Part shown: piece after piece, positions 1 to 34,903 of the stretch
How positions within the stretch are numbered: position 1 is the first letter of the stretch
Layout: each line of letters opens with the position of its first letter
Source: a virus
IMG/VR virus record: IMGVR_UViG_3300027759_000240
Coordinates: 1-34,903 of that record
DNA length: 34,903 nt
Strand: one strand, 5' to 3'
Program-made: the position numbers and the translations under genes
Notes under the pieces: model-generated
Told to the model about the DNA's origin: nothing
The model's database searches: none
What the model saw: only the letters and a program-made list of their open reading frames with translations

Positions 1-1
1 A

Positions 2-565
2 GCAGTTTTAATTCATCCAAGAGCAATACTCAGTGCCCGACATTGCTTTAGTGATCCTGACAATTTTCCTGGTTACTTCTGGACACATAGTGGACAACTA
101 GTAAGAATTATAAAAATAATTACTAAAGAACCATATTATAGTGGAATGTTAATCAATGATATTGTTATTTGTATTCTTGATACCGATTGTGTTGAACCAC
201 CAACAAATCTAATAAAAACAACTTTTGAATTAGTTTCCGGTGAATCTCTAACAACTGTTGGATGGAGTCTAGGTTATAAGAAGGTAAGTAAAAAAGGTGT
301 CATGAACTATTATGGGAGTTTGATTGAAGACAATGGTCAGATTATGAGAATGCTTGCAAATAAAGGATCAATATATTTTGGTGATTCTGGTGGTGCAGTA
401 TTTGAAGATAATGGTAAGTTAGCAGGCATAATTAATTTTATGAGTATTGATCCAGAAACACAATCTGTTGTGGACAATGGTGCTGCAAAAATTGATTATT
501 ATTATTCATGGATAGATACTGTTATGAAACAAGAAGTATGTGACTGGCCTTGGTTTTCGGAATAA
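2..565 (+). CDS. Trypsin-like serine protease, 5' end missing
   Basis: The reading frame is open from the left edge, so the N-terminus is outside the window; 187 residues are visible. All three catalytic elements of the chymotrypsin (S1) fold are seen in order: His in ILSARHCF (residues 9-16), Asp in NDIVICILD (about 51-59), and the Ser nucleophile in GDSGGAVF. The first ATG at position 146 lies after the His motif and is internal. The protein ends right before the RuvC-like gene, and its TAA stop overlaps a late-type promoter box. An endopeptidase function is well supported; the target is unknown. It is not of the T4 gp21 prohead-protease family, which has a different fold. Processing of virion or host proteins is only a guess. 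Confidence 0.85.
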   Translation, partial: AVLIHPRAILSARHCFSDPDNFPGYFWTHSGQLVRIIKIITKEPYYSGMLINDIVICILDTDCVEPPTNLIKTTFELVSGESLTTVGWSLGYKKVSKKGVMNYYGSLIEDNGQIMRMLANKGSIYFGDSGGAVFEDNGKLAGIINFMSIDPETQSVVDNGAAKIDYYYSWIDTVMKQEVCDWPWFSE

Positions 566-568
566 ATA
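561..568 (+). promoter_or_regulatory. T4-type late promoter box AATAAATA
   Basis: AATAAATA overlaps the stop codon of the protease gene and ends 3 bases before the first ATG of the RuvC-like gene. T4 late transcripts start about 5-7 bases after the box, so a transcript from here would begin inside the first codons and use the second ATG at 581. Confidence 0.4.
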
Positions 569-571
569 TCC

Positions 572-1120
572 ATGTACACTATGTTAATAGGAATCGATTA
601 TTCTATAACTTGCCCTTGCTTGTGTTTATTTGATGAACGCAAGACATTTAAGTTTGAGAATTGTTTTTTCTATTATCTTACCAATATTAAAAAATATGCT
701 GATAAGATTGCACCAAATATTACCGGTGAATCATTTCAGGAATATATACAAGACGTAGATAGATTTGATACCATATCAGAATGGGCAACAAATCTTTGTA
801 TTGGTGCTGCTGATGTTGGTATGGAGGGTTATGCCTATGGTGCTAAAGGTAGAGTATTTAATTTAGCCGAGAATATGGGTCTTCTCAAATACAAACTCTA
901 CAAACACGCCATTCCAGTAACTATCGTAGAACCAGCCAAGGTAAAGAAATGCGCCACAGGCAAAGGTAACGCTGATAAACAGGTAATGTATGAGACCTTC
1001 AGCAAAGAAACAAACACTGATCTGAAATCAGTGTTTGGTCAGAAAACTTTAAGTAATCCTGTTACAGATGTTATTGACAGTTATTATGTGTTAAAGGCTT
1101 TGATAGAATCTAAAACTTAA
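572..1120 (+). CDS. RuvC-like Holliday junction resolvase
   Basis: A 182-residue protein with the RNase H-fold signature of phage and poxvirus RuvC-type resolvases. The first catalytic Asp is in IGIDYS (D9), the Glu in GMEGYAYG (E85), and the C-terminal acid pair in DVIDSYYVLKAL (D166, D169). A basic turn TGKGNADK (129-136) precedes the last helix, as in RuvC. It would cut four-way DNA junctions during recombination, replication or before packaging. The start could also be the ATG at 581 (MLIGID), which fits better if transcription begins at the adjacent late box. It converges with the FmdB-like gene, overlapping it by 4 bases. The family call is firm; the in vivo substrate is inferred. Confidence 0.8.
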   Translation: MYTMLIGIDYSITCPCLCLFDERKTFKFENCFFYYLTNIKKYADKIAPNITGESFQEYIQDVDRFDTISEWATNLCIGAADVGMEGYAYGAKGRVFNLAENMGLLKYKLYKHAIPVTIVEPAKVKKCATGKGNADKQVMYETFSKETNTDLKSVFGQKTLSNPVTDVIDSYYVLKALIESKT

Positions 1121-1422
1121 CGAACAATTTTTCCAGCATTCATACTTGCACTTGCATCAAGTTTGGCATGAAATCTTTTTGGAACTTGACCATTATTTTT
1201 AATTCTATCAATAACATCTTTAAATTGACTTCCCATAACTTTCTTTGGAGTTAAGGTAGCATCGATTGCTAAAGTTGGTGTGCTGGCTTGCCAATCTCTT
1301 TGAACCTTTTTCTTCTTACACTTTGGACATGCTTTCTTACATGGAATTTCTCTATCAGATAGAGATAACATTTCATCAAAGGTATGGTCACATCCATTAC
1401 ATATAAAAGCGTAGTTGGGCAT
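1117..1422 (-). CDS. FmdB-like zinc-ribbon protein
   Basis: 101 residues. The N-terminus MPNYAFICNGC and the two cysteine pairs (C8/C11 and C32/C35) match the FmdB-type zinc ribbon, a short metal-binding module found in bacterial regulators and many phages. The C-terminal half is basic and unrecognised (STPTLAIDATLTPKKVMGS and onward). Its start codon overlaps the stop codon of the upstream HNH gene (TAATG), so the two are translationally coupled and probably act in the same process. FmdB-like ribbons often sit beside nucleases in T4-like phages. DNA or RNA binding is likely; the actual role is unknown. Confidence 0.75.
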   Translation of the reverse strand: MPNYAFICNGCDHTFDEMLSLSDREIPCKKACPKCKKKKVQRDWQASTPTLAIDATLTPKKVMGSQFKDVIDRIKNNGQVPKRFHAKLDASASMNAGKIVR

Positions 1423-1910
1423 TATTTTTTCTTTCTAAAGGTAATTAGCATGTTTTCAAACAAGAATCCGTAAGAAGGCTCCTTTGGTCTACTAATAAGT
1501 TCCATATTTGCTTCTTTAACAGATCGATTGCCTTTAAAGAGATTACATGCTCTACATGCGGCTACCATATTCACCCAAGAAGATGCTCCACCTTTAGAGG
1601 TAGGAACAACGTGGTCAATTGTAGCCTCTTTATTATTCATCTCTTTTCCACAATATTGGCAGCAATAGAGATCACGTCGTAAAATATTCTGCCTAGATGC
1701 AGCAGCCTTTTTAAAGGGTAATTTTACATAATACTTTAAAATTAAAATTTTGGGAATTTTAATAGTTTTGGATACAGAAACGACTTCAATAAATTCATCT
1801 GAGGAATCTCCCCAAACTTTATCTCTGGCTATTAATTTATAGGCTTTACTAATGGTAATGATATTAAGGGGTGTATTATCTTGGTTTAACAAGAGGACCT
1901 GTTTATTCAT
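1422..1910 (-). CDS. HNH endonuclease
   Basis: 162 residues. The N-terminus (VLLLNQDNTPLNII) and the stretch RRDLYCCQYCG followed by TIDHVVPTSKGG and NMVAACRACNLFKGNR match a widespread bacterial and phage HNH family. Zinc ligands are C84/C87 and C119/C122; D99-H100 and N114 form the HNH active site. Two upstream in-frame ATGs (1946, 1952) exist, but the family starts near MNKQVLLL, and a TATAAATA late box on the minus strand at 1921-1928 lies just upstream of 1910. With the earlier start, that box and the divergent gene's promoter would both fall inside the coding region. It is coupled to the FmdB-like gene. A nicking or double-strand nuclease activity is likely; homing or packaging roles are possible. 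Confidence 0.82.
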   Translation of the reverse strand: MNKQVLLLNQDNTPLNIITISKAYKLIARDKVWGDSSDEFIEVVSVSKTIKIPKILILKYYVKLPFKKAAASRQNILRRDLYCCQYCGKEMNNKEATIDHVVPTSKGGASSWVNMVAACRACNLFKGNRSVKEANMELISRPKEPSYGFLFENMLITFRKKK

Positions 1911-1920
1911 ACCTTTTAAG

Positions 1921-1940
1921 TATTTATAGAAATCTAAATA
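1921..1940. promoter_or_regulatory. Divergent pair of late promoter boxes
   Basis: A minus-strand TATAAATA (1921-1928) lies 10 bases before the HNH start at 1910. A plus-strand CTAAATA (1934-1940) lies 10 bases before the ATG at 1951. The boxes are separated by only five bases and would launch late transcription in both directions. Confidence 0.6.
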
Positions 1941-1950
1941 TTTCATAACC

Positions 1951-3102
1951 ATGGATAATAAACAAGATCGTAATTTTTATTGGGAAGTTAAAGATTTTAT
2001 GGGGAAACCACATGAAATTAATAAACCCGTCAAAACCCCAGATAATATGGTATCAAGTATAAAAAATATTCTTGAACAGAATAAATTATATAAACCATCA
2101 TCATTTAATCCTAATATTAACTCAGCATCAACCATTCGTCAAGCAATTAATGCTATAGAACGAAATAATCAAAATGGTACACCTGAGAATATTCAGCATA
2201 CCAAAAATATTACATCAAATCCGTTTGGAGTAATTAGAGAAGGTATTTTTGATGATATAGGTAAACCTCGTACACCTAACAAATTTGATGATGGAATAAT
2301 ACTAGGCATTCGCGGTGGGATGAAAGAACTACCAATTCAACCAAATAAACCAACCACACTATCTTCACCACCGTCTCCATTTGACAAAATAAAAATTGAT
2401 AATACTAAAAGGCTTAAAGGAACTCCTGTTAATCCAACTCTAATACCGCCTCCCGGTACTGTTTTGCCAACTATTACACCCGGCCCTAGTATTAATACTG
2501 GTAAGTCAACATCGCTGTTTGGACTTGATTCTAAAATCCTAAATCCAAAAAGACCAACACCATATGGTGTGAAAGAGCCTCTTACATCTTCTATGCCAAC
2601 ACTCACAGGGGATAGCACTGATAGCACTGATACAGCGGATCTCGATACCACCGATACAACGGATGTAGATAGCACTGAATCAACCGATCTTTCATCTATG
2701 GATGTTATGACAAGGTTAAAATATGCAAGAGGAATGCCACGATCAACTCCAACATACAATAGAACCGCTACTGGTAGTAGCGACAATAGAGAACAAAGAC
2801 GTGCTGAAAATGTTGCAAGAAATGCAGCTATAAAATCTGCAAACATTTCTGCAACGGCTGCACGAGACGAGTTAAAAGCAAAATGGAAGGAATCTAGAGC
2901 TCAAGATGAAGCGAAATGGAATGCAGGTGGAGCAGACGCTGAAGTTAGTAAAGAAACTATTGCATTACAAAGCGAACTTCGTTCTATGAATGACACCATT
3001 AGACCAGGAAGTCCTCAACAAGGTAATATAACACAAGCCGATATTGGTGCGCGATATGCAAAACGCACTCCTAATAACGTATTTTCTCGAGAACAAGCTT
3101 AA
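1951..3102 (+). CDS. Low-complexity late protein, probably virion-associated
   Basis: 383 residues, no recognised domain. It is mostly disordered in appearance: rich in Pro, Thr, Asn and Ser, with a Ser/Thr/Asp linker at about 218-248 built of STD and DTT repeats, and a charged helical stretch near 285-325. I95-R96-E97 followed by Gly fits the T4 prohead protease cleavage pattern (I/L)xE, as does I40-L41-E42 with less weight. A CTAAATA late box lies 10 bases before the ATG. It is the first of three consecutive late genes for unusual low-complexity proteins. An internal head or core protein is the best guess; the function is unknown. Confidence 0.6.
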   Translation: MDNKQDRNFYWEVKDFMGKPHEINKPVKTPDNMVSSIKNILEQNKLYKPSSFNPNINSASTIRQAINAIERNNQNGTPENIQHTKNITSNPFGVIREGIFDDIGKPRTPNKFDDGIILGIRGGMKELPIQPNKPTTLSSPPSPFDKIKIDNTKRLKGTPVNPTLIPPPGTVLPTITPGPSINTGKSTSLFGLDSKILNPKRPTPYGVKEPLTSSMPTLTGDSTDSTDTADLDTTDTTDVDSTESTDLSSMDVMTRLKYARGMPRSTPTYNRTATGSSDNREQRRAENVARNAAIKSANISATAARDELKAKWKESRAQDEAKWNAGGADAEVSKETIALQSELRSMNDTIRPGSPQQGNITQADIGARYAKRTPNNVFSREQA

Positions 3103-3118
3103 TAAATTTATTTCTACC

Positions 3119-3127
3119 TATAAAATA
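3119..3127 (+). promoter_or_regulatory. Possible late promoter, TATAAAATA
   Basis: TATAAAATA resembles the late box TATAAATA with one extra A. It ends 14 bases before the start at 3142. Confidence 0.3.
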
Positions 3128-3141
3128 TAAAGAAAATTACT

Positions 3142-4062
3142 ATGGATTACATAACACAATTATATCTTAATAAAACAATTCAACTTCAAGAACAAATTAA
3201 ATTATTAGAAGCTAAATTATTAAAAATCAATGAAGGCATAGTATTAAATACTGGCAAGGATTTAATAACAAATACTGGACAAGAATTTAAAAAAGAATTT
3301 GTAGATCCAACTGTAAAGTGGGCTGAAAGAGGGAAAGATTTAGTAACGAGTCCAATTCAAACAACAGGAGCAGCTGTTACCAAAGTAGCCGATGCAGCAA
3401 AAACTGCAACTAATGCTACTAAAAATGCTGTTGTAGGTACTGCAAAAACAGCAGCAAAAGTAGTAACTAACCCAACGGCTGGTATTCCTGAAGCATTACT
3501 AAAAGCAAAAGATGTAGCAAAAGGTGTTATTCGTTTAGGTGGTCCTGCAGCTGTTGGATTCGTAGCATCTGAACTTACAGATAAACCAACTGATATGGCA
3601 TTGGACGCTCTTGGCGTAGAAGACCCTATGTACAGAGGATCAACAAAAATGGCAACTGGTTTTGGTGCCTTTTCTGGTGCTGCTGCTGCTACTTCCGCAG
3701 CATTAGGTGGAGCTGCACCCGGTGCAGCTTTAATGGCAGGTGGAGCCGCAGTTCTTCCGGGGGTAGTGGCTGGAGCAGCAATGCTTCCAGTTGCATATGG
3801 TGCATATAAAGCGGGAGGGGCTATTGATGATGCAACAGGATTAACTGATAAAATTGCCAAAACATATGCTGGTCAAGAAGCGAAAGGTAAACCAGTTGAT
3901 AGGTATCCTACTGTTGCAGAGCTTCAGGCACAAACACAAGCTGAAAGAGCCGCTTCTCCGATGCAAATCATTAGAGATAAAGCTGCAGAGAGACGTGCAA
4001 ATAGTAAAGAAAGTACAACAGATTTTCCAGGTACACGAGGTTCTGGGCTACCTACCGGTTAA
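3142..4062 (+). CDS. Ala/Gly-rich, possibly membrane-active virion protein
   Basis: 306 residues. The N-terminus is a helical module (residues 1-28) that closely resembles that of the gene at 26905: M-(D/N)-Y-(I/L)-x-Q-x-Y, then QLQ-x-QI-x-LLE. LLE at 21-23 followed by Ala, and INE at 29-31 followed by Gly, match prohead-protease sites. Residues about 65-125 are Ala/Thr/Lys-rich. About 165-225 is a long hydrophobic Gly/Ala stretch able to form two or more membrane helices. The tail is polar and charged. The pattern suggests a capsid-internal protein that is ejected and inserts into a membrane, but this is inference and no family is recognised. Confidence 0.6.
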   Translation: MDYITQLYLNKTIQLQEQIKLLEAKLLKINEGIVLNTGKDLITNTGQEFKKEFVDPTVKWAERGKDLVTSPIQTTGAAVTKVADAAKTATNATKNAVVGTAKTAAKVVTNPTAGIPEALLKAKDVAKGVIRLGGPAAVGFVASELTDKPTDMALDALGVEDPMYRGSTKMATGFGAFSGAAAATSAALGGAAPGAALMAGGAAVLPGVVAGAAMLPVAYGAYKAGGAIDDATGLTDKIAKTYAGQEAKGKPVDRYPTVAELQAQTQAERAASPMQIIRDKAAERRANSKESTTDFPGTRGSGLPTG

Positions 4063-4069
4063 CTAAATA
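4063..4069 (+). promoter_or_regulatory. Late promoter box CTAAATA
   Basis: CTAAATA directly follows the stop codon at 4062 and ends 11 bases before the ATG at 4081. No Shine-Dalgarno site lies between. Confidence 0.6.
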
Positions 4070-4080
4070 AGTATACCACC

Positions 4081-5538
4081 ATGATACCATATACACTCAA
4101 TTTAATTTTAGAACAACGTTATAATAATAATCTTAACGGTATCAAAGAAGTTACATCTGGTATTTCATTTAGAAAATGGGTTGAGTGCAAATTGCTAAAT
4201 GAAGGTGGAGAGACAGATGTGTTATTTAAATTGCCTGAATTTATTAAAGGTGCATCAGAAGCTGCAAAAGCTGCAAGATTAGCTAAAGAAGCAAAGGCTG
4301 CAGCTGAAGCTTTAAAAACAGTTGAAGGCTTAAAAGCTGCTGAAGCTTTAAAGGCTGCAGAAGCTGCAAAAGCTGCTAAGAATGCTGAAGAAGCTGGTCA
4401 AATTATTAAATTTTCAGAAAAGTCATTGAGCGAAATTCAAAAAGAAGCTCAAGAGTTAGCTCTACGTGGTAATACACCGGAAGAAATAAGAAAAGCACTT
4501 TCAGGTAAATACAATATTCAACCAGGAAAGGCTTCATCTGAAGCATTGAAACAAGCTGAAGAAGTTATCGCCAGAGCAGAAAAAGCTGGTAATGAAGCTG
4601 CAGCAGCTCGTAGTGCACGTGTTACAAGAGAAAATAGAAGTACTTTAACTCCAGAACAAAAAGCAAGAGAAGCGGAATTTACTAAGCCAACATCTGGACC
4701 AGAGATAAGTCCAAAACCAAAACCACGAGGACCAGTTAAAAGTTTTATACAACTAAGCATAGAAAAAGCTGTAGCAGAAGCTAAAAAAGCTGCACAAACT
4801 GCAACAGCATCTGTAGCTATTACTGCTTCTACAGTAACTGGAACACCTGGTGTTGCAATCGAAGTTGCACGACCAGTTCCAGCATCTGTGACTTCCGGAG
4901 AAGGAGTTAAAGCCGCAGAAGGAGTTGGTTCAACAACTGCGCCTCGAGTCGTTAAACCAGTAGAACCAGTTAAAGCACCAGAGAAAGCTCCTCCTAAAGC
5001 ACCAGAGAAAGCTCCTACCGTAGCACCTACTGTCACACCGGCAAAAGCACCAGAGAAAGCTCCTCCTAAAGCTCCGGAACAAGCTCCTCCAAAAGCACCC
5101 GATAAGGCTCCCCCAAAAGCTCCGGAACAAGCTCCTCCAAAAGCACCAGCTAAAACTCCGGCCAATGTATCAGATAAAGTACCAGATAAAGTTCCCCCTA
5201 AAGCACCAGACAATGTACCAGATCCTGCTAAAGTAACAGATCCGGCTAAAACACCAGATCCTGCTAAAGTACCAGATCCTGCTAAAGTACCCGATGAAAA
5301 ACCTGCCAAAGCAGACAATTCTGATAAGGGTGATGGTAAAGGTGATGATGGTCAAGATGGTAAGGGTCCGGACGGTCCACCTTATGTACCTCCTATCATA
5401 CCACCTATTGGTATGGGTGGCAGTAGTCCAAAAAGAGGATCCCAAGAATATGCCGCAAAAGGAAGGGCTCAAGACATTGATTTGGGCTTAGGCGCAGAAG
5501 CAATGGGTCAGTTCTCTAAGCGTTATAGAATCCTATAA
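4081..5538 (+). CDS. Ala/Lys-rich protein with KAP-type Pro repeats
   Basis: 485 residues, no enzymatic domain. Order: an N-terminal segment with FRKWVECKLLNE (30-41) followed by Gly, which looks like a targeting or pro-segment ending in an (L/I)xE site; an Ala/Lys/Glu-rich helical region at about 55-190; then from residue 298 a Pro-rich array (KAPEKAPPKAPE and relatives, later DPAKVPDPAKVP); an acidic Gly/Asp stretch (about 410-440); and a short C-terminal region. The array resembles bacterial histone H1-like tails and extended periplasm-spanning linkers. Its place among late genes suggests a head-internal DNA-binding or structural protein. The function is not known. Confidence 0.65.
   Translation: MIPYTLNLILEQRYNNNLNGIKEVTSGISFRKWVECKLLNEGGETDVLFKLPEFIKGASEAAKAARLAKEAKAAAEALKTVEGLKAAEALKAAEAAKAAKNAEEAGQIIKFSEKSLSEIQKEAQELALRGNTPEEIRKALSGKYNIQPGKASSEALKQAEEVIARAEKAGNEAAAARSARVTRENRSTLTPEQKAREAEFTKPTSGPEISPKPKPRGPVKSFIQLSIEKAVAEAKKAAQTATASVAITASTVTGTPGVAIEVARPVPASVTSGEGVKAAEGVGSTTAPRVVKPVEPVKAPEKAPPKAPEKAPTVAPTVTPAKAPEKAPPKAPEQAPPKAPDKAPPKAPEQAPPKAPAKTPANVSDKVPDKVPPKAPDNVPDPAKVTDPAKTPDPAKVPDPAKVPDEKPAKADNSDKGDGKGDDGQDGKGPDGPPYVPPIIPPIGMGGSSPKRGSQEYAAKGRAQDIDLGLGAEAMGQFSKRYRIL
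4972..5310 (+). repeat. In-frame tandem repeats coding KAP/PAK units
   Basis: Degenerate 9-27 base units of the type aaagctcctcctaaagca encode repeated Lys-Ala-Pro and later Pro-Ala-Lys-Val-Pro-Asp. Synonymous changes between copies show selection for the peptide, and repeat number may vary between relatives. Confidence 0.8.
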
Positions 5539-5570
5539 ATAATTGCATATCTGTTAATTTGTTGTATACT
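5534..5570 (+). promoter_or_regulatory. Late box plus sigma70-like promoter for the exonuclease
   Basis: TATAAATA (5534-5541) overlaps the preceding stop codon. Just downstream, TTGCAT (5543-5548), a 16-base spacer and TATACT (5565-5570) form a sigma70-like promoter. A GGTGA ribosome site (5576-5580) lies 6 bases before the ATG at 5587. This gene may be expressed both early and late, which suits a DNA-metabolism enzyme. Confidence 0.5.
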
Positions 5571-5586
5571 CATCTGGTGAAATTCT

Positions 5587-6255
5587 ATGGCTATTATATC
5601 TACTAAACAATTTGTTCACAAGCCGTTATTACTTGAAGGTTCTTTAAATGAAGTATCTAGTACTGGACCTAGAATGTATAATACACCAGAAGGAATTTTT
5701 CCTTCTGTAACTACAGTCGTAGGGTTTCGTAAACAAGAGTTTTTTGCTGAATGGAGACGAAAGAATCCAGAAGAAAGTAAACGAGTTCTTGCTAGAGGAA
5801 CTAAATTTCATAGTCTTATTGAAAAATATTTAAACAATGAAGACCTAGACTATGACAATCTTCATTCTGGAATTAAATCTTTATTTTCAATTCTAAGACC
5901 AGAGATCGACAAAATTGATAATATTGTAGCATTAGAAACTCCACTATGGTCTAAGATATTGGGTCTAGCAGGAAGAACAGATTGTATTGCTGAATATGAT
6001 GGAAAACTTTCTATTATTGATTTTAAAGCAAGTACAAAAGAAAAACGAACCAAAGATGTTGATAACTACTTTGCTCAGGCTACAGCCTATTCATTAATGT
6101 TTCAAGAACGAACCGGTATTATTATTGACAATTTTGCAATAATGATTGCATGTGAAGATGGTCTTCATCAAGTATTTCAAGATAAACCAATTAACCATGT
6201 TAAACATTTAAAATTCTTGATTACAGATTATAGGAAACATCATGACACAGTATGA
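5587..6255 (+). CDS. PD-(D/E)XK exonuclease, MGME1-like
   Basis: 222 residues with the ordered motifs of RecB/MGME1-type single-strand exonucleases of T4-like phages: GTKFHSLIEKY (H75, E79), GLAGRTDCIAEYDG (D132), IIDFKAS (D145, K147) and YFAQATAYSLMF (Q164, Y168). The Asp/Asp/Lys set coordinates the metal ion for DNA hydrolysis. It likely trims DNA ends in recombination-dependent replication or host DNA breakdown. The start is supported by a GGTGA ribosome site. The downstream NUMOD gene begins inside its last codons (14-base overlap), so the two are co-translated. Confidence 0.85.
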   Translation: MAIISTKQFVHKPLLLEGSLNEVSSTGPRMYNTPEGIFPSVTTVVGFRKQEFFAEWRRKNPEESKRVLARGTKFHSLIEKYLNNEDLDYDNLHSGIKSLFSILRPEIDKIDNIVALETPLWSKILGLAGRTDCIAEYDGKLSIIDFKASTKEKRTKDVDNYFAQATAYSLMFQERTGIIIDNFAIMIACEDGLHQVFQDKPINHVKHLKFLITDYRKHHDTV

Positions 6256-6841
6256 ATCACGTTCATTAGAAGAAACCGTAAATACACGCGGAACCAAACT
6301 ATGGACACAGATGAACGACAATTCAAAATCTGTAAAAGCCAGACATCTATTTGTTCAAGAACATGGTGGATTCTTTCGTCGAGAAGGTAGATATTGGAAA
6401 TGGATTACTGATGTTGCTACCAAAAATGGTTATTGGTTAAAGAGAGTTGACACAGAAGAAAAAGTCTTTTTTTCTAATATGGGAGAATTTGCTGCCATAC
6501 ACGGTATGACATCAAGTAAAATATGTGAACTTTTAAACGGTACTCGTAAAACTTATAAAGGTTGGACTGCAGTAGAGGTTAGACCAATCATGGAGGTTGG
6601 TCCACGAGTCAAATTAAAGGAACCAGTTAGAAAAAAGGTCATAAAAACCAAATCTACTATTCTTCTAGAGATGACAACAAATCAAGTTATTCCTGTGACA
6701 AATTTAAAAGAATTTGCAAGGAACAACAATCTCTCTTATACTGGAATTAAAAGTTTAGTAAATGGGAAGATAAAAACCCATAAAAATTTTAAATTATACA
6801 ATCCTCTGGAAGAATATAAGGATTCGTCAGAGCCTAAATAA
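6242..6841 (+). CDS. NUMOD/IENR1-type DNA-binding protein
   Basis: 199 residues. Two short helix-turn-helix-like repeats are visible: VFFSNMGEFAAIHGMTSSKI with LLNGTRKTYKGW (75-108), and IPVTNLKEFARNNNLSYTGI with LVNGKIKTHKNF (150-183). They match the NUMOD1/IENR1 modules that give homing endonucleases DNA specificity. No HNH or GIY-YIG catalytic domain is present, so this is either a stripped homing protein or a repurposed regulator. A Trp/Arg-rich segment (FFRREGRYWKWITDV, 44-58) precedes them. It overlaps the exonuclease gene by 14 bases. DNA binding is likely; the target site is unknown. Confidence 0.7.
   Translation: MTQYESRSLEETVNTRGTKLWTQMNDNSKSVKARHLFVQEHGGFFRREGRYWKWITDVATKNGYWLKRVDTEEKVFFSNMGEFAAIHGMTSSKICELLNGTRKTYKGWTAVEVRPIMEVGPRVKLKEPVRKKVIKTKSTILLEMTTNQVIPVTNLKEFARNNNLSYTGIKSLVNGKIKTHKNFKLYNPLEEYKDSSEPK
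6834..6840 (+). promoter_or_regulatory. Late promoter box CTAAATA
   Basis: CTAAATA overlaps the end of the NUMOD gene and ends 7 bases before the ATG at 6848, the spacing expected for a leaderless late transcript. Confidence 0.6.
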
Positions 6842-6847
6842 TTTAAG

Positions 6848-9220
6848 ATGAACTTTAAAACACTGTTATCAAAACTTTTAAATCCTTCGACTATCAATGA
6901 AGCATCCCAATTAGGTGCTTCAGAACAAAAAGATAGGGCTAAATCTGCAGCAGGAGACAATCGTGCCAAAGATGCCGCACGTAAACGTATAGAACGTTCT
7001 AAACAAATTCCAAGAGACCGTAAGCCAAAACAGGAACTAATTAAAGAAGTAATTTTGGTTGAAACCAAAAGTGGTCGCATACAATTAATCTTTAAAGATT
7101 CATTTAATGCAAGTTTACATAAAAAATTAAGTAAAGATGTTTTAACACTCGAAGAAGCACAACAGGCTACAAACTCTAAAGATTTTGAACAAACTCGTGC
7201 ATCTAAACTTTTGTTTGGTGATACGAAAGAAAAAGAAGGTAGCAAAAAAGAAGGTAAAAAAGAAGAAGAGGCAAAAGGAAAAAGAGAATCCAAAGATAGA
7301 GAAGAAACAAAACCTTCTTCGGGTGAAAAGAAAGAATCTGGTAAAGCCAAGAAACTTTCTAAAGAACAAATGTTCCAAACAATGAGTGAAATGGAACCAG
7401 AGCAGTTGTTGGGAATGCCTCCTGAATTGCGTAATGAATATTTCAAAATGATTCGTCAACCTCCTCCAAATAATGAGTTTGATCAGTTATCATATGAAAA
7501 TTTAACAGTTGAATATGGTATTAATGATACATCTTCTACTCCCTATAATCAACAAGTAATGAATGCTTTGGTATTCATTGCAAAATTAAAAGCAGGTGCT
7601 AGCAAACAAGAGATGTTAACATATGGTGCTATGACAGCCGATGCTAGTGATTTTACACGAGCAGCATTTTTTACTGCACGTAAGATTTTATCACAGATTG
7701 GTGATGAATGCATTCAAAATCTCTTAACTAATGTAGAAAATGGTGGAAAACCTGTTAACTCCGAAGGTGCGAGTGATATGCAATGTGGAGATTATAGATT
7801 TAAAGTTGCAGCGGGTGGAGAAATGTCTCTATCTACAAACCAATTTGATCAATCAAATAAAAACTTTAAAGGATTTGTTGCTGGGGCATTAACACAAGCT
7901 TTGTCCAATCCAAATTTAATTGCATCAGATCCCAAACTTGCAGCAGCATTTCAAAAAATGCAACAAGGAAAAGCAGCATTCTCTGATGTTTTAATTCCAG
8001 ATGAAATGTTAACACAGATTAAATCTGATCCAGAGATGTTAAAGAAGTTACAATCTACACCTGTCAAAGATGCATCTGGAAATGTTACTGGAACTGTAAT
8101 CGATAAAGATGGAAATATAAATCCATTAGCATCTATGGGACGTTATATAAAAGCTTGGCAAGAAGGTGCATCGGAATTAATGCGTGGAAATAAATCTCCG
8201 CTCAAAATAAATGTTATCAATACACTGTTAAAAACTGTATTACGTGGTGACAATATTACTGACCCAAAAATGGCTCCAAACCATTTAATTACTGTTAATG
8301 GTATTTTCCCTATGACGGATGATTATTTTACTACCATTTCAGCCGAATCTAATTTTGATATGTCAAAAGCTAAAGATACTATGACAGCTTCTAATATCTC
8401 AAATTATAAGACCTCAGCTGCCGAGACACTAAAGAAGTATACTGCAATAATTGAAGAAACACAACCAAAAGAAAAGAAAAAAGAAAAGGGAGATGGGATT
8501 CTTGTACCTAAAGATTCTATTGAACCGGTTCAATTAATGGTTGATTACCTGGTTAAAAATCATGACTTCCTATTAAATGCTAGTCTTCTACCAGGGTTTA
8601 ATAATAAAGATTTAAATTCTGTGCAATACAATTATGTTACGATTGGTAAGAAGACAATCAGAATTCCTGTGATGAAGGGTGAAAATATCAGTTCTGAAGT
8701 TTTAGGAGAAGCGGTTATTTTCCTCAACGATCTTTTAATCGAATCTTTAAGTAATAATTTTGTTATAGCCCATCTAGTTCGTAATCAGTTAATAACAAAC
8801 ATAGAAGCAGAACTAATAGAAAATTCATCCAATCTATTGATTGAAAATTCTGAATATGTTATGGTGAACATTAATTCAATTTATGAAAATGCTGTTACAC
8901 GCATGTATCAAAATCCAGTATGTATTATTGGATTGATTAATGATCTTGTTATTGAAGAATATAAACGAGATTATAAAAAAGAATATAAAAATTATCACGG
9001 TAAAAAGAAGCAAAGAAAAGAACGTGCTGCACGAGGTGCTGCACGAGATCTTATGATTAAAAAGGGTAGAGCCAAAAAGGGTGATGGAAAAGACATTGAC
9101 CATAAAAAGCCTCTTCGTAGTGGTGGTTCAAAAGGTATAAATAATTTAAGAGTTCGGGATAAATCCGATAATCGGGCTGATAACGGACATCATAAGGGTG
9201 AACATCAAAATAGGCACTGA
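6848..9220 (+). CDS. Large late protein with C-terminal HNH-like domain
   Basis: 790 residues. The N-terminus MNFKTLLSKLLNPSTINE ends in INE (16-18) followed by Ala, a good (I/L)xE prohead-protease site. A highly charged Lys/Glu tract spans about 125-170. The central part is a large unrecognised region. The C-terminus (about 705-790) is very basic, then DGKDIDHKKPL (D751, H752), INNLRV (N766) and NRADNGHHKGEH. This resembles the HNH-like tail that recurs on T4-like phage proteins. A late box lies 7 bases upstream. I infer a head-associated, possibly injected protein carrying a nuclease. The nuclease call rests on motif spacing only. Confidence 0.65.
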   Translation: MNFKTLLSKLLNPSTINEASQLGASEQKDRAKSAAGDNRAKDAARKRIERSKQIPRDRKPKQELIKEVILVETKSGRIQLIFKDSFNASLHKKLSKDVLTLEEAQQATNSKDFEQTRASKLLFGDTKEKEGSKKEGKKEEEAKGKRESKDREETKPSSGEKKESGKAKKLSKEQMFQTMSEMEPEQLLGMPPELRNEYFKMIRQPPPNNEFDQLSYENLTVEYGINDTSSTPYNQQVMNALVFIAKLKAGASKQEMLTYGAMTADASDFTRAAFFTARKILSQIGDECIQNLLTNVENGGKPVNSEGASDMQCGDYRFKVAAGGEMSLSTNQFDQSNKNFKGFVAGALTQALSNPNLIASDPKLAAAFQKMQQGKAAFSDVLIPDEMLTQIKSDPEMLKKLQSTPVKDASGNVTGTVIDKDGNINPLASMGRYIKAWQEGASELMRGNKSPLKINVINTLLKTVLRGDNITDPKMAPNHLITVNGIFPMTDDYFTTISAESNFDMSKAKDTMTASNISNYKTSAAETLKKYTAIIEETQPKEKKKEKGDGILVPKDSIEPVQLMVDYLVKNHDFLLNASLLPGFNNKDLNSVQYNYVTIGKKTIRIPVMKGENISSEVLGEAVIFLNDLLIESLSNNFVIAHLVRNQLITNIEAELIENSSNLLIENSEYVMVNINSIYENAVTRMYQNPVCIIGLINDLVIEEYKRDYKKEYKNYHGKKKQRKERAARGAARDLMIKKGRAKKGDGKDIDHKKPLRSGGSKGINNLRVRDKSDNRADNGHHKGEHQNRH

Positions 9221-9221
9221 T

Positions 9222-9389
9222 ATGAAAAAGATTCCTTCTAGTAAAATTGTTAAAGAAAACCCATCATTTAAAAATAAGTGTGGGTTGAAACAAATTAAAG
9301 AAAATATTGCCAAGAATACCCTCAGATCTCTTAATGAACAAGTATACAACCCAGATCTATATGGGCTAATAAAAAATAGGACTAAATAA
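9222..9389 (+). CDS. Small basic protein of unknown function
   Basis: 55 residues, starting one base after the preceding stop. An upstream in-frame ATG at 9198 would overlap that gene by 23 bases and is less likely. AGG seven bases before the ATG may act as a weak ribosome site. The protein is Lys-rich with SLNEQVYNPDLYGLIKNRTK at the C-terminus. No family is recognised. The tight fit between the 790-residue gene and the next late promoter supports it being real. Confidence 0.5.
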   Translation: MKKIPSSKIVKENPSFKNKCGLKQIKENIAKNTLRSLNEQVYNPDLYGLIKNRTK

Positions 9390-9393
9390 AGGA
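9382..9393 (+). promoter_or_regulatory. Late promoter box CTAAATA with AAGGA ribosome site
   Basis: CTAAATA (9382-9388) is followed directly by AAGGA (9389-9393), 5 bases before the ATG at 9399. The late transcript would start near or inside the ribosome site. Confidence 0.55.
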
Positions 9394-9398
9394 CAACC

Positions 9399-9956
9399 AT
9401 GAAATTTAAACAACTCATCTCCAGAATTACCAAACTCGTTGAAAATGCGGGTGAACACACCTTTGGTGGTGGTCTTTATATTGGTGACCCACAAGGCAAA
9501 GTTGGTCAATCTCCACTCACAGACAAGGGAACCTTCAACCTATCGCTCCCAAGGCAGATAGACGCTATTAACGCTATGTTGTACACCTTCTCCTCGAGAG
9601 ACTACATCAATCCAGATGCTATTATGGGTGTTGTAGCACAAAAATTGAATATGTTTGGTTTAGACTTTGCAGCACCAAAAATGCAAATTCCAGATGGTGT
9701 AAGTAACTTTGAACTTGTTCAATACGGAAGCCCACAATTGGGTGTATATGGTCAAAATCCGTATGATGATGTCAATAAGGCTGGGTTCAAACAAGGCGAT
9801 GGTATCAAAGAGAAAATTGGTCATTCTTTGGCTCTTCAAGTTACTGTAACCATGCAACCAAACCATCTACGTAAAGTTAGTCTGGTAATCGTTCCAACAG
9901 CCACTTCTTCATATAATATGGAACTAGATCAAAATGGTTGCGGTTGCCAACACTGA
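9399..9956 (+). CDS. Unknown conserved-type late protein
   Basis: 185 residues. The N-terminus MKFKQLISRITKLVE (L13-V14-E15) resembles a targeting segment with an (L/I)xE site. The body is soluble and mixed alpha/beta in appearance (GGGLYIGDPQGK near 24-35; LALQVTVTMQPNHLRKVSLV near the end) and closes with Gly-Cys-Gly-Cys-Gln-His. The codons here are more GC-rich than in the neighbours. No family is recognised. It heads a run of three genes ending at the terminator at 12094. A virion role is plausible. Confidence 0.55.
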   Translation: MKFKQLISRITKLVENAGEHTFGGGLYIGDPQGKVGQSPLTDKGTFNLSLPRQIDAINAMLYTFSSRDYINPDAIMGVVAQKLNMFGLDFAAPKMQIPDGVSNFELVQYGSPQLGVYGQNPYDDVNKAGFKQGDGIKEKIGHSLALQVTVTMQPNHLRKVSLVIVPTATSSYNMELDQNGCGCQH

Positions 9957-9963
9957 GATAATA

Positions 9964-10362
9964 ATGGTTGATAAAAATACTCCCCTGACAGAAGATATAT
10001 TTCTCGAATTCTGTCAGGGCTGTTATTTCAATAGTGAGTGCACCGGTAAAGCCGAGTTCATGGATGATCTGAAGAGAATCAAATATGTAAAAAGACTTTT
10101 ACAGAAGATTCATAAACATAAAACTTTAAAGTCAATACGTGAACGACTTATAATAAATCATATAATAATTTTAAGAAATGTGTTTGGCGAAGAAAATGCC
10201 ATACGCATTTTGTTTTTTAAAGTTGAACCAAGACTATATTCGTATTTGAAATCATTCACTGTATTCTTAAATTTTAATATTAAAAATTTACCAGAAGTAA
10301 AATACCTGGAATTGAATACTGACCCAAGAGTAGATAGAAAATTACTACAGGTTGAAAAATGA
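9964..10362 (+). CDS. Conserved T4-like phage protein (DUF7207-like)
   Basis: 132 residues. LTEDIFLEFCQGCYFNSEC, then DDLKRIKYVKRLL, ERLIINHIIILRNVFGEE and LKSFTVFLNF match, from memory, a helical protein common in T4-like marine phages that I recall as DUF7207; the identifier should be checked. The start at 9964 is chosen over 9934 because the earlier one would sit inside the preceding gene and the family begins close to LTEDIF. A strong hairpin lies 19 bases into the gene. It overlaps the next gene by ATGA. The function is unknown. Confidence 0.65.
   Translation: MVDKNTPLTEDIFLEFCQGCYFNSECTGKAEFMDDLKRIKYVKRLLQKIHKHKTLKSIRERLIINHIIILRNVFGEENAIRILFFKVEPRLYSYLKSFTVFLNFNIKNLPEVKYLELNTDPRVDRKLLQVEK
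9983..10019 (+). other. 11-bp perfect inverted repeat just after a start codon
   Basis: CCCTGACAGAA (9983-9993) pairs perfectly with TTCTGTCAGGG (10009-10019) around a 15-base loop. It lies 19 bases downstream of the ATG at 9964, inside the coding region. There is no U-tract, so it is not a simple terminator. It may slow translation, stabilise mRNA or bind a protein. Confidence 0.6.
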
Positions 10363-12095
10363 ACACACCACAATACATTCCATCCTTTTATTTTTATAAA
10401 TTTGCGCAAGGTATTTCTTCACCGTATACCGAATTGGCTGCTTATAGTGCTGGTGCAATTGATTCAAGTGGTAATGTATTAAAGTCAGAAGGCAGTATTG
10501 ATTCATTTGAATATTTGATTATTAAATTAAAGAAAATCTTTGAACAGCTACCTTCTGGATTAACAAAAGCTCAGTTAACAAATTATCTTAGTACACTTCA
10601 ATTGTTTAGTGAATCAGTTCAAGCCTATGACATTAGTGATGCCCAATTTGCAGGATTGGTTGAAGGTTATATTGCTCTTAATAAAAACCCAAACACTAGC
10701 TATATTGCATTGTGTGAAGATATGGGTGTCGGTGGTGGAGGTGGTGGTGCTGGAACCATTAGTACACCTGTGGTATCCAACAATCAGGGTGGTGTTGGTG
10801 GCTTTGATCCTATTATGGCTCCAATGCAGAGACGAAAACCACCAGTAGGTCTAGACAATTGTGAAATGTTTGATGTTTGTCCAGAAGAAATGATACAATT
10901 TAAAGCAGCTAAAGCATGGAAACATCTTCCATCGAGTGAAACTAAAACATATTTACAAAGATATCAAGCCAGAAATCCAAAAGGAAAAATAGCTCTTCGT
11001 TCTATAGATGCAGATACTGGTAAACAAGATATTCATTGGCTAAATTATCCTACAAAGAGTTTTGCTGAAGAATATCATTTAGAATTTTTAGATATTTTAA
11101 ATGAAGAAAATGAAGAGATTACACCAGATAAAAATTTAGATGGTAAGACATCTGTTGAAGAAGTGATGACATATTTTCAAGATAAAGATTTAAATGGATC
11201 TCCAGATGGAGAACATCATGCTAATATTTCTAGAGTAGTAACAAATCTGTTTAATAATGGGGCCGATCCAACAGAACAAAAATTAGGTATTTTACAAAAT
11301 CCAAAGTCCCCAACAGGACATCATGCAGAACTTCATGCAAGACTATTATCTCTTGGTAGAGGATTGGATGAATTGCATAAAATTGAAGATCATGATAAAA
11401 AACATGAAGCAATTTCTACTTTTGTAACAAGTCATTTAAAAGGATCTAGAAAATCTCCTTCAGCTTCGGATAGACCAGGAGGAAAACTTTCTACAGATAT
11501 TATTCCAGATACATTTGTCTATGATCCAACAACACAAACTACCGTTCATGGAGAAGTAAAAACATCAAAAGCTTCTGGAACGTTTCCGACTGAATGGCCT
11601 TCAATTGGTAAAAAATTAATAAAAGCTGACTGGGCAAAACAAGGTGTAGGTTTAGCTGATTTAGAAAAAACCACTAGAGGTAGATATAGAATACAATTAC
11701 CACCCGAAACGGCTCAAGAATTGAGTCGTGAAGCAGCAACACAATTAGTTAGATATGGTAAAAAATCTGGACCAATAACAATTATAAAAGCAGAAACTGG
11801 TAAGTTTTATGAAATAGATACACCAGATGTAATAAAACACTGGGCTAATGGTCTTGAATATCCATCCATAAAAAGAAAAACTAGAGGAAAAGGGAAAGAA
11901 CAGGGTAAGTCTGAAACAGCAGGACATAGTGTAGAAGTAACCCCATTAACGGGATTTATATCTGCAGCAATTAAACAAAAATCTGCTCGTAGACTTACAA
12001 TGTCAAAAAGAGCTTATAAAACTATTAAAGCAGCAACTGATCCCAGTTTACATGAACATTTAGACAAATTGCTTTTACCACATACAACAGATTAA
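10359..12095 (+). CDS. Large unknown late protein, possible nuclease-like core
   Basis: 578 residues, start overlapping the previous stop (ATGA). Residues about 1-125 form one region, followed by a Gly-rich hinge (VGGGGGGAG), then a larger soluble part. In the latter, a segment around residues 380-405 has Asp, about ten residues, then HGEVKTS. The spacing recalls the D...ExK core of PD-(D/E)XK nucleases, but the supporting motifs were not found, so this is weak. The C-terminus is basic. It is the last gene before a strong bidirectional terminator. A virion or packaging role is possible; the function is unknown. Confidence 0.55.
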   Translation: MNTPQYIPSFYFYKFAQGISSPYTELAAYSAGAIDSSGNVLKSEGSIDSFEYLIIKLKKIFEQLPSGLTKAQLTNYLSTLQLFSESVQAYDISDAQFAGLVEGYIALNKNPNTSYIALCEDMGVGGGGGGAGTISTPVVSNNQGGVGGFDPIMAPMQRRKPPVGLDNCEMFDVCPEEMIQFKAAKAWKHLPSSETKTYLQRYQARNPKGKIALRSIDADTGKQDIHWLNYPTKSFAEEYHLEFLDILNEENEEITPDKNLDGKTSVEEVMTYFQDKDLNGSPDGEHHANISRVVTNLFNNGADPTEQKLGILQNPKSPTGHHAELHARLLSLGRGLDELHKIEDHDKKHEAISTFVTSHLKGSRKSPSASDRPGGKLSTDIIPDTFVYDPTTQTTVHGEVKTSKASGTFPTEWPSIGKKLIKADWAKQGVGLADLEKTTRGRYRIQLPPETAQELSREAATQLVRYGKKSGPITIIKAETGKFYEIDTPDVIKHWANGLEYPSIKRKTRGKGKEQGKSETAGHSVEVTPLTGFISAAIKQKSARRLTMSKRAYKTIKAATDPSLHEHLDKLLLPHTTD

Positions 12096-12120
12096 AAAAT
12101 CCCCTTTCGGGGATTTTTTT
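12094..12120. terminator. Bidirectional rho-independent terminator
   Basis: AAAAAATCCCC (12094-12104) pairs with GGGGATTTTTT (12109-12119) around a TTTC tetraloop. A-rich and T-rich flanks make it work on both strands. It separates the plus-strand late operon from the convergent minus-strand operon and overlaps both stop codons. Confidence 0.9.
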
Positions 12121-12331
12121 ATTCCTGAATAAATTTCTTACAACACTTGGGCTTTGAACAACCAGCATTTTGTCTGGCTTCGGTGATGATCTTGGTATGA
12201 GCATCATCCCAACCAGTAGCCCATTCTTGCCAATACACACTGGTAGATTCATAAACATTTGATGCTTTTTCTGCACCACCCATACGGGCTTTATAACCCT
12301 TTTCATATGCTTCACCGGCAATGTATGTCAT
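12119..12331 (-). CDS. Ribosome modulation factor (RMF)-like small protein
   Basis: 70 residues. EAYEKGYKARMGG, then VYESTSVYWQEWATGWDDAH, follows the RMF pattern (A-x-x-R/K-G-Y-x-A, later a Tyr and W-x-x-GW-x-x-A) over nearly the full length of the 55-residue RMF. RMF binds 30S ribosomes and promotes 100S dimers in stationary phase. The C-terminal extension has Cys residues (GCSKPKCCKKF) that could bind metal. A clear AGGAG ribosome site lies 8 bases upstream. It overlaps the upstream gene by 4 bases and is last in the operon. If functional it could tune host translation. The homology call is moderate. Confidence 0.6.
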   Translation of the reverse strand: MTYIAGEAYEKGYKARMGGAEKASNVYESTSVYWQEWATGWDDAHTKIITEARQNAGCSKPKCCKKFIQE

Positions 12332-12762
12332 TGGAATTCTCCTGGATTGTCAATAGGCTTAATGACAATTTGATTAAGCAACTTATCTAATGCCTTAACG
12401 TGTGCAAACTGTTCCTTGATAGCAAGATATCCACGAATCTCAATAAGTTTAAAATATTCTTCTTGACTAAATGGAGTCGTCTTAGGCTTATGTCGAATAG
12501 GTCTACGAGAAGGCTTTGGTGGATTGTTTGGATTAAATGGCTTCTTCTGATTTTCTTTAGTCCATTGATTTAAAATGTCATCCATGTTAAGATAGTCACG
12601 AAGACTATCTGCAGGGTTTTCACCATTACGCATTTGATCCCACATTTTCTTAAATTCTGGGCTAGTATTACCAAAGAAGAAAAATCCATTATTTGGATTG
12701 TTCTCTTCGCTATCGTCACCATTTTGCCAATTTCTAAAATCGTTATGATCTGAATTTCCCAT
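12328..12762 (-). CDS. Hypothetical protein with disordered N-terminus
   Basis: 144 residues, unrecognised. The N-terminal third is Asn/Asp/Gly-rich (NDFRNWQNGDDSEENN, then GFFFFG). A short Pro/Arg/Lys linker (about 80-95) leads to a helical C-terminal part (EYFKLIEIRGYLAIKEQFAH, 105-124). AAAGGAAAT just upstream is a good ribosome site. It overlaps the RMF-like gene by 4 bases, so the two are coupled. Likely an early gene of unknown function. Confidence 0.55.
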   Translation of the reverse strand: MGNSDHNDFRNWQNGDDSEENNPNNGFFFFGNTSPEFKKMWDQMRNGENPADSLRDYLNMDDILNQWTKENQKKPFNPNNPPKPSRRPIRHKPKTTPFSQEEYFKLIEIRGYLAIKEQFAHVKALDKLLNQIVIKPIDNPGEFQ

Positions 12763-12771
12763 TAATTTCCT

Positions 12772-13068
12772 TTAGACATCAAAAAATTGTTCGTAAACTT
12801 GCTTACCACGGTTATCTGTAACAGAGACAAATCGAACATGACGTTCGATTGAATCACTAATATTTATAGGATCTTTAGGACCAAACTCGATGGTCTTAAT
12901 CCATGCAGGACATCCACCAATGGAGATTCGAACTTCAGTTCCATTCGCATCAGTGCCATAAAAATCAAAGGAAGATTTCTCTCCATTGTAATAGGTGAAA
13001 AAACAATCAATATGATCATACTTCTTTCGAAGTTCATCAAACGACATCATTGTGGCAGTTTTAGCCAT
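12772..13068 (-). CDS. Hypothetical protein, small beta-rich fold
   Basis: 98 residues starting MAKTATMMSFDELRKKY. The ATG at 13068 is chosen over 13140 because the longer version would overlap the upstream 57-residue gene almost entirely. The start overlaps that gene's stop by 8 bases. The sequence alternates strands (CFFTYYNGEKSSFDFYGTD, then TEVRISIGG) and ends with ISDSIERHVRFVSVTDNRGK. No family is recognised. Confidence 0.55.
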   Translation of the reverse strand: MAKTATMMSFDELRKKYDHIDCFFTYYNGEKSSFDFYGTDANGTEVRISIGGCPAWIKTIEFGPKDPINISDSIERHVRFVSVTDNRGKQVYEQFFDV

Positions 13069-13234
13069 TGGGCAGTCTCTTTTGCTTGACACATACTGGA
13101 AGTTGACCACTCGCGTCAAGACTGCGAAGTGTACCAACACGAGCCTTCATAAGGCTCTGAATACGAGTGCGCTTCATGCGTTCTTCACGCTTTTTATGAG
13201 CACGTTTAGTAGTACGTTGTTTTGAGTTAGGCAT
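13061..13234 (-). CDS. Small, very basic protein
   Basis: 57 residues. It begins MPNSKQRTTKRAHKKREERM and is dominated by Lys/Arg (about 18 of the first 36 residues). The charge suggests a nucleic-acid-binding or ribosome-binding peptide. A GGAG element lies 12 bases upstream, rather far. It overlaps the next gene by 8 bases, the same coupling style seen elsewhere in these minus-strand operons. No family is recognised, but the overlap and the absence of any competing gene support it. Confidence 0.5.
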   Translation of the reverse strand: MPNSKQRTTKRAHKKREERMKRTRIQSLMKARVGTLRSLDASGQLPVCVKQKRLPNG

Positions 13235-13257
13235 AATAATAATATACTCCGGTTTAT

Positions 13258-13620
13258 TTATTCGTCAAGCAAATCAACTCTGGATTGAAGATCATCGAGT
13301 TTATCCATGAGTTCTTCTAATTTTTCAGTAAAGTCAGTAAAGTTTTTAGATGTAAGAATGGTTTCTAGTTGTTTGATTCGTTGTACTAAATGTTCATTTT
13401 GAGTCTCTAAGACTTTCATTCGATCATTGAGTGCTTGGTTGATAACAACTTGGTTTGACCCAGGTTCGTGTAAACCATTGAGAGATGGATCGTATTCGTA
13501 ATGTTTAGGAGATTTATACATTTTTTTAACTTGCTTGGCTTTATCCATATTTTTTAACACTGAATCTTGAATATAATATGACTTTGTTTTAATTGGATCT
13601 GGGGGTGTTTCCATAGTCAT
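13258..13620 (-). CDS. Coiled-coil protein of unknown function
   Basis: 120 residues from the ATG at 13620; a GTG at 13629 and an ATG at 13614 are alternatives. The C-terminal half is a heptad-like coiled coil (NDRMKVLETQNEHLVQRIKQ around 64-83, then EKLEELMDKLDDLQSRVDLL), so it probably oligomerises. The N-terminal part is polar (PPDPIKTKSYYIQD). It lies between tRNA-Tyr and the basic small gene on one early transcript. The function is unknown. Confidence 0.55.
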   Translation of the reverse strand: MTMETPPDPIKTKSYYIQDSVLKNMDKAKQVKKMYKSPKHYEYDPSLNGLHEPGSNQVVINQALNDRMKVLETQNEHLVQRIKQLETILTSKNFTDFTEKLEELMDKLDDLQSRVDLLDE

Positions 13621-13656
13621 ATTGTACACGTATCTAAGGGAAAGTCAAATAATAAA

Positions 13657-13739
13657 TGCAAAAGGAGGGATTCGAACCTTCGTAGAAATTAATCATCACA
13701 TTTACAGTGTGACCTCGTTGACCGCTTGAGTACTTTTGC
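13657..13739 (-). tRNA. tRNA-Tyr (GTA)
   Basis: On the minus strand, GCAAAAG pairs with CTTTTGC as a 7-bp acceptor stem. The anticodon arm is TCACA-CTGTAAA-TGTGA with anticodon GTA. A long variable arm marks a class II tRNA, as expected for bacterial tRNA-Tyr. The T arm contains GGTTCGAATCC. The discriminator is A and no CCA is encoded, so the host enzyme must add it. It lies within a minus-strand early operon. Confidence 0.93.
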
Positions 13740-13744
13740 GTAGT

Positions 13745-13879
13745 TTATTTAGGTGCCTTTTTAGGCTTTTTCTTTACTGGCTTCTTTTTAAAAATTGCTT
13801 CATAATTTTTGCCATATTGTTCCAAATTTACGTGTCTGGGGGAACTTCCCTTACCTGCACCGTGTGAACCATAAGTCAT
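13745..13879 (-). CDS. Small Lys-rich conserved-type protein
   Basis: 44 residues: MTYGSHGAGKGSSPRHVN, then LEQYGKNYEAIFKKKP and a Lys/Pro tail. The arrangement recalls a short T4-like phage protein that begins MTYGSHG and contains a YxxNYxxIF segment (from memory; function unknown). The start is supported by a near-consensus sigma70 promoter whose -10 ends 6 bases upstream, so it should be the first gene of the operon and translated from a leaderless message. tRNA-Tyr follows 5 bases after its stop. Confidence 0.65.
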   Translation of the reverse strand: MTYGSHGAGKGSSPRHVNLEQYGKNYEAIFKKKPVKKKPKKAPK

Positions 13880-13885
13880 AGAAGT

Positions 13886-13913
13886 AGTATAGCATATAGA
13901 ACTTTTGTGTCAA
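13886..13913 (-). promoter_or_regulatory. Sigma70-like early promoter, minus strand
   Basis: On the minus strand TTGACA (13913-13908), a 16-base spacer and TATACT (13891-13886). The -10 ends 6 bases before the ATG at 13879, so transcription would start at or next to the start codon. It drives the small-gene and tRNA-Tyr operon. Confidence 0.8.
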
Positions 13914-13920
13914 CTAAATA
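13914..13920 (+). promoter_or_regulatory. Late promoter box CTAAATA
   Basis: CTAAATA directly abuts the -35 of the minus-strand early promoter and ends 5 bases before the ATG at 13926. It fixes that ATG as the start rather than the in-frame ATG at 13905. Confidence 0.65.
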
Positions 13921-13925
13921 ATAAT

Positions 13926-14807
13926 ATGAAGAATAAAGGTTATTACGGTTGGATTCATTCCTTAAACGAAGCTGGTATGCAAGCCCATAAAAAGGGTATT
14001 GAGATGCTAGCTGAACAAGCCGCACGTAAAGGCGAAATGCTTACTGAAGCTAAGAAGCCTAATCGTAGTGAAGCAGGACTTGCTAGACAAAAAGAAATCA
14101 ATGCAGCAACCACCATAAGACGGCGTGAAGAAAGAGCTGCTGCTGCTCAAGCAGCTGCCGCAGCTAAAAGTTCTGGCGGTGGAGAACTAAGTGACTTTGA
14201 TTTTGATGGATTTCAAGATAGAGTTGCAGAAATCCGAGCTGAAAAGCAAGCTGCTGGTAGTGATGTTCAACGTGTAGAAACTGGTTATCGTGGAGATGCT
14301 GATGACGACTTTGATCCAACAGATCCCGATTCAGGAACGGAAGAAATTAGTAGGCTACCTTCATTTCCTTGGGCTCGTGATTCTAAACCAACTGATGTAG
14401 ATCAAGATGGTGATGCTGATGCTCAGGATGTACGACTAGATGTATCTAATAATGTAATCGGTGATGAAGAAGAGCCGGAAGATGAAGGTAAATATGAAAT
14501 TCCAACTGCAAACTGGAAATCACTAAAATTAGAATCAATAACTTCTAAGATTTCAAAAATGATGAATGAAGGTAAAAAAGCTGTTCGTGGACGTATAGTT
14601 ACTGGAGGTGATTCTGAAATCCCTGCTAGAAGCCCAAATAGTTTAGATGCCCCAAAAGGAATTTTCAAAGGAACTGAATCTCCTAGTGAAAAAATTGGAA
14701 AAATTTTAGAAATTGTTCGTGATGGTCCAGAAGAACATGGTGAAGAAATACATAGTTGGGCATCAAGTGCATTAGAAACAATGCAAAAACAATTACGTAA
14801 AAATTAA
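13926..14807 (+). CDS. Late protein with (L/I)xE pro-segment and DxDxDG motif
   Basis: 293 residues. The N-terminus MKNKGYYGWIHSLNE ends in LNE (13-15) followed by Ala, a likely prohead-protease site. An Ala/Arg/Glu helical region (about 40-80) and acidic linkers follow. DVDQDGDADAQDVRLD (about 157-172) has the Asp spacing of an EF-hand or dockerin calcium loop, and the same motif occurs in the protein from 26905. No enzymatic domain is seen. It looks like a head-internal or structural accessory protein. The function is unknown. Confidence 0.6.
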   Translation: MKNKGYYGWIHSLNEAGMQAHKKGIEMLAEQAARKGEMLTEAKKPNRSEAGLARQKEINAATTIRRREERAAAAQAAAAAKSSGGGELSDFDFDGFQDRVAEIRAEKQAAGSDVQRVETGYRGDADDDFDPTDPDSGTEEISRLPSFPWARDSKPTDVDQDGDADAQDVRLDVSNNVIGDEEEPEDEGKYEIPTANWKSLKLESITSKISKMMNEGKKAVRGRIVTGGDSEIPARSPNSLDAPKGIFKGTESPSEKIGKILEIVRDGPEEHGEEIHSWASSALETMQKQLRKN

Positions 14808-15010
14808 AGATCTGGGTTGCCGATTTCCCGAGTCCATTCCCATTCTTCCCATAACATTTTAGCAAAATCATCGTCAGGATCATGACGGCGCATTTCTAAT
14901 TCTGCTAGACCCGGTGCTGAGATAGCAGCATCCATTTCCCACGATAGCCAAAACCACTCACCTTTTTTAAGAAGGTTGTTGGTAATGAGACATCGAATGT
15001 CTTTAGACAT
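14804..15010 (-). CDS. Small Trp-rich protein of unknown function
   Basis: 68 residues. Rich in Trp and acidic residues (GEWFWLSWEMD, later KMLWEEWEWTREIG). It starts one base after the stop of the upstream gene and overlaps the convergent gene's end by 4 bases. No family is recognised. It probably shares the late transcript of the small virion-like gene before it. Confidence 0.5.
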   Translation of the reverse strand: MSKDIRCLITNNLLKKGEWFWLSWEMDAAISAPGLAELEMRRHDPDDDFAKMLWEEWEWTREIGNPDL

Positions 15011-15011
15011 A

Positions 15012-15257
15012 TCAATTTACATAGAATGCGGTAAGACCAGATGGTAATGCAGTTGGAATAGCGTATACCTGCATAGGTAAAATAAATGGAGTACTATTAA
15101 CTGTAATAGCAGCATTAAACGTTGTACCTGTACCATTTACTAAACTCAAAGTAACTCCAACTCCTGCTGCTAATGCACCAGAGAATAAAATACCTTTGTG
15201 CTTAGGAATTTTTGAACCGATTGTAATTGGATTTGCTTGGAAGTATTTGTCGTACAT
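15012..15257 (-). CDS. Small beta-rich protein, virion-like
   Basis: 81 residues, Gly/Thr/Val-rich with alternating hydrophobics (ILFSGALAAGVGVTLSLVNG, then TLPM-like PFILPMQVYAIP). The composition and length resemble small phage decoration or tail-accessory proteins. A CTAAATA box on the minus strand lies 8 bases before the ATG, consistent with late expression. No family is firmly recognised, so the virion role is inferred from composition and promoter. Confidence 0.5.
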   Translation of the reverse strand: MYDKYFQANPITIGSKIPKHKGILFSGALAAGVGVTLSLVNGTGTTFNAAITVNSTPFILPMQVYAIPTALPSGLTAFYVN

Positions 15258-15265
15258 GTTACAAA

Positions 15266-15272
15266 TATTTAG
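15266..15272 (-). promoter_or_regulatory. Late promoter box CTAAATA, minus strand
   Basis: Minus-strand CTAAATA, overlapping the end of the upstream gene and ending 8 bases before the ATG at 15257. Confidence 0.55.
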
Positions 15273-15556
15273 GAATTTTTAAATGATTCACTTGTCCAAA
15301 ATACTTCTAACCATTTAGGTTCATCAACAAAACTTGCCATCCAAACACATCTGTGTACTTTATCAATCTTTTTAAGTACACCAACATGATACGAATTTGT
15401 TTCAGTGTACTGATCAACTTTCACAACATATGGTGTAGTTGATTCAACCTTATTAATAAAATTTTGAATATATTCAGGATATACTGGTTTTACAACAGGA
15501 GGAAGTGGTTTGATCTTCCTTTTTCCATATTTTGATGTTTTTCTTATTTTTGCCAT
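15269..15556 (-). CDS. Hypothetical late protein
   Basis: 95 residues. Basic N-terminus (MAKIRKTSKYGKRKIKPLPP) followed by a beta-rich body (TPYVVKVDQYTETNSYHVGV, then VHRCVWMASFVDEPKWLEVF). No family is recognised. It is divergent from the gene at 15573 and shares a palindromic late promoter region with it; the minus-strand box GTAAATA ends 9 bases from its ATG. Confidence 0.5.
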   Translation of the reverse strand: MAKIRKTSKYGKRKIKPLPPVVKPVYPEYIQNFINKVESTTPYVVKVDQYTETNSYHVGVLKKIDKVHRCVWMASFVDEPKWLEVFWTSESFKNS

Positions 15557-15560
15557 TATT

Positions 15561-15572
15561 CTAAATATTTAC
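15561..15572. promoter_or_regulatory. Palindromic bidirectional late promoter
   Basis: CTAAATATTTAC reads as CTAAATA on the plus strand (15561-15567, 5 bases before the ATG at 15573) and GTAAATA on the minus strand (15572-15566, 9 bases before the ATG at 15556). The two boxes overlap, so both genes may be served by one site. Confidence 0.6.
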
Positions 15573-15776
15573 ATGAAAAAGTTGATTGAAGGTAATGTTT
15601 ATAACGTTCAGCAAGTTAGTACATTGAAACCAGATTCTTCACAAACTGGGTTGGATCAATGGACTTCTGAAATGCGTAAACATGTAATGGAAAAATTACG
15701 TGGATACGCCCCAGAAAAAGTAGATCAGATTATAAAATCTACTTTTGGTAATGTTATGAGTTCAGAAAATGTTTAA
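15573..15776 (+). CDS. Small late protein beginning MKKLIEG
   Basis: 67 residues. The start at 15573 is fixed by the late box 5 bases upstream; a longer frame from 15510 would run through the divergent gene. L4-I5-E6 followed by Gly matches an (L/I)xE cleavage site right at the N-terminus. The C-terminal part is helical (EMRKHVMEKLRGYAPEKVDQ). No family is recognised. It overlaps the convergent gene by 15 bases. Confidence 0.5.
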   Translation: MKKLIEGNVYNVQQVSTLKPDSSQTGLDQWTSEMRKHVMEKLRGYAPEKVDQIIKSTFGNVMSSENV

Positions 15777-15959
15777 AGATTGTGCCATTTTTGAATGGCT
15801 GTTAAAATGTTCATTAAATTGTTCTACCAATTTTTCTTTATGGTCAACCAATTTGTTATATTCCTTTAAACTAGTCTTTTCATCGGTTTCAAACTTACCA
15901 ATGTGCTTTAAAGTTTCACCGTAGTCGTAGATCATTTCTTCCAATTTTTTGTTGGTCAT
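15762..15959 (-). CDS. Small charged helical protein
   Basis: 65 residues, rich in Lys/Glu with heptad-like spacing (KKLEEMIYDYGETLKHIGKF, then KEYNKLVDHKEKLVEQFNEH), so probably a coiled coil. A sigma70-like promoter on the minus strand (TTGACT, 16 bases, TATACT) lies 9 bases before the ATG, indicating early expression from a leaderless or near-leaderless message. The function is unknown. Confidence 0.5.
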   Translation of the reverse strand: MTNKKLEEMIYDYGETLKHIGKFETDEKTSLKEYNKLVDHKEKLVEQFNEHFNSHSKMAQSLNIF

Positions 15960-15961
15960 AG

Positions 15962-15996
15962 TATAAATAGTATACGAGACAATACTTAAAAGTCAA
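15962..15996. promoter_or_regulatory. Overlapping late (+) and sigma70-like (-) promoters
   Basis: Plus strand: TATAAATA (15962-15969), 30 bases before the fibre start at 16000. Minus strand: TTGACT (15996-15991), 16-base spacer, TATACT (15974-15969). The two promoters overlap by one base and face apart. Confidence 0.65.
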
Positions 15997-15999
15997 ATA

Positions 16000-18900
16000 A
16001 TGCATCCGATTTTACTTAATACCAATATATCAGCATCAAGTGCGTACAGTAATCCAATGGTTTTTGGTTATTGGTGGACAGTACCATATAATAATTGGAA
16101 TCAAGGAGAAACATGGGGCGGTCAATATGGTTTAACTTATATGTATCCCATGGTTCCAGGTGCTCCTGGTATTCGTGGTCCTAGTAAAGCAGCATTGGCT
16201 GGTAACTGTTTTGCAACAAATGCAGTTGATGATACATGGATTGGACATGGATATGATCCATTTACATCCAAATATTATATTGATTGGACAGAATCACCTT
16301 GGAATAGTGCTACTGGATATATTGGTTTAACTTTTGGAAATACTGGACATATTGGTCTTACCACAATCAATAATATTGCGAATTATTATTCATGGATTCC
16401 ATTTAAAAATAGAATTTTTGATAATCCAAGACATTATAATGCTTTAGTTAGTAATTCTGGTATAACAAATTCTGAAAATTTAATTAATATACCAAGCGAT
16501 TCAGTATATGGAAGTCCTGGTAAACCATCAATACGTACTCCTTGGGTAAAACGTAAAATGCAGTTTTTAAGAAAAGAATTACAAAATACTTGTAAAGTAT
16601 TAGGTAATACTGGATTCTTAATGAATGGCTTTGAATATGATGATGAAATGTATATCTTTTGGGATTTTAGAAATATTGGTGTTTGTGGTAGTTGTGCTAG
16701 TATAAATTCTGGAAATACTTCATTTGGAAATTTCTTTTTATATCCTAATAATACACCAACTGGAAGTACATGGTATGCATCATATACTGGAATATGTGCA
16801 GCCCCAGATGCATTAATAGCCCGTGGAATTAGTTCTTTTAGATCATATCTTTTAAATCACGGGTATACAACAAATTCAAATGATGCAAAATTTGTTGATG
16901 GTATCACTGCCATGGGTACTCTTGATACAATTTCCAATATTGCAAAATCTGGTAGTAGAGATCAAGCCACACCAAATGAATATGGTGCTGTTTTAACGGA
17001 TTGGATTGCACTACACTGGCAAGATTATGCAAATGATTTTAAATCATATAATGGATTAATTGCAGATAATAGTTTACTTGCTTCATATGGTTATTATAAA
17101 AATGATGTGGGGATACAAGGTTATACATTTGCAGCTTTAAACAATTCATTTACAGGATTAATAAAACAATCTTCTACGGATTTTATTCCATATCCTACTT
17201 CTATTATAAACAGTAGTAGTGTTGATCGAAGAAAAACAGCGTACTATGCATTTAATGCATTGAGTGCATTTTCATCTCCAGGATTTGTTCAACGTGAAGT
17301 TGCGGGAACAATAGATTCGATTTATCCATATGGTGGATTATTTAATTTTATTGAAACAAGACAAAATTCTTTACGTAACTTAGATAGAAAAAAATTATTT
17401 TATGGAAATTCATATAGTAATGGAACTACGTTTGGAATTTATGCAAACTACAATTGGCAATTATCCCAAGTACTTGGTTTAGCCAATGAAGCCCCATTAT
17501 GGTTCGTGCCTACAAACTATTTAAATTCAACATTAGCAGGACAAACATTTAGAGCATCAGAATGTTATGAAATTCATGGACTTTCTGCAGCAAAAAGATA
17601 TGATCCATCTGGTGTTCTTGGTGCTAGCAATGGCTCAGTAAATCGATGTGGTGACAATAAAGCTCCTGGTTGGATTCCATGGAATTTAAATCCAGTATGG
17701 GGAATTACTGCAATAAATGTTAATTCAAACTATGGTCCAGCCAACCATATCCCATTGCGTGGACCAAGTATTTTAAATGGCTTGACTATGGGTGCTATCA
17801 GTAGACAATGGTTGGGTACATCTACTAAATGGGATGCTAGTCATTTTGATTCTTGTGGCTTCCCATTACCTGGAAATACATTACCGGGTGGATCCATATA
17901 TAACCAATACTGGAGTCATTGGTACCCAATGGCATTCATGGCTTTATTATATGATGTAAATTGGGGAAGACAAGTAGCAGTTGGAAATGTTTACAGAGCC
18001 GCCGCTCAAAAAGAAGGATTGTTAGAGAGTGTTCCCGGATCAATATGGAATGGTATTCAAAAACCAATTAATACTTGGCTTGTAGACCAAAAATTATATT
18101 TATCTGGAGATTATTCAAGTGTTGCTGATAATGATTTATCGCAAAATATGGGTCTCGGTGGTCAAACATATGTTCCTACTGGTGTTACCTTCGGATATCA
18201 CATCACTGGCAATGTTGCTACTGGTGTGACACAATTTGTTGGTGAACAAGGACCTATGTTTTATGAAAACATACGACACCAATATTTGAATAAAACTGGT
18301 AGATTTTTACATTGGAATCCTTCAGCTTATAGTTGTGTAACAAGTGCTGTTGGTGGACAAGTATTAGTAGATAATAGAGGTGTTCCAGGATATTATAGTG
18401 GAATAACTTGTTTTGGTATTTGTGGTGCTATTACAATGAATCTTGCAAGAAAAACAAATCAAGTAATTGGTGAATGCAATCTTCTTGGTAATGGAATGGT
18501 AAATCAGACAGTCTATCTTGCACCTTCTAATTTAGATGAGCAATCATATCTTATGTCTGGTTCACAAAAAATTGATGGACAATATTTGTGGAGAATTACA
18601 TTTGCCAATCCTGCTACCAACCCATCACCATTAATAATACGTGGTTCTGTTAGTGGAGTAACTACAGCATATAATATTAGTGGTGTTACGGATTATATTA
18701 ATAATTCAAATAGTAAATTTGGTGTTTGGTGGAATAGTGGAAATTATGAAATTCCAATTGTTGAGAATCCTCCAATTCCAGAAGCATTGCGTAGAGGCAT
18801 TGTTAATCTTCCAAACAATCCAGAAATAATGTATAATGCTGTAACCACAAACGAATCTAGAAATAGTATTCCTGTTGGTTATGAAAATCCAGATCTATTT

Positions 18901-21900
18901 GGACTATTAAATGTTGCTCCTTATAATTTATATAAAGATGGTTTGACATGGGGAAGTCAAAATGGTTTAACATATATGTGGCCAATAATATTTTTTGGTA
19001 TGATGGGTGTTGTTGGTCCAAGCAGATCTAATTTGGATGCTGGTATATATCCACTTGCAACTGGTGCAGGATATGCAACAGATGAAAGTTGGGCTGCAGT
19101 TGGTACTGATAAATACGGTACATCCGACTTAGGTAATAGTGCTGGACCATGGATTACGGCAACTGGATATATTGGATTGACGTTTGGAGCTCCGAACTTC
19201 TTTGATAAAAGAACAGCATATGAAGCTGTAAGGCTTTATTCATGGATTCCAAATAAATACAGAACATTTTTTCCAAGTAGATCTTGGAGAGCAATTCTTG
19301 GTGTTTATACTAAAGGAATTCAAGATACAGAAGTAGTAAATTTAACCACTACAGGAACTACATATTACACACCATGGCTTAAACGTAAAGTAGAATTTGC
19401 AAAAGCAGAATTAAATGCTTTTTATACTATTTTAGGTTCCTGTGGATTTACCATGGCTCACTGGGAGATGGATGATGAATATTATAATTGGTTTGATTTA
19501 AGAGGTATTGGTGGTAGTGTTGGAGATACTGGATTTTATCAAAAATGGTTATATCCAAATAATTCTTCAACAAGTAGTAAATGGTATTCGTCTTTTACTG
19601 GTATATGTGCTGCTCCAGATTATTATGTTACTCGGGGCATAACTTCTATGCGATCTTTCTTATTAACAAGAGGTTGGACTACAAATCCTTCATCTTGGAA
19701 ATATGTTGATGGTATGACTGCTATGAATAATGCAGAAATACCAGGTAACATAGTTGCTTCTGGGTCACCTGATATCTGGTTAAGCCAAGAATATACTTCA
19801 GCCATGAAAGATTGGACTGCAGGTATGATGAATGATTTAGCAGATCATTTTAAAACCTCTAATGGAATTGTTGCAGATAATTCATTATCTGGAAACTATG
19901 GATATTATAAAACAAATCACGGAACGAAAGGATACAATGTTCCAAGTTATAATAATCCTTCAAATAGACCATATTTAACTGGACAAATAAATTGGTCAAG
20001 TAATGATTATGTTCCCTATCCATTAAATGCATCTACTAGCACTTATGATAGGCCGATGGCAAACTATTATTCCTTTAATGATATGTGGCCGTCATTATCA
20101 TCAAATCAATCAGTATACGGAGTCAGAGTAGGTGATATTGATAATATTCATACTTATGCTGGTATTGGTGGTCAAATTGATATGACATCCAATAGCCCTG
20201 TAGTAGTAGATAGAAATCTTGATTACAGAGGAAGTTCATATCAATTTGCAAACAATGGTAATACATTTGGTAAAAATAATATTGCAACTTGGCAAATGCG
20301 CTATAGATATAGTGTTTTAGGTTCTCCAACAAATAGTTCAACAAAAAAATGGTTACCAGATAATTATTTAAATTCAGGAATAGCCGGACAGGTTATTGAC
20401 TTTTATGGATGTGCTGAAACAGTTGGAAGTTGTGGGTTTAAAGATTTTGATCCAACAGGAGCATCTTTGTCAACAATGTGTCATCCTGCAAAATGTGGAA
20501 CGGATAGATCACCCCTATGGATGTCATGGCATTTAAATCCTGTATGGGGAATTAATAAAAATAATTTGGTTGCAGGTGCAACCTTTGGTCCTGCAAATTA
20601 TATTCCAATTAAAGGTCTTGAAATATTAAATGGTAGAACAGCTGGTTCCAAAACTTTAGAATTGTTAAGGGGATCTACTACTGGAATACCAACATGGGAT
20701 GTTGATTATTTTGATCAATGTGGGAATCCATGGCCAGCTAATACATTACCTGCCGGAACAATTTATAATCATTACTGGACAAACTGGTATCCAATGGCAT
20801 TTATGGCATTACTTGCTGATGTAAAATGGGGACGGCATATAGCAACTGGTAATGTAACATGGGCAAAATTCCAAAAATCAGATCCAATTAATTATCCTGC
20901 ATTAGCACAGTCTAAATGGAACGGAATACAGAAACCAATTAATACATGGGTAGCAATAGAAACATGGAATAATGATTATGATGCTGCTAATGGACCCGAT
21001 CTATCAAAAAATATAACATATGGAAATTATTATTATGTTTCAAAAGGAGTAACGTTTGGTTATTATTTAAATGGAACCAAAGCATTGGGGGTTAATTTTG
21101 AATATGGTGAAGCTGGACCAATGCATTTTGAAAATATAAGACACCAATATTTAAATAAGACAGGTAGATTTACATATTGGAATCCAATTACATATTACAA
21201 TGGTACATCTTCTGTTGGTGCACAAACTCCTTGTGAAAATCAAATGTTCCCAAGAAGCTATGCCTCAAATCAAACTTTTAATCCTCCATTGGCTAATGGT
21301 TTAACATTCTATGGATGCTGTGGTGCAATTTCATACAATCAGGCAAAACGATTAAATTCTATTATTGGAGAATGCCACACTCTTGGAAATGGTATTGTAT
21401 GGGAAACTGTTTATCTTGCTCCAGTTAACATGGATGAACGTTCTTATTTAATGTCTGGTGCTCAAAAGGTTGATGGAAATTATTTATGGAGAATCACATT
21501 TGCTCATCCTGCTACACAATCTCCAATTATTGTAAGAGGATCGGTGAGCGGAATAACAACCGGTTATAATGTTAGTGGAATTACGAATTATATCTATGAA
21601 CCAAATAGTAAATTTGGTATATGGTGGACTACAGATCGTTATGAGATTCCAATAGTTGAAAATCCTCCAGTATCGGAAGCTGAGAGATTAGGTCTATTGA
21701 ATCTTCCAGAAAATCCAGCGTTTGAATATGATCCATTGACTATGACTGAAGCCAATACAAGACCAAAAATTAATGCGTTTGCTTGGCAGTGGCCAAATGA
21801 ATGGGTATGGTCTGGAAATGAGTGGTCTAGATCTGATAATTCTAAAAATCTAATATCGTTTAGTCAAGATATGAATTTGAACACTATTCCTGGTACTTAA
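16000..21900 (+). CDS. Giant fibre/adhesin protein with two tandem modules
   Basis: 1966 residues. Two copies of a module of about 940 residues follow each other (about 22-945 and 967-1915). Shared landmarks include WGxQ/SxGLTYM, ATGYIGLTFG, an acidic motif E-(Y/M)-DDE-(M/Y)-Y (E212/D214/D215/E216 and E1156/D1158/D1159/E1160), LNPVWGI (N564, N1513), WYPMAFMALL, WNGIQKPINTW, ENIRHQYLNKTGRF and YLWRITF. The aromatic, Gly/Asn/Ser-rich make-up suits a phage fibre or spike. The conserved acidic cluster suggests a glycosidase-like barrel, but no family is confirmed. It ends with NLISFSQDMN, which looks like the first strand of a carbohydrate-binding domain continued in the next gene. A late box lies 30 bases upstream. 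Confidence 0.75.
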   Translation: MHPILLNTNISASSAYSNPMVFGYWWTVPYNNWNQGETWGGQYGLTYMYPMVPGAPGIRGPSKAALAGNCFATNAVDDTWIGHGYDPFTSKYYIDWTESPWNSATGYIGLTFGNTGHIGLTTINNIANYYSWIPFKNRIFDNPRHYNALVSNSGITNSENLINIPSDSVYGSPGKPSIRTPWVKRKMQFLRKELQNTCKVLGNTGFLMNGFEYDDEMYIFWDFRNIGVCGSCASINSGNTSFGNFFLYPNNTPTGSTWYASYTGICAAPDALIARGISSFRSYLLNHGYTTNSNDAKFVDGITAMGTLDTISNIAKSGSRDQATPNEYGAVLTDWIALHWQDYANDFKSYNGLIADNSLLASYGYYKNDVGIQGYTFAALNNSFTGLIKQSSTDFIPYPTSIINSSSVDRRKTAYYAFNALSAFSSPGFVQREVAGTIDSIYPYGGLFNFIETRQNSLRNLDRKKLFYGNSYSNGTTFGIYANYNWQLSQVLGLANEAPLWFVPTNYLNSTLAGQTFRASECYEIHGLSAAKRYDPSGVLGASNGSVNRCGDNKAPGWIPWNLNPVWGITAINVNSNYGPANHIPLRGPSILNGLTMGAISRQWLGTSTKWDASHFDSCGFPLPGNTLPGGSIYNQYWSHWYPMAFMALLYDVNWGRQVAVGNVYRAAAQKEGLLESVPGSIWNGIQKPINTWLVDQKLYLSGDYSSVADNDLSQNMGLGGQTYVPTGVTFGYHITGNVATGVTQFVGEQGPMFYENIRHQYLNKTGRFLHWNPSAYSCVTSAVGGQVLVDNRGVPGYYSGITCFGICGAITMNLARKTNQVIGECNLLGNGMVNQTVYLAPSNLDEQSYLMSGSQKIDGQYLWRITFANPATNPSPLIIRGSVSGVTTAYNISGVTDYINNSNSKFGVWWNSGNYEIPIVENPPIPEALRRGIVNLPNNPEIMYNAVTTNESRNSIPVGYENPDLFGLLNVAPYNLYKDGLTWGSQNGLTYMWPIIFFGMMGVVGPSRSNLDAGIYPLATGAGYATDESWAAVGTDKYGTSDLGNSAGPWITATGYIGLTFGAPNFFDKRTAYEAVRLYSWIPNKYRTFFPSRSWRAILGVYTKGIQDTEVVNLTTTGTTYYTPWLKRKVEFAKAELNAFYTILGSCGFTMAHWEMDDEYYNWFDLRGIGGSVGDTGFYQKWLYPNNSSTSSKWYSSFTGICAAPDYYVTRGITSMRSFLLTRGWTTNPSSWKYVDGMTAMNNAEIPGNIVASGSPDIWLSQEYTSAMKDWTAGMMNDLADHFKTSNGIVADNSLSGNYGYYKTNHGTKGYNVPSYNNPSNRPYLTGQINWSSNDYVPYPLNASTSTYDRPMANYYSFNDMWPSLSSNQSVYGVRVGDIDNIHTYAGIGGQIDMTSNSPVVVDRNLDYRGSSYQFANNGNTFGKNNIATWQMRYRYSVLGSPTNSSTKKWLPDNYLNSGIAGQVIDFYGCAETVGSCGFKDFDPTGASLSTMCHPAKCGTDRSPLWMSWHLNPVWGINKNNLVAGATFGPANYIPIKGLEILNGRTAGSKTLELLRGSTTGIPTWDVDYFDQCGNPWPANTLPAGTIYNHYWTNWYPMAFMALLADVKWGRHIATGNVTWAKFQKSDPINYPALAQSKWNGIQKPINTWVAIETWNNDYDAANGPDLSKNITYGNYYYVSKGVTFGYYLNGTKALGVNFEYGEAGPMHFENIRHQYLNKTGRFTYWNPITYYNGTSSVGAQTPCENQMFPRSYASNQTFNPPLANGLTFYGCCGAISYNQAKRLNSIIGECHTLGNGIVWETVYLAPVNMDERSYLMSGAQKVDGNYLWRITFAHPATQSPIIVRGSVSGITTGYNVSGITNYIYEPNSKFGIWWTTDRYEIPIVENPPVSEAERLGLLNLPENPAFEYDPLTMTEANTRPKINAFAWQWPNEWVWSGNEWSRSDNSKNLISFSQDMNLNTIPGT
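16064..18870 (+). repeat. Fibre module, first copy
   Basis: First of two diverged tandem copies of about 2.85 kb in the fibre gene. Matching landmarks recur 944-966 codons later. DNA identity is patchy, so the duplication is old. Ends are approximate. Confidence 0.75.
18898..21770 (+). repeat. Fibre module, second copy
   Basis: Second copy of the fibre module. It keeps the acidic ExDDE motif, LNPVWGI, the WNGIQKPINTW segment and the closing EIPIVENPP segment. Ends are approximate. Confidence 0.75.
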
Positions 21901-21910
21901 TAAATAAGGA
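21899..21910 (+). promoter_or_regulatory. Late box AATAAATA with AAGGA ribosome site
   Basis: AATAAATA (21899-21906) overlaps the stop of the first fibre gene and runs into AAGGA (21906-21910), 10 bases before the ATG at 21921. Confidence 0.5.
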
Positions 21911-21920
21911 TTCTATTACA

Positions 21921-24900
21921 ATGCCTACTAATGTTTGGTCATATCAAAATATTCAATCAGTACAAACAGGTATAACTGCTCCAGATGGATCTACTACTGC
22001 TTTTGCTTTTAGAACACTAGCTTCTGCGGGGGCATATGCAGCAATCAGACAACAACAATTTGATTTAACACCAGGAACAACATATACTTTTTCTTATTAT
22101 AGAAATATATCATTAGGGGCTACTGGTGGTTCATTTAGAATTAGAGATGTAACTGGTTCATGTGCTGCATTTGATCTTCAACCAAGTATGTCTTTTACAG
22201 GTACTGGTTGGATAAGATATGATACTTCATTTTTTATGGGTATAACTCAGACAGGAGTAGATTGTTATATTTTAAGTAGAAGTAATTCAGCCTCAGAAAC
22301 TGCTGGTGTTACAGTTTGTCTTTGGGGTGCTCAACTTGAACAAGGTGGTGTAACTACCGCTTATTCCAGAAGTCTTGGTTTTAGAGATCTTCGTGGAGGA
22401 TGTGTTGGTCGATTTGGTTCTATAGCTGACTATAATGAAAAGGATTGGTTAAGTTATGCTACGAGAAATAATCTAAATTATGTTTCTCCTTTTGTTAATT
22501 TTTATAGAATTTCAGGTTGGGGGATCAACAATACATCTGGATGGACACAAAACTCTGAAATGCAAAGAGTTATAAGTAAACTAACAAACCTTCCAGTTTG
22601 GTCAGCAAAAAAAGCTTTTCAACCAACTTTATTTAATAGAGAAGATTGGTTTAAATTCACTGGGGATAAAATTACTGCAACTGGAGCAGCTAGTTTGCAG
22701 TATTATGGAAATACGTATCCATTTACATCTTCAAATATATCAAACAGTTATCCAAGTCCATGGACTGATTTTGGTATTAGTGGTGCTTCAGGATTTTATA
22801 ATCAAGTTTTAAATATTTTTAATTCTAATAAAATTCAATTAGATTATGTTATAGGAGATAACGAATCAAATTATCCACAAACATGGGGCGTTGCAGTTAC
22901 AACTGGTGGCATTTCTGGTTATCTTGCTGATCCCAGATATTATCAATCTTGGAAAGGATTATCTTCATGGAGTTCATATATGAATTTTTATGGAGTGACT
23001 GCTGGAAATGGACAATTAATAGGACCAGGAGTAAATAAAACTGCATATCTTGTTTGGAATCATTTAACACAACAACATCAAGCTGTTGCAATGAATGAGA
23101 TGTGGGCAAATGCAACTCTACAGCAGTCTCCCAAAGCATTAGTTGCTAATTATGATTATTGGGTTTCAGATGGTGGACCAACTGCAGGTGCTCCTGATGC
23201 AAATGGACACCCGCAATTTAAATCAAAATATGTTGGTAATGCCTCGTCTCCGTATTTATACGGAGAAGTTGGACAAATAGACTCAACTGTTTCTCCGGGA
23301 AATGTATTTGTACGACCAGAAAATCCGACATTCTTAGTATTAGCTGTTTCTGGTGCAACCGGAATAACTTTGACAAAGGGACCATGGACAAGCTTTACTA
23401 AAGCAATTCAAGAAGTTCGTAGTGCCAAACGAGGTTCACCAAATGTTCCTATGGTGCCATGGATTGGTTCGGTACGCTATGCTGGTGGTGTTGGTCAAAA
23501 TGATCCAACACTTGCGCCAACAGTTGGTTTTGCTGATATGGACAAAGGTTATTCACCAATAATGGGATATACATCAAATGTTGGTGGAAATTCAGCTTAT
23601 TATTATGAATTAATAAAACATGTTTGTTTGCATGGTGTTAAATCTATTGGTTATTGGAATTCAAGTTCTTTTAGTCTATATGAAAATGGCAACCAAATGA
23701 GTGATAGAGACTACGCGGCTAGGGGATATACAAGCTATGTTAAAGATATTGTAGCATTTAATAATGCTTTAAAAGATGTAAATGATAATTTAGGTGGTTA
23801 TACATTAGCGACAGCCGATTCAAGTCGTGTAAGTTGGTTGGCTAAAAACATTACTAGCGGAGCTCCAAAAATAGATGGATCATATTTATGGAGAGCAACA
23901 ATTAAACCAGGAACAATATATGAACACACAACAACGGATAATACAAATTTTATTTTGAGTGGTTCGAATGTTGGTAAATGGTTTAATACTACAACAACAA
24001 CACCACCAGATGTGCGACCATTAGAATTAAAAGATGTATTTTATTTTCCTGGGGTTTATTCTACAGATGGAACAGTAAATGAACATGGTACAGGAACTAC
24101 TTTAGCAAATTGGTTTGGTACAAATAAATCTGTTATTGCTGCATTCCAAGGTGATCGGTATACTGATAATTTTGGAACTAAAATTATAAATGGTAGAGCA
24201 TATGAATTTGAAATGGATCCAGCTAACCCAACAGTTACAAGTCCATGGCACAATGCAATATATGAAAACTGCATAGATCCATATATGTGGGGAGCAAGAA
24301 GTTTTACATTCTTCCAACCACATGGTCAAATTCCTCAAGTAGCATATCCATTCCGTGAAATAACACGAAGAGCCGAGGGTTATTATAATAGCACCACCGA
24401 TGCATCTAAGTCTCCGGCTCGTTGGAAAGGATTTACTTCTGGTATTCGTGCATTATTAGAAGGAAAATTAAATCCAATTGGAGCATGTGCTGCAAAAACC
24501 GGATTTACGGCTATGACTGAACCATGTAATGTTCATGTATATCTTCCATCAACAAATGGATATTGGGAAGATAGATTTGGAAATATAGCCGCAGGACCGG
24601 CAGGAAATACATTTTATCCAGGATCATTGGTATTCTGGGATAAATGTTTTACAGATTCTGGTGGATCTATAACTGCTGCTAATAATTTATATTATGCATC
24701 TGTAAATCAATGGCTTGATGAATTTATTAGTATGAAGAGCCCAAATATAACTGCGGGTATTTTATCATGTTCTATTGATGCTACTACGTGTTCTGCGACT
24801 CCCAATACTGTAGGATTATTTGCAACATTACCAGCAGCATATACTCGAGGAAATTCTTATGAACTGACAGACTGGTACATCAGTCAAACATTAAGAGCAA

Positions 24901-25808
24901 ATAATATTCCTGTATATTGTGAGGCAAGACCACAGAAAACATTCAGTCTATTAAATTCTGGAATAACTTCTGGAAATATTGCATCAATACCTGGATTGTG
25001 TGGTGCAACAGCAATAAGTCAATGGACAAATCATTTTTCTGTTGAATATAATATCTGGTACACCAATCCAAATAATCCGGTATTAACAACTCAAGATCCA
25101 AATTATGCAGGAGCTCTTCCAGATTCAGAAGCCCCTTCTGTTATGCGATATTCTCAAAATTCTGGACCAATTCCCAATAATAGAGATCCTTATCAAATTC
25201 CATTAATAGTTGCAACTGGTGGTACAGCATATACTTTACCATATGGGTTCACATCTTACACAGATTCACCACAGAAAGCATTATTGGATTTATATAGTGC
25301 AAGTGATGTATATCGTAAATTTAATAATTTTGCCAATACTGGATTAACATTTAAAGGTGTAGTATATGATAAGATGACAAGAGGAATCTTATTCACATCA
25401 TATGGTGATTGGGCAAGAGGTACATGTGGTAATATTGAGATTAATGCAACGGCTAATAGTGGAAGTTTGACGGGATATTATAAACCACAGACTGATAATG
25501 CAAGTGAAGGTAACAGAATTGGATATGGACCAACACAGCCAAGAAAATTTGATCGTACAGCATTTATAGCAAGTACAACAAAGTATGCTAATAATGCTGC
25601 AGGTCAATCTGGATATTGGACATCTAGTGGTATTAGTTTTTGGAGAGATAATGTTAAACAACCAACCTTTAATGGGTTCTTGGAGATGTTAAAACAGGTA
25701 TCATTAACTGGATGTCCAAAATATGGCAATACTGCAGGATGGACAGGTGCAACATATCCAAATGATTTTTATGGTTTAGGTATATTCCCAAAATCTATGA
25801 GACCTTAA
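21921..25808 (+). CDS. Second giant fibre/adhesin protein
   Basis: 1295 residues. Residues about 1-150 look like the jelly-roll carbohydrate-binding domain common on phage fibres: VWSYQNIQ, TAPDGSTTAFAF, LTPGTTYTFSYYRN, then VCLWGAQLEQGG and TAYS. The usual opening strand (NLLxYSxxF) is missing here and instead ends the preceding gene. About 155-690 is a module with IGDNESNYPQTWGV and a closing KIDGSYLWRATI (from K650) that matches the end of the modules in the previous gene. About 700-1295 is a further aromatic, Gly/Ser-rich region without a recognised family. A receptor-binding or glycan-degrading role is inferred. Confidence 0.72.
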   Translation: MPTNVWSYQNIQSVQTGITAPDGSTTAFAFRTLASAGAYAAIRQQQFDLTPGTTYTFSYYRNISLGATGGSFRIRDVTGSCAAFDLQPSMSFTGTGWIRYDTSFFMGITQTGVDCYILSRSNSASETAGVTVCLWGAQLEQGGVTTAYSRSLGFRDLRGGCVGRFGSIADYNEKDWLSYATRNNLNYVSPFVNFYRISGWGINNTSGWTQNSEMQRVISKLTNLPVWSAKKAFQPTLFNREDWFKFTGDKITATGAASLQYYGNTYPFTSSNISNSYPSPWTDFGISGASGFYNQVLNIFNSNKIQLDYVIGDNESNYPQTWGVAVTTGGISGYLADPRYYQSWKGLSSWSSYMNFYGVTAGNGQLIGPGVNKTAYLVWNHLTQQHQAVAMNEMWANATLQQSPKALVANYDYWVSDGGPTAGAPDANGHPQFKSKYVGNASSPYLYGEVGQIDSTVSPGNVFVRPENPTFLVLAVSGATGITLTKGPWTSFTKAIQEVRSAKRGSPNVPMVPWIGSVRYAGGVGQNDPTLAPTVGFADMDKGYSPIMGYTSNVGGNSAYYYELIKHVCLHGVKSIGYWNSSSFSLYENGNQMSDRDYAARGYTSYVKDIVAFNNALKDVNDNLGGYTLATADSSRVSWLAKNITSGAPKIDGSYLWRATIKPGTIYEHTTTDNTNFILSGSNVGKWFNTTTTTPPDVRPLELKDVFYFPGVYSTDGTVNEHGTGTTLANWFGTNKSVIAAFQGDRYTDNFGTKIINGRAYEFEMDPANPTVTSPWHNAIYENCIDPYMWGARSFTFFQPHGQIPQVAYPFREITRRAEGYYNSTTDASKSPARWKGFTSGIRALLEGKLNPIGACAAKTGFTAMTEPCNVHVYLPSTNGYWEDRFGNIAAGPAGNTFYPGSLVFWDKCFTDSGGSITAANNLYYASVNQWLDEFISMKSPNITAGILSCSIDATTCSATPNTVGLFATLPAAYTRGNSYELTDWYISQTLRANNIPVYCEARPQKTFSLLNSGITSGNIASIPGLCGATAISQWTNHFSVEYNIWYTNPNNPVLTTQDPNYAGALPDSEAPSVMRYSQNSGPIPNNRDPYQIPLIVATGGTAYTLPYGFTSYTDSPQKALLDLYSASDVYRKFNNFANTGLTFKGVVYDKMTRGILFTSYGDWARGTCGNIEINATANSGSLTGYYKPQTDNASEGNRIGYGPTQPRKFDRTAFIASTTKYANNAAGQSGYWTSSGISFWRDNVKQPTFNGFLEMLKQVSLTGCPKYGNTAGWTGATYPNDFYGLGIFPKSMRP

Positions 25809-25816
25809 ACAAAATA

Positions 25817-25823
25817 CTAAATA
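25817..25823 (+). promoter_or_regulatory. Late promoter box CTAAATA
   Basis: CTAAATA ends 5 bases before the ATG at 25829; no Shine-Dalgarno site can fit, so a leaderless message is expected. Confidence 0.65.
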
Positions 25824-25828
25824 TTTCT

Positions 25829-26044
25829 ATGAGTAACCCACAACAATTCAATTACGGTGTTTCAAAGATTGCCCAAGATATCAAGAAAAGTAGTACAAGT
25901 AGTTTTGTTACCATGGCTGCTAGTTATCTTGAGAATAAAAAAGTAAATACCCCAAGTAAGCATGTTGAAGGTAGCGAAGGATCACGTATCCAGAATCTAT
26001 CTGAAAATACTGTCTATGGTGGTTTTCCAACAATTAAAAAATAA
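25829..26044 (+). CDS. Small late protein with YGGFP motif
   Basis: 71 residues. Polar, with a helical middle (SSFVTMAASYLENKK) and a C-terminal ENTVYGGFPTIKK. The YGGFPxI motif recurs in the protein from 26905 (QFTYGGFPKI), hinting at a shared binding partner or site. The first gene after a late box; the nucleotidyltransferase gene follows after 6 bases. No family is recognised. Confidence 0.55.
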   Translation: MSNPQQFNYGVSKIAQDIKKSSTSSFVTMAASYLENKKVNTPSKHVEGSEGSRIQNLSENTVYGGFPTIKK

Positions 26045-26050
26045 TCTTTA

Positions 26051-26896
26051 ATGATATCCCATGAAGGTAAAAAATGGGTTGTAAAAGACTCTACTGGTAC
26101 GAAAGTGTTGGGAACTCATGGTTCCCAACAAGAAGCCCAAGCTCAACTTGCGGCTATTGAAATTTCAAAGAAAAAGAGAAAATCATTCAAGGAACATCTT
26201 GAAGAAGGAACTTCTCTAACATTAGCATATCATACTGAACTGAACCCACAGATCTGGGATGGTATGCAATTGAAAAAAGATATCAGAGCCAAACTTCTTG
26301 ATATCGGACAAACTTGGGTTGAATGGGTTGGACTTCCCCAGAGTGCTGTAAAAGATTATATTCTTGTTGGTGGTAATGCAAGTTATGCATATACATCATA
26401 TTCAGATATTGATCTTCATATTCTTGTTGATAAAAGAAAAATTGATAATTGCCCAAATTTAATAGATGACTATCTTAAAGATAAGAAACAACTTTGGTCA
26501 CTTACACATGACATAACCATTCTAGGACATGATGTTGAAGTATATGCTCAAGACATTAAAGAACCTGTACCACCTGACCAGGGGGCTTATAGTCTTAATA
26601 ACGACCAATGGATCACTGAGCCTAAGCATCAAGAGGTAAATTTGAATGATCCAAGCATTGAAAAGAAGGTCAATGAATATATTGAAAAAATTGATGACCT
26701 TATTGCTTCGACAGCCGAAGATGAATCTTTTGATAAATTAAAAGAAAAGATTCGAAATATGAGAAGTTCTGGACTCAAGAAGTCTGGAGAAGTGAGTATT
26801 GAGAATATGGTATTCAAGGAACTCCGAAACCGGGGTTATCTGGATAAAATGAATGCGTACATCAAATCAACACAGGATAAACGATTAAGTTTATAA
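26051..26896 (+). CDS. Nucleotidyltransferase with internal capsid-targeting-like segment
   Basis: 281 residues. An N-terminal mini-domain (about 1-40: KKWVVKDSTGTKVLGTHGS and QEAQAQLAAIEISK) is followed by KSFKEHLEE (44-52) and Gly, which matches the capsid-targeting segment of neighbouring proteins including the LxE cleavage pattern. The catalytic domain has the polymerase-beta-type motif LVGGNAS (105-111), YSDIDLHILVD (D119, D121) and a third acid in HDVEVY (D161/E163). It would transfer a nucleotide to a protein, RNA or small molecule. Cleavage after E52 would free the enzyme inside the head. Enzyme class is well supported; packaging is inference. Confidence 0.78.
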   Translation: MISHEGKKWVVKDSTGTKVLGTHGSQQEAQAQLAAIEISKKKRKSFKEHLEEGTSLTLAYHTELNPQIWDGMQLKKDIRAKLLDIGQTWVEWVGLPQSAVKDYILVGGNASYAYTSYSDIDLHILVDKRKIDNCPNLIDDYLKDKKQLWSLTHDITILGHDVEVYAQDIKEPVPPDQGAYSLNNDQWITEPKHQEVNLNDPSIEKKVNEYIEKIDDLIASTAEDESFDKLKEKIRNMRSSGLKKSGEVSIENMVFKELRNRGYLDKMNAYIKSTQDKRLSL

Positions 26897-26899
26897 ATA
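26892..26899 (+). promoter_or_regulatory. Late promoter box TATAAATA
   Basis: A perfect T4 late consensus TATAAATA overlapping the preceding stop, 5 bases before the ATG at 26905. Confidence 0.75.
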
Positions 26900-26904
26900 A
26901 TAAT

Positions 26905-27756
26905 ATGAATTACTTAGAACAATACTACAAAAATTTATGCGAACAACTTCAGTCCCAAATCGACCTTTTAGAGAAACGATTTGATATTAGTAAATTCAAG
27001 AAATCCAAAAAGGGTGACAAGAAGGACGACAAGAAGGGTGACAAAAAGGATGACAAGAAGTCTGGCAAGAAAGCCGATAAGAAGTCTGACAAAGACTATG
27101 ATGGCGATGGTGAAGTAGAGTCATCAAAGGATGAATACTTTGGATCCAAGGATAAGGCTATCAAGAAGTCGATTGCCGATAAGAAGAAAAAGAAGAACCT
27201 TAAAGAAGGTAGAGAAATTTCTGGTGGTCAGTTCACCTATGGTGGATTCCCAAAAATTTTCTTAAAGGAAACACCAGAGGCTGCACCAACAGATGTTGAT
27301 GGTGATGGTGACGCTGATGTAGAAGATGTCGTTATGCGTGCTAGAGATGGTACAATGTATCCAAGTGTAGAATATGCCAAAGTAGCTCAAGCTTCTGATG
27401 CTGCAGCTCAGGCAGCTTCCGCTGCTGATGCAGCGGCTTTGAACTTTCATCAAAACGCAGCTAAAGAATGGGCTGCAATCTATGATAATGCACCCGCAAT
27501 GAATAGAGCAATGGGAAACAGTGGTCGCAGAAGAGCTGGATTCGCAGATAGAGGTAAACATATGGCAGAATTGACATATAGAATGAATATAGATCCAGAT
27601 ATGAGAGAGTTGAGAGCTACCCTAGAGACTGCACGTGCTGCTTCAGACGCAGCATACCAAGCAAGACGCACACATCCCCATCATGAAGAGTTCATGAAAC
27701 GAGCCCAAGCAACGTCAGATTCGGTTTATGGTACTCGTGGAAACTTGGGATCGTAA
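26905..27756 (+). CDS. Head-associated-type protein with Lys/Asp repeats and DxDxDG motifs
   Basis: 283 residues. N-terminal helix MNYLEQYYKNLCEQLQSQID then LLE (21-23), shared with the gene at 3142. A Lys/Asp repeat tract (KKGDKKDDKKGD, about 32-60) leads to DYDGDGEVESSKDEYFGSKD (about 64-83), a motif I recall from T4-like marine phages. LKE followed by Gly (about 98-101) and FLKE followed by Thr (about 122-126) are (L/I)xE sites. DVDGDGDADVEDV (about 131-143) resembles a calcium loop. The C-terminal half is Ala-rich and helical. Probably a virion-internal structural or core protein. The exact role is unknown. Confidence 0.65.
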   Translation: MNYLEQYYKNLCEQLQSQIDLLEKRFDISKFKKSKKGDKKDDKKGDKKDDKKSGKKADKKSDKDYDGDGEVESSKDEYFGSKDKAIKKSIADKKKKKNLKEGREISGGQFTYGGFPKIFLKETPEAAPTDVDGDGDADVEDVVMRARDGTMYPSVEYAKVAQASDAAAQAASAADAAALNFHQNAAKEWAAIYDNAPAMNRAMGNSGRRRAGFADRGKHMAELTYRMNIDPDMRELRATLETARAASDAAYQARRTHPHHEEFMKRAQATSDSVYGTRGNLGS

Positions 27757-27796
27757 ATCTAAAATCTTACTAAAATTTGAACCTTTAGTATGTCAG

Positions 27797-27826
27797 CCCT
27801 CGAGAAGTTCGGGGGTTGTTTCTTTT
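27797..27826 (+). terminator. Rho-independent terminator
   Basis: CCCTCGA (27797-27803) pairs with TCGGGGG (27809-27815) around a 5-base loop, followed by TTGTTTCTTTT. It ends the transcript of the preceding late genes; the next late box begins at the end of the T-tract. Confidence 0.85.
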
Positions 27827-27834
27827 AATAAATA
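27827..27834 (+). promoter_or_regulatory. Late promoter box AATAAATA
   Basis: Lies immediately after the terminator tail and 7 bases before the ATG at 27842. Confidence 0.6.
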
Positions 27835-27841
27835 ATATAGT

Positions 27842-28135
27842 ATGAAACGATTTAAAGAATTTCTAGAAGAATCTGCTGCATGGCAACGCAAAGAAGGCAA
27901 GAATCCCGAAGGTGGATTGAATGCCAAAGGTGTTGCTTCATATCGTAAAGAAAACCCAGGTTCTAAATTACAAACAGCAGTGACTACCAAACCATCTAAA
28001 CTCAAACCTGGATCAAAAGCAGCAAAAAGAAGAAAGTCGTTTTGTGCAAGAATGGGTGGAATGCCGGGACCGATGAAAGATGAAAAGGGTAGACCAACTA
28101 GAAAAGCACTATCTTTGAGAAAGTGGAATTGCTAA
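27842..28135 (+). CDS. DUF6321-like protein with capsid-targeting N-terminus
   Basis: 97 residues. MKRFKEFLEE (1-10) followed by Ser aligns with the T4 internal-protein targeting peptide MKTYQEFIAE without gaps, with LxE at 8-10 as the cleavage site. The rest (AWQRKEGKNPEGGLNAKGVA, later RRKSFCARMGGMPGPMKDEK and ALSLRKWNC) matches what I recall as DUF6321, a small basic domain of phages and giant viruses with unknown function. Its charge suits binding of DNA in the head. Its stop overlaps the next start (TAATG), so two tagged proteins are coupled. Confidence 0.78.
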   Translation: MKRFKEFLEESAAWQRKEGKNPEGGLNAKGVASYRKENPGSKLQTAVTTKPSKLKPGSKAAKRRKSFCARMGGMPGPMKDEKGRPTRKALSLRKWNC

Positions 28136-28623
28136 TGAAGAGTTTTAAACAATATTTACGTGAAGAAAATGATATCGTTCCATTTGCCTATAAAGATCAA
28201 CAACCAAATAAAACAGATCATCGTGATCATGTAATGGGTCAGTTCTTTTCTTTTATAAAAAAAAGAATACCACATTTAAAAGGTGTTGATACTGGTTTTT
28301 TAAAACATTTTCATAATCATTTGGATCTTATGTTGGGTGATGATCCAAAACATTTTACAGAATTACATAAAACACTTACAACAGATGATGATGGACAACC
28401 CCAAAGAGCTGATTTATTTGATGCTATGCAAGCATTAACAAGAAGAACAATGGCTTCGCATATAAACGAGTTAAAGAAAAAGAATCAGTATAATGACGAT
28501 ACAGATGATGCAGCAACTGAATCTAGAACTACACTACAGGATCATATTTTAGATATATCTAAATTGGCACTGAAAACACGTAAAAAAGGTGATGCAGAAT
28601 CTTTAGATGAGATTGGAATTTAA
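28135..28623 (+). CDS. Unknown protein with capsid-targeting N-terminus
   Basis: 162 residues. The start at 28135 is chosen over an in-frame ATG at 28123 because it restores MKSFKQYLRE (1-10), the tagged N-terminus, and overlaps the previous stop by one base. The body has His-rich helical segments (HRDHVMGQFFSFIKKRIPHL, then FLKHFHNHLDLMLGDD) and a charged C-terminus. No family is recognised. It is likely packaged in the head; its activity is unknown. It converges with the co-chaperonin gene with a 4-base overlap and no terminator between. Confidence 0.65.
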   Translation: MKSFKQYLREENDIVPFAYKDQQPNKTDHRDHVMGQFFSFIKKRIPHLKGVDTGFLKHFHNHLDLMLGDDPKHFTELHKTLTTDDDGQPQRADLFDAMQALTRRTMASHINELKKKNQYNDDTDDAATESRTTLQDHILDISKLALKTRKKGDAESLDEIGI

Positions 28624-28877
28624 TTAGTTGCTTGAACCCAATCTTGATGTACTAAATGGTTTCCACCATAGCCACCCTTGAGTTGTGAGACATCCCAAAG
28701 AATCTCATCACCAACCTTGATATCTTCGGTTAACTTATCACCGATAGCCAGTACAGTACTCCAAATGAACTTAGACTTAGAACGCTCTTGGTAGATGATA
28801 CCAAACTCGTTGGTCTTCTCTCCACCAAAAGTAGTCTTGACCCAAATGTATTTGCCGATAGGTTTAAACTTTGCCAT
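28620..28877 (-). CDS. GroES/gp31-like co-chaperonin
   Basis: 85 residues, near the usual 90-110 of Cpn10 proteins. KPIGKYIWVKT, the mobile-loop region EKTNEFGIIYQ (about 20-30), STVLAIGDKLTEDIKVGDEI and the closing HLVHQDWVQA follow the GroES beta-barrel pattern, as in the co-chaperonins of T4-like phages. It would cap host GroEL to fold large phage proteins; T4 gp31 does so for the capsid protein. It is the last gene of the minus-strand operon that starts at 31913. No GroEL is encoded in the window. Confidence 0.75.
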   Translation of the reverse strand: MAKFKPIGKYIWVKTTFGGEKTNEFGIIYQERSKSKFIWSTVLAIGDKLTEDIKVGDEILWDVSQLKGGYGGNHLVHQDWVQATN

Positions 28878-28887
28878 ATATATTTTC

Positions 28888-29331
28888 TCAAAATCTGAAC
28901 GGTGCTTCCTTCATAGTTATACCCTTCATACGAATACGTTCATCTTCGCATAAAGTAATAACCTGTCTTCCTACAGAACATTGTGTACCAGGTTTACCTG
29001 TTACCTGACATACACTATATGATCTATTTTCATATTCATTGATTATATCCGTAGCCTTGCCCCATAGATCAGCATCTTCGGTGAGAAAACTACAATAGAA
29101 TCGAAGACCACCAAACTTTTCTTTAATTTGGTCAATTGTAATACCAACCATGTTGTCTTCTTCATTGAGTGGATAATTGGCATATGACTCAACAAGTAGA
29201 GGAGTCAGTTTAGAACATAGTTCATCAACAAGAGTCATCCACCCATCAGGTAGATCGGAGTGTGATGATTCTGACATATAAGCGAACACAAGTGGATGCT
29301 TCTCTGCAAGTTTTTTAATATTATTACTCAT
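28888..29331 (-). CDS. Unknown protein with KEKFGGLRFY motif
   Basis: 147 residues from MSNNIKKLAEKHPLVF. The start at 29331 is chosen because it has AAAGG upstream and overlaps the preceding stop by 8 bases (ATGAGTAA). Longer starts would run through the upstream gene. IDQIKEKFGGLRFYCSFLTE is the hallmark of a family frequent in phages and bacteria whose function is not known. It is followed by a degenerate Cys pattern (SVCQVTGKPGTQCSVGRQVI, then TLCEDE) that in relatives looks like a zinc site. Confidence 0.6.
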   Translation of the reverse strand: MSNNIKKLAEKHPLVFAYMSESSHSDLPDGWMTLVDELCSKLTPLLVESYANYPLNEEDNMVGITIDQIKEKFGGLRFYCSFLTEDADLWGKATDIINEYENRSYSVCQVTGKPGTQCSVGRQVITLCEDERIRMKGITMKEAPFRF

Positions 29332-29512
29332 CGCTGCCTTTACCCCAACCTGTTCCATGTTTGTAGGCGTTAATGATGTCGTCTGTATACTTACCCGATG
29401 CTTTGAGTACTCGAATTTCTTCAGCAGCATCACGACAAATATCATAAACCTCTTGGTTTACTGTGCGCCATTTGTCAGCCATATTTCGCAGTCTTGTTTC
29501 TATATCATTCAT
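29324..29512 (-). CDS. Small helical protein after tRNA-Glu
   Basis: 62 residues from MNDIETRLRNMADKWRTV. The start at 29512 is two bases after the tRNA-Glu 3' end; a longer frame would overlap the tRNA. Helical and charged (YDICRDAAEEIRVLKASGKY), ending GWGKGSDE. It resembles the C-terminal half of the protein from 29605 and the protein from 30131 in style (AAEEIRVLK, ASERIQFLT, AYAEISRLERK), suggesting a shared helical motif. No family is recognised. Confidence 0.5.
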   Translation of the reverse strand: MNDIETRLRNMADKWRTVNQEVYDICRDAAEEIRVLKASGKYTDDIINAYKHGTGWGKGSDE

Positions 29513-29514
29513 AG

Positions 29515-29589
29515 TGATCCTAATGGGATTTGAACCCATGTACTGAGATTGAAAGTCTCAGGTCCTAAACCAGGCTAGACGATAGGACC
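29515..29589 (-). tRNA. tRNA-Glu (TTC)
   Basis: On the minus strand GGTCCTA pairs with TAGGATC (one G-T pair) as the acceptor stem. Anticodon arm TGAGA-CTTTCAA-TCTCA with anticodon TTC. The T arm has GGTTCAAATCC. Discriminator A; no CCA encoded. It lies inside the minus-strand early operon between two protein genes, so it is cut out of a longer transcript. Confidence 0.92.
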
Positions 29590-29604
29590 GCAAATTATTT
29601 ATAT

Positions 29605-30138
29605 TCATTCTCTCGGAGGACATTCACTTACGTGCATAGCCTCTTTGGCGAGATACAACTGATTTCGTTCTTCTCTCTCTACATCCTTGGCAAGGAATGT
29701 CATTCTTGTTTCATAGAAATCTCGTTCCTTGGTAAGAAACTGAATTCGTTCTGATGCTTCACGCAACAGATCACGCACTACCTTGTGAGCAAAGTCAGAG
29801 TGTTCCTCAAGACGAGCCACAAGAGTTGATGCATCAGCAATAGGCGCATTATCATTTGTCATTGTCATATCAATCTTTTCCTTACAAAACTTTTTCATAA
29901 AATCACACTTACAATGCTCAAACTCAACATCTTCTACATGAATGAGAAGACCATCCCAACTATAACACCAATGCCACCCATTGTCAACTTCTTTTGCAGT
30001 AAGCATGACACTCTCATCGCCTTCAAATGGCTGCATGAGATATTCCCAGCGTTCTTCAGTCATTCCGTGTCTTACATTGGCTTTGTGAGCCGGAATACGA
30101 TCACCGTGATCATTGTCTCCTACGAATATATCACTCAT
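29605..30138 (-). CDS. Hypothetical early protein, two-part
   Basis: 177 residues. The first half has a compact pattern with Trp and Cys residues (NGWHWCYSWDGLLIHVED, then EFEHCKCDFMKKFC). The second half is a helical, coiled-coil-like region (LVARLEEHSDFAHKVVRDLL, ASERIQFLTKERDFYETRMT). The join may be a fusion of two small phage proteins. A clear AGGAG ribosome site lies upstream, and the start overlaps the preceding stop by 8 bases. No family is recognised. Confidence 0.55.
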   Translation of the reverse strand: MSDIFVGDNDHGDRIPAHKANVRHGMTEERWEYLMQPFEGDESVMLTAKEVDNGWHWCYSWDGLLIHVEDVEFEHCKCDFMKKFCKEKIDMTMTNDNAPIADASTLVARLEEHSDFAHKVVRDLLREASERIQFLTKERDFYETRMTFLAKDVEREERNQLYLAKEAMHVSECPPRE

Positions 30139-30331
30139 CGGTATTCTCCTGTGCTAACTTTTGAAAAAGATTGTTGTGTTCAGTAACAATAGTTTGGTAA
30201 CTATTAGCCACCTTTAGTTTTCTTTCCAACCGAGAGATTTCTGCATAGGCTTCCGATAGAGTCTGAATGACATCCTCGGGAAGATCAGTTCTCTTAGATT
30301 CATAACGAAGATGTAGTGCAATATCTTTCAT
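30131..30331 (-). CDS. Small helical early protein
   Basis: 66 residues, helical with likely coiled coil (EAYAEISRLERKLKVANSYQ). An AAGGA ribosome site lies close upstream. It overlaps the phosphoesterase gene by 4 bases and the next gene by 8 bases (ATGAGTGA). No family is recognised. Confidence 0.55.
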   Translation of the reverse strand: MKDIALHLRYESKRTDLPEDVIQTLSEAYAEISRLERKLKVANSYQTIVTEHNNLFQKLAQENTDE

Positions 30332-30876
30332 AGGACTTCCTTGTGAAGTGCAGTCACACGGTTTCGAATCTCATCGATACTTATAGGAGTATACCCTATT
30401 CTCTCCACACAGCAAGAGAAATATCTCAGATCTGTCACACCTTCTGAAAGCATAACTTCTTCAGCATGAAGGTGTGCATGAATATTTAACCAAGAAGTAT
30501 TTCTCTTGGTTCTCCACAGAGACATGGGGTGAAGAGGAATGTGTGAAAGAATTTCATTGTCTAACTTGTGATACGCACGAACATCTCTAAAGTACTTCGC
30601 ATACTTTGAGAGTTCGAGAGTATCATGGTTGCCCTTAATTAAAACTTTTGACCCATTAAGGGCTTCAAGAATTTTTAAATCTTTTGGGTTGAATGCAACA
30701 TCACCCATGACATACACCTTGTCACCCTTGGAAACAGTCCGATTCCAATTCTCTCTGATAACAGTATCACCTTCTTCGGCTGATGCATATGGACGAACCT
30801 TCTCGCCATTTGCACGAGTGAAGCGATACATCGCTTCGTGTCCGAAGTGTGGGCAACCAATGAAGTATGTACTCAT
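30328..30876 (-). CDS. Calcineurin-like metallophosphoesterase
   Basis: 182 residues with the ordered motifs of the family: GCPHFGH (H10, H13), GDVAFNP (D59), KGNHD (N83, H84), SHIPLHP (H112) and NIHAHLH (H133, H135). These residues bind two metals for phosphoester hydrolysis. The first motif is normally DxH; here the Asp position is Cys (C8), which I recall also in other phage members. The substrate may be a nucleotide, RNA end or nucleic acid. An AAGGA ribosome site is present, and its start overlaps the stop of the small membrane protein (ATGA). Confidence 0.82.
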   Translation of the reverse strand: MSTYFIGCPHFGHEAMYRFTRANGEKVRPYASAEEGDTVIRENWNRTVSKGDKVYVMGDVAFNPKDLKILEALNGSKVLIKGNHDTLELSKYAKYFRDVRAYHKLDNEILSHIPLHPMSLWRTKRNTSWLNIHAHLHAEEVMLSEGVTDLRYFSCCVERIGYTPISIDEIRNRVTALHKEVL

Positions 30877-30995
30877 GCGTTTCCTTGAAAGGCGCGAATA
30901 GCAATAGACAAAACAATGGCAACGACAATAGACAGTAATGCAAGCCCAATCACAAGTGCAGCCATGACAGAAATAAAATGTACAAAATCAGTCAT
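30873..30995 (-). CDS. Small single-span membrane protein
   Basis: 40 residues. MTDFVHFISVM is followed by a long hydrophobic stretch (AALVIGLALLSIVVAIVLSI, 12-31) and a short basic tail with Arg. It has AGGA five bases before the ATG and overlaps both neighbours (TAATG with the upstream gene, ATGA with the phosphoesterase). It could act at the inner membrane. Holin-like function is possible but not shown. Confidence 0.6.
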   Translation of the reverse strand: MTDFVHFISVMAALVIGLALLSIVVAIVLSIAIRAFQGNA

Positions 30996-31228
30996 TAGAA
31001 TCCTAATTTATCATCTTGAATTATTTGTTCAACTTGATCGTCAACAATAGAAAAAAGATTCATCGCTCGGTCTGCAAAACCAACACGAACTTCTCGACTG
31101 AGTGATATTTCTTCTTCTGTTTCAGGATTGTCAATAGCATCTACGTAACGATCAAGTATACCATCTAATAACTGATGAAGATCACATATATGAGATTTAT
31201 TAAATGGTATATTATAAATTTTTTCCAT
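30995..31228 (-). CDS. Hypothetical acidic early protein
   Basis: 77 residues from the ATG at 31228 (MEKIYNIPFNKSHICDLHQL); a TTG at 31243 is possible but overlaps the upstream gene. Acidic and helical (LDRYVDAIDNPETEEEISLS, FADRAMNLFSIVDDQVEQII). GGAAAG lies upstream. No family is recognised. It lies between the two small membrane proteins in the early operon. Confidence 0.55.
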   Translation of the reverse strand: MEKIYNIPFNKSHICDLHQLLDGILDRYVDAIDNPETEEEISLSREVRVGFADRAMNLFSIVDDQVEQIIQDDKLGF

Positions 31229-31232
31229 TATC

Positions 31233-31421
31233 TTACTTTCCAACAGTAATGGTAATCTTCTGACAGAGTTGCATACTCATGAGAAACAATGTACTGGCAG
31301 CAAACGTGAGCATGGCTAAAATAGCCAAGTCAAGCAGTACAGAGAATGCACCCGGTGGGGGCATTAGAGAAAGAATGTAACGCTTAGGGGCAGGCTTTGT
31401 GATTTTCTTTTTAGTAGTCAA
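31233..31421 (-). CDS. Small membrane protein with TTG start
   Basis: 62 residues. I choose a TTG start at 31421 because a strong AGAAGGA site (AAGGA at 31428-31432) lies 6 bases before it and the overlap with the upstream gene becomes 11 bases, in keeping with the operon; an ATG at 31454 has no ribosome site. A basic N-terminus (TTKKKITKPAPKRY) precedes a hydrophobic span (FSVLLDLAILAMLTFAASTL), giving an N-in single-span or hairpin membrane protein. The function is unknown. Confidence 0.55.
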   Translation of the reverse strand: MTTKKKITKPAPKRYILSLMPPPGAFSVLLDLAILAMLTFAASTLFLMSMQLCQKITITVGK

Positions 31422-31674
31422 TTTTATTCCTTCTGATTTTTTGAATTCTTCCATAACGACGACGAGCACAGGCAACGATTTTCTTGTACTCTAGAGCAGT
31501 ACATTCAAAGCCAAGATCAAAACTATTCTTACCCATCATCATACCCGAACCCATAAATTGCTTTGGGTAACGATTCTCTAATCCTCGAGAAATTTGAAAA
31601 TAATTTCCACGATTGTAGACGAATGAGTAGTAATACTTCTTGGCTTTAATCTTTTTAAGTGTTTTAGTAATCAT
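31411..31674 (-). CDS. Hypothetical basic early protein
   Basis: 87 residues from the ATG at 31674 (MITKTLKKIKAKKYYYSF); an upstream TTG would overlap the previous gene. Basic and Tyr-rich with NRGNYFQISRGLENRYPKQF and a C-terminal ARRRYGRIQKIRRNKIDY. The charge suggests nucleic-acid binding. No family is recognised. Confidence 0.55.
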   Translation of the reverse strand: MITKTLKKIKAKKYYYSFVYNRGNYFQISRGLENRYPKQFMGSGMMMGKNSFDLGFECTALEYKKIVACARRRYGRIQKIRRNKIDY

Positions 31675-31676
31675 TT

Positions 31677-31913
31677 TTAGTTCCAATTCTTGTTGATAAG
31701 AGTATAGTGTCCGTCATTACGAATGAACTTAAGAATATCATCGGCAAACTTCTTGTTACCATCAAAAAGAATGGTAAAGGAATCTTCAAGCCTAATGTAG
31801 TTGTATTCAAACTCAGGATTCACCTTATACATCCATTCAATGAACATGTATTCATTGCCGCTAAAGGTGGCATGGTTACTCCCAATCTTTGATGTCTTGA
31901 TTGTCGTGTTCAT
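31677..31913 (-). CDS. Hypothetical first gene of the early operon
   Basis: 78 residues: MNTTIKTSKIGSNHATFSGN, EYMFIEWMYKVNPEFEYNYI, a strand DSFTILFDGN and a helical C-terminus. No family is recognised. A TTGACA/TATCAT promoter ends 6 bases before the ATG, so it should be translated from a leaderless message, while most later genes of the operon have Shine-Dalgarno sites. Confidence 0.55.
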   Translation of the reverse strand: MNTTIKTSKIGSNHATFSGNEYMFIEWMYKVNPEFEYNYIRLEDSFTILFDGNKKFADDILKFIRNDGHYTLINKNWN

Positions 31914-31919
31914 ACCAAT

Positions 31920-31947
31920 ATGATACCGTATCTATAGTGAATGTCAA
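31920..31947 (-). promoter_or_regulatory. Sigma70-like early promoter, minus strand
   Basis: Minus-strand TTGACA (31947-31942), 16-base spacer, TATCAT (31925-31920), 6 bases before the ATG at 31913. The -35 overlaps the TGA stop of the PEP-CTERM-like gene. It drives the operon down to the co-chaperonin. Confidence 0.7.
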
Positions 31948-32435
31948 ACAACTCGTTTACGTTTTAATGAAATAAGTGTAGCCATTCCTAACATCAACCC
32001 CATGCCCGGAGAAGGAACGGGCGTAGGTGTAGCACCACCTGATTCTGTCATTTGCAATGCACCCATTGAGATACTCTCGATTCGATCATACATGATTGGA
32101 ATAGCAAACTGCTGATCAACCATTTGAATGGTTTTGACCAACACTCCACCATTGTAAATTTTATAGATCCATAGACCATCAGCCGTTCCCATGAACAAAT
32201 TTGATGAAAAACTTGTAACGGCAACCGTAGGAGGCTCAATGGCTTCAGCCCAAGGTTCCATCATGGTATACGCAGAATCAAACGTAAGTCTGTTCGTATA
32301 TGAAACTTCCACATACATGGAACCCTGATATACAGAATCATGAAACATCTGACCAGCAGAGTAGAGTCTAGAAATCATAGAGTTAGTATACACCAAGATC
32401 ACCAACAGTAAAGTATTACTCTGTAGGTTCTTCAT
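31944..32435 (-). CDS. Secreted protein with PEP-CTERM-like sorting tail
   Basis: 163 residues from the ATG at 32435 (alternatives at 32453 and 32468). The N-terminus MKNLQSNTLLLVILVYTNSM looks like a signal peptide. The body is beta-rich (YVEVSYTNRLTFDSAYTMME, TSFSSNLFMGTADGLWIYKI). The C-terminus has PVPSPG (139-144), a hydrophobic span (MGLMLGMATLISL) and KRKR, the three-part layout of PEP-CTERM signals processed by exosortase, with PSP in place of PEP. It overlaps the endonuclease VII-like gene by 20 bases. Such surface proteins are bacterial; in a phage it may alter the host envelope. The start is uncertain. Confidence 0.6.
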   Translation of the reverse strand: MKNLQSNTLLLVILVYTNSMISRLYSAGQMFHDSVYQGSMYVEVSYTNRLTFDSAYTMMEPWAEAIEPPTVAVTSFSSNLFMGTADGLWIYKIYNGGVLVKTIQMVDQQFAIPIMYDRIESISMGALQMTESGGATPTPVPSPGMGLMLGMATLISLKRKRVV

Positions 32436-32874
32436 CAAACAAAGAAGTGCCATAAATTCTAGAAGCACTTTTTTTCAAATATTCGACCGCTCTCATTAGA
32501 GACTCAATGGTATCTCCCAATCTTCCCAAACCTAGATTGCACTTTGCACATATCCAACCACGAAACTTTCCAGTCTCATAGTCATGGTCTAATACCAATG
32601 GAGAATCTGAAACTTTGCCACAACATTCACAGGCTTGTGGTCTTGGGGGAGCGGTCTTATGAAGATTTTTAGTAATTTTATTAATTCGGTAATTACAGAT
32701 TTTGCATTTTAAAGAATGACCATCACGATCTTTATAAAAATCTTGCAATGGTTTTCTAGTGTGGCACTTGCTGCATACTCTGTATATTACATTTGGGTTT
32801 TGGGTATCATTATCATCAAATGGCAAAGCAACAGTCGGGCTTTGTTTATTTGTATAGTAATATGGATTTGGCAT
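32416..32874 (-). CDS. Endonuclease VII-like HNH nuclease
   Basis: 152 residues. CSKCHTRKPLQDFYKDRDGH with C34/C37 and C57/C60 forms an N-terminal zinc finger. CECCGK (C82/C85), LVLDHDYETGKFRGWICAKC (D96, H97, D98; C109/C112) and NLGLGRLGDTIESLMRAVEY match the recombination endonuclease VII family (T4 gp49), which cuts branched DNA. The start at 32874 is chosen because the sigma70-like -10 ends 6 bases before it; a GTG at 32892 lies inside the promoter. Together with the RuvC-like enzyme it gives the phage two different junction nucleases. Confidence 0.82.
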   Translation of the reverse strand: MPNPYYYTNKQSPTVALPFDDNDTQNPNVIYRVCSKCHTRKPLQDFYKDRDGHSLKCKICNYRINKITKNLHKTAPPRPQACECCGKVSDSPLVLDHDYETGKFRGWICAKCNLGLGRLGDTIESLMRAVEYLKKSASRIYGTSLFDEEPTE

Positions 32875-32880
32875 TAATGG

Positions 32881-32908
32881 AGTATAACACACTCAAGATG
32901 TGTGTCAA
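32881..32908 (-). promoter_or_regulatory. Sigma70-like early promoter, minus strand
   Basis: Minus-strand TTGACA (32908-32903), 16-base spacer, TATACT (32886-32881), 6 bases before the ATG at 32874. Same geometry as at 13886 and 31920. Confidence 0.8.
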
Positions 32909-32911
32909 TTA

Positions 32912-32954
32912 AATCAATAAATATTATACCATGAAGAAATTTAAAGAATTTTTA
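32912..32954 (+). repeat. 43-bp promoter-plus-start cassette, copy 1
   Basis: Identical over 43 bp to 33860-33902. It spans the late box, the ATG and the first eight codons (MKKFKEFL), then diverges sharply. The 23-bp coding part recurs exactly at 34412 and 34816. Confidence 0.92.
32916..32923 (+). promoter_or_regulatory. Late promoter box AATAAATA
   Basis: Ends 7 bases before the ATG at 32931 and lies 7 bases from the -35 of the divergent early promoter. Confidence 0.65.
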
Positions 32955-33335
32955 GCAGAATCAAATGATCTCTACGAAGAGAAAGATGCCTGTTACAAAC
33001 AAGCCATGAACTCATATGGTAAGTGGTCAGCAAGAGCAGCCCAAGCAACCGCCAAATGCCGCAAAGGCAAGGGTGATGTCAAGAAGTCAAAAGAGGGAGC
33101 CAATCTGAAACGCTGGGAGGCAGAAGATTGGAAAGATACCAAGACTGGCAAAGATTGTGGTGCAGGTGGTAAGAATGAGTATTGCAGACCCAGCAAGAGA
33201 GTCAGTAAGAAAACCCCAAAGACATCATCAGAGATGTCATCAAAGGAACTCAAGAGTAAGAAGGCAGAGAAGTCACGAGTAGGTATGCATGGGGCATCAG
33301 GAAATAAGGTTTCCTCTACCAAGAGAAATACATAA
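32931..33335 (+). CDS. DUF5872-like protein with capsid-targeting N-terminus
   Basis: 134 residues. MKKFKEFLAE (1-10) followed by Ser matches the T4 targeting peptide MKTYQEFIAE, with LAE as cleavage site. The remainder is very basic with Cys motifs: ACYKQAMNSYGKWSARAAQA, KCRKGKG, then WKDTKTGKDCGAGGKNEYCR and PSKRVSKKTPKT. This agrees with what I recall as DUF5872, found in phages and giant viruses, function unknown. The body is clearly richer in G+C than its neighbours, which hints at separate origin of the cargo part. Likely packaged with DNA. Confidence 0.75.
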   Translation: MKKFKEFLAESNDLYEEKDACYKQAMNSYGKWSARAAQATAKCRKGKGDVKKSKEGANLKRWEAEDWKDTKTGKDCGAGGKNEYCRPSKRVSKKTPKTSSEMSSKELKSKKAEKSRVGMHGASGNKVSSTKRNT

Positions 33336-33339
33336 AATT

Positions 33340-33825
33340 TTAATTAAATTTAATAGTCTTACATTCCCACCAAAAGTGAACTATTGAACTACTTCCGTCA
33401 AAGATAAGTGGACAATGAGTAGGCTTAAACCGAGACTCACTTGAACAGGCAAGACAGACAAAAATTATATTTTCTGACGAATACCCATAATTTAATAATT
33501 TTTGTTGTACACGAGTGAAGTTACCCCCACTCAAACAACCGCTATCCAATACGATTAACTTGTCGTAGGGATCAAGTTGATTCGGGTGAATAAACACCTC
33601 AAACTCATTTTTATATGGAATATTGACAGGTTCAATAGACATAGGCTCACCCTCAATACTGAGACGGTGAGAGAGTATCTGAGCAAATAACCCACTATAC
33701 TCATAACTGAGTTGTAGAATAGCAATCTTAGAAGTATTCAACCATAATGAATCTCGAATAGACGAGGCAACATTATCAATTAACTTCAATTCCCATGCCG
33801 AATCAATATAAAGTGAATTCATCAT
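33340..33825 (-). CDS. Phosphoribosyltransferase-fold-like protein
   Basis: 161 residues from MMNSLYID. DKLIVLDSGCLSGGNFTRVQ (about 88-107) has the shape of a PRPP-binding loop (strand, D94-S95-G96, then SGG), followed by a helix and a strand NIIFVCLACSS as in type I phosphoribosyltransferases. The early part (IAILQLSYEYSGLFAQILSH) fits the fold's first strand and helix. Residues for a specific base were not recognised. A sigma70-like promoter ends 4 bases before the first ATG of the ATGATG pair. A nucleotide-salvage or regulatory role is possible; confidence is moderate. Confidence 0.55.
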   Translation of the reverse strand: MMNSLYIDSAWELKLIDNVASSIRDSLWLNTSKIAILQLSYEYSGLFAQILSHRLSIEGEPMSIEPVNIPYKNEFEVFIHPNQLDPYDKLIVLDSGCLSGGNFTRVQQKLLNYGYSSENIIFVCLACSSESRFKPTHCPLIFDGSSSIVHFWWECKTIKFN

Positions 33826-33829
33826 AGTA

Positions 33830-33857
33830 ATTATAGAATATAGTACCAAGAAGTCAA
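33830..33857 (-). promoter_or_regulatory. Sigma70-like early promoter, minus strand
   Basis: Minus-strand TTGACT (33857-33852), 16-base spacer, TATAAT (33835-33830), 4 or 7 bases before the ATGATG start at 33825/33822. Confidence 0.8.
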
Positions 33858-33859
33858 AC

Positions 33860-33902
33860 AATCAATAAATATTATACCATGAAGAAATTTAAAGAATTTT
33901 TA
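33860..33902 (+). repeat. 43-bp promoter-plus-start cassette, copy 2
   Basis: Identical to 32912-32954 over the late box, spacer, ATG and eight codons. It precedes the methyltransferase gene. Confidence 0.92.
33864..33871 (+). promoter_or_regulatory. Late promoter box AATAAATA
   Basis: Ends 7 bases before the ATG at 33879; lies 6 bases from the -35 of the divergent early promoter. Confidence 0.65.
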
Positions 33903-34415
33903 TTAGAAGACCAGAATATTACTTCTGCGGCAACTTCAAGACCTCAAGTAGCCCAAGCCTTCAAAACAGTAGAGAAACTTCATGGTTGGCAAAAAGGTAC
34001 TACTCATATTGACATTGGTGGTGGTAAACATGATATGGGAACAGACTTCTTGGGAGATCGTCAGGTACGTGCTTATGTTTATGATCCATACAATCGACCA
34101 GCCGACCACAATGAAAGAGTATTACAAACAGCCGGATCAGGGCAGGCAGATACCGCATCACTCTTCAATGTACTGAATGTCATACAGGATGAGACAGATC
34201 ATCATACAGTACTTCAACAAGCCCACGATGCCCTGAAACCGGGTGGAAGAGTCTATGTTGATGTTTATGAAGGAGATAGGTCAGGAGCAGGAAAGCAGAC
34301 TGGAAAAGACTCATGGCAACGAAATCAAAGATTAAGAGATTATTTAAAGACAGTACAAGTAACATTTCCTGATGCAAAATTGGAAAAGGGAATTATACAT
34401 GGAACAAAACAATGA
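33879..34415 (+). CDS. SAM-dependent methyltransferase with capsid-targeting N-terminus
   Basis: 178 residues. MKKFKEFLLE (1-10) is the tagged N-terminus with LLE as cleavage site. The rest is a class I methyltransferase fold: HIDIGGGKHDMG (motif I, D45 and G47-G49), YVYDPYNRP (acidic D69 at the end of strand 2), ADTASLFNVLNVIQDE (motif IV region) and ALKPGGRVYVDVYEG (119-131). The C-terminal substrate part is short. The substrate is unknown; DNA, protein or a small molecule are possible. If packaged, it would act in the host right after injection. It overlaps the next gene by ATGA. Confidence 0.8.
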   Translation: MKKFKEFLLEDQNITSAATSRPQVAQAFKTVEKLHGWQKGTTHIDIGGGKHDMGTDFLGDRQVRAYVYDPYNRPADHNERVLQTAGSGQADTASLFNVLNVIQDETDHHTVLQQAHDALKPGGRVYVDVYEGDRSGAGKQTGKDSWQRNQRLRDYLKTVQVTFPDAKLEKGIIHGTKQ

Positions 34416-34819
34416 AGAAATTTAAAGAATTTTTGTTAGAAGTAGAAGATTGGAAAGATCAAGTAGCCACCAATGATGAGACTGGTAAGAGATACCGAGT
34501 CAAGGATATCTACGATTTTGCCAAATCAAAGAAAGAATTTTTAATAAAAGATTTGCCCATTAAAGATACAGACGCATTAAAATGGTGGGATAAGCAATAC
34601 GATATGGATAACAAAGATCATGTTGAAAGAATGAAACAGGCTGATACTGGTGTACCTGTATTGGGAATAAGACAAGAGGATGGTACAATTTCAATATCAG
34701 ATGGGCTAAACAGAATCAAGAAGGCATTTACAATAGAAAAGAAGAAGACCATACCAGCATATGTGATAGACAAGAAGGATATGGATAATATACCTTCAAT
34801 AAAAGATGATACAAAATGA
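34412..34819 (+). CDS. ParB/sulfiredoxin-fold-like protein with capsid-targeting N-terminus
   Basis: 135 residues. MKKFKEFLLE (1-10) is the tagged N-terminus. VPVLGIRQEDGTISISDGLN (81-100), R101 and TIPAYVID (113-120) follow the ParB N-terminal/sulfiredoxin pattern (strand, DGxxR, then a strand IPxxVI), a fold that binds or hydrolyses nucleotides. The segment 11-75 is charged and unrecognised. It overlaps the genes on both sides by ATGA, so at least three tagged proteins are translated from one message. The fold call is moderate; the activity is unknown. Confidence 0.65.
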   Translation: MKKFKEFLLEVEDWKDQVATNDETGKRYRVKDIYDFAKSKKEFLIKDLPIKDTDALKWWDKQYDMDNKDHVERMKQADTGVPVLGIRQEDGTISISDGLNRIKKAFTIEKKKTIPAYVIDKKDMDNIPSIKDDTK

Positions 34820-34903
34820 AGAAATTTAAAGAATTTTTAAAAGAAGAGTATGAGGTTTACCTTGATATGCCTCATACAAAGAAGTATAAAGCAAATGTAA
34901 TCA
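34816..34903 (+). CDS. Further capsid-targeted protein, 3' end missing
   Basis: 29 residues visible before the right edge: MKKFKEFLKE (1-10) followed by Glu, then EYEVYLDMPHTKKYKANVI. The first 23 bases are identical to the starts at 32931, 33879 and 34412. The start overlaps the preceding stop (ATGA). The cargo domain lies mostly outside the window and cannot be named. Confidence 0.75.
   Translation, partial: MKKFKEFLKEEYEVYLDMPHTKKYKANVI

Follow-up and report, generated by a model that had tools for sequence, protein, structure and literature searches.

A carbohydrate-binding-type domain divided between two adjacent phage fibre genes, and its possible role as a joint between their products

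Two adjacent fibre genes in a viral contig of 34,903 nt (IMG/VR record IMGVR_UViG_3300027759_000240; the whole stretch analysed is called the window) together encode a single carbohydrate-binding-type jelly-roll domain, with the first strand at the C-terminal end of the first gene (gene 1) and the remainder at the N-terminal end of the second (gene 2). It is likely that the tail of gene 1 completes the N-terminal domain of gene 2 and tethers the gene 2 product to the virion, following a single fission of an ancestral fibre gene. The split is carried by three contigs (the window, L001 and L106), and all sequences compared here are metagenomic contigs of uncultured phages.

A domain divided between two genes

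The features of the locus are listed by position in the window, all on the + strand.

16000-21900, +: gene 1 (1966 aa), consisting of a leader, two tandem units of ~940 aa and a tail predicted to complete the domain
16000-16026, +: leader MHPILLNTN, a putative virion anchor, shared with the joined gene of L010 and with gene A of the L001 contig
16045-21753, +: the two tandem ~940-aa units between leader and tail, absent from L010
21760-21897, +: 46-residue C-terminal tail RPKINAFAWQWPNEWVWSGNEWSRSDNSKNLISFSQDMNLNTIPGT, which aligns in frame with joined orthologues
21844-21873, +: KNLISFSQDM, the motif for the first strand of the jelly roll, within gene 1
21898-21903, +: tandem in-frame stops TAA TAA at the end of gene 1, likewise present at both other split junctions
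21899-21906, +: box AATAAATA resembling a T4 late promoter, which overlaps the stops; L001 has it too, L106 does not
21906-21910, +: ribosome-binding site AAGGA, 10 nt ahead of the ATG and shared by 3/3 split junctions
21921-25808, +: gene 2, a 1295-aa fibre protein that begins inside the domain, with a C-terminus homologous to the joined L104
21921-22376, +: CBM4/22-like GTA_spike_fiber domain minus the first strand

An earlier note on this DNA had placed the residues NLISFSQDMN, thought to be the first strand of a lectin-like domain, at the end of gene 1 and the rest of that domain at the start of gene 2, and both were located there. The strand region and the end of gene 1 read KNLISFSQDM-NLNTIPGT, with the protein ending in ...SDNSKNLISFSQDMNLNTIPGT before two stops, and gene 2 starts with MPTNVWSYQNIQ...TAPDGSTTAFAF...WGAQLEQG. 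When all 40,661 ten-residue words in the six frames of the window were scored with a motif derived from 152 different members of the family, KNLISFSQDM ranked first (16.9 bits, next 10.7 bits). The N-terminus of gene 2 alone matched positions 20-170 of the 182 positions of the NCBIfam profile NF048003 (GTA_spike_fiber) with 57.9 bits, and preceded by the tail strand it matched positions 6-170 of 182 with 71.4 bits, both above the curated cut-off of 36 bits; joining tail and domain in L001 raised the score from 59.4 to 73.4 bits. The motif NLLxYSExF followed by a tryptophan does not occur in one polypeptide here, as the motif is in gene 1 and the tryptophan with the rest of the domain in gene 2, and the full pattern appears only when both products are taken together. 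At the level of sequence, a strand donor and a strandless acceptor thus lie on separate chains.

A profile built from relatives of the domain also reaches Rcc01080, the head spike fibre of RcGTA (E 2e-52), as well as baseplate proteins from the phages E217 and Pa193. A Pfam scan gave nothing above the cut-off, tblastn of each full gene against the INPHARED phages gave no match, and the tandem ~940-aa units of gene 1, which have diverged from each other, had no Pfam or PHROG match above threshold. Homologues of gene 2 that naturally lack the strand, or homologues of gene 1 that carry the tail alone, had been named beforehand as evidence against a divided domain, and neither kind was encountered: none of the 168 other copies of the domain (94 loci) is cut off before the strand region, and no tail was found without gene 2. 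In 163/168 of these copies the match begins no later than profile position 5 within a single ORF, and the remaining five sit in ORFs extending far upstream.

The junction between the two genes

Gene 1 ends with KNLISFSQDMNLNTIPGT, followed by TAA TAA, AAGGA and the ATG of gene 2 at 21921, in a frame that differs from that of gene 1 (offset 2). The junction of L001 is almost exactly like that of the window. In L106 the break falls in the same loop, but the residues differ, the spacer is longer, the frame offset is 1 instead of 2 and the late box is missing. The stop, the late box, AAGGA and the new ATG in another frame, which had been interpreted as an inserted start unit, were all found at the join in the window. 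At the split junctions the stop, AAGGA and ATG are conserved but the late box is not, and since it occurs in only two of the three split members, a promoter cassette is not an essential part of the split; the gain of stops, AAGGA and ATG stands as the part of the proposed start unit that all three share.

The join sits in a loop of naturally variable length, and the net gain (stops, AAGGA and ATG) compared with the joined L104 is about 26 nt in the window and L001, and 34 nt in L106. The residues LNTIPGT following the strand align with NLTSIDND of L104 and are probably native loop rather than insert, which led us to reject a 44-nt insert flanked by direct repeats of ACTA, and means that the exact insert cannot be delimited. 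A sequencing or assembly error was ruled out by the presence of the split in three contigs, with two different junction sequences, and by purifying selection across the split.

Elsewhere in the window, four genes (at 27842, 32931, 33879 and 34412) share the N-terminus MK[KR]FKEFL, which is similar to the N-terminus that targets the internal head proteins of T4 to the capsid, and three of the four have a AATAAATA start unit just upstream. An HNH/homing-endonuclease-like ORF (6242-6841) overlaps the end of an exonuclease gene.

Joined relatives and the origin of the split

Relatives with one continuous gene were searched for, as the earlier note had proposed. Scans with gene 2 alone or with two-sequence alignments returned only L001, and wider alignments (A3 and A4) returned joined relatives. 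In L104 the tail and the domain are in one ORF of 1602 aa, which is 64% identical to gene 2 and shares its C-terminus; L104, L105 and L103 are three contigs with the same sequence here, and have AFAWAWPNQWVWSGEYWTRSDNSKNLAAFSENLNLTSIDNDQSAVW in one ORF. The single ORF of L010 (47% identical to gene 2) consists of the leader MHPILLNTNLSSANRF, then RPEIIAFAWQWPNQWVWSGDDWYRSWNSVNLFANSEDL, then the remainder of the domain, with leader and tail only a few residues apart. Sister phages thus have a single-gene relative, as in branched two-gene fibres. L104 also has a second, intact copy of the domain at residues about 1203-1336, which gene 2 of the window does not have.

In a tree of five sequences, with L010 on a long branch, the split members were monophyletic against L104 and L010 (support 99/98). 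Because the split members form one clade, the fission is derived and represents one event, and the simplest reading of these sequences is one old fission followed by drift of the junction. The proposal that one ancestral fibre gene was cut is supported by the joined orthologues and the split clade, but does not extend to most of gene 1, in which only the leader and the last ~46 residues are parts of the ancestral fibre. The joined gene of L010 and gene 1 of the window both begin with the leader MHPILLNTN, and the DNA upstream of it is very similar in the two.

A second fibre-gene split was observed in L001 (positions 5121-5185), where genes A and B are separated by a stop in a TCATAAATAATAGGA box, then an ATG. 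Genes A and B together correspond to one continuous ORF in L106, and in L110 one ORF of 2890 aa spans the B region and sequence upstream of it. Giant fibre genes may thus have been split more than once in this phage group.

The tail occurs with gene 2 on different upstream proteins

Three upstream proteins of different build all end with the tail, and each is followed by gene 2. Next to gene 1 of the window, these are a 938-aa protein in L001, with a weak heparinase-like match below the Pfam cut-off, and a 2707-aa protein in L106, which combines the window type and the L001 type. The tail is 91% identical at the end of the L001 upstream gene, which otherwise differs from gene 1. Across the block at 21759-23913 the window and L001 share 85% identity, a similarity that does not continue into the DNA just upstream. 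The upstream protein of L001/L106 has relatives in L109 and in L110/L111, which end with ...RVIVTP and ...KLIVTP, respectively, just before the tail position. No gene 2 follows the upstream fibre in L110, and the next gene (MKHLENYYRNL...) resembles the gene after gene 2 in L001. As the upstream-type fibres of L109 and L110 stop just before the tail, the tail, judged from these neighbours, belongs with gene 2.

Structure models and selection on the tail

We modelled the domain of gene 2 by itself and its counterpart in L104, a naturally joined orthologue; as the alignment behind the models contains the strand, these are no independent test of a two-chain complex. The models match CBM4/16/22/61 modules and have a jelly-roll fold of CBM4/16/22 type, with Z up to 8.6 without the strand and up to 11.7 with it. 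For the strandless gene 2 domain, CBM4-2 (2y6j) aligned only from its residue 33 (Z 8.2), and for the intact L104 domain from its residue 1 (Z 11.4). In the intact orthologue the motif was placed confidently (pLDDT 87, residues 31-40), and DSSP assigned no regular strand to it. Since the gene 2 domain alone still gave a fair jelly-roll model (mean pLDDT 69, equal to the intact one), the first strand may not be strictly needed for the fold.

Such a self-sufficient domain would fit a tail that is an evolutionary leftover without a partner, retained on gene 1 only as part of one DNA block with gene 2, and the way in which the block at 21759-23913 moves as a unit is in line with this. We consider it unlikely, as the tail is under purifying selection among the split members: its codons differ by 10.5 synonymous versus 3.5 nonsynonymous changes between the window and L001 (P about 1e-5 under neutrality), and by 16 versus 9 between the window and L106 (P about 3e-7). 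For the nine strand codons alone, a small number for such a count, the window and L106 differ by 6 synonymous versus 2 nonsynonymous changes (P 6e-4). This selection spans a divergence that saturates synonymous sites, and includes L106, with its drifted post-strand residues and spacer. The lack of any other copy cut off before the strand also argues against a leftover.

In another reading the tail would be a docking element in its own right, a conserved WVWSGNEW hairpin for some other part of the virion, with the homology to the strand being incidental to its present role. The pre-strand segment AFAWQWPNEWVWSG is indeed the most conserved stretch across the split and joined members, and was modelled as two short strands. 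This explanation is improbable, since every joined member has the domain after this segment, upstream proteins without gene 2 lack it, and the strand codons are themselves conserved. Production of one continuous protein by frameshifting or stop read-through, for which the 19 open codons ahead of the ATG in the gene 2 frame of the window and L001 might speak, is very hard to reconcile with TAA TAA at all three junctions, the frame offset of 1 in L106 versus 2, the conserved AAGGA-ATG start that serves gene 2 and the lack of a canonical slippery heptamer on inspection by eye; the tandem stops and changing offset rule out a programmed frameshift.

A possible joint between two fibre proteins

Completion of the gene 2 domain by the tail of gene 1 would have the following history. 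The ancestral fibre gene would have encoded a leader, a short linker segment, a CBM-like jelly roll and an enzyme-like body, and a single split inside the loop after the first jelly-roll strand, via gained stops, a ribosome-binding site and a start codon, would have left gene 1 ending with the linker segment and first strand, and gene 2 starting with the remainder. The tail of gene 1 would insert into the gene 2 domain and complete it, holding both products together, and the leaderless gene 2 protein would be attached to the virion through gene 1, with the shared domain as the joint. Reassembly by strand complementation is suggested by the purifying selection and by the absence of a leader on gene 2, and the presence of MHPILLNTN on gene 1 only suggests attachment of the second protein through the first. 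In L010 the leader is in the same chain as the domain and it is now on gene 1 only, and therefore gene 1 carrying the gene 2 protein is the simplest reading. From these comparisons we infer a physical complex, its attachment to the virion and sugar binding. It is an even question whether the jelly roll is a natural plug-and-socket joint, in which the strand and the Trp-rich segment would be a tag on exchangeable upstream fibres and the downstream protein the socket, so that recombination could swap the upstream protein, as in the three builds seen, with the joint unchanged.

Comparison with known systems

In the donor-strand complementation of pili and in the engineered SpyTag/SpyCatcher pair, a strand of one protein completes the beta-sandwich of another. 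We know of no sequence relation between these systems and the fibres described here, where in contrast the strand would join two fibre proteins and would have arisen by gene fission. A domain of the same type as the joined domain of the window (NF048003) is known from Rcc01080/GhsB, the head spike fibre of RcGTA (PDB 6tb9); in RcGTA and all other copies examined it is one polypeptide, whereas in the window it is divided over two genes. Cell binding by the RcGTA head spike fibre rises with capsule (PMC10218006). The best structural matches to both models were the baseplate proteins E217 gp45 and Pa193 gp46 (PDB 8env and 9b45, Z 10.6 to 15.5), which are sequence relatives but have a single-chain domain. 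In E217 it is a loop of gp45 that holds the fibre (PMC10329688), rather than a split domain shared by two proteins.

The T5-like phages DT57C and DT571/2 have two fibre genes, encoding LtfA and LtfB, where T5 has one, and LtfB is carried to the virion by LtfA (PMC4728585). In the description consulted here, LtfB attaches by an N-terminal region of its own, which has a relative in a phiEco32 fibre, and no single domain shared by LtfA and LtfB is described. LtfA donates beta-strands to LtfC, which anchors LtfA on LtfC (PMC10713586). Split fibre genes are already known, as for LtfA/LtfB. Our search of the PMC literature, mostly papers outside subscription journals, found no published case of a fibre domain split in two, of a naturally split CBM that joins phage fibres, of one fibre completing another by a strand, or of two fibre proteins with a carbohydrate-binding domain in common.

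Conclusions

Phage fibres are long chains of receptor-binding and enzyme modules, with few known cases in which separately encoded parts pair. In the fibres described here, the joint seems to have been made by a gene fission that fell within a domain and not at a boundary between two, and both the joined relatives and a tail-free control are still present in nature. If true, the two proteins would form a natural tag/catcher pair that is directly testable, and would provide a route to exchangeable fibre modules.

Follow-up and report, generated by a model that had tools for sequence, protein, structure and literature searches.

A shared ten-residue leader suggests an exchangeable protein cargo in the heads of T4-like phages

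The last 7 kb of a 34,903-nt stretch of virus DNA (IMG/VR record IMGVR_UViG_3300027759_000240; the whole stretch is called the window here) hold six genes that begin almost identically and continue into different bodies, raising the question of what a common start does on otherwise dissimilar proteins. The initial annotation had proposed that these are head-packed proteins with a T4-like targeting peptide, and the near-identical first ten residues that it described were all located, as the leader M-x-x-F-x-x-[FY]-L-x-E, on six + strand starts (27842, 28135, 32931, 33879, 34412 and 34816). Searching the window for starts of the MKxFxxFLxE type, as had been suggested, with a degenerate pattern built from the six leaders themselves returned exactly these six on the + strand, none on the reverse strand and none with a backwards-pattern control. 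A looser core pattern gave 10 matches, five of the six leader starts among them, whereas 100 shuffles averaged 0.44 and never exceeded 3. A chance origin of the leaders was rejected on the shuffles, the backwards-pattern control and the enrichment at start windows given below. LxE occupies residues 8-10 in all six (LEE, LRE, LAE, LLE, LLE and LKE), as had been stated. The genes are as follows.

27842..28135, + strand: tagged gene 1, MKRFKEFLEE and a DUF6321 body (97 aa, mature pI 10.9; Pfam DUF6321 E=1e-24)
28135..28623, + strand: tagged gene 2, MKSFKQYLRE and a body of unknown type (162 aa; helical in a low-confidence model, mean pLDDT 64)
32931..33335, + strand: tagged gene 3, MKKFKEFLAE and a DUF5872 body (134 aa, mature pI 9.9; Pfam E=3.8e-12)
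33879..34415, + strand: tagged gene 4, MKKFKEFLLE and a SAM methyltransferase body (178 aa; Methyltransf_23 E=6.5e-11)
34412..34819, + strand: tagged gene 5, MKKFKEFLLE and a ParB/sulfiredoxin-like fold (135 aa; model mean pLDDT 82)
34816..34903, + strand: tagged gene 6, MKKFKEFLKE, truncated (29 residues present before the contig ends)

The bodies behind the leaders proved to be unrelated, as claimed: the three with a Pfam assignment belong to separate families, and the five complete ones fall into different BLASTP clusters at E<=1e-4. For gene 2 the ATG at 28135 was chosen over an upstream GTG, a choice supported by the MKxFKQYLxE start that the window protein shares with three homologues; its body matched no Pfam family above the cut-off, and its model (mean pLDDT 64) was too uncertain for a structure search. 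The gene 4 methyltransferase has a homologue in KVP40 that is 23% identical and begins MKQFCNFLAE. The body of gene 5 matched no Pfam family; its model is similar in fold to sulfiredoxin and ParB (best Foldseek E 3e-3, with no match <=1e-3), and a PDB sequence search with its alignment gave one weak match (E 0.43). Gene 6 is likely to be a real gene because a relative, L015, has a tagged protein with the same word VYLDMPHTKK. All mature tagged proteins are small (9.5-18.7 kDa), with a pI from 6.0 to 10.9, and only two of the five are basic. Sub-threshold Pfam matches (DUF4972, NTP_transf_2, DUF2188 and others) were given no weight. When 24.9 kb of the window was compared with phage records by megablast, nothing matched.

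Aligned without gaps, as the initial annotation had it, the six leaders share between 3 and 6 of their 10 residues with the T4 leader MKTYQEFIAE. In T4, according to PMC9026906, leader residues 4 and 7 serve targeting, and residues 8 and 10 serve processing; the gp21 protease of T4 cuts after [L/I]xE, and all six window leaders fit the pattern formed by the two targeting residues and [L/I]xE at 8-10. T4 IPI, IPII and IPIII share with the window proteins a 10-residue leader, aromatic residues at 4 and 7, [L/I]xE at 8-10 and unrelated bodies, and T4-type head genes are present in the window's relatives, as in T4. The window differs in placing at least five bodies, plus the cut-off sixth, in one 7-kb stretch, and in a cargo that is partly enzyme-like and neutral or acidic, whereas the T4 internal proteins are described as basic in that source. 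Since attaching the T4 leader to foreign proteins gets them packaged, as reported there, the non-basic cargo limits the likeness to T4 but not the mechanism.

A profile trained on 35 leaders of the window's phage clade only, with no T4 protein in the training set, ranked T4 ipIII, ipII and ipI second to fourth among 268 T4 gene calls, gene 61.1 being first. In seven T4-like genomes kept out of the training, a score >=10, a threshold chosen after the T4 ranking had been seen, was reached by 18 of 3,761 start windows and 24 of 323,841 internal windows (odds ratio 65), while in five other phages 1 of 1,990 start windows matched. Among 47 distinct clade leaders, compared with residues 4, 7, 8 and 10 constrained by the search pattern, residue 9 varied most (non-synonymous in 92% of pairs) and residue 8 carried more synonymous (43%) than non-synonymous (30%) change. 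Two relatives have no glutamate at residue 10 (MRKFKEFLEN and MKNFKQFLEN). BLASTP clustering of tagged proteins from 101 reading frames gave 54 clusters, which we read as about 40 families after discounting about 11 that look spurious from their antisense or deep-internal starts. A leader search overlooked leaders that lie more than 45 residues into a longer frame.

The kit had been called customisable, and this is supported by DUF6321 and DUF5872 bodies that exist both tagged and untagged. In seven of eight inspected untagged DUF5872 homologues, the start falls on or shortly ahead of the KDACY-like word found behind the leader in the tagged form. For DUF6321, with tag-bearing defined as a profile score >=8, T4-like gp41, gp43 or gp61 occurred in 8/9 tagged contigs versus 0/7 untagged (P=0.0007), one tagged and three untagged contigs being covered only in part. 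The tagged sample represents 9 of 15 tag-bearing loci (11/15 lie on contigs over 19.6 kb; L329 and L334 were left out) and the untagged sample 7 of 30, hand-picked among the longer contigs (L280, L310, L311 and L316, over 50 kb, were left out); 33 fused loci with no tag in view were excluded from the comparison. By our reading, three of the nine tagged contigs (L283, L294 and L312) have no [LIF]xE at residues 8-10, and excluding them leaves 5/6 versus 0/7 (P=0.0047). The tagged exception, G059, has five other S-CREM2 matches and no gp41, gp43 or gp61, and among the untagged contigs G051 shows a match resembling uvsX. HTVC168P, a Pelagibacter podovirus that is not T4-like, encodes the same DUF6321 body as tagged gene 1, in a gene between its scaffold and capsid genes, but its protein has no leader and begins about at the domain itself.

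The proposed trimming calls for a T4-type prohead protease, and gp21 together with the gp23 capsid protein was found in all three body-homology relatives over 100 kb, while gp21 was seen in 0/14 shorter ones. Overall, gp21 occurred in 12 of 30 records searched, namely 3/17 body-homology contigs, 6/10 leader-pattern contigs and 3/3 cultured phages; two of the four leader-pattern contigs in which it was not found, G021 and G025, exceed 100 kb. Neither gp21 nor gp23 was identified in the window, a 34.9-kb fragment scanned without those two models. Both were found in only 1 of 45 DUF6321 contigs, so that the protease lies out of view for most of these fragments; the fused untagged locus L269 is T4-like by gp21 and gp23. 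The T7-type connector PF12236 gave no match in the 45 contigs and none in any control, which makes that search uninformative. In the three relatives over 100 kb, LxE at gp23 residue 55 aligns with T4 LTE-65; because T4-like capsids hold further LxE sites, a short LxE site alone is weak evidence.

Virion proteomes of cyanophages also bear on packaging. In S-CREM2, a strict leader motif is present in 3 of 219 ORFs, and all three, putative enzymes, were detected in purified virions by mass spectrometry (in this one phage, P=0.0027 without the 24 named structural proteins and 0.013 without that removal); of nine ORFs with a looser motif, five were in virions (P=0.037 on all ORFs). Of the 28 S-CREM2 virion proteins that do not belong to the named structural ones, 25 do not carry the strict motif. 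Across three cyanophages, 5/7 tagged proteins were virion-detected (P=0.003 by base rates), the status in S-SCSM1 being taken from the record's 'virion protein' labels with a base rate of 45 detected among 293 annotated features; two strong tags, SSZBM1_191 and SSCSM1_30, were not reported in virions. The virion-associated SAM hydrolase, APH-like kinase and cytidylyltransferase/NMNAT of S-CREM2, S-SCSM1 and S-SZBM1 carry the same kind of leader as the window proteins, and the S-CRM01 kinase probably belongs with them. Contamination of the CsCl preparation by the enzymes is a possibility granted by the S-CREM2 authors, and term searches of PMC10665884 and PMC9602691 returned no mention of a targeting sequence. 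Packaging and cleavage are known in T4, and these non-structural proteins were detected in virions by their authors; for the proteins of the uncultured window phage, both steps are predicted.

The same start could, however, act below the protein level, and the layout of the cluster, which is broken by minus-strand ORFs at 28620-32892 and 33340-33861, has to be considered here.

27828..27834, + strand: ATAAATA late-type box before gene 1, first base 14 nt before the ATG
32917..32923, + strand: ATAAATA late-type box before gene 3, 14 nt before the start at 32931
33865..33871, + strand: ATAAATA late-type box before gene 4, 14 nt before the start at 33879
32912..32960, + strand: 49-nt box-plus-leader repeat, second copy at 33860-33908, 96% identical
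26051..26896, + strand: nucleotidyltransferase-like ORF with an internal tag-like RKSFKEHLEE from residue 43

Late-type boxes do precede three of the predicted transcripts, as annotated (ahead of 27842, 32931 and 33879). By sequence, they stand upstream of three of the six starts, and genes 5 and 6 overlap the preceding gene, the start of each forming an ATGA overlap with the stop before it. On this basis the shared first 30 bases might be a DNA or RNA element, a late promoter together with the start region of genes that are leaderless or coupled, which recombination has spread and whose peptide has no role; in its favour are the repeat copies up to 96% identical, a box that across the clade commonly lies 12 or 14 nt from the ATG, and the ATGA overlaps at genes 4-5 and 5-6. 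It fits poorly with the residue-specific pattern and the excess of synonymous change at residue 8, with the recovery of the T4 internal proteins by a profile at the protein level and with the correlation between leader and virion content. Nor does it account for a leader copy that has no start codon of its own inside ORF 26051-26896, after a weakly DUF2188-like stretch (both Pfam matches are below the cut-off), and at the same position in the counterpart of a relative, G007; the S-CREM2 homologue of this ORF, ORF156, is in the virion proteome and has no strict motif. A purely DNA-level element was rejected on the codon pattern of the 47 clade leaders, and we consider the DNA or RNA reading very improbable.

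Near-identical starts on clustered genes could also be remnants of a recent tandem duplication, the six being diverged copies of one gene, but leaderless homologues are known for two of the bodies, and duplication of one gene was rejected since the bodies belong to different Pfam families or BLASTP clusters; this explanation is barely conceivable. A further alternative is a leader that directs proteins to the virion but not to the head core, for example as a docking helix at the tail, neck or vertex, since detection in virions alone gives no location within the particle and the gene for SSCSM1_30 comes after a tail fibre gene, with virion-protein genes around it. The leader pattern is nevertheless the same as that of the T4 internal head proteins, and cleavage at LxE is a feature of prohead maturation, which makes non-core docking very improbable as well.

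Taken together, our results indicate that the leader is very likely a T4-type capsid targeting sequence. The leader and its residue pattern, the enrichment at starts, the co-occurrence with T4-like genes, the protease and capsid genes of relatives and the match to virion proteins were observed directly; head targeting with gp21 trimming is well supported by these comparisons, and the packing and cleavage at LxE put forward by the initial annotation draw their support from the T4-blind profile, gp21 and gp23 in relatives and tagged enzymes in virion proteomes. Late in infection, the proteins would be made with a removable 10-residue N-terminal address that binds the prohead scaffold core, so that unrelated proteins would be built into the head; a gp21-type protease would then cut after LxE at residue 10, and the mature cargo would stay inside with the DNA. 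Injection of T4 internal proteins is established in PMC9026906 and in a 2025 report, the latter describing T4 Ip1-3 as all inhibiting type IV restriction enzymes. By analogy, injection and host takeover may follow in the window phage, the cargo probably entering the host with the DNA and acting at once, perhaps by countering the defences of the host or altering some of its components.

A further site was found ahead of DUF6321 when it is fused to larger proteins: [LIFMVY]xE precedes it in 29 of 38 cases, which are related and not independent sequences, versus a background of 8.5%, with the residue class picked after inspecting the loci, 8 of 80 loci without an anchor dropped and one open to the locus edge. 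Whether DUF6321 is a second, internally cleaved head module, alongside a body-independent address peptide that delivers dozens of unrelated families, enzymes included, across T4-like phages is a question on which we see the case as evenly balanced; that this peptide would range over coliphages, vibriophages, cyanophages and uncultured clades in such a joint reading could equally prove right or wrong.

Capsid targeting as a principle was already known from T4; what is new is that it extends to enzymes and to an uncultured clade, and that an LxE site lies ahead of fused DUF6321. The sequences suggest that the tag marks a large, swappable protein set carried inside the virus particle. If so, a ten-residue rule would predict proteins inside any T4-like phage head, and under the joint reading with DUF6321, the injected proteins of every such phage could be forecast from N-termini. 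It would also explain the SAM hydrolase, kinases and cytidylyltransferases in cyanophage virion proteomes, enzymes for which the S-CREM2 authors leave packaging versus contamination undecided. Tagged and untagged forms of one body (DUF6321, DUF5872) offer a natural experiment for packaging, and the rule, if true, would allow candidate proteins for a first strike against host defences to be ranked.

The initial annotation had reported six near-identical ten-residue starts (M-x-x-F-x-x-[FY]-L-x-E, hereafter the tag or leader), and a degenerate pattern recovered all six on the plus strand of the window, a 34,903-base virus record, with no sites on the other strand and none with a backwards-pattern control.

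Tagged genes of the window
27842, plus strand: gene 1, MKRFKEFLEE, body DUF6321 (Pfam)
28135, plus strand: gene 2, MKSFKQYLRE, body with no Pfam family over cut-off
32931, plus strand: gene 3, MKKFKEFLAE, body DUF5872 (Pfam)
33879, plus strand: gene 4, MKKFKEFLLE, body Methyltransf_23 (Pfam)
34412, plus strand: gene 5, MKKFKEFLLE, body with no Pfam family over cut-off
34816, plus strand: gene 6, MKKFKEFLKE, truncated by the window end

These genes form two groups, 27842-28623 and 32931-34903, with minus-strand ORFs in between, and ATGA overlaps join gene 4 to gene 5 and gene 5 to gene 6. By megablast, positions 10000-34903 matched none of 50,697 phage records. The AlphaFold model of the gene 5 product was confident (mean pLDDT 82) and grouped with sulfiredoxin and ParB chains in Foldseek, at modest E-values (best 3e-3); its residues 1-12 had no confident structure, which would suit a removable leader. 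The nucleotidyltransferase-like ORF at 26051-26896 has an internal tag-like copy, RKSFKEHLEE, behind an N-terminal stretch with weak likeness to DUF2188, and the phrog_36119 match of this ORF (E 3e-79) starts at that copy (residue 44, profile position 5). The layout is the same in the related contig G007 (101269, minus strand) and similar in G002 (14271, minus strand), whose protein has a like N-terminus and FSNFLKE near residue 50.

The late boxes that had been proposed before three tagged transcripts were also found, as ATAAATA 14 nt 5′ of the ATG at 27842, 32931 and 33879. For many genes of the clade, mostly without a Shine-Dalgarno sequence, the distance from the first A of the box to the ATG is exactly 12 or 14 nt; in the window these are the genes at 26905, 27842, 32931 and 33879. 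Among boxes at most 60 nt from an ATG, this spacing was seen in 4/8 in the window, 15/30 in G002, 10/22 in G007 and 5/14 in G013, and in 0/28 in T4, 0/22 in KVP40 and 1/26 in S-CRM01. Given the late-promoter spacing of T4, the late mRNAs of these genes would be predicted to have little or no 5′ leader.

The profile used to score the leader was derived from 35 distinct ten-residue leaders, all taken from the window or from metagenomic relatives, with T4 and other cultured phages excluded. The four best of 268 T4 gene calls were gene 61.1, ipIII and ipII (tied), and ipI; capsid targeting is known in textbooks from IPI-III. A score of at least 10 was reached by 18 of 3,761 start windows and 24 of 323,841 internal windows of seven held-out T4-like genomes, while S-TIM5, N4, SPO1, T5 and phiKZ together gave 1/1,990 and 9/187,085, respectively. 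In KVP40, a relative of the methyltransferase ranked first of 392 gene calls. T4 gene 61.1 (AF158101 18966-19130, minus strand), which has the best T4 profile score, encodes 54 aa starting MKTFKEFIKE, and judging from its sequence the product is possibly an unrecognised capsid-targeted protein. The T4 protein starting at 112677 (plus strand) carries a strong internal match, LLEFKQFLYEAS, at about residue 512, far from its start (profile score 20.1). In the cyanomyovirus S-TIM5 (JQ245707), which neither PF03420 nor PF07068 matches, a single tag-like start, MKIYSNFLLE, lies at 53153 (minus strand).

In the T4 leader, residues 4 and 7 serve targeting and residues 8 and 10 processing, and gp21, the prohead protease, cleaves after [L/I]xE (passages of PMC9026906). 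Since our search pattern restricted residues 4, 7, 8 and 10, independent evidence comes only from the freedom of residues 3, 6 and 9 and from codon variation: among 47 distinct clade leaders, residue 9 takes 13 amino acids, and synonymous codon changes outnumber non-synonymous ones at residue 8.

The protease gene (PF03420) was present in 12 of 30 records searched, namely all three contigs longer than 100 kb among the 17 reached by body homology (G002, G007 and G013; E 2e-37 to 7e-40) and none of the 14 shorter ones, 6/10 leader-pattern contigs (G021 and G025, which are among the four without it, exceed 100 kb), and KVP40, S-CRM01 and Cr30 (3/3). A gp23-type capsid gene (PF07068, E 2e-135 to 4e-139) lies close to the protease gene in G002, G007 and G013; G013 also has a portal match, and scaffold-like genes were named by position alone. 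All three capsids have an LxE at residue 55 that aligns to T4 LTE-65, among other LxE sites in the same N-terminal region. The G002 capsid shares ~53% identity with the best cultured capsids among the matches listed (cyanophages and phage C48C1).

Tagged proteins were detected in virions of cultured phages. In S-CREM2, for which the excerpted report gives 52 of 219 ORFs as virion proteins (PMC10665884), the three ORFs with the strict motif at residues 2-20, a SAM hydrolase, an APH-like kinase and a cytidylyltransferase, are all virion-listed (P 0.0027 minus 24 named structural proteins; 0.013 over all ORFs), as are 5/9 with a looser motif; stretches within residues 21-77 held 0 or 1 motifs each, with no significant virion link. 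According to the excerpted lists, the tagged cytidylyltransferase of S-SZBM1 (PMC9146016) and NMNAT of S-SCSM1 (PMC9602691) are virion-detected, SSZBM1_191 is tagged and absent from the list, and SSCSM1_30 is tagged and carries no virion-protein label; over the three phages, 5/7 tagged proteins were detected (P=0.003 by base rates). S-CREM2 ORF12 (OR473000 7704-10313, minus strand), a listed virion protein, is annotated as a Cas9/Csn1-like nuclease; its tag-like LRFASFMAE spans ~residues 17-25, some way behind the start, and fails the strict motif. Among adjacent S-CRM01 genes, g127, g129 and g130 have clear tags and g128 and g131 weak likeness only. A kinase is reported from S-CRM01 virions (Dreher et al. 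2011, cited by PMC10665884), and we assume it to be g130, annotated as a serine/threonine kinase (Pkinase E 4e-6, below the Pfam cut-off). Tagged S-CRM01 g185 is annotated as an acetyltransferase, and Pfam families on tagged proteins of relatives include AAA_33 P-loop (E 4e-6), DUF6267 (1e-89) and GP88 (2e-34).

The same bodies occur with and without the tag. Seven of eight untagged DUF5872 homologues examined (of 20 loci, L031-L050) have their first residue at, or only a few residues from, a KDACY-like word, which follows the leader in the window protein. Likewise, the S-CREM1 DUF6321 protein begins MKTYNDFITE (7/10 with T4) followed by VAAWQRKEG, whereas the protein of podovirus HTVC168P has its start at roughly the domain boundary, and its gene sits between those for scaffold and capsid. 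Viral contigs very commonly encode DUF6321 (at least 596 confirmed of 600 stretches). Among the best 80 of these at least 596 metagenomic loci (L263-L342), a tag-like start was seen at 15; of the others, 30 encode an untagged standalone domain, 33 a fusion to a longer protein with no visible tag, and 2 are open. S-CREM2-like gp41, gp43 or gp61 occurred in 8/9 tagged and 0/7 untagged contigs (P=0.0007; contigs partly hand-picked), and of 45 DUF6321 contigs searched directly for gp21 and gp23, only one gave a match. In fused proteins, [LIFMVY]xE lies 0-3 residues N-terminal of the domain in 29/38, against 8.5% of the remaining positions of these proteins (726/8,522) and 1/28 before untagged standalone domains. 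The listed virion protein S-CREM2 ORF137 has MNE before a C-terminal DUF6321-like stretch. From these sequences, we infer that the fused domain may be released by cleavage within the head.

Leader loading of varied proteins by T4-like phages was already proposed (passages of PMC9026906), and T-even ip genes were already recognised by their leader (passages of PMC12373910). Among open-licence papers, we recognised none in the matches listed that links the leader with cyanophage virion enzymes or uncultured clades; as far as our searches reach, it is new that enzyme cargo is tagged in several cyanophages, that an uncultured clade has a tagged array, that one body occurs both with and without the tag, and that an LxE precedes fused DUF6321. 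Most likely, the leader would bind the prohead core, gp21 would take it off and the cargo would remain with the DNA in the head. T4 injects Ip1-3, and each of the three inhibits a different GmrSD enzyme (passages of PMC12373910). On this analogy, some of the window cargo may serve counter-defence; the ParB/Srx-like fold and the methyltransferase would be compatible with such roles, and proof of none.
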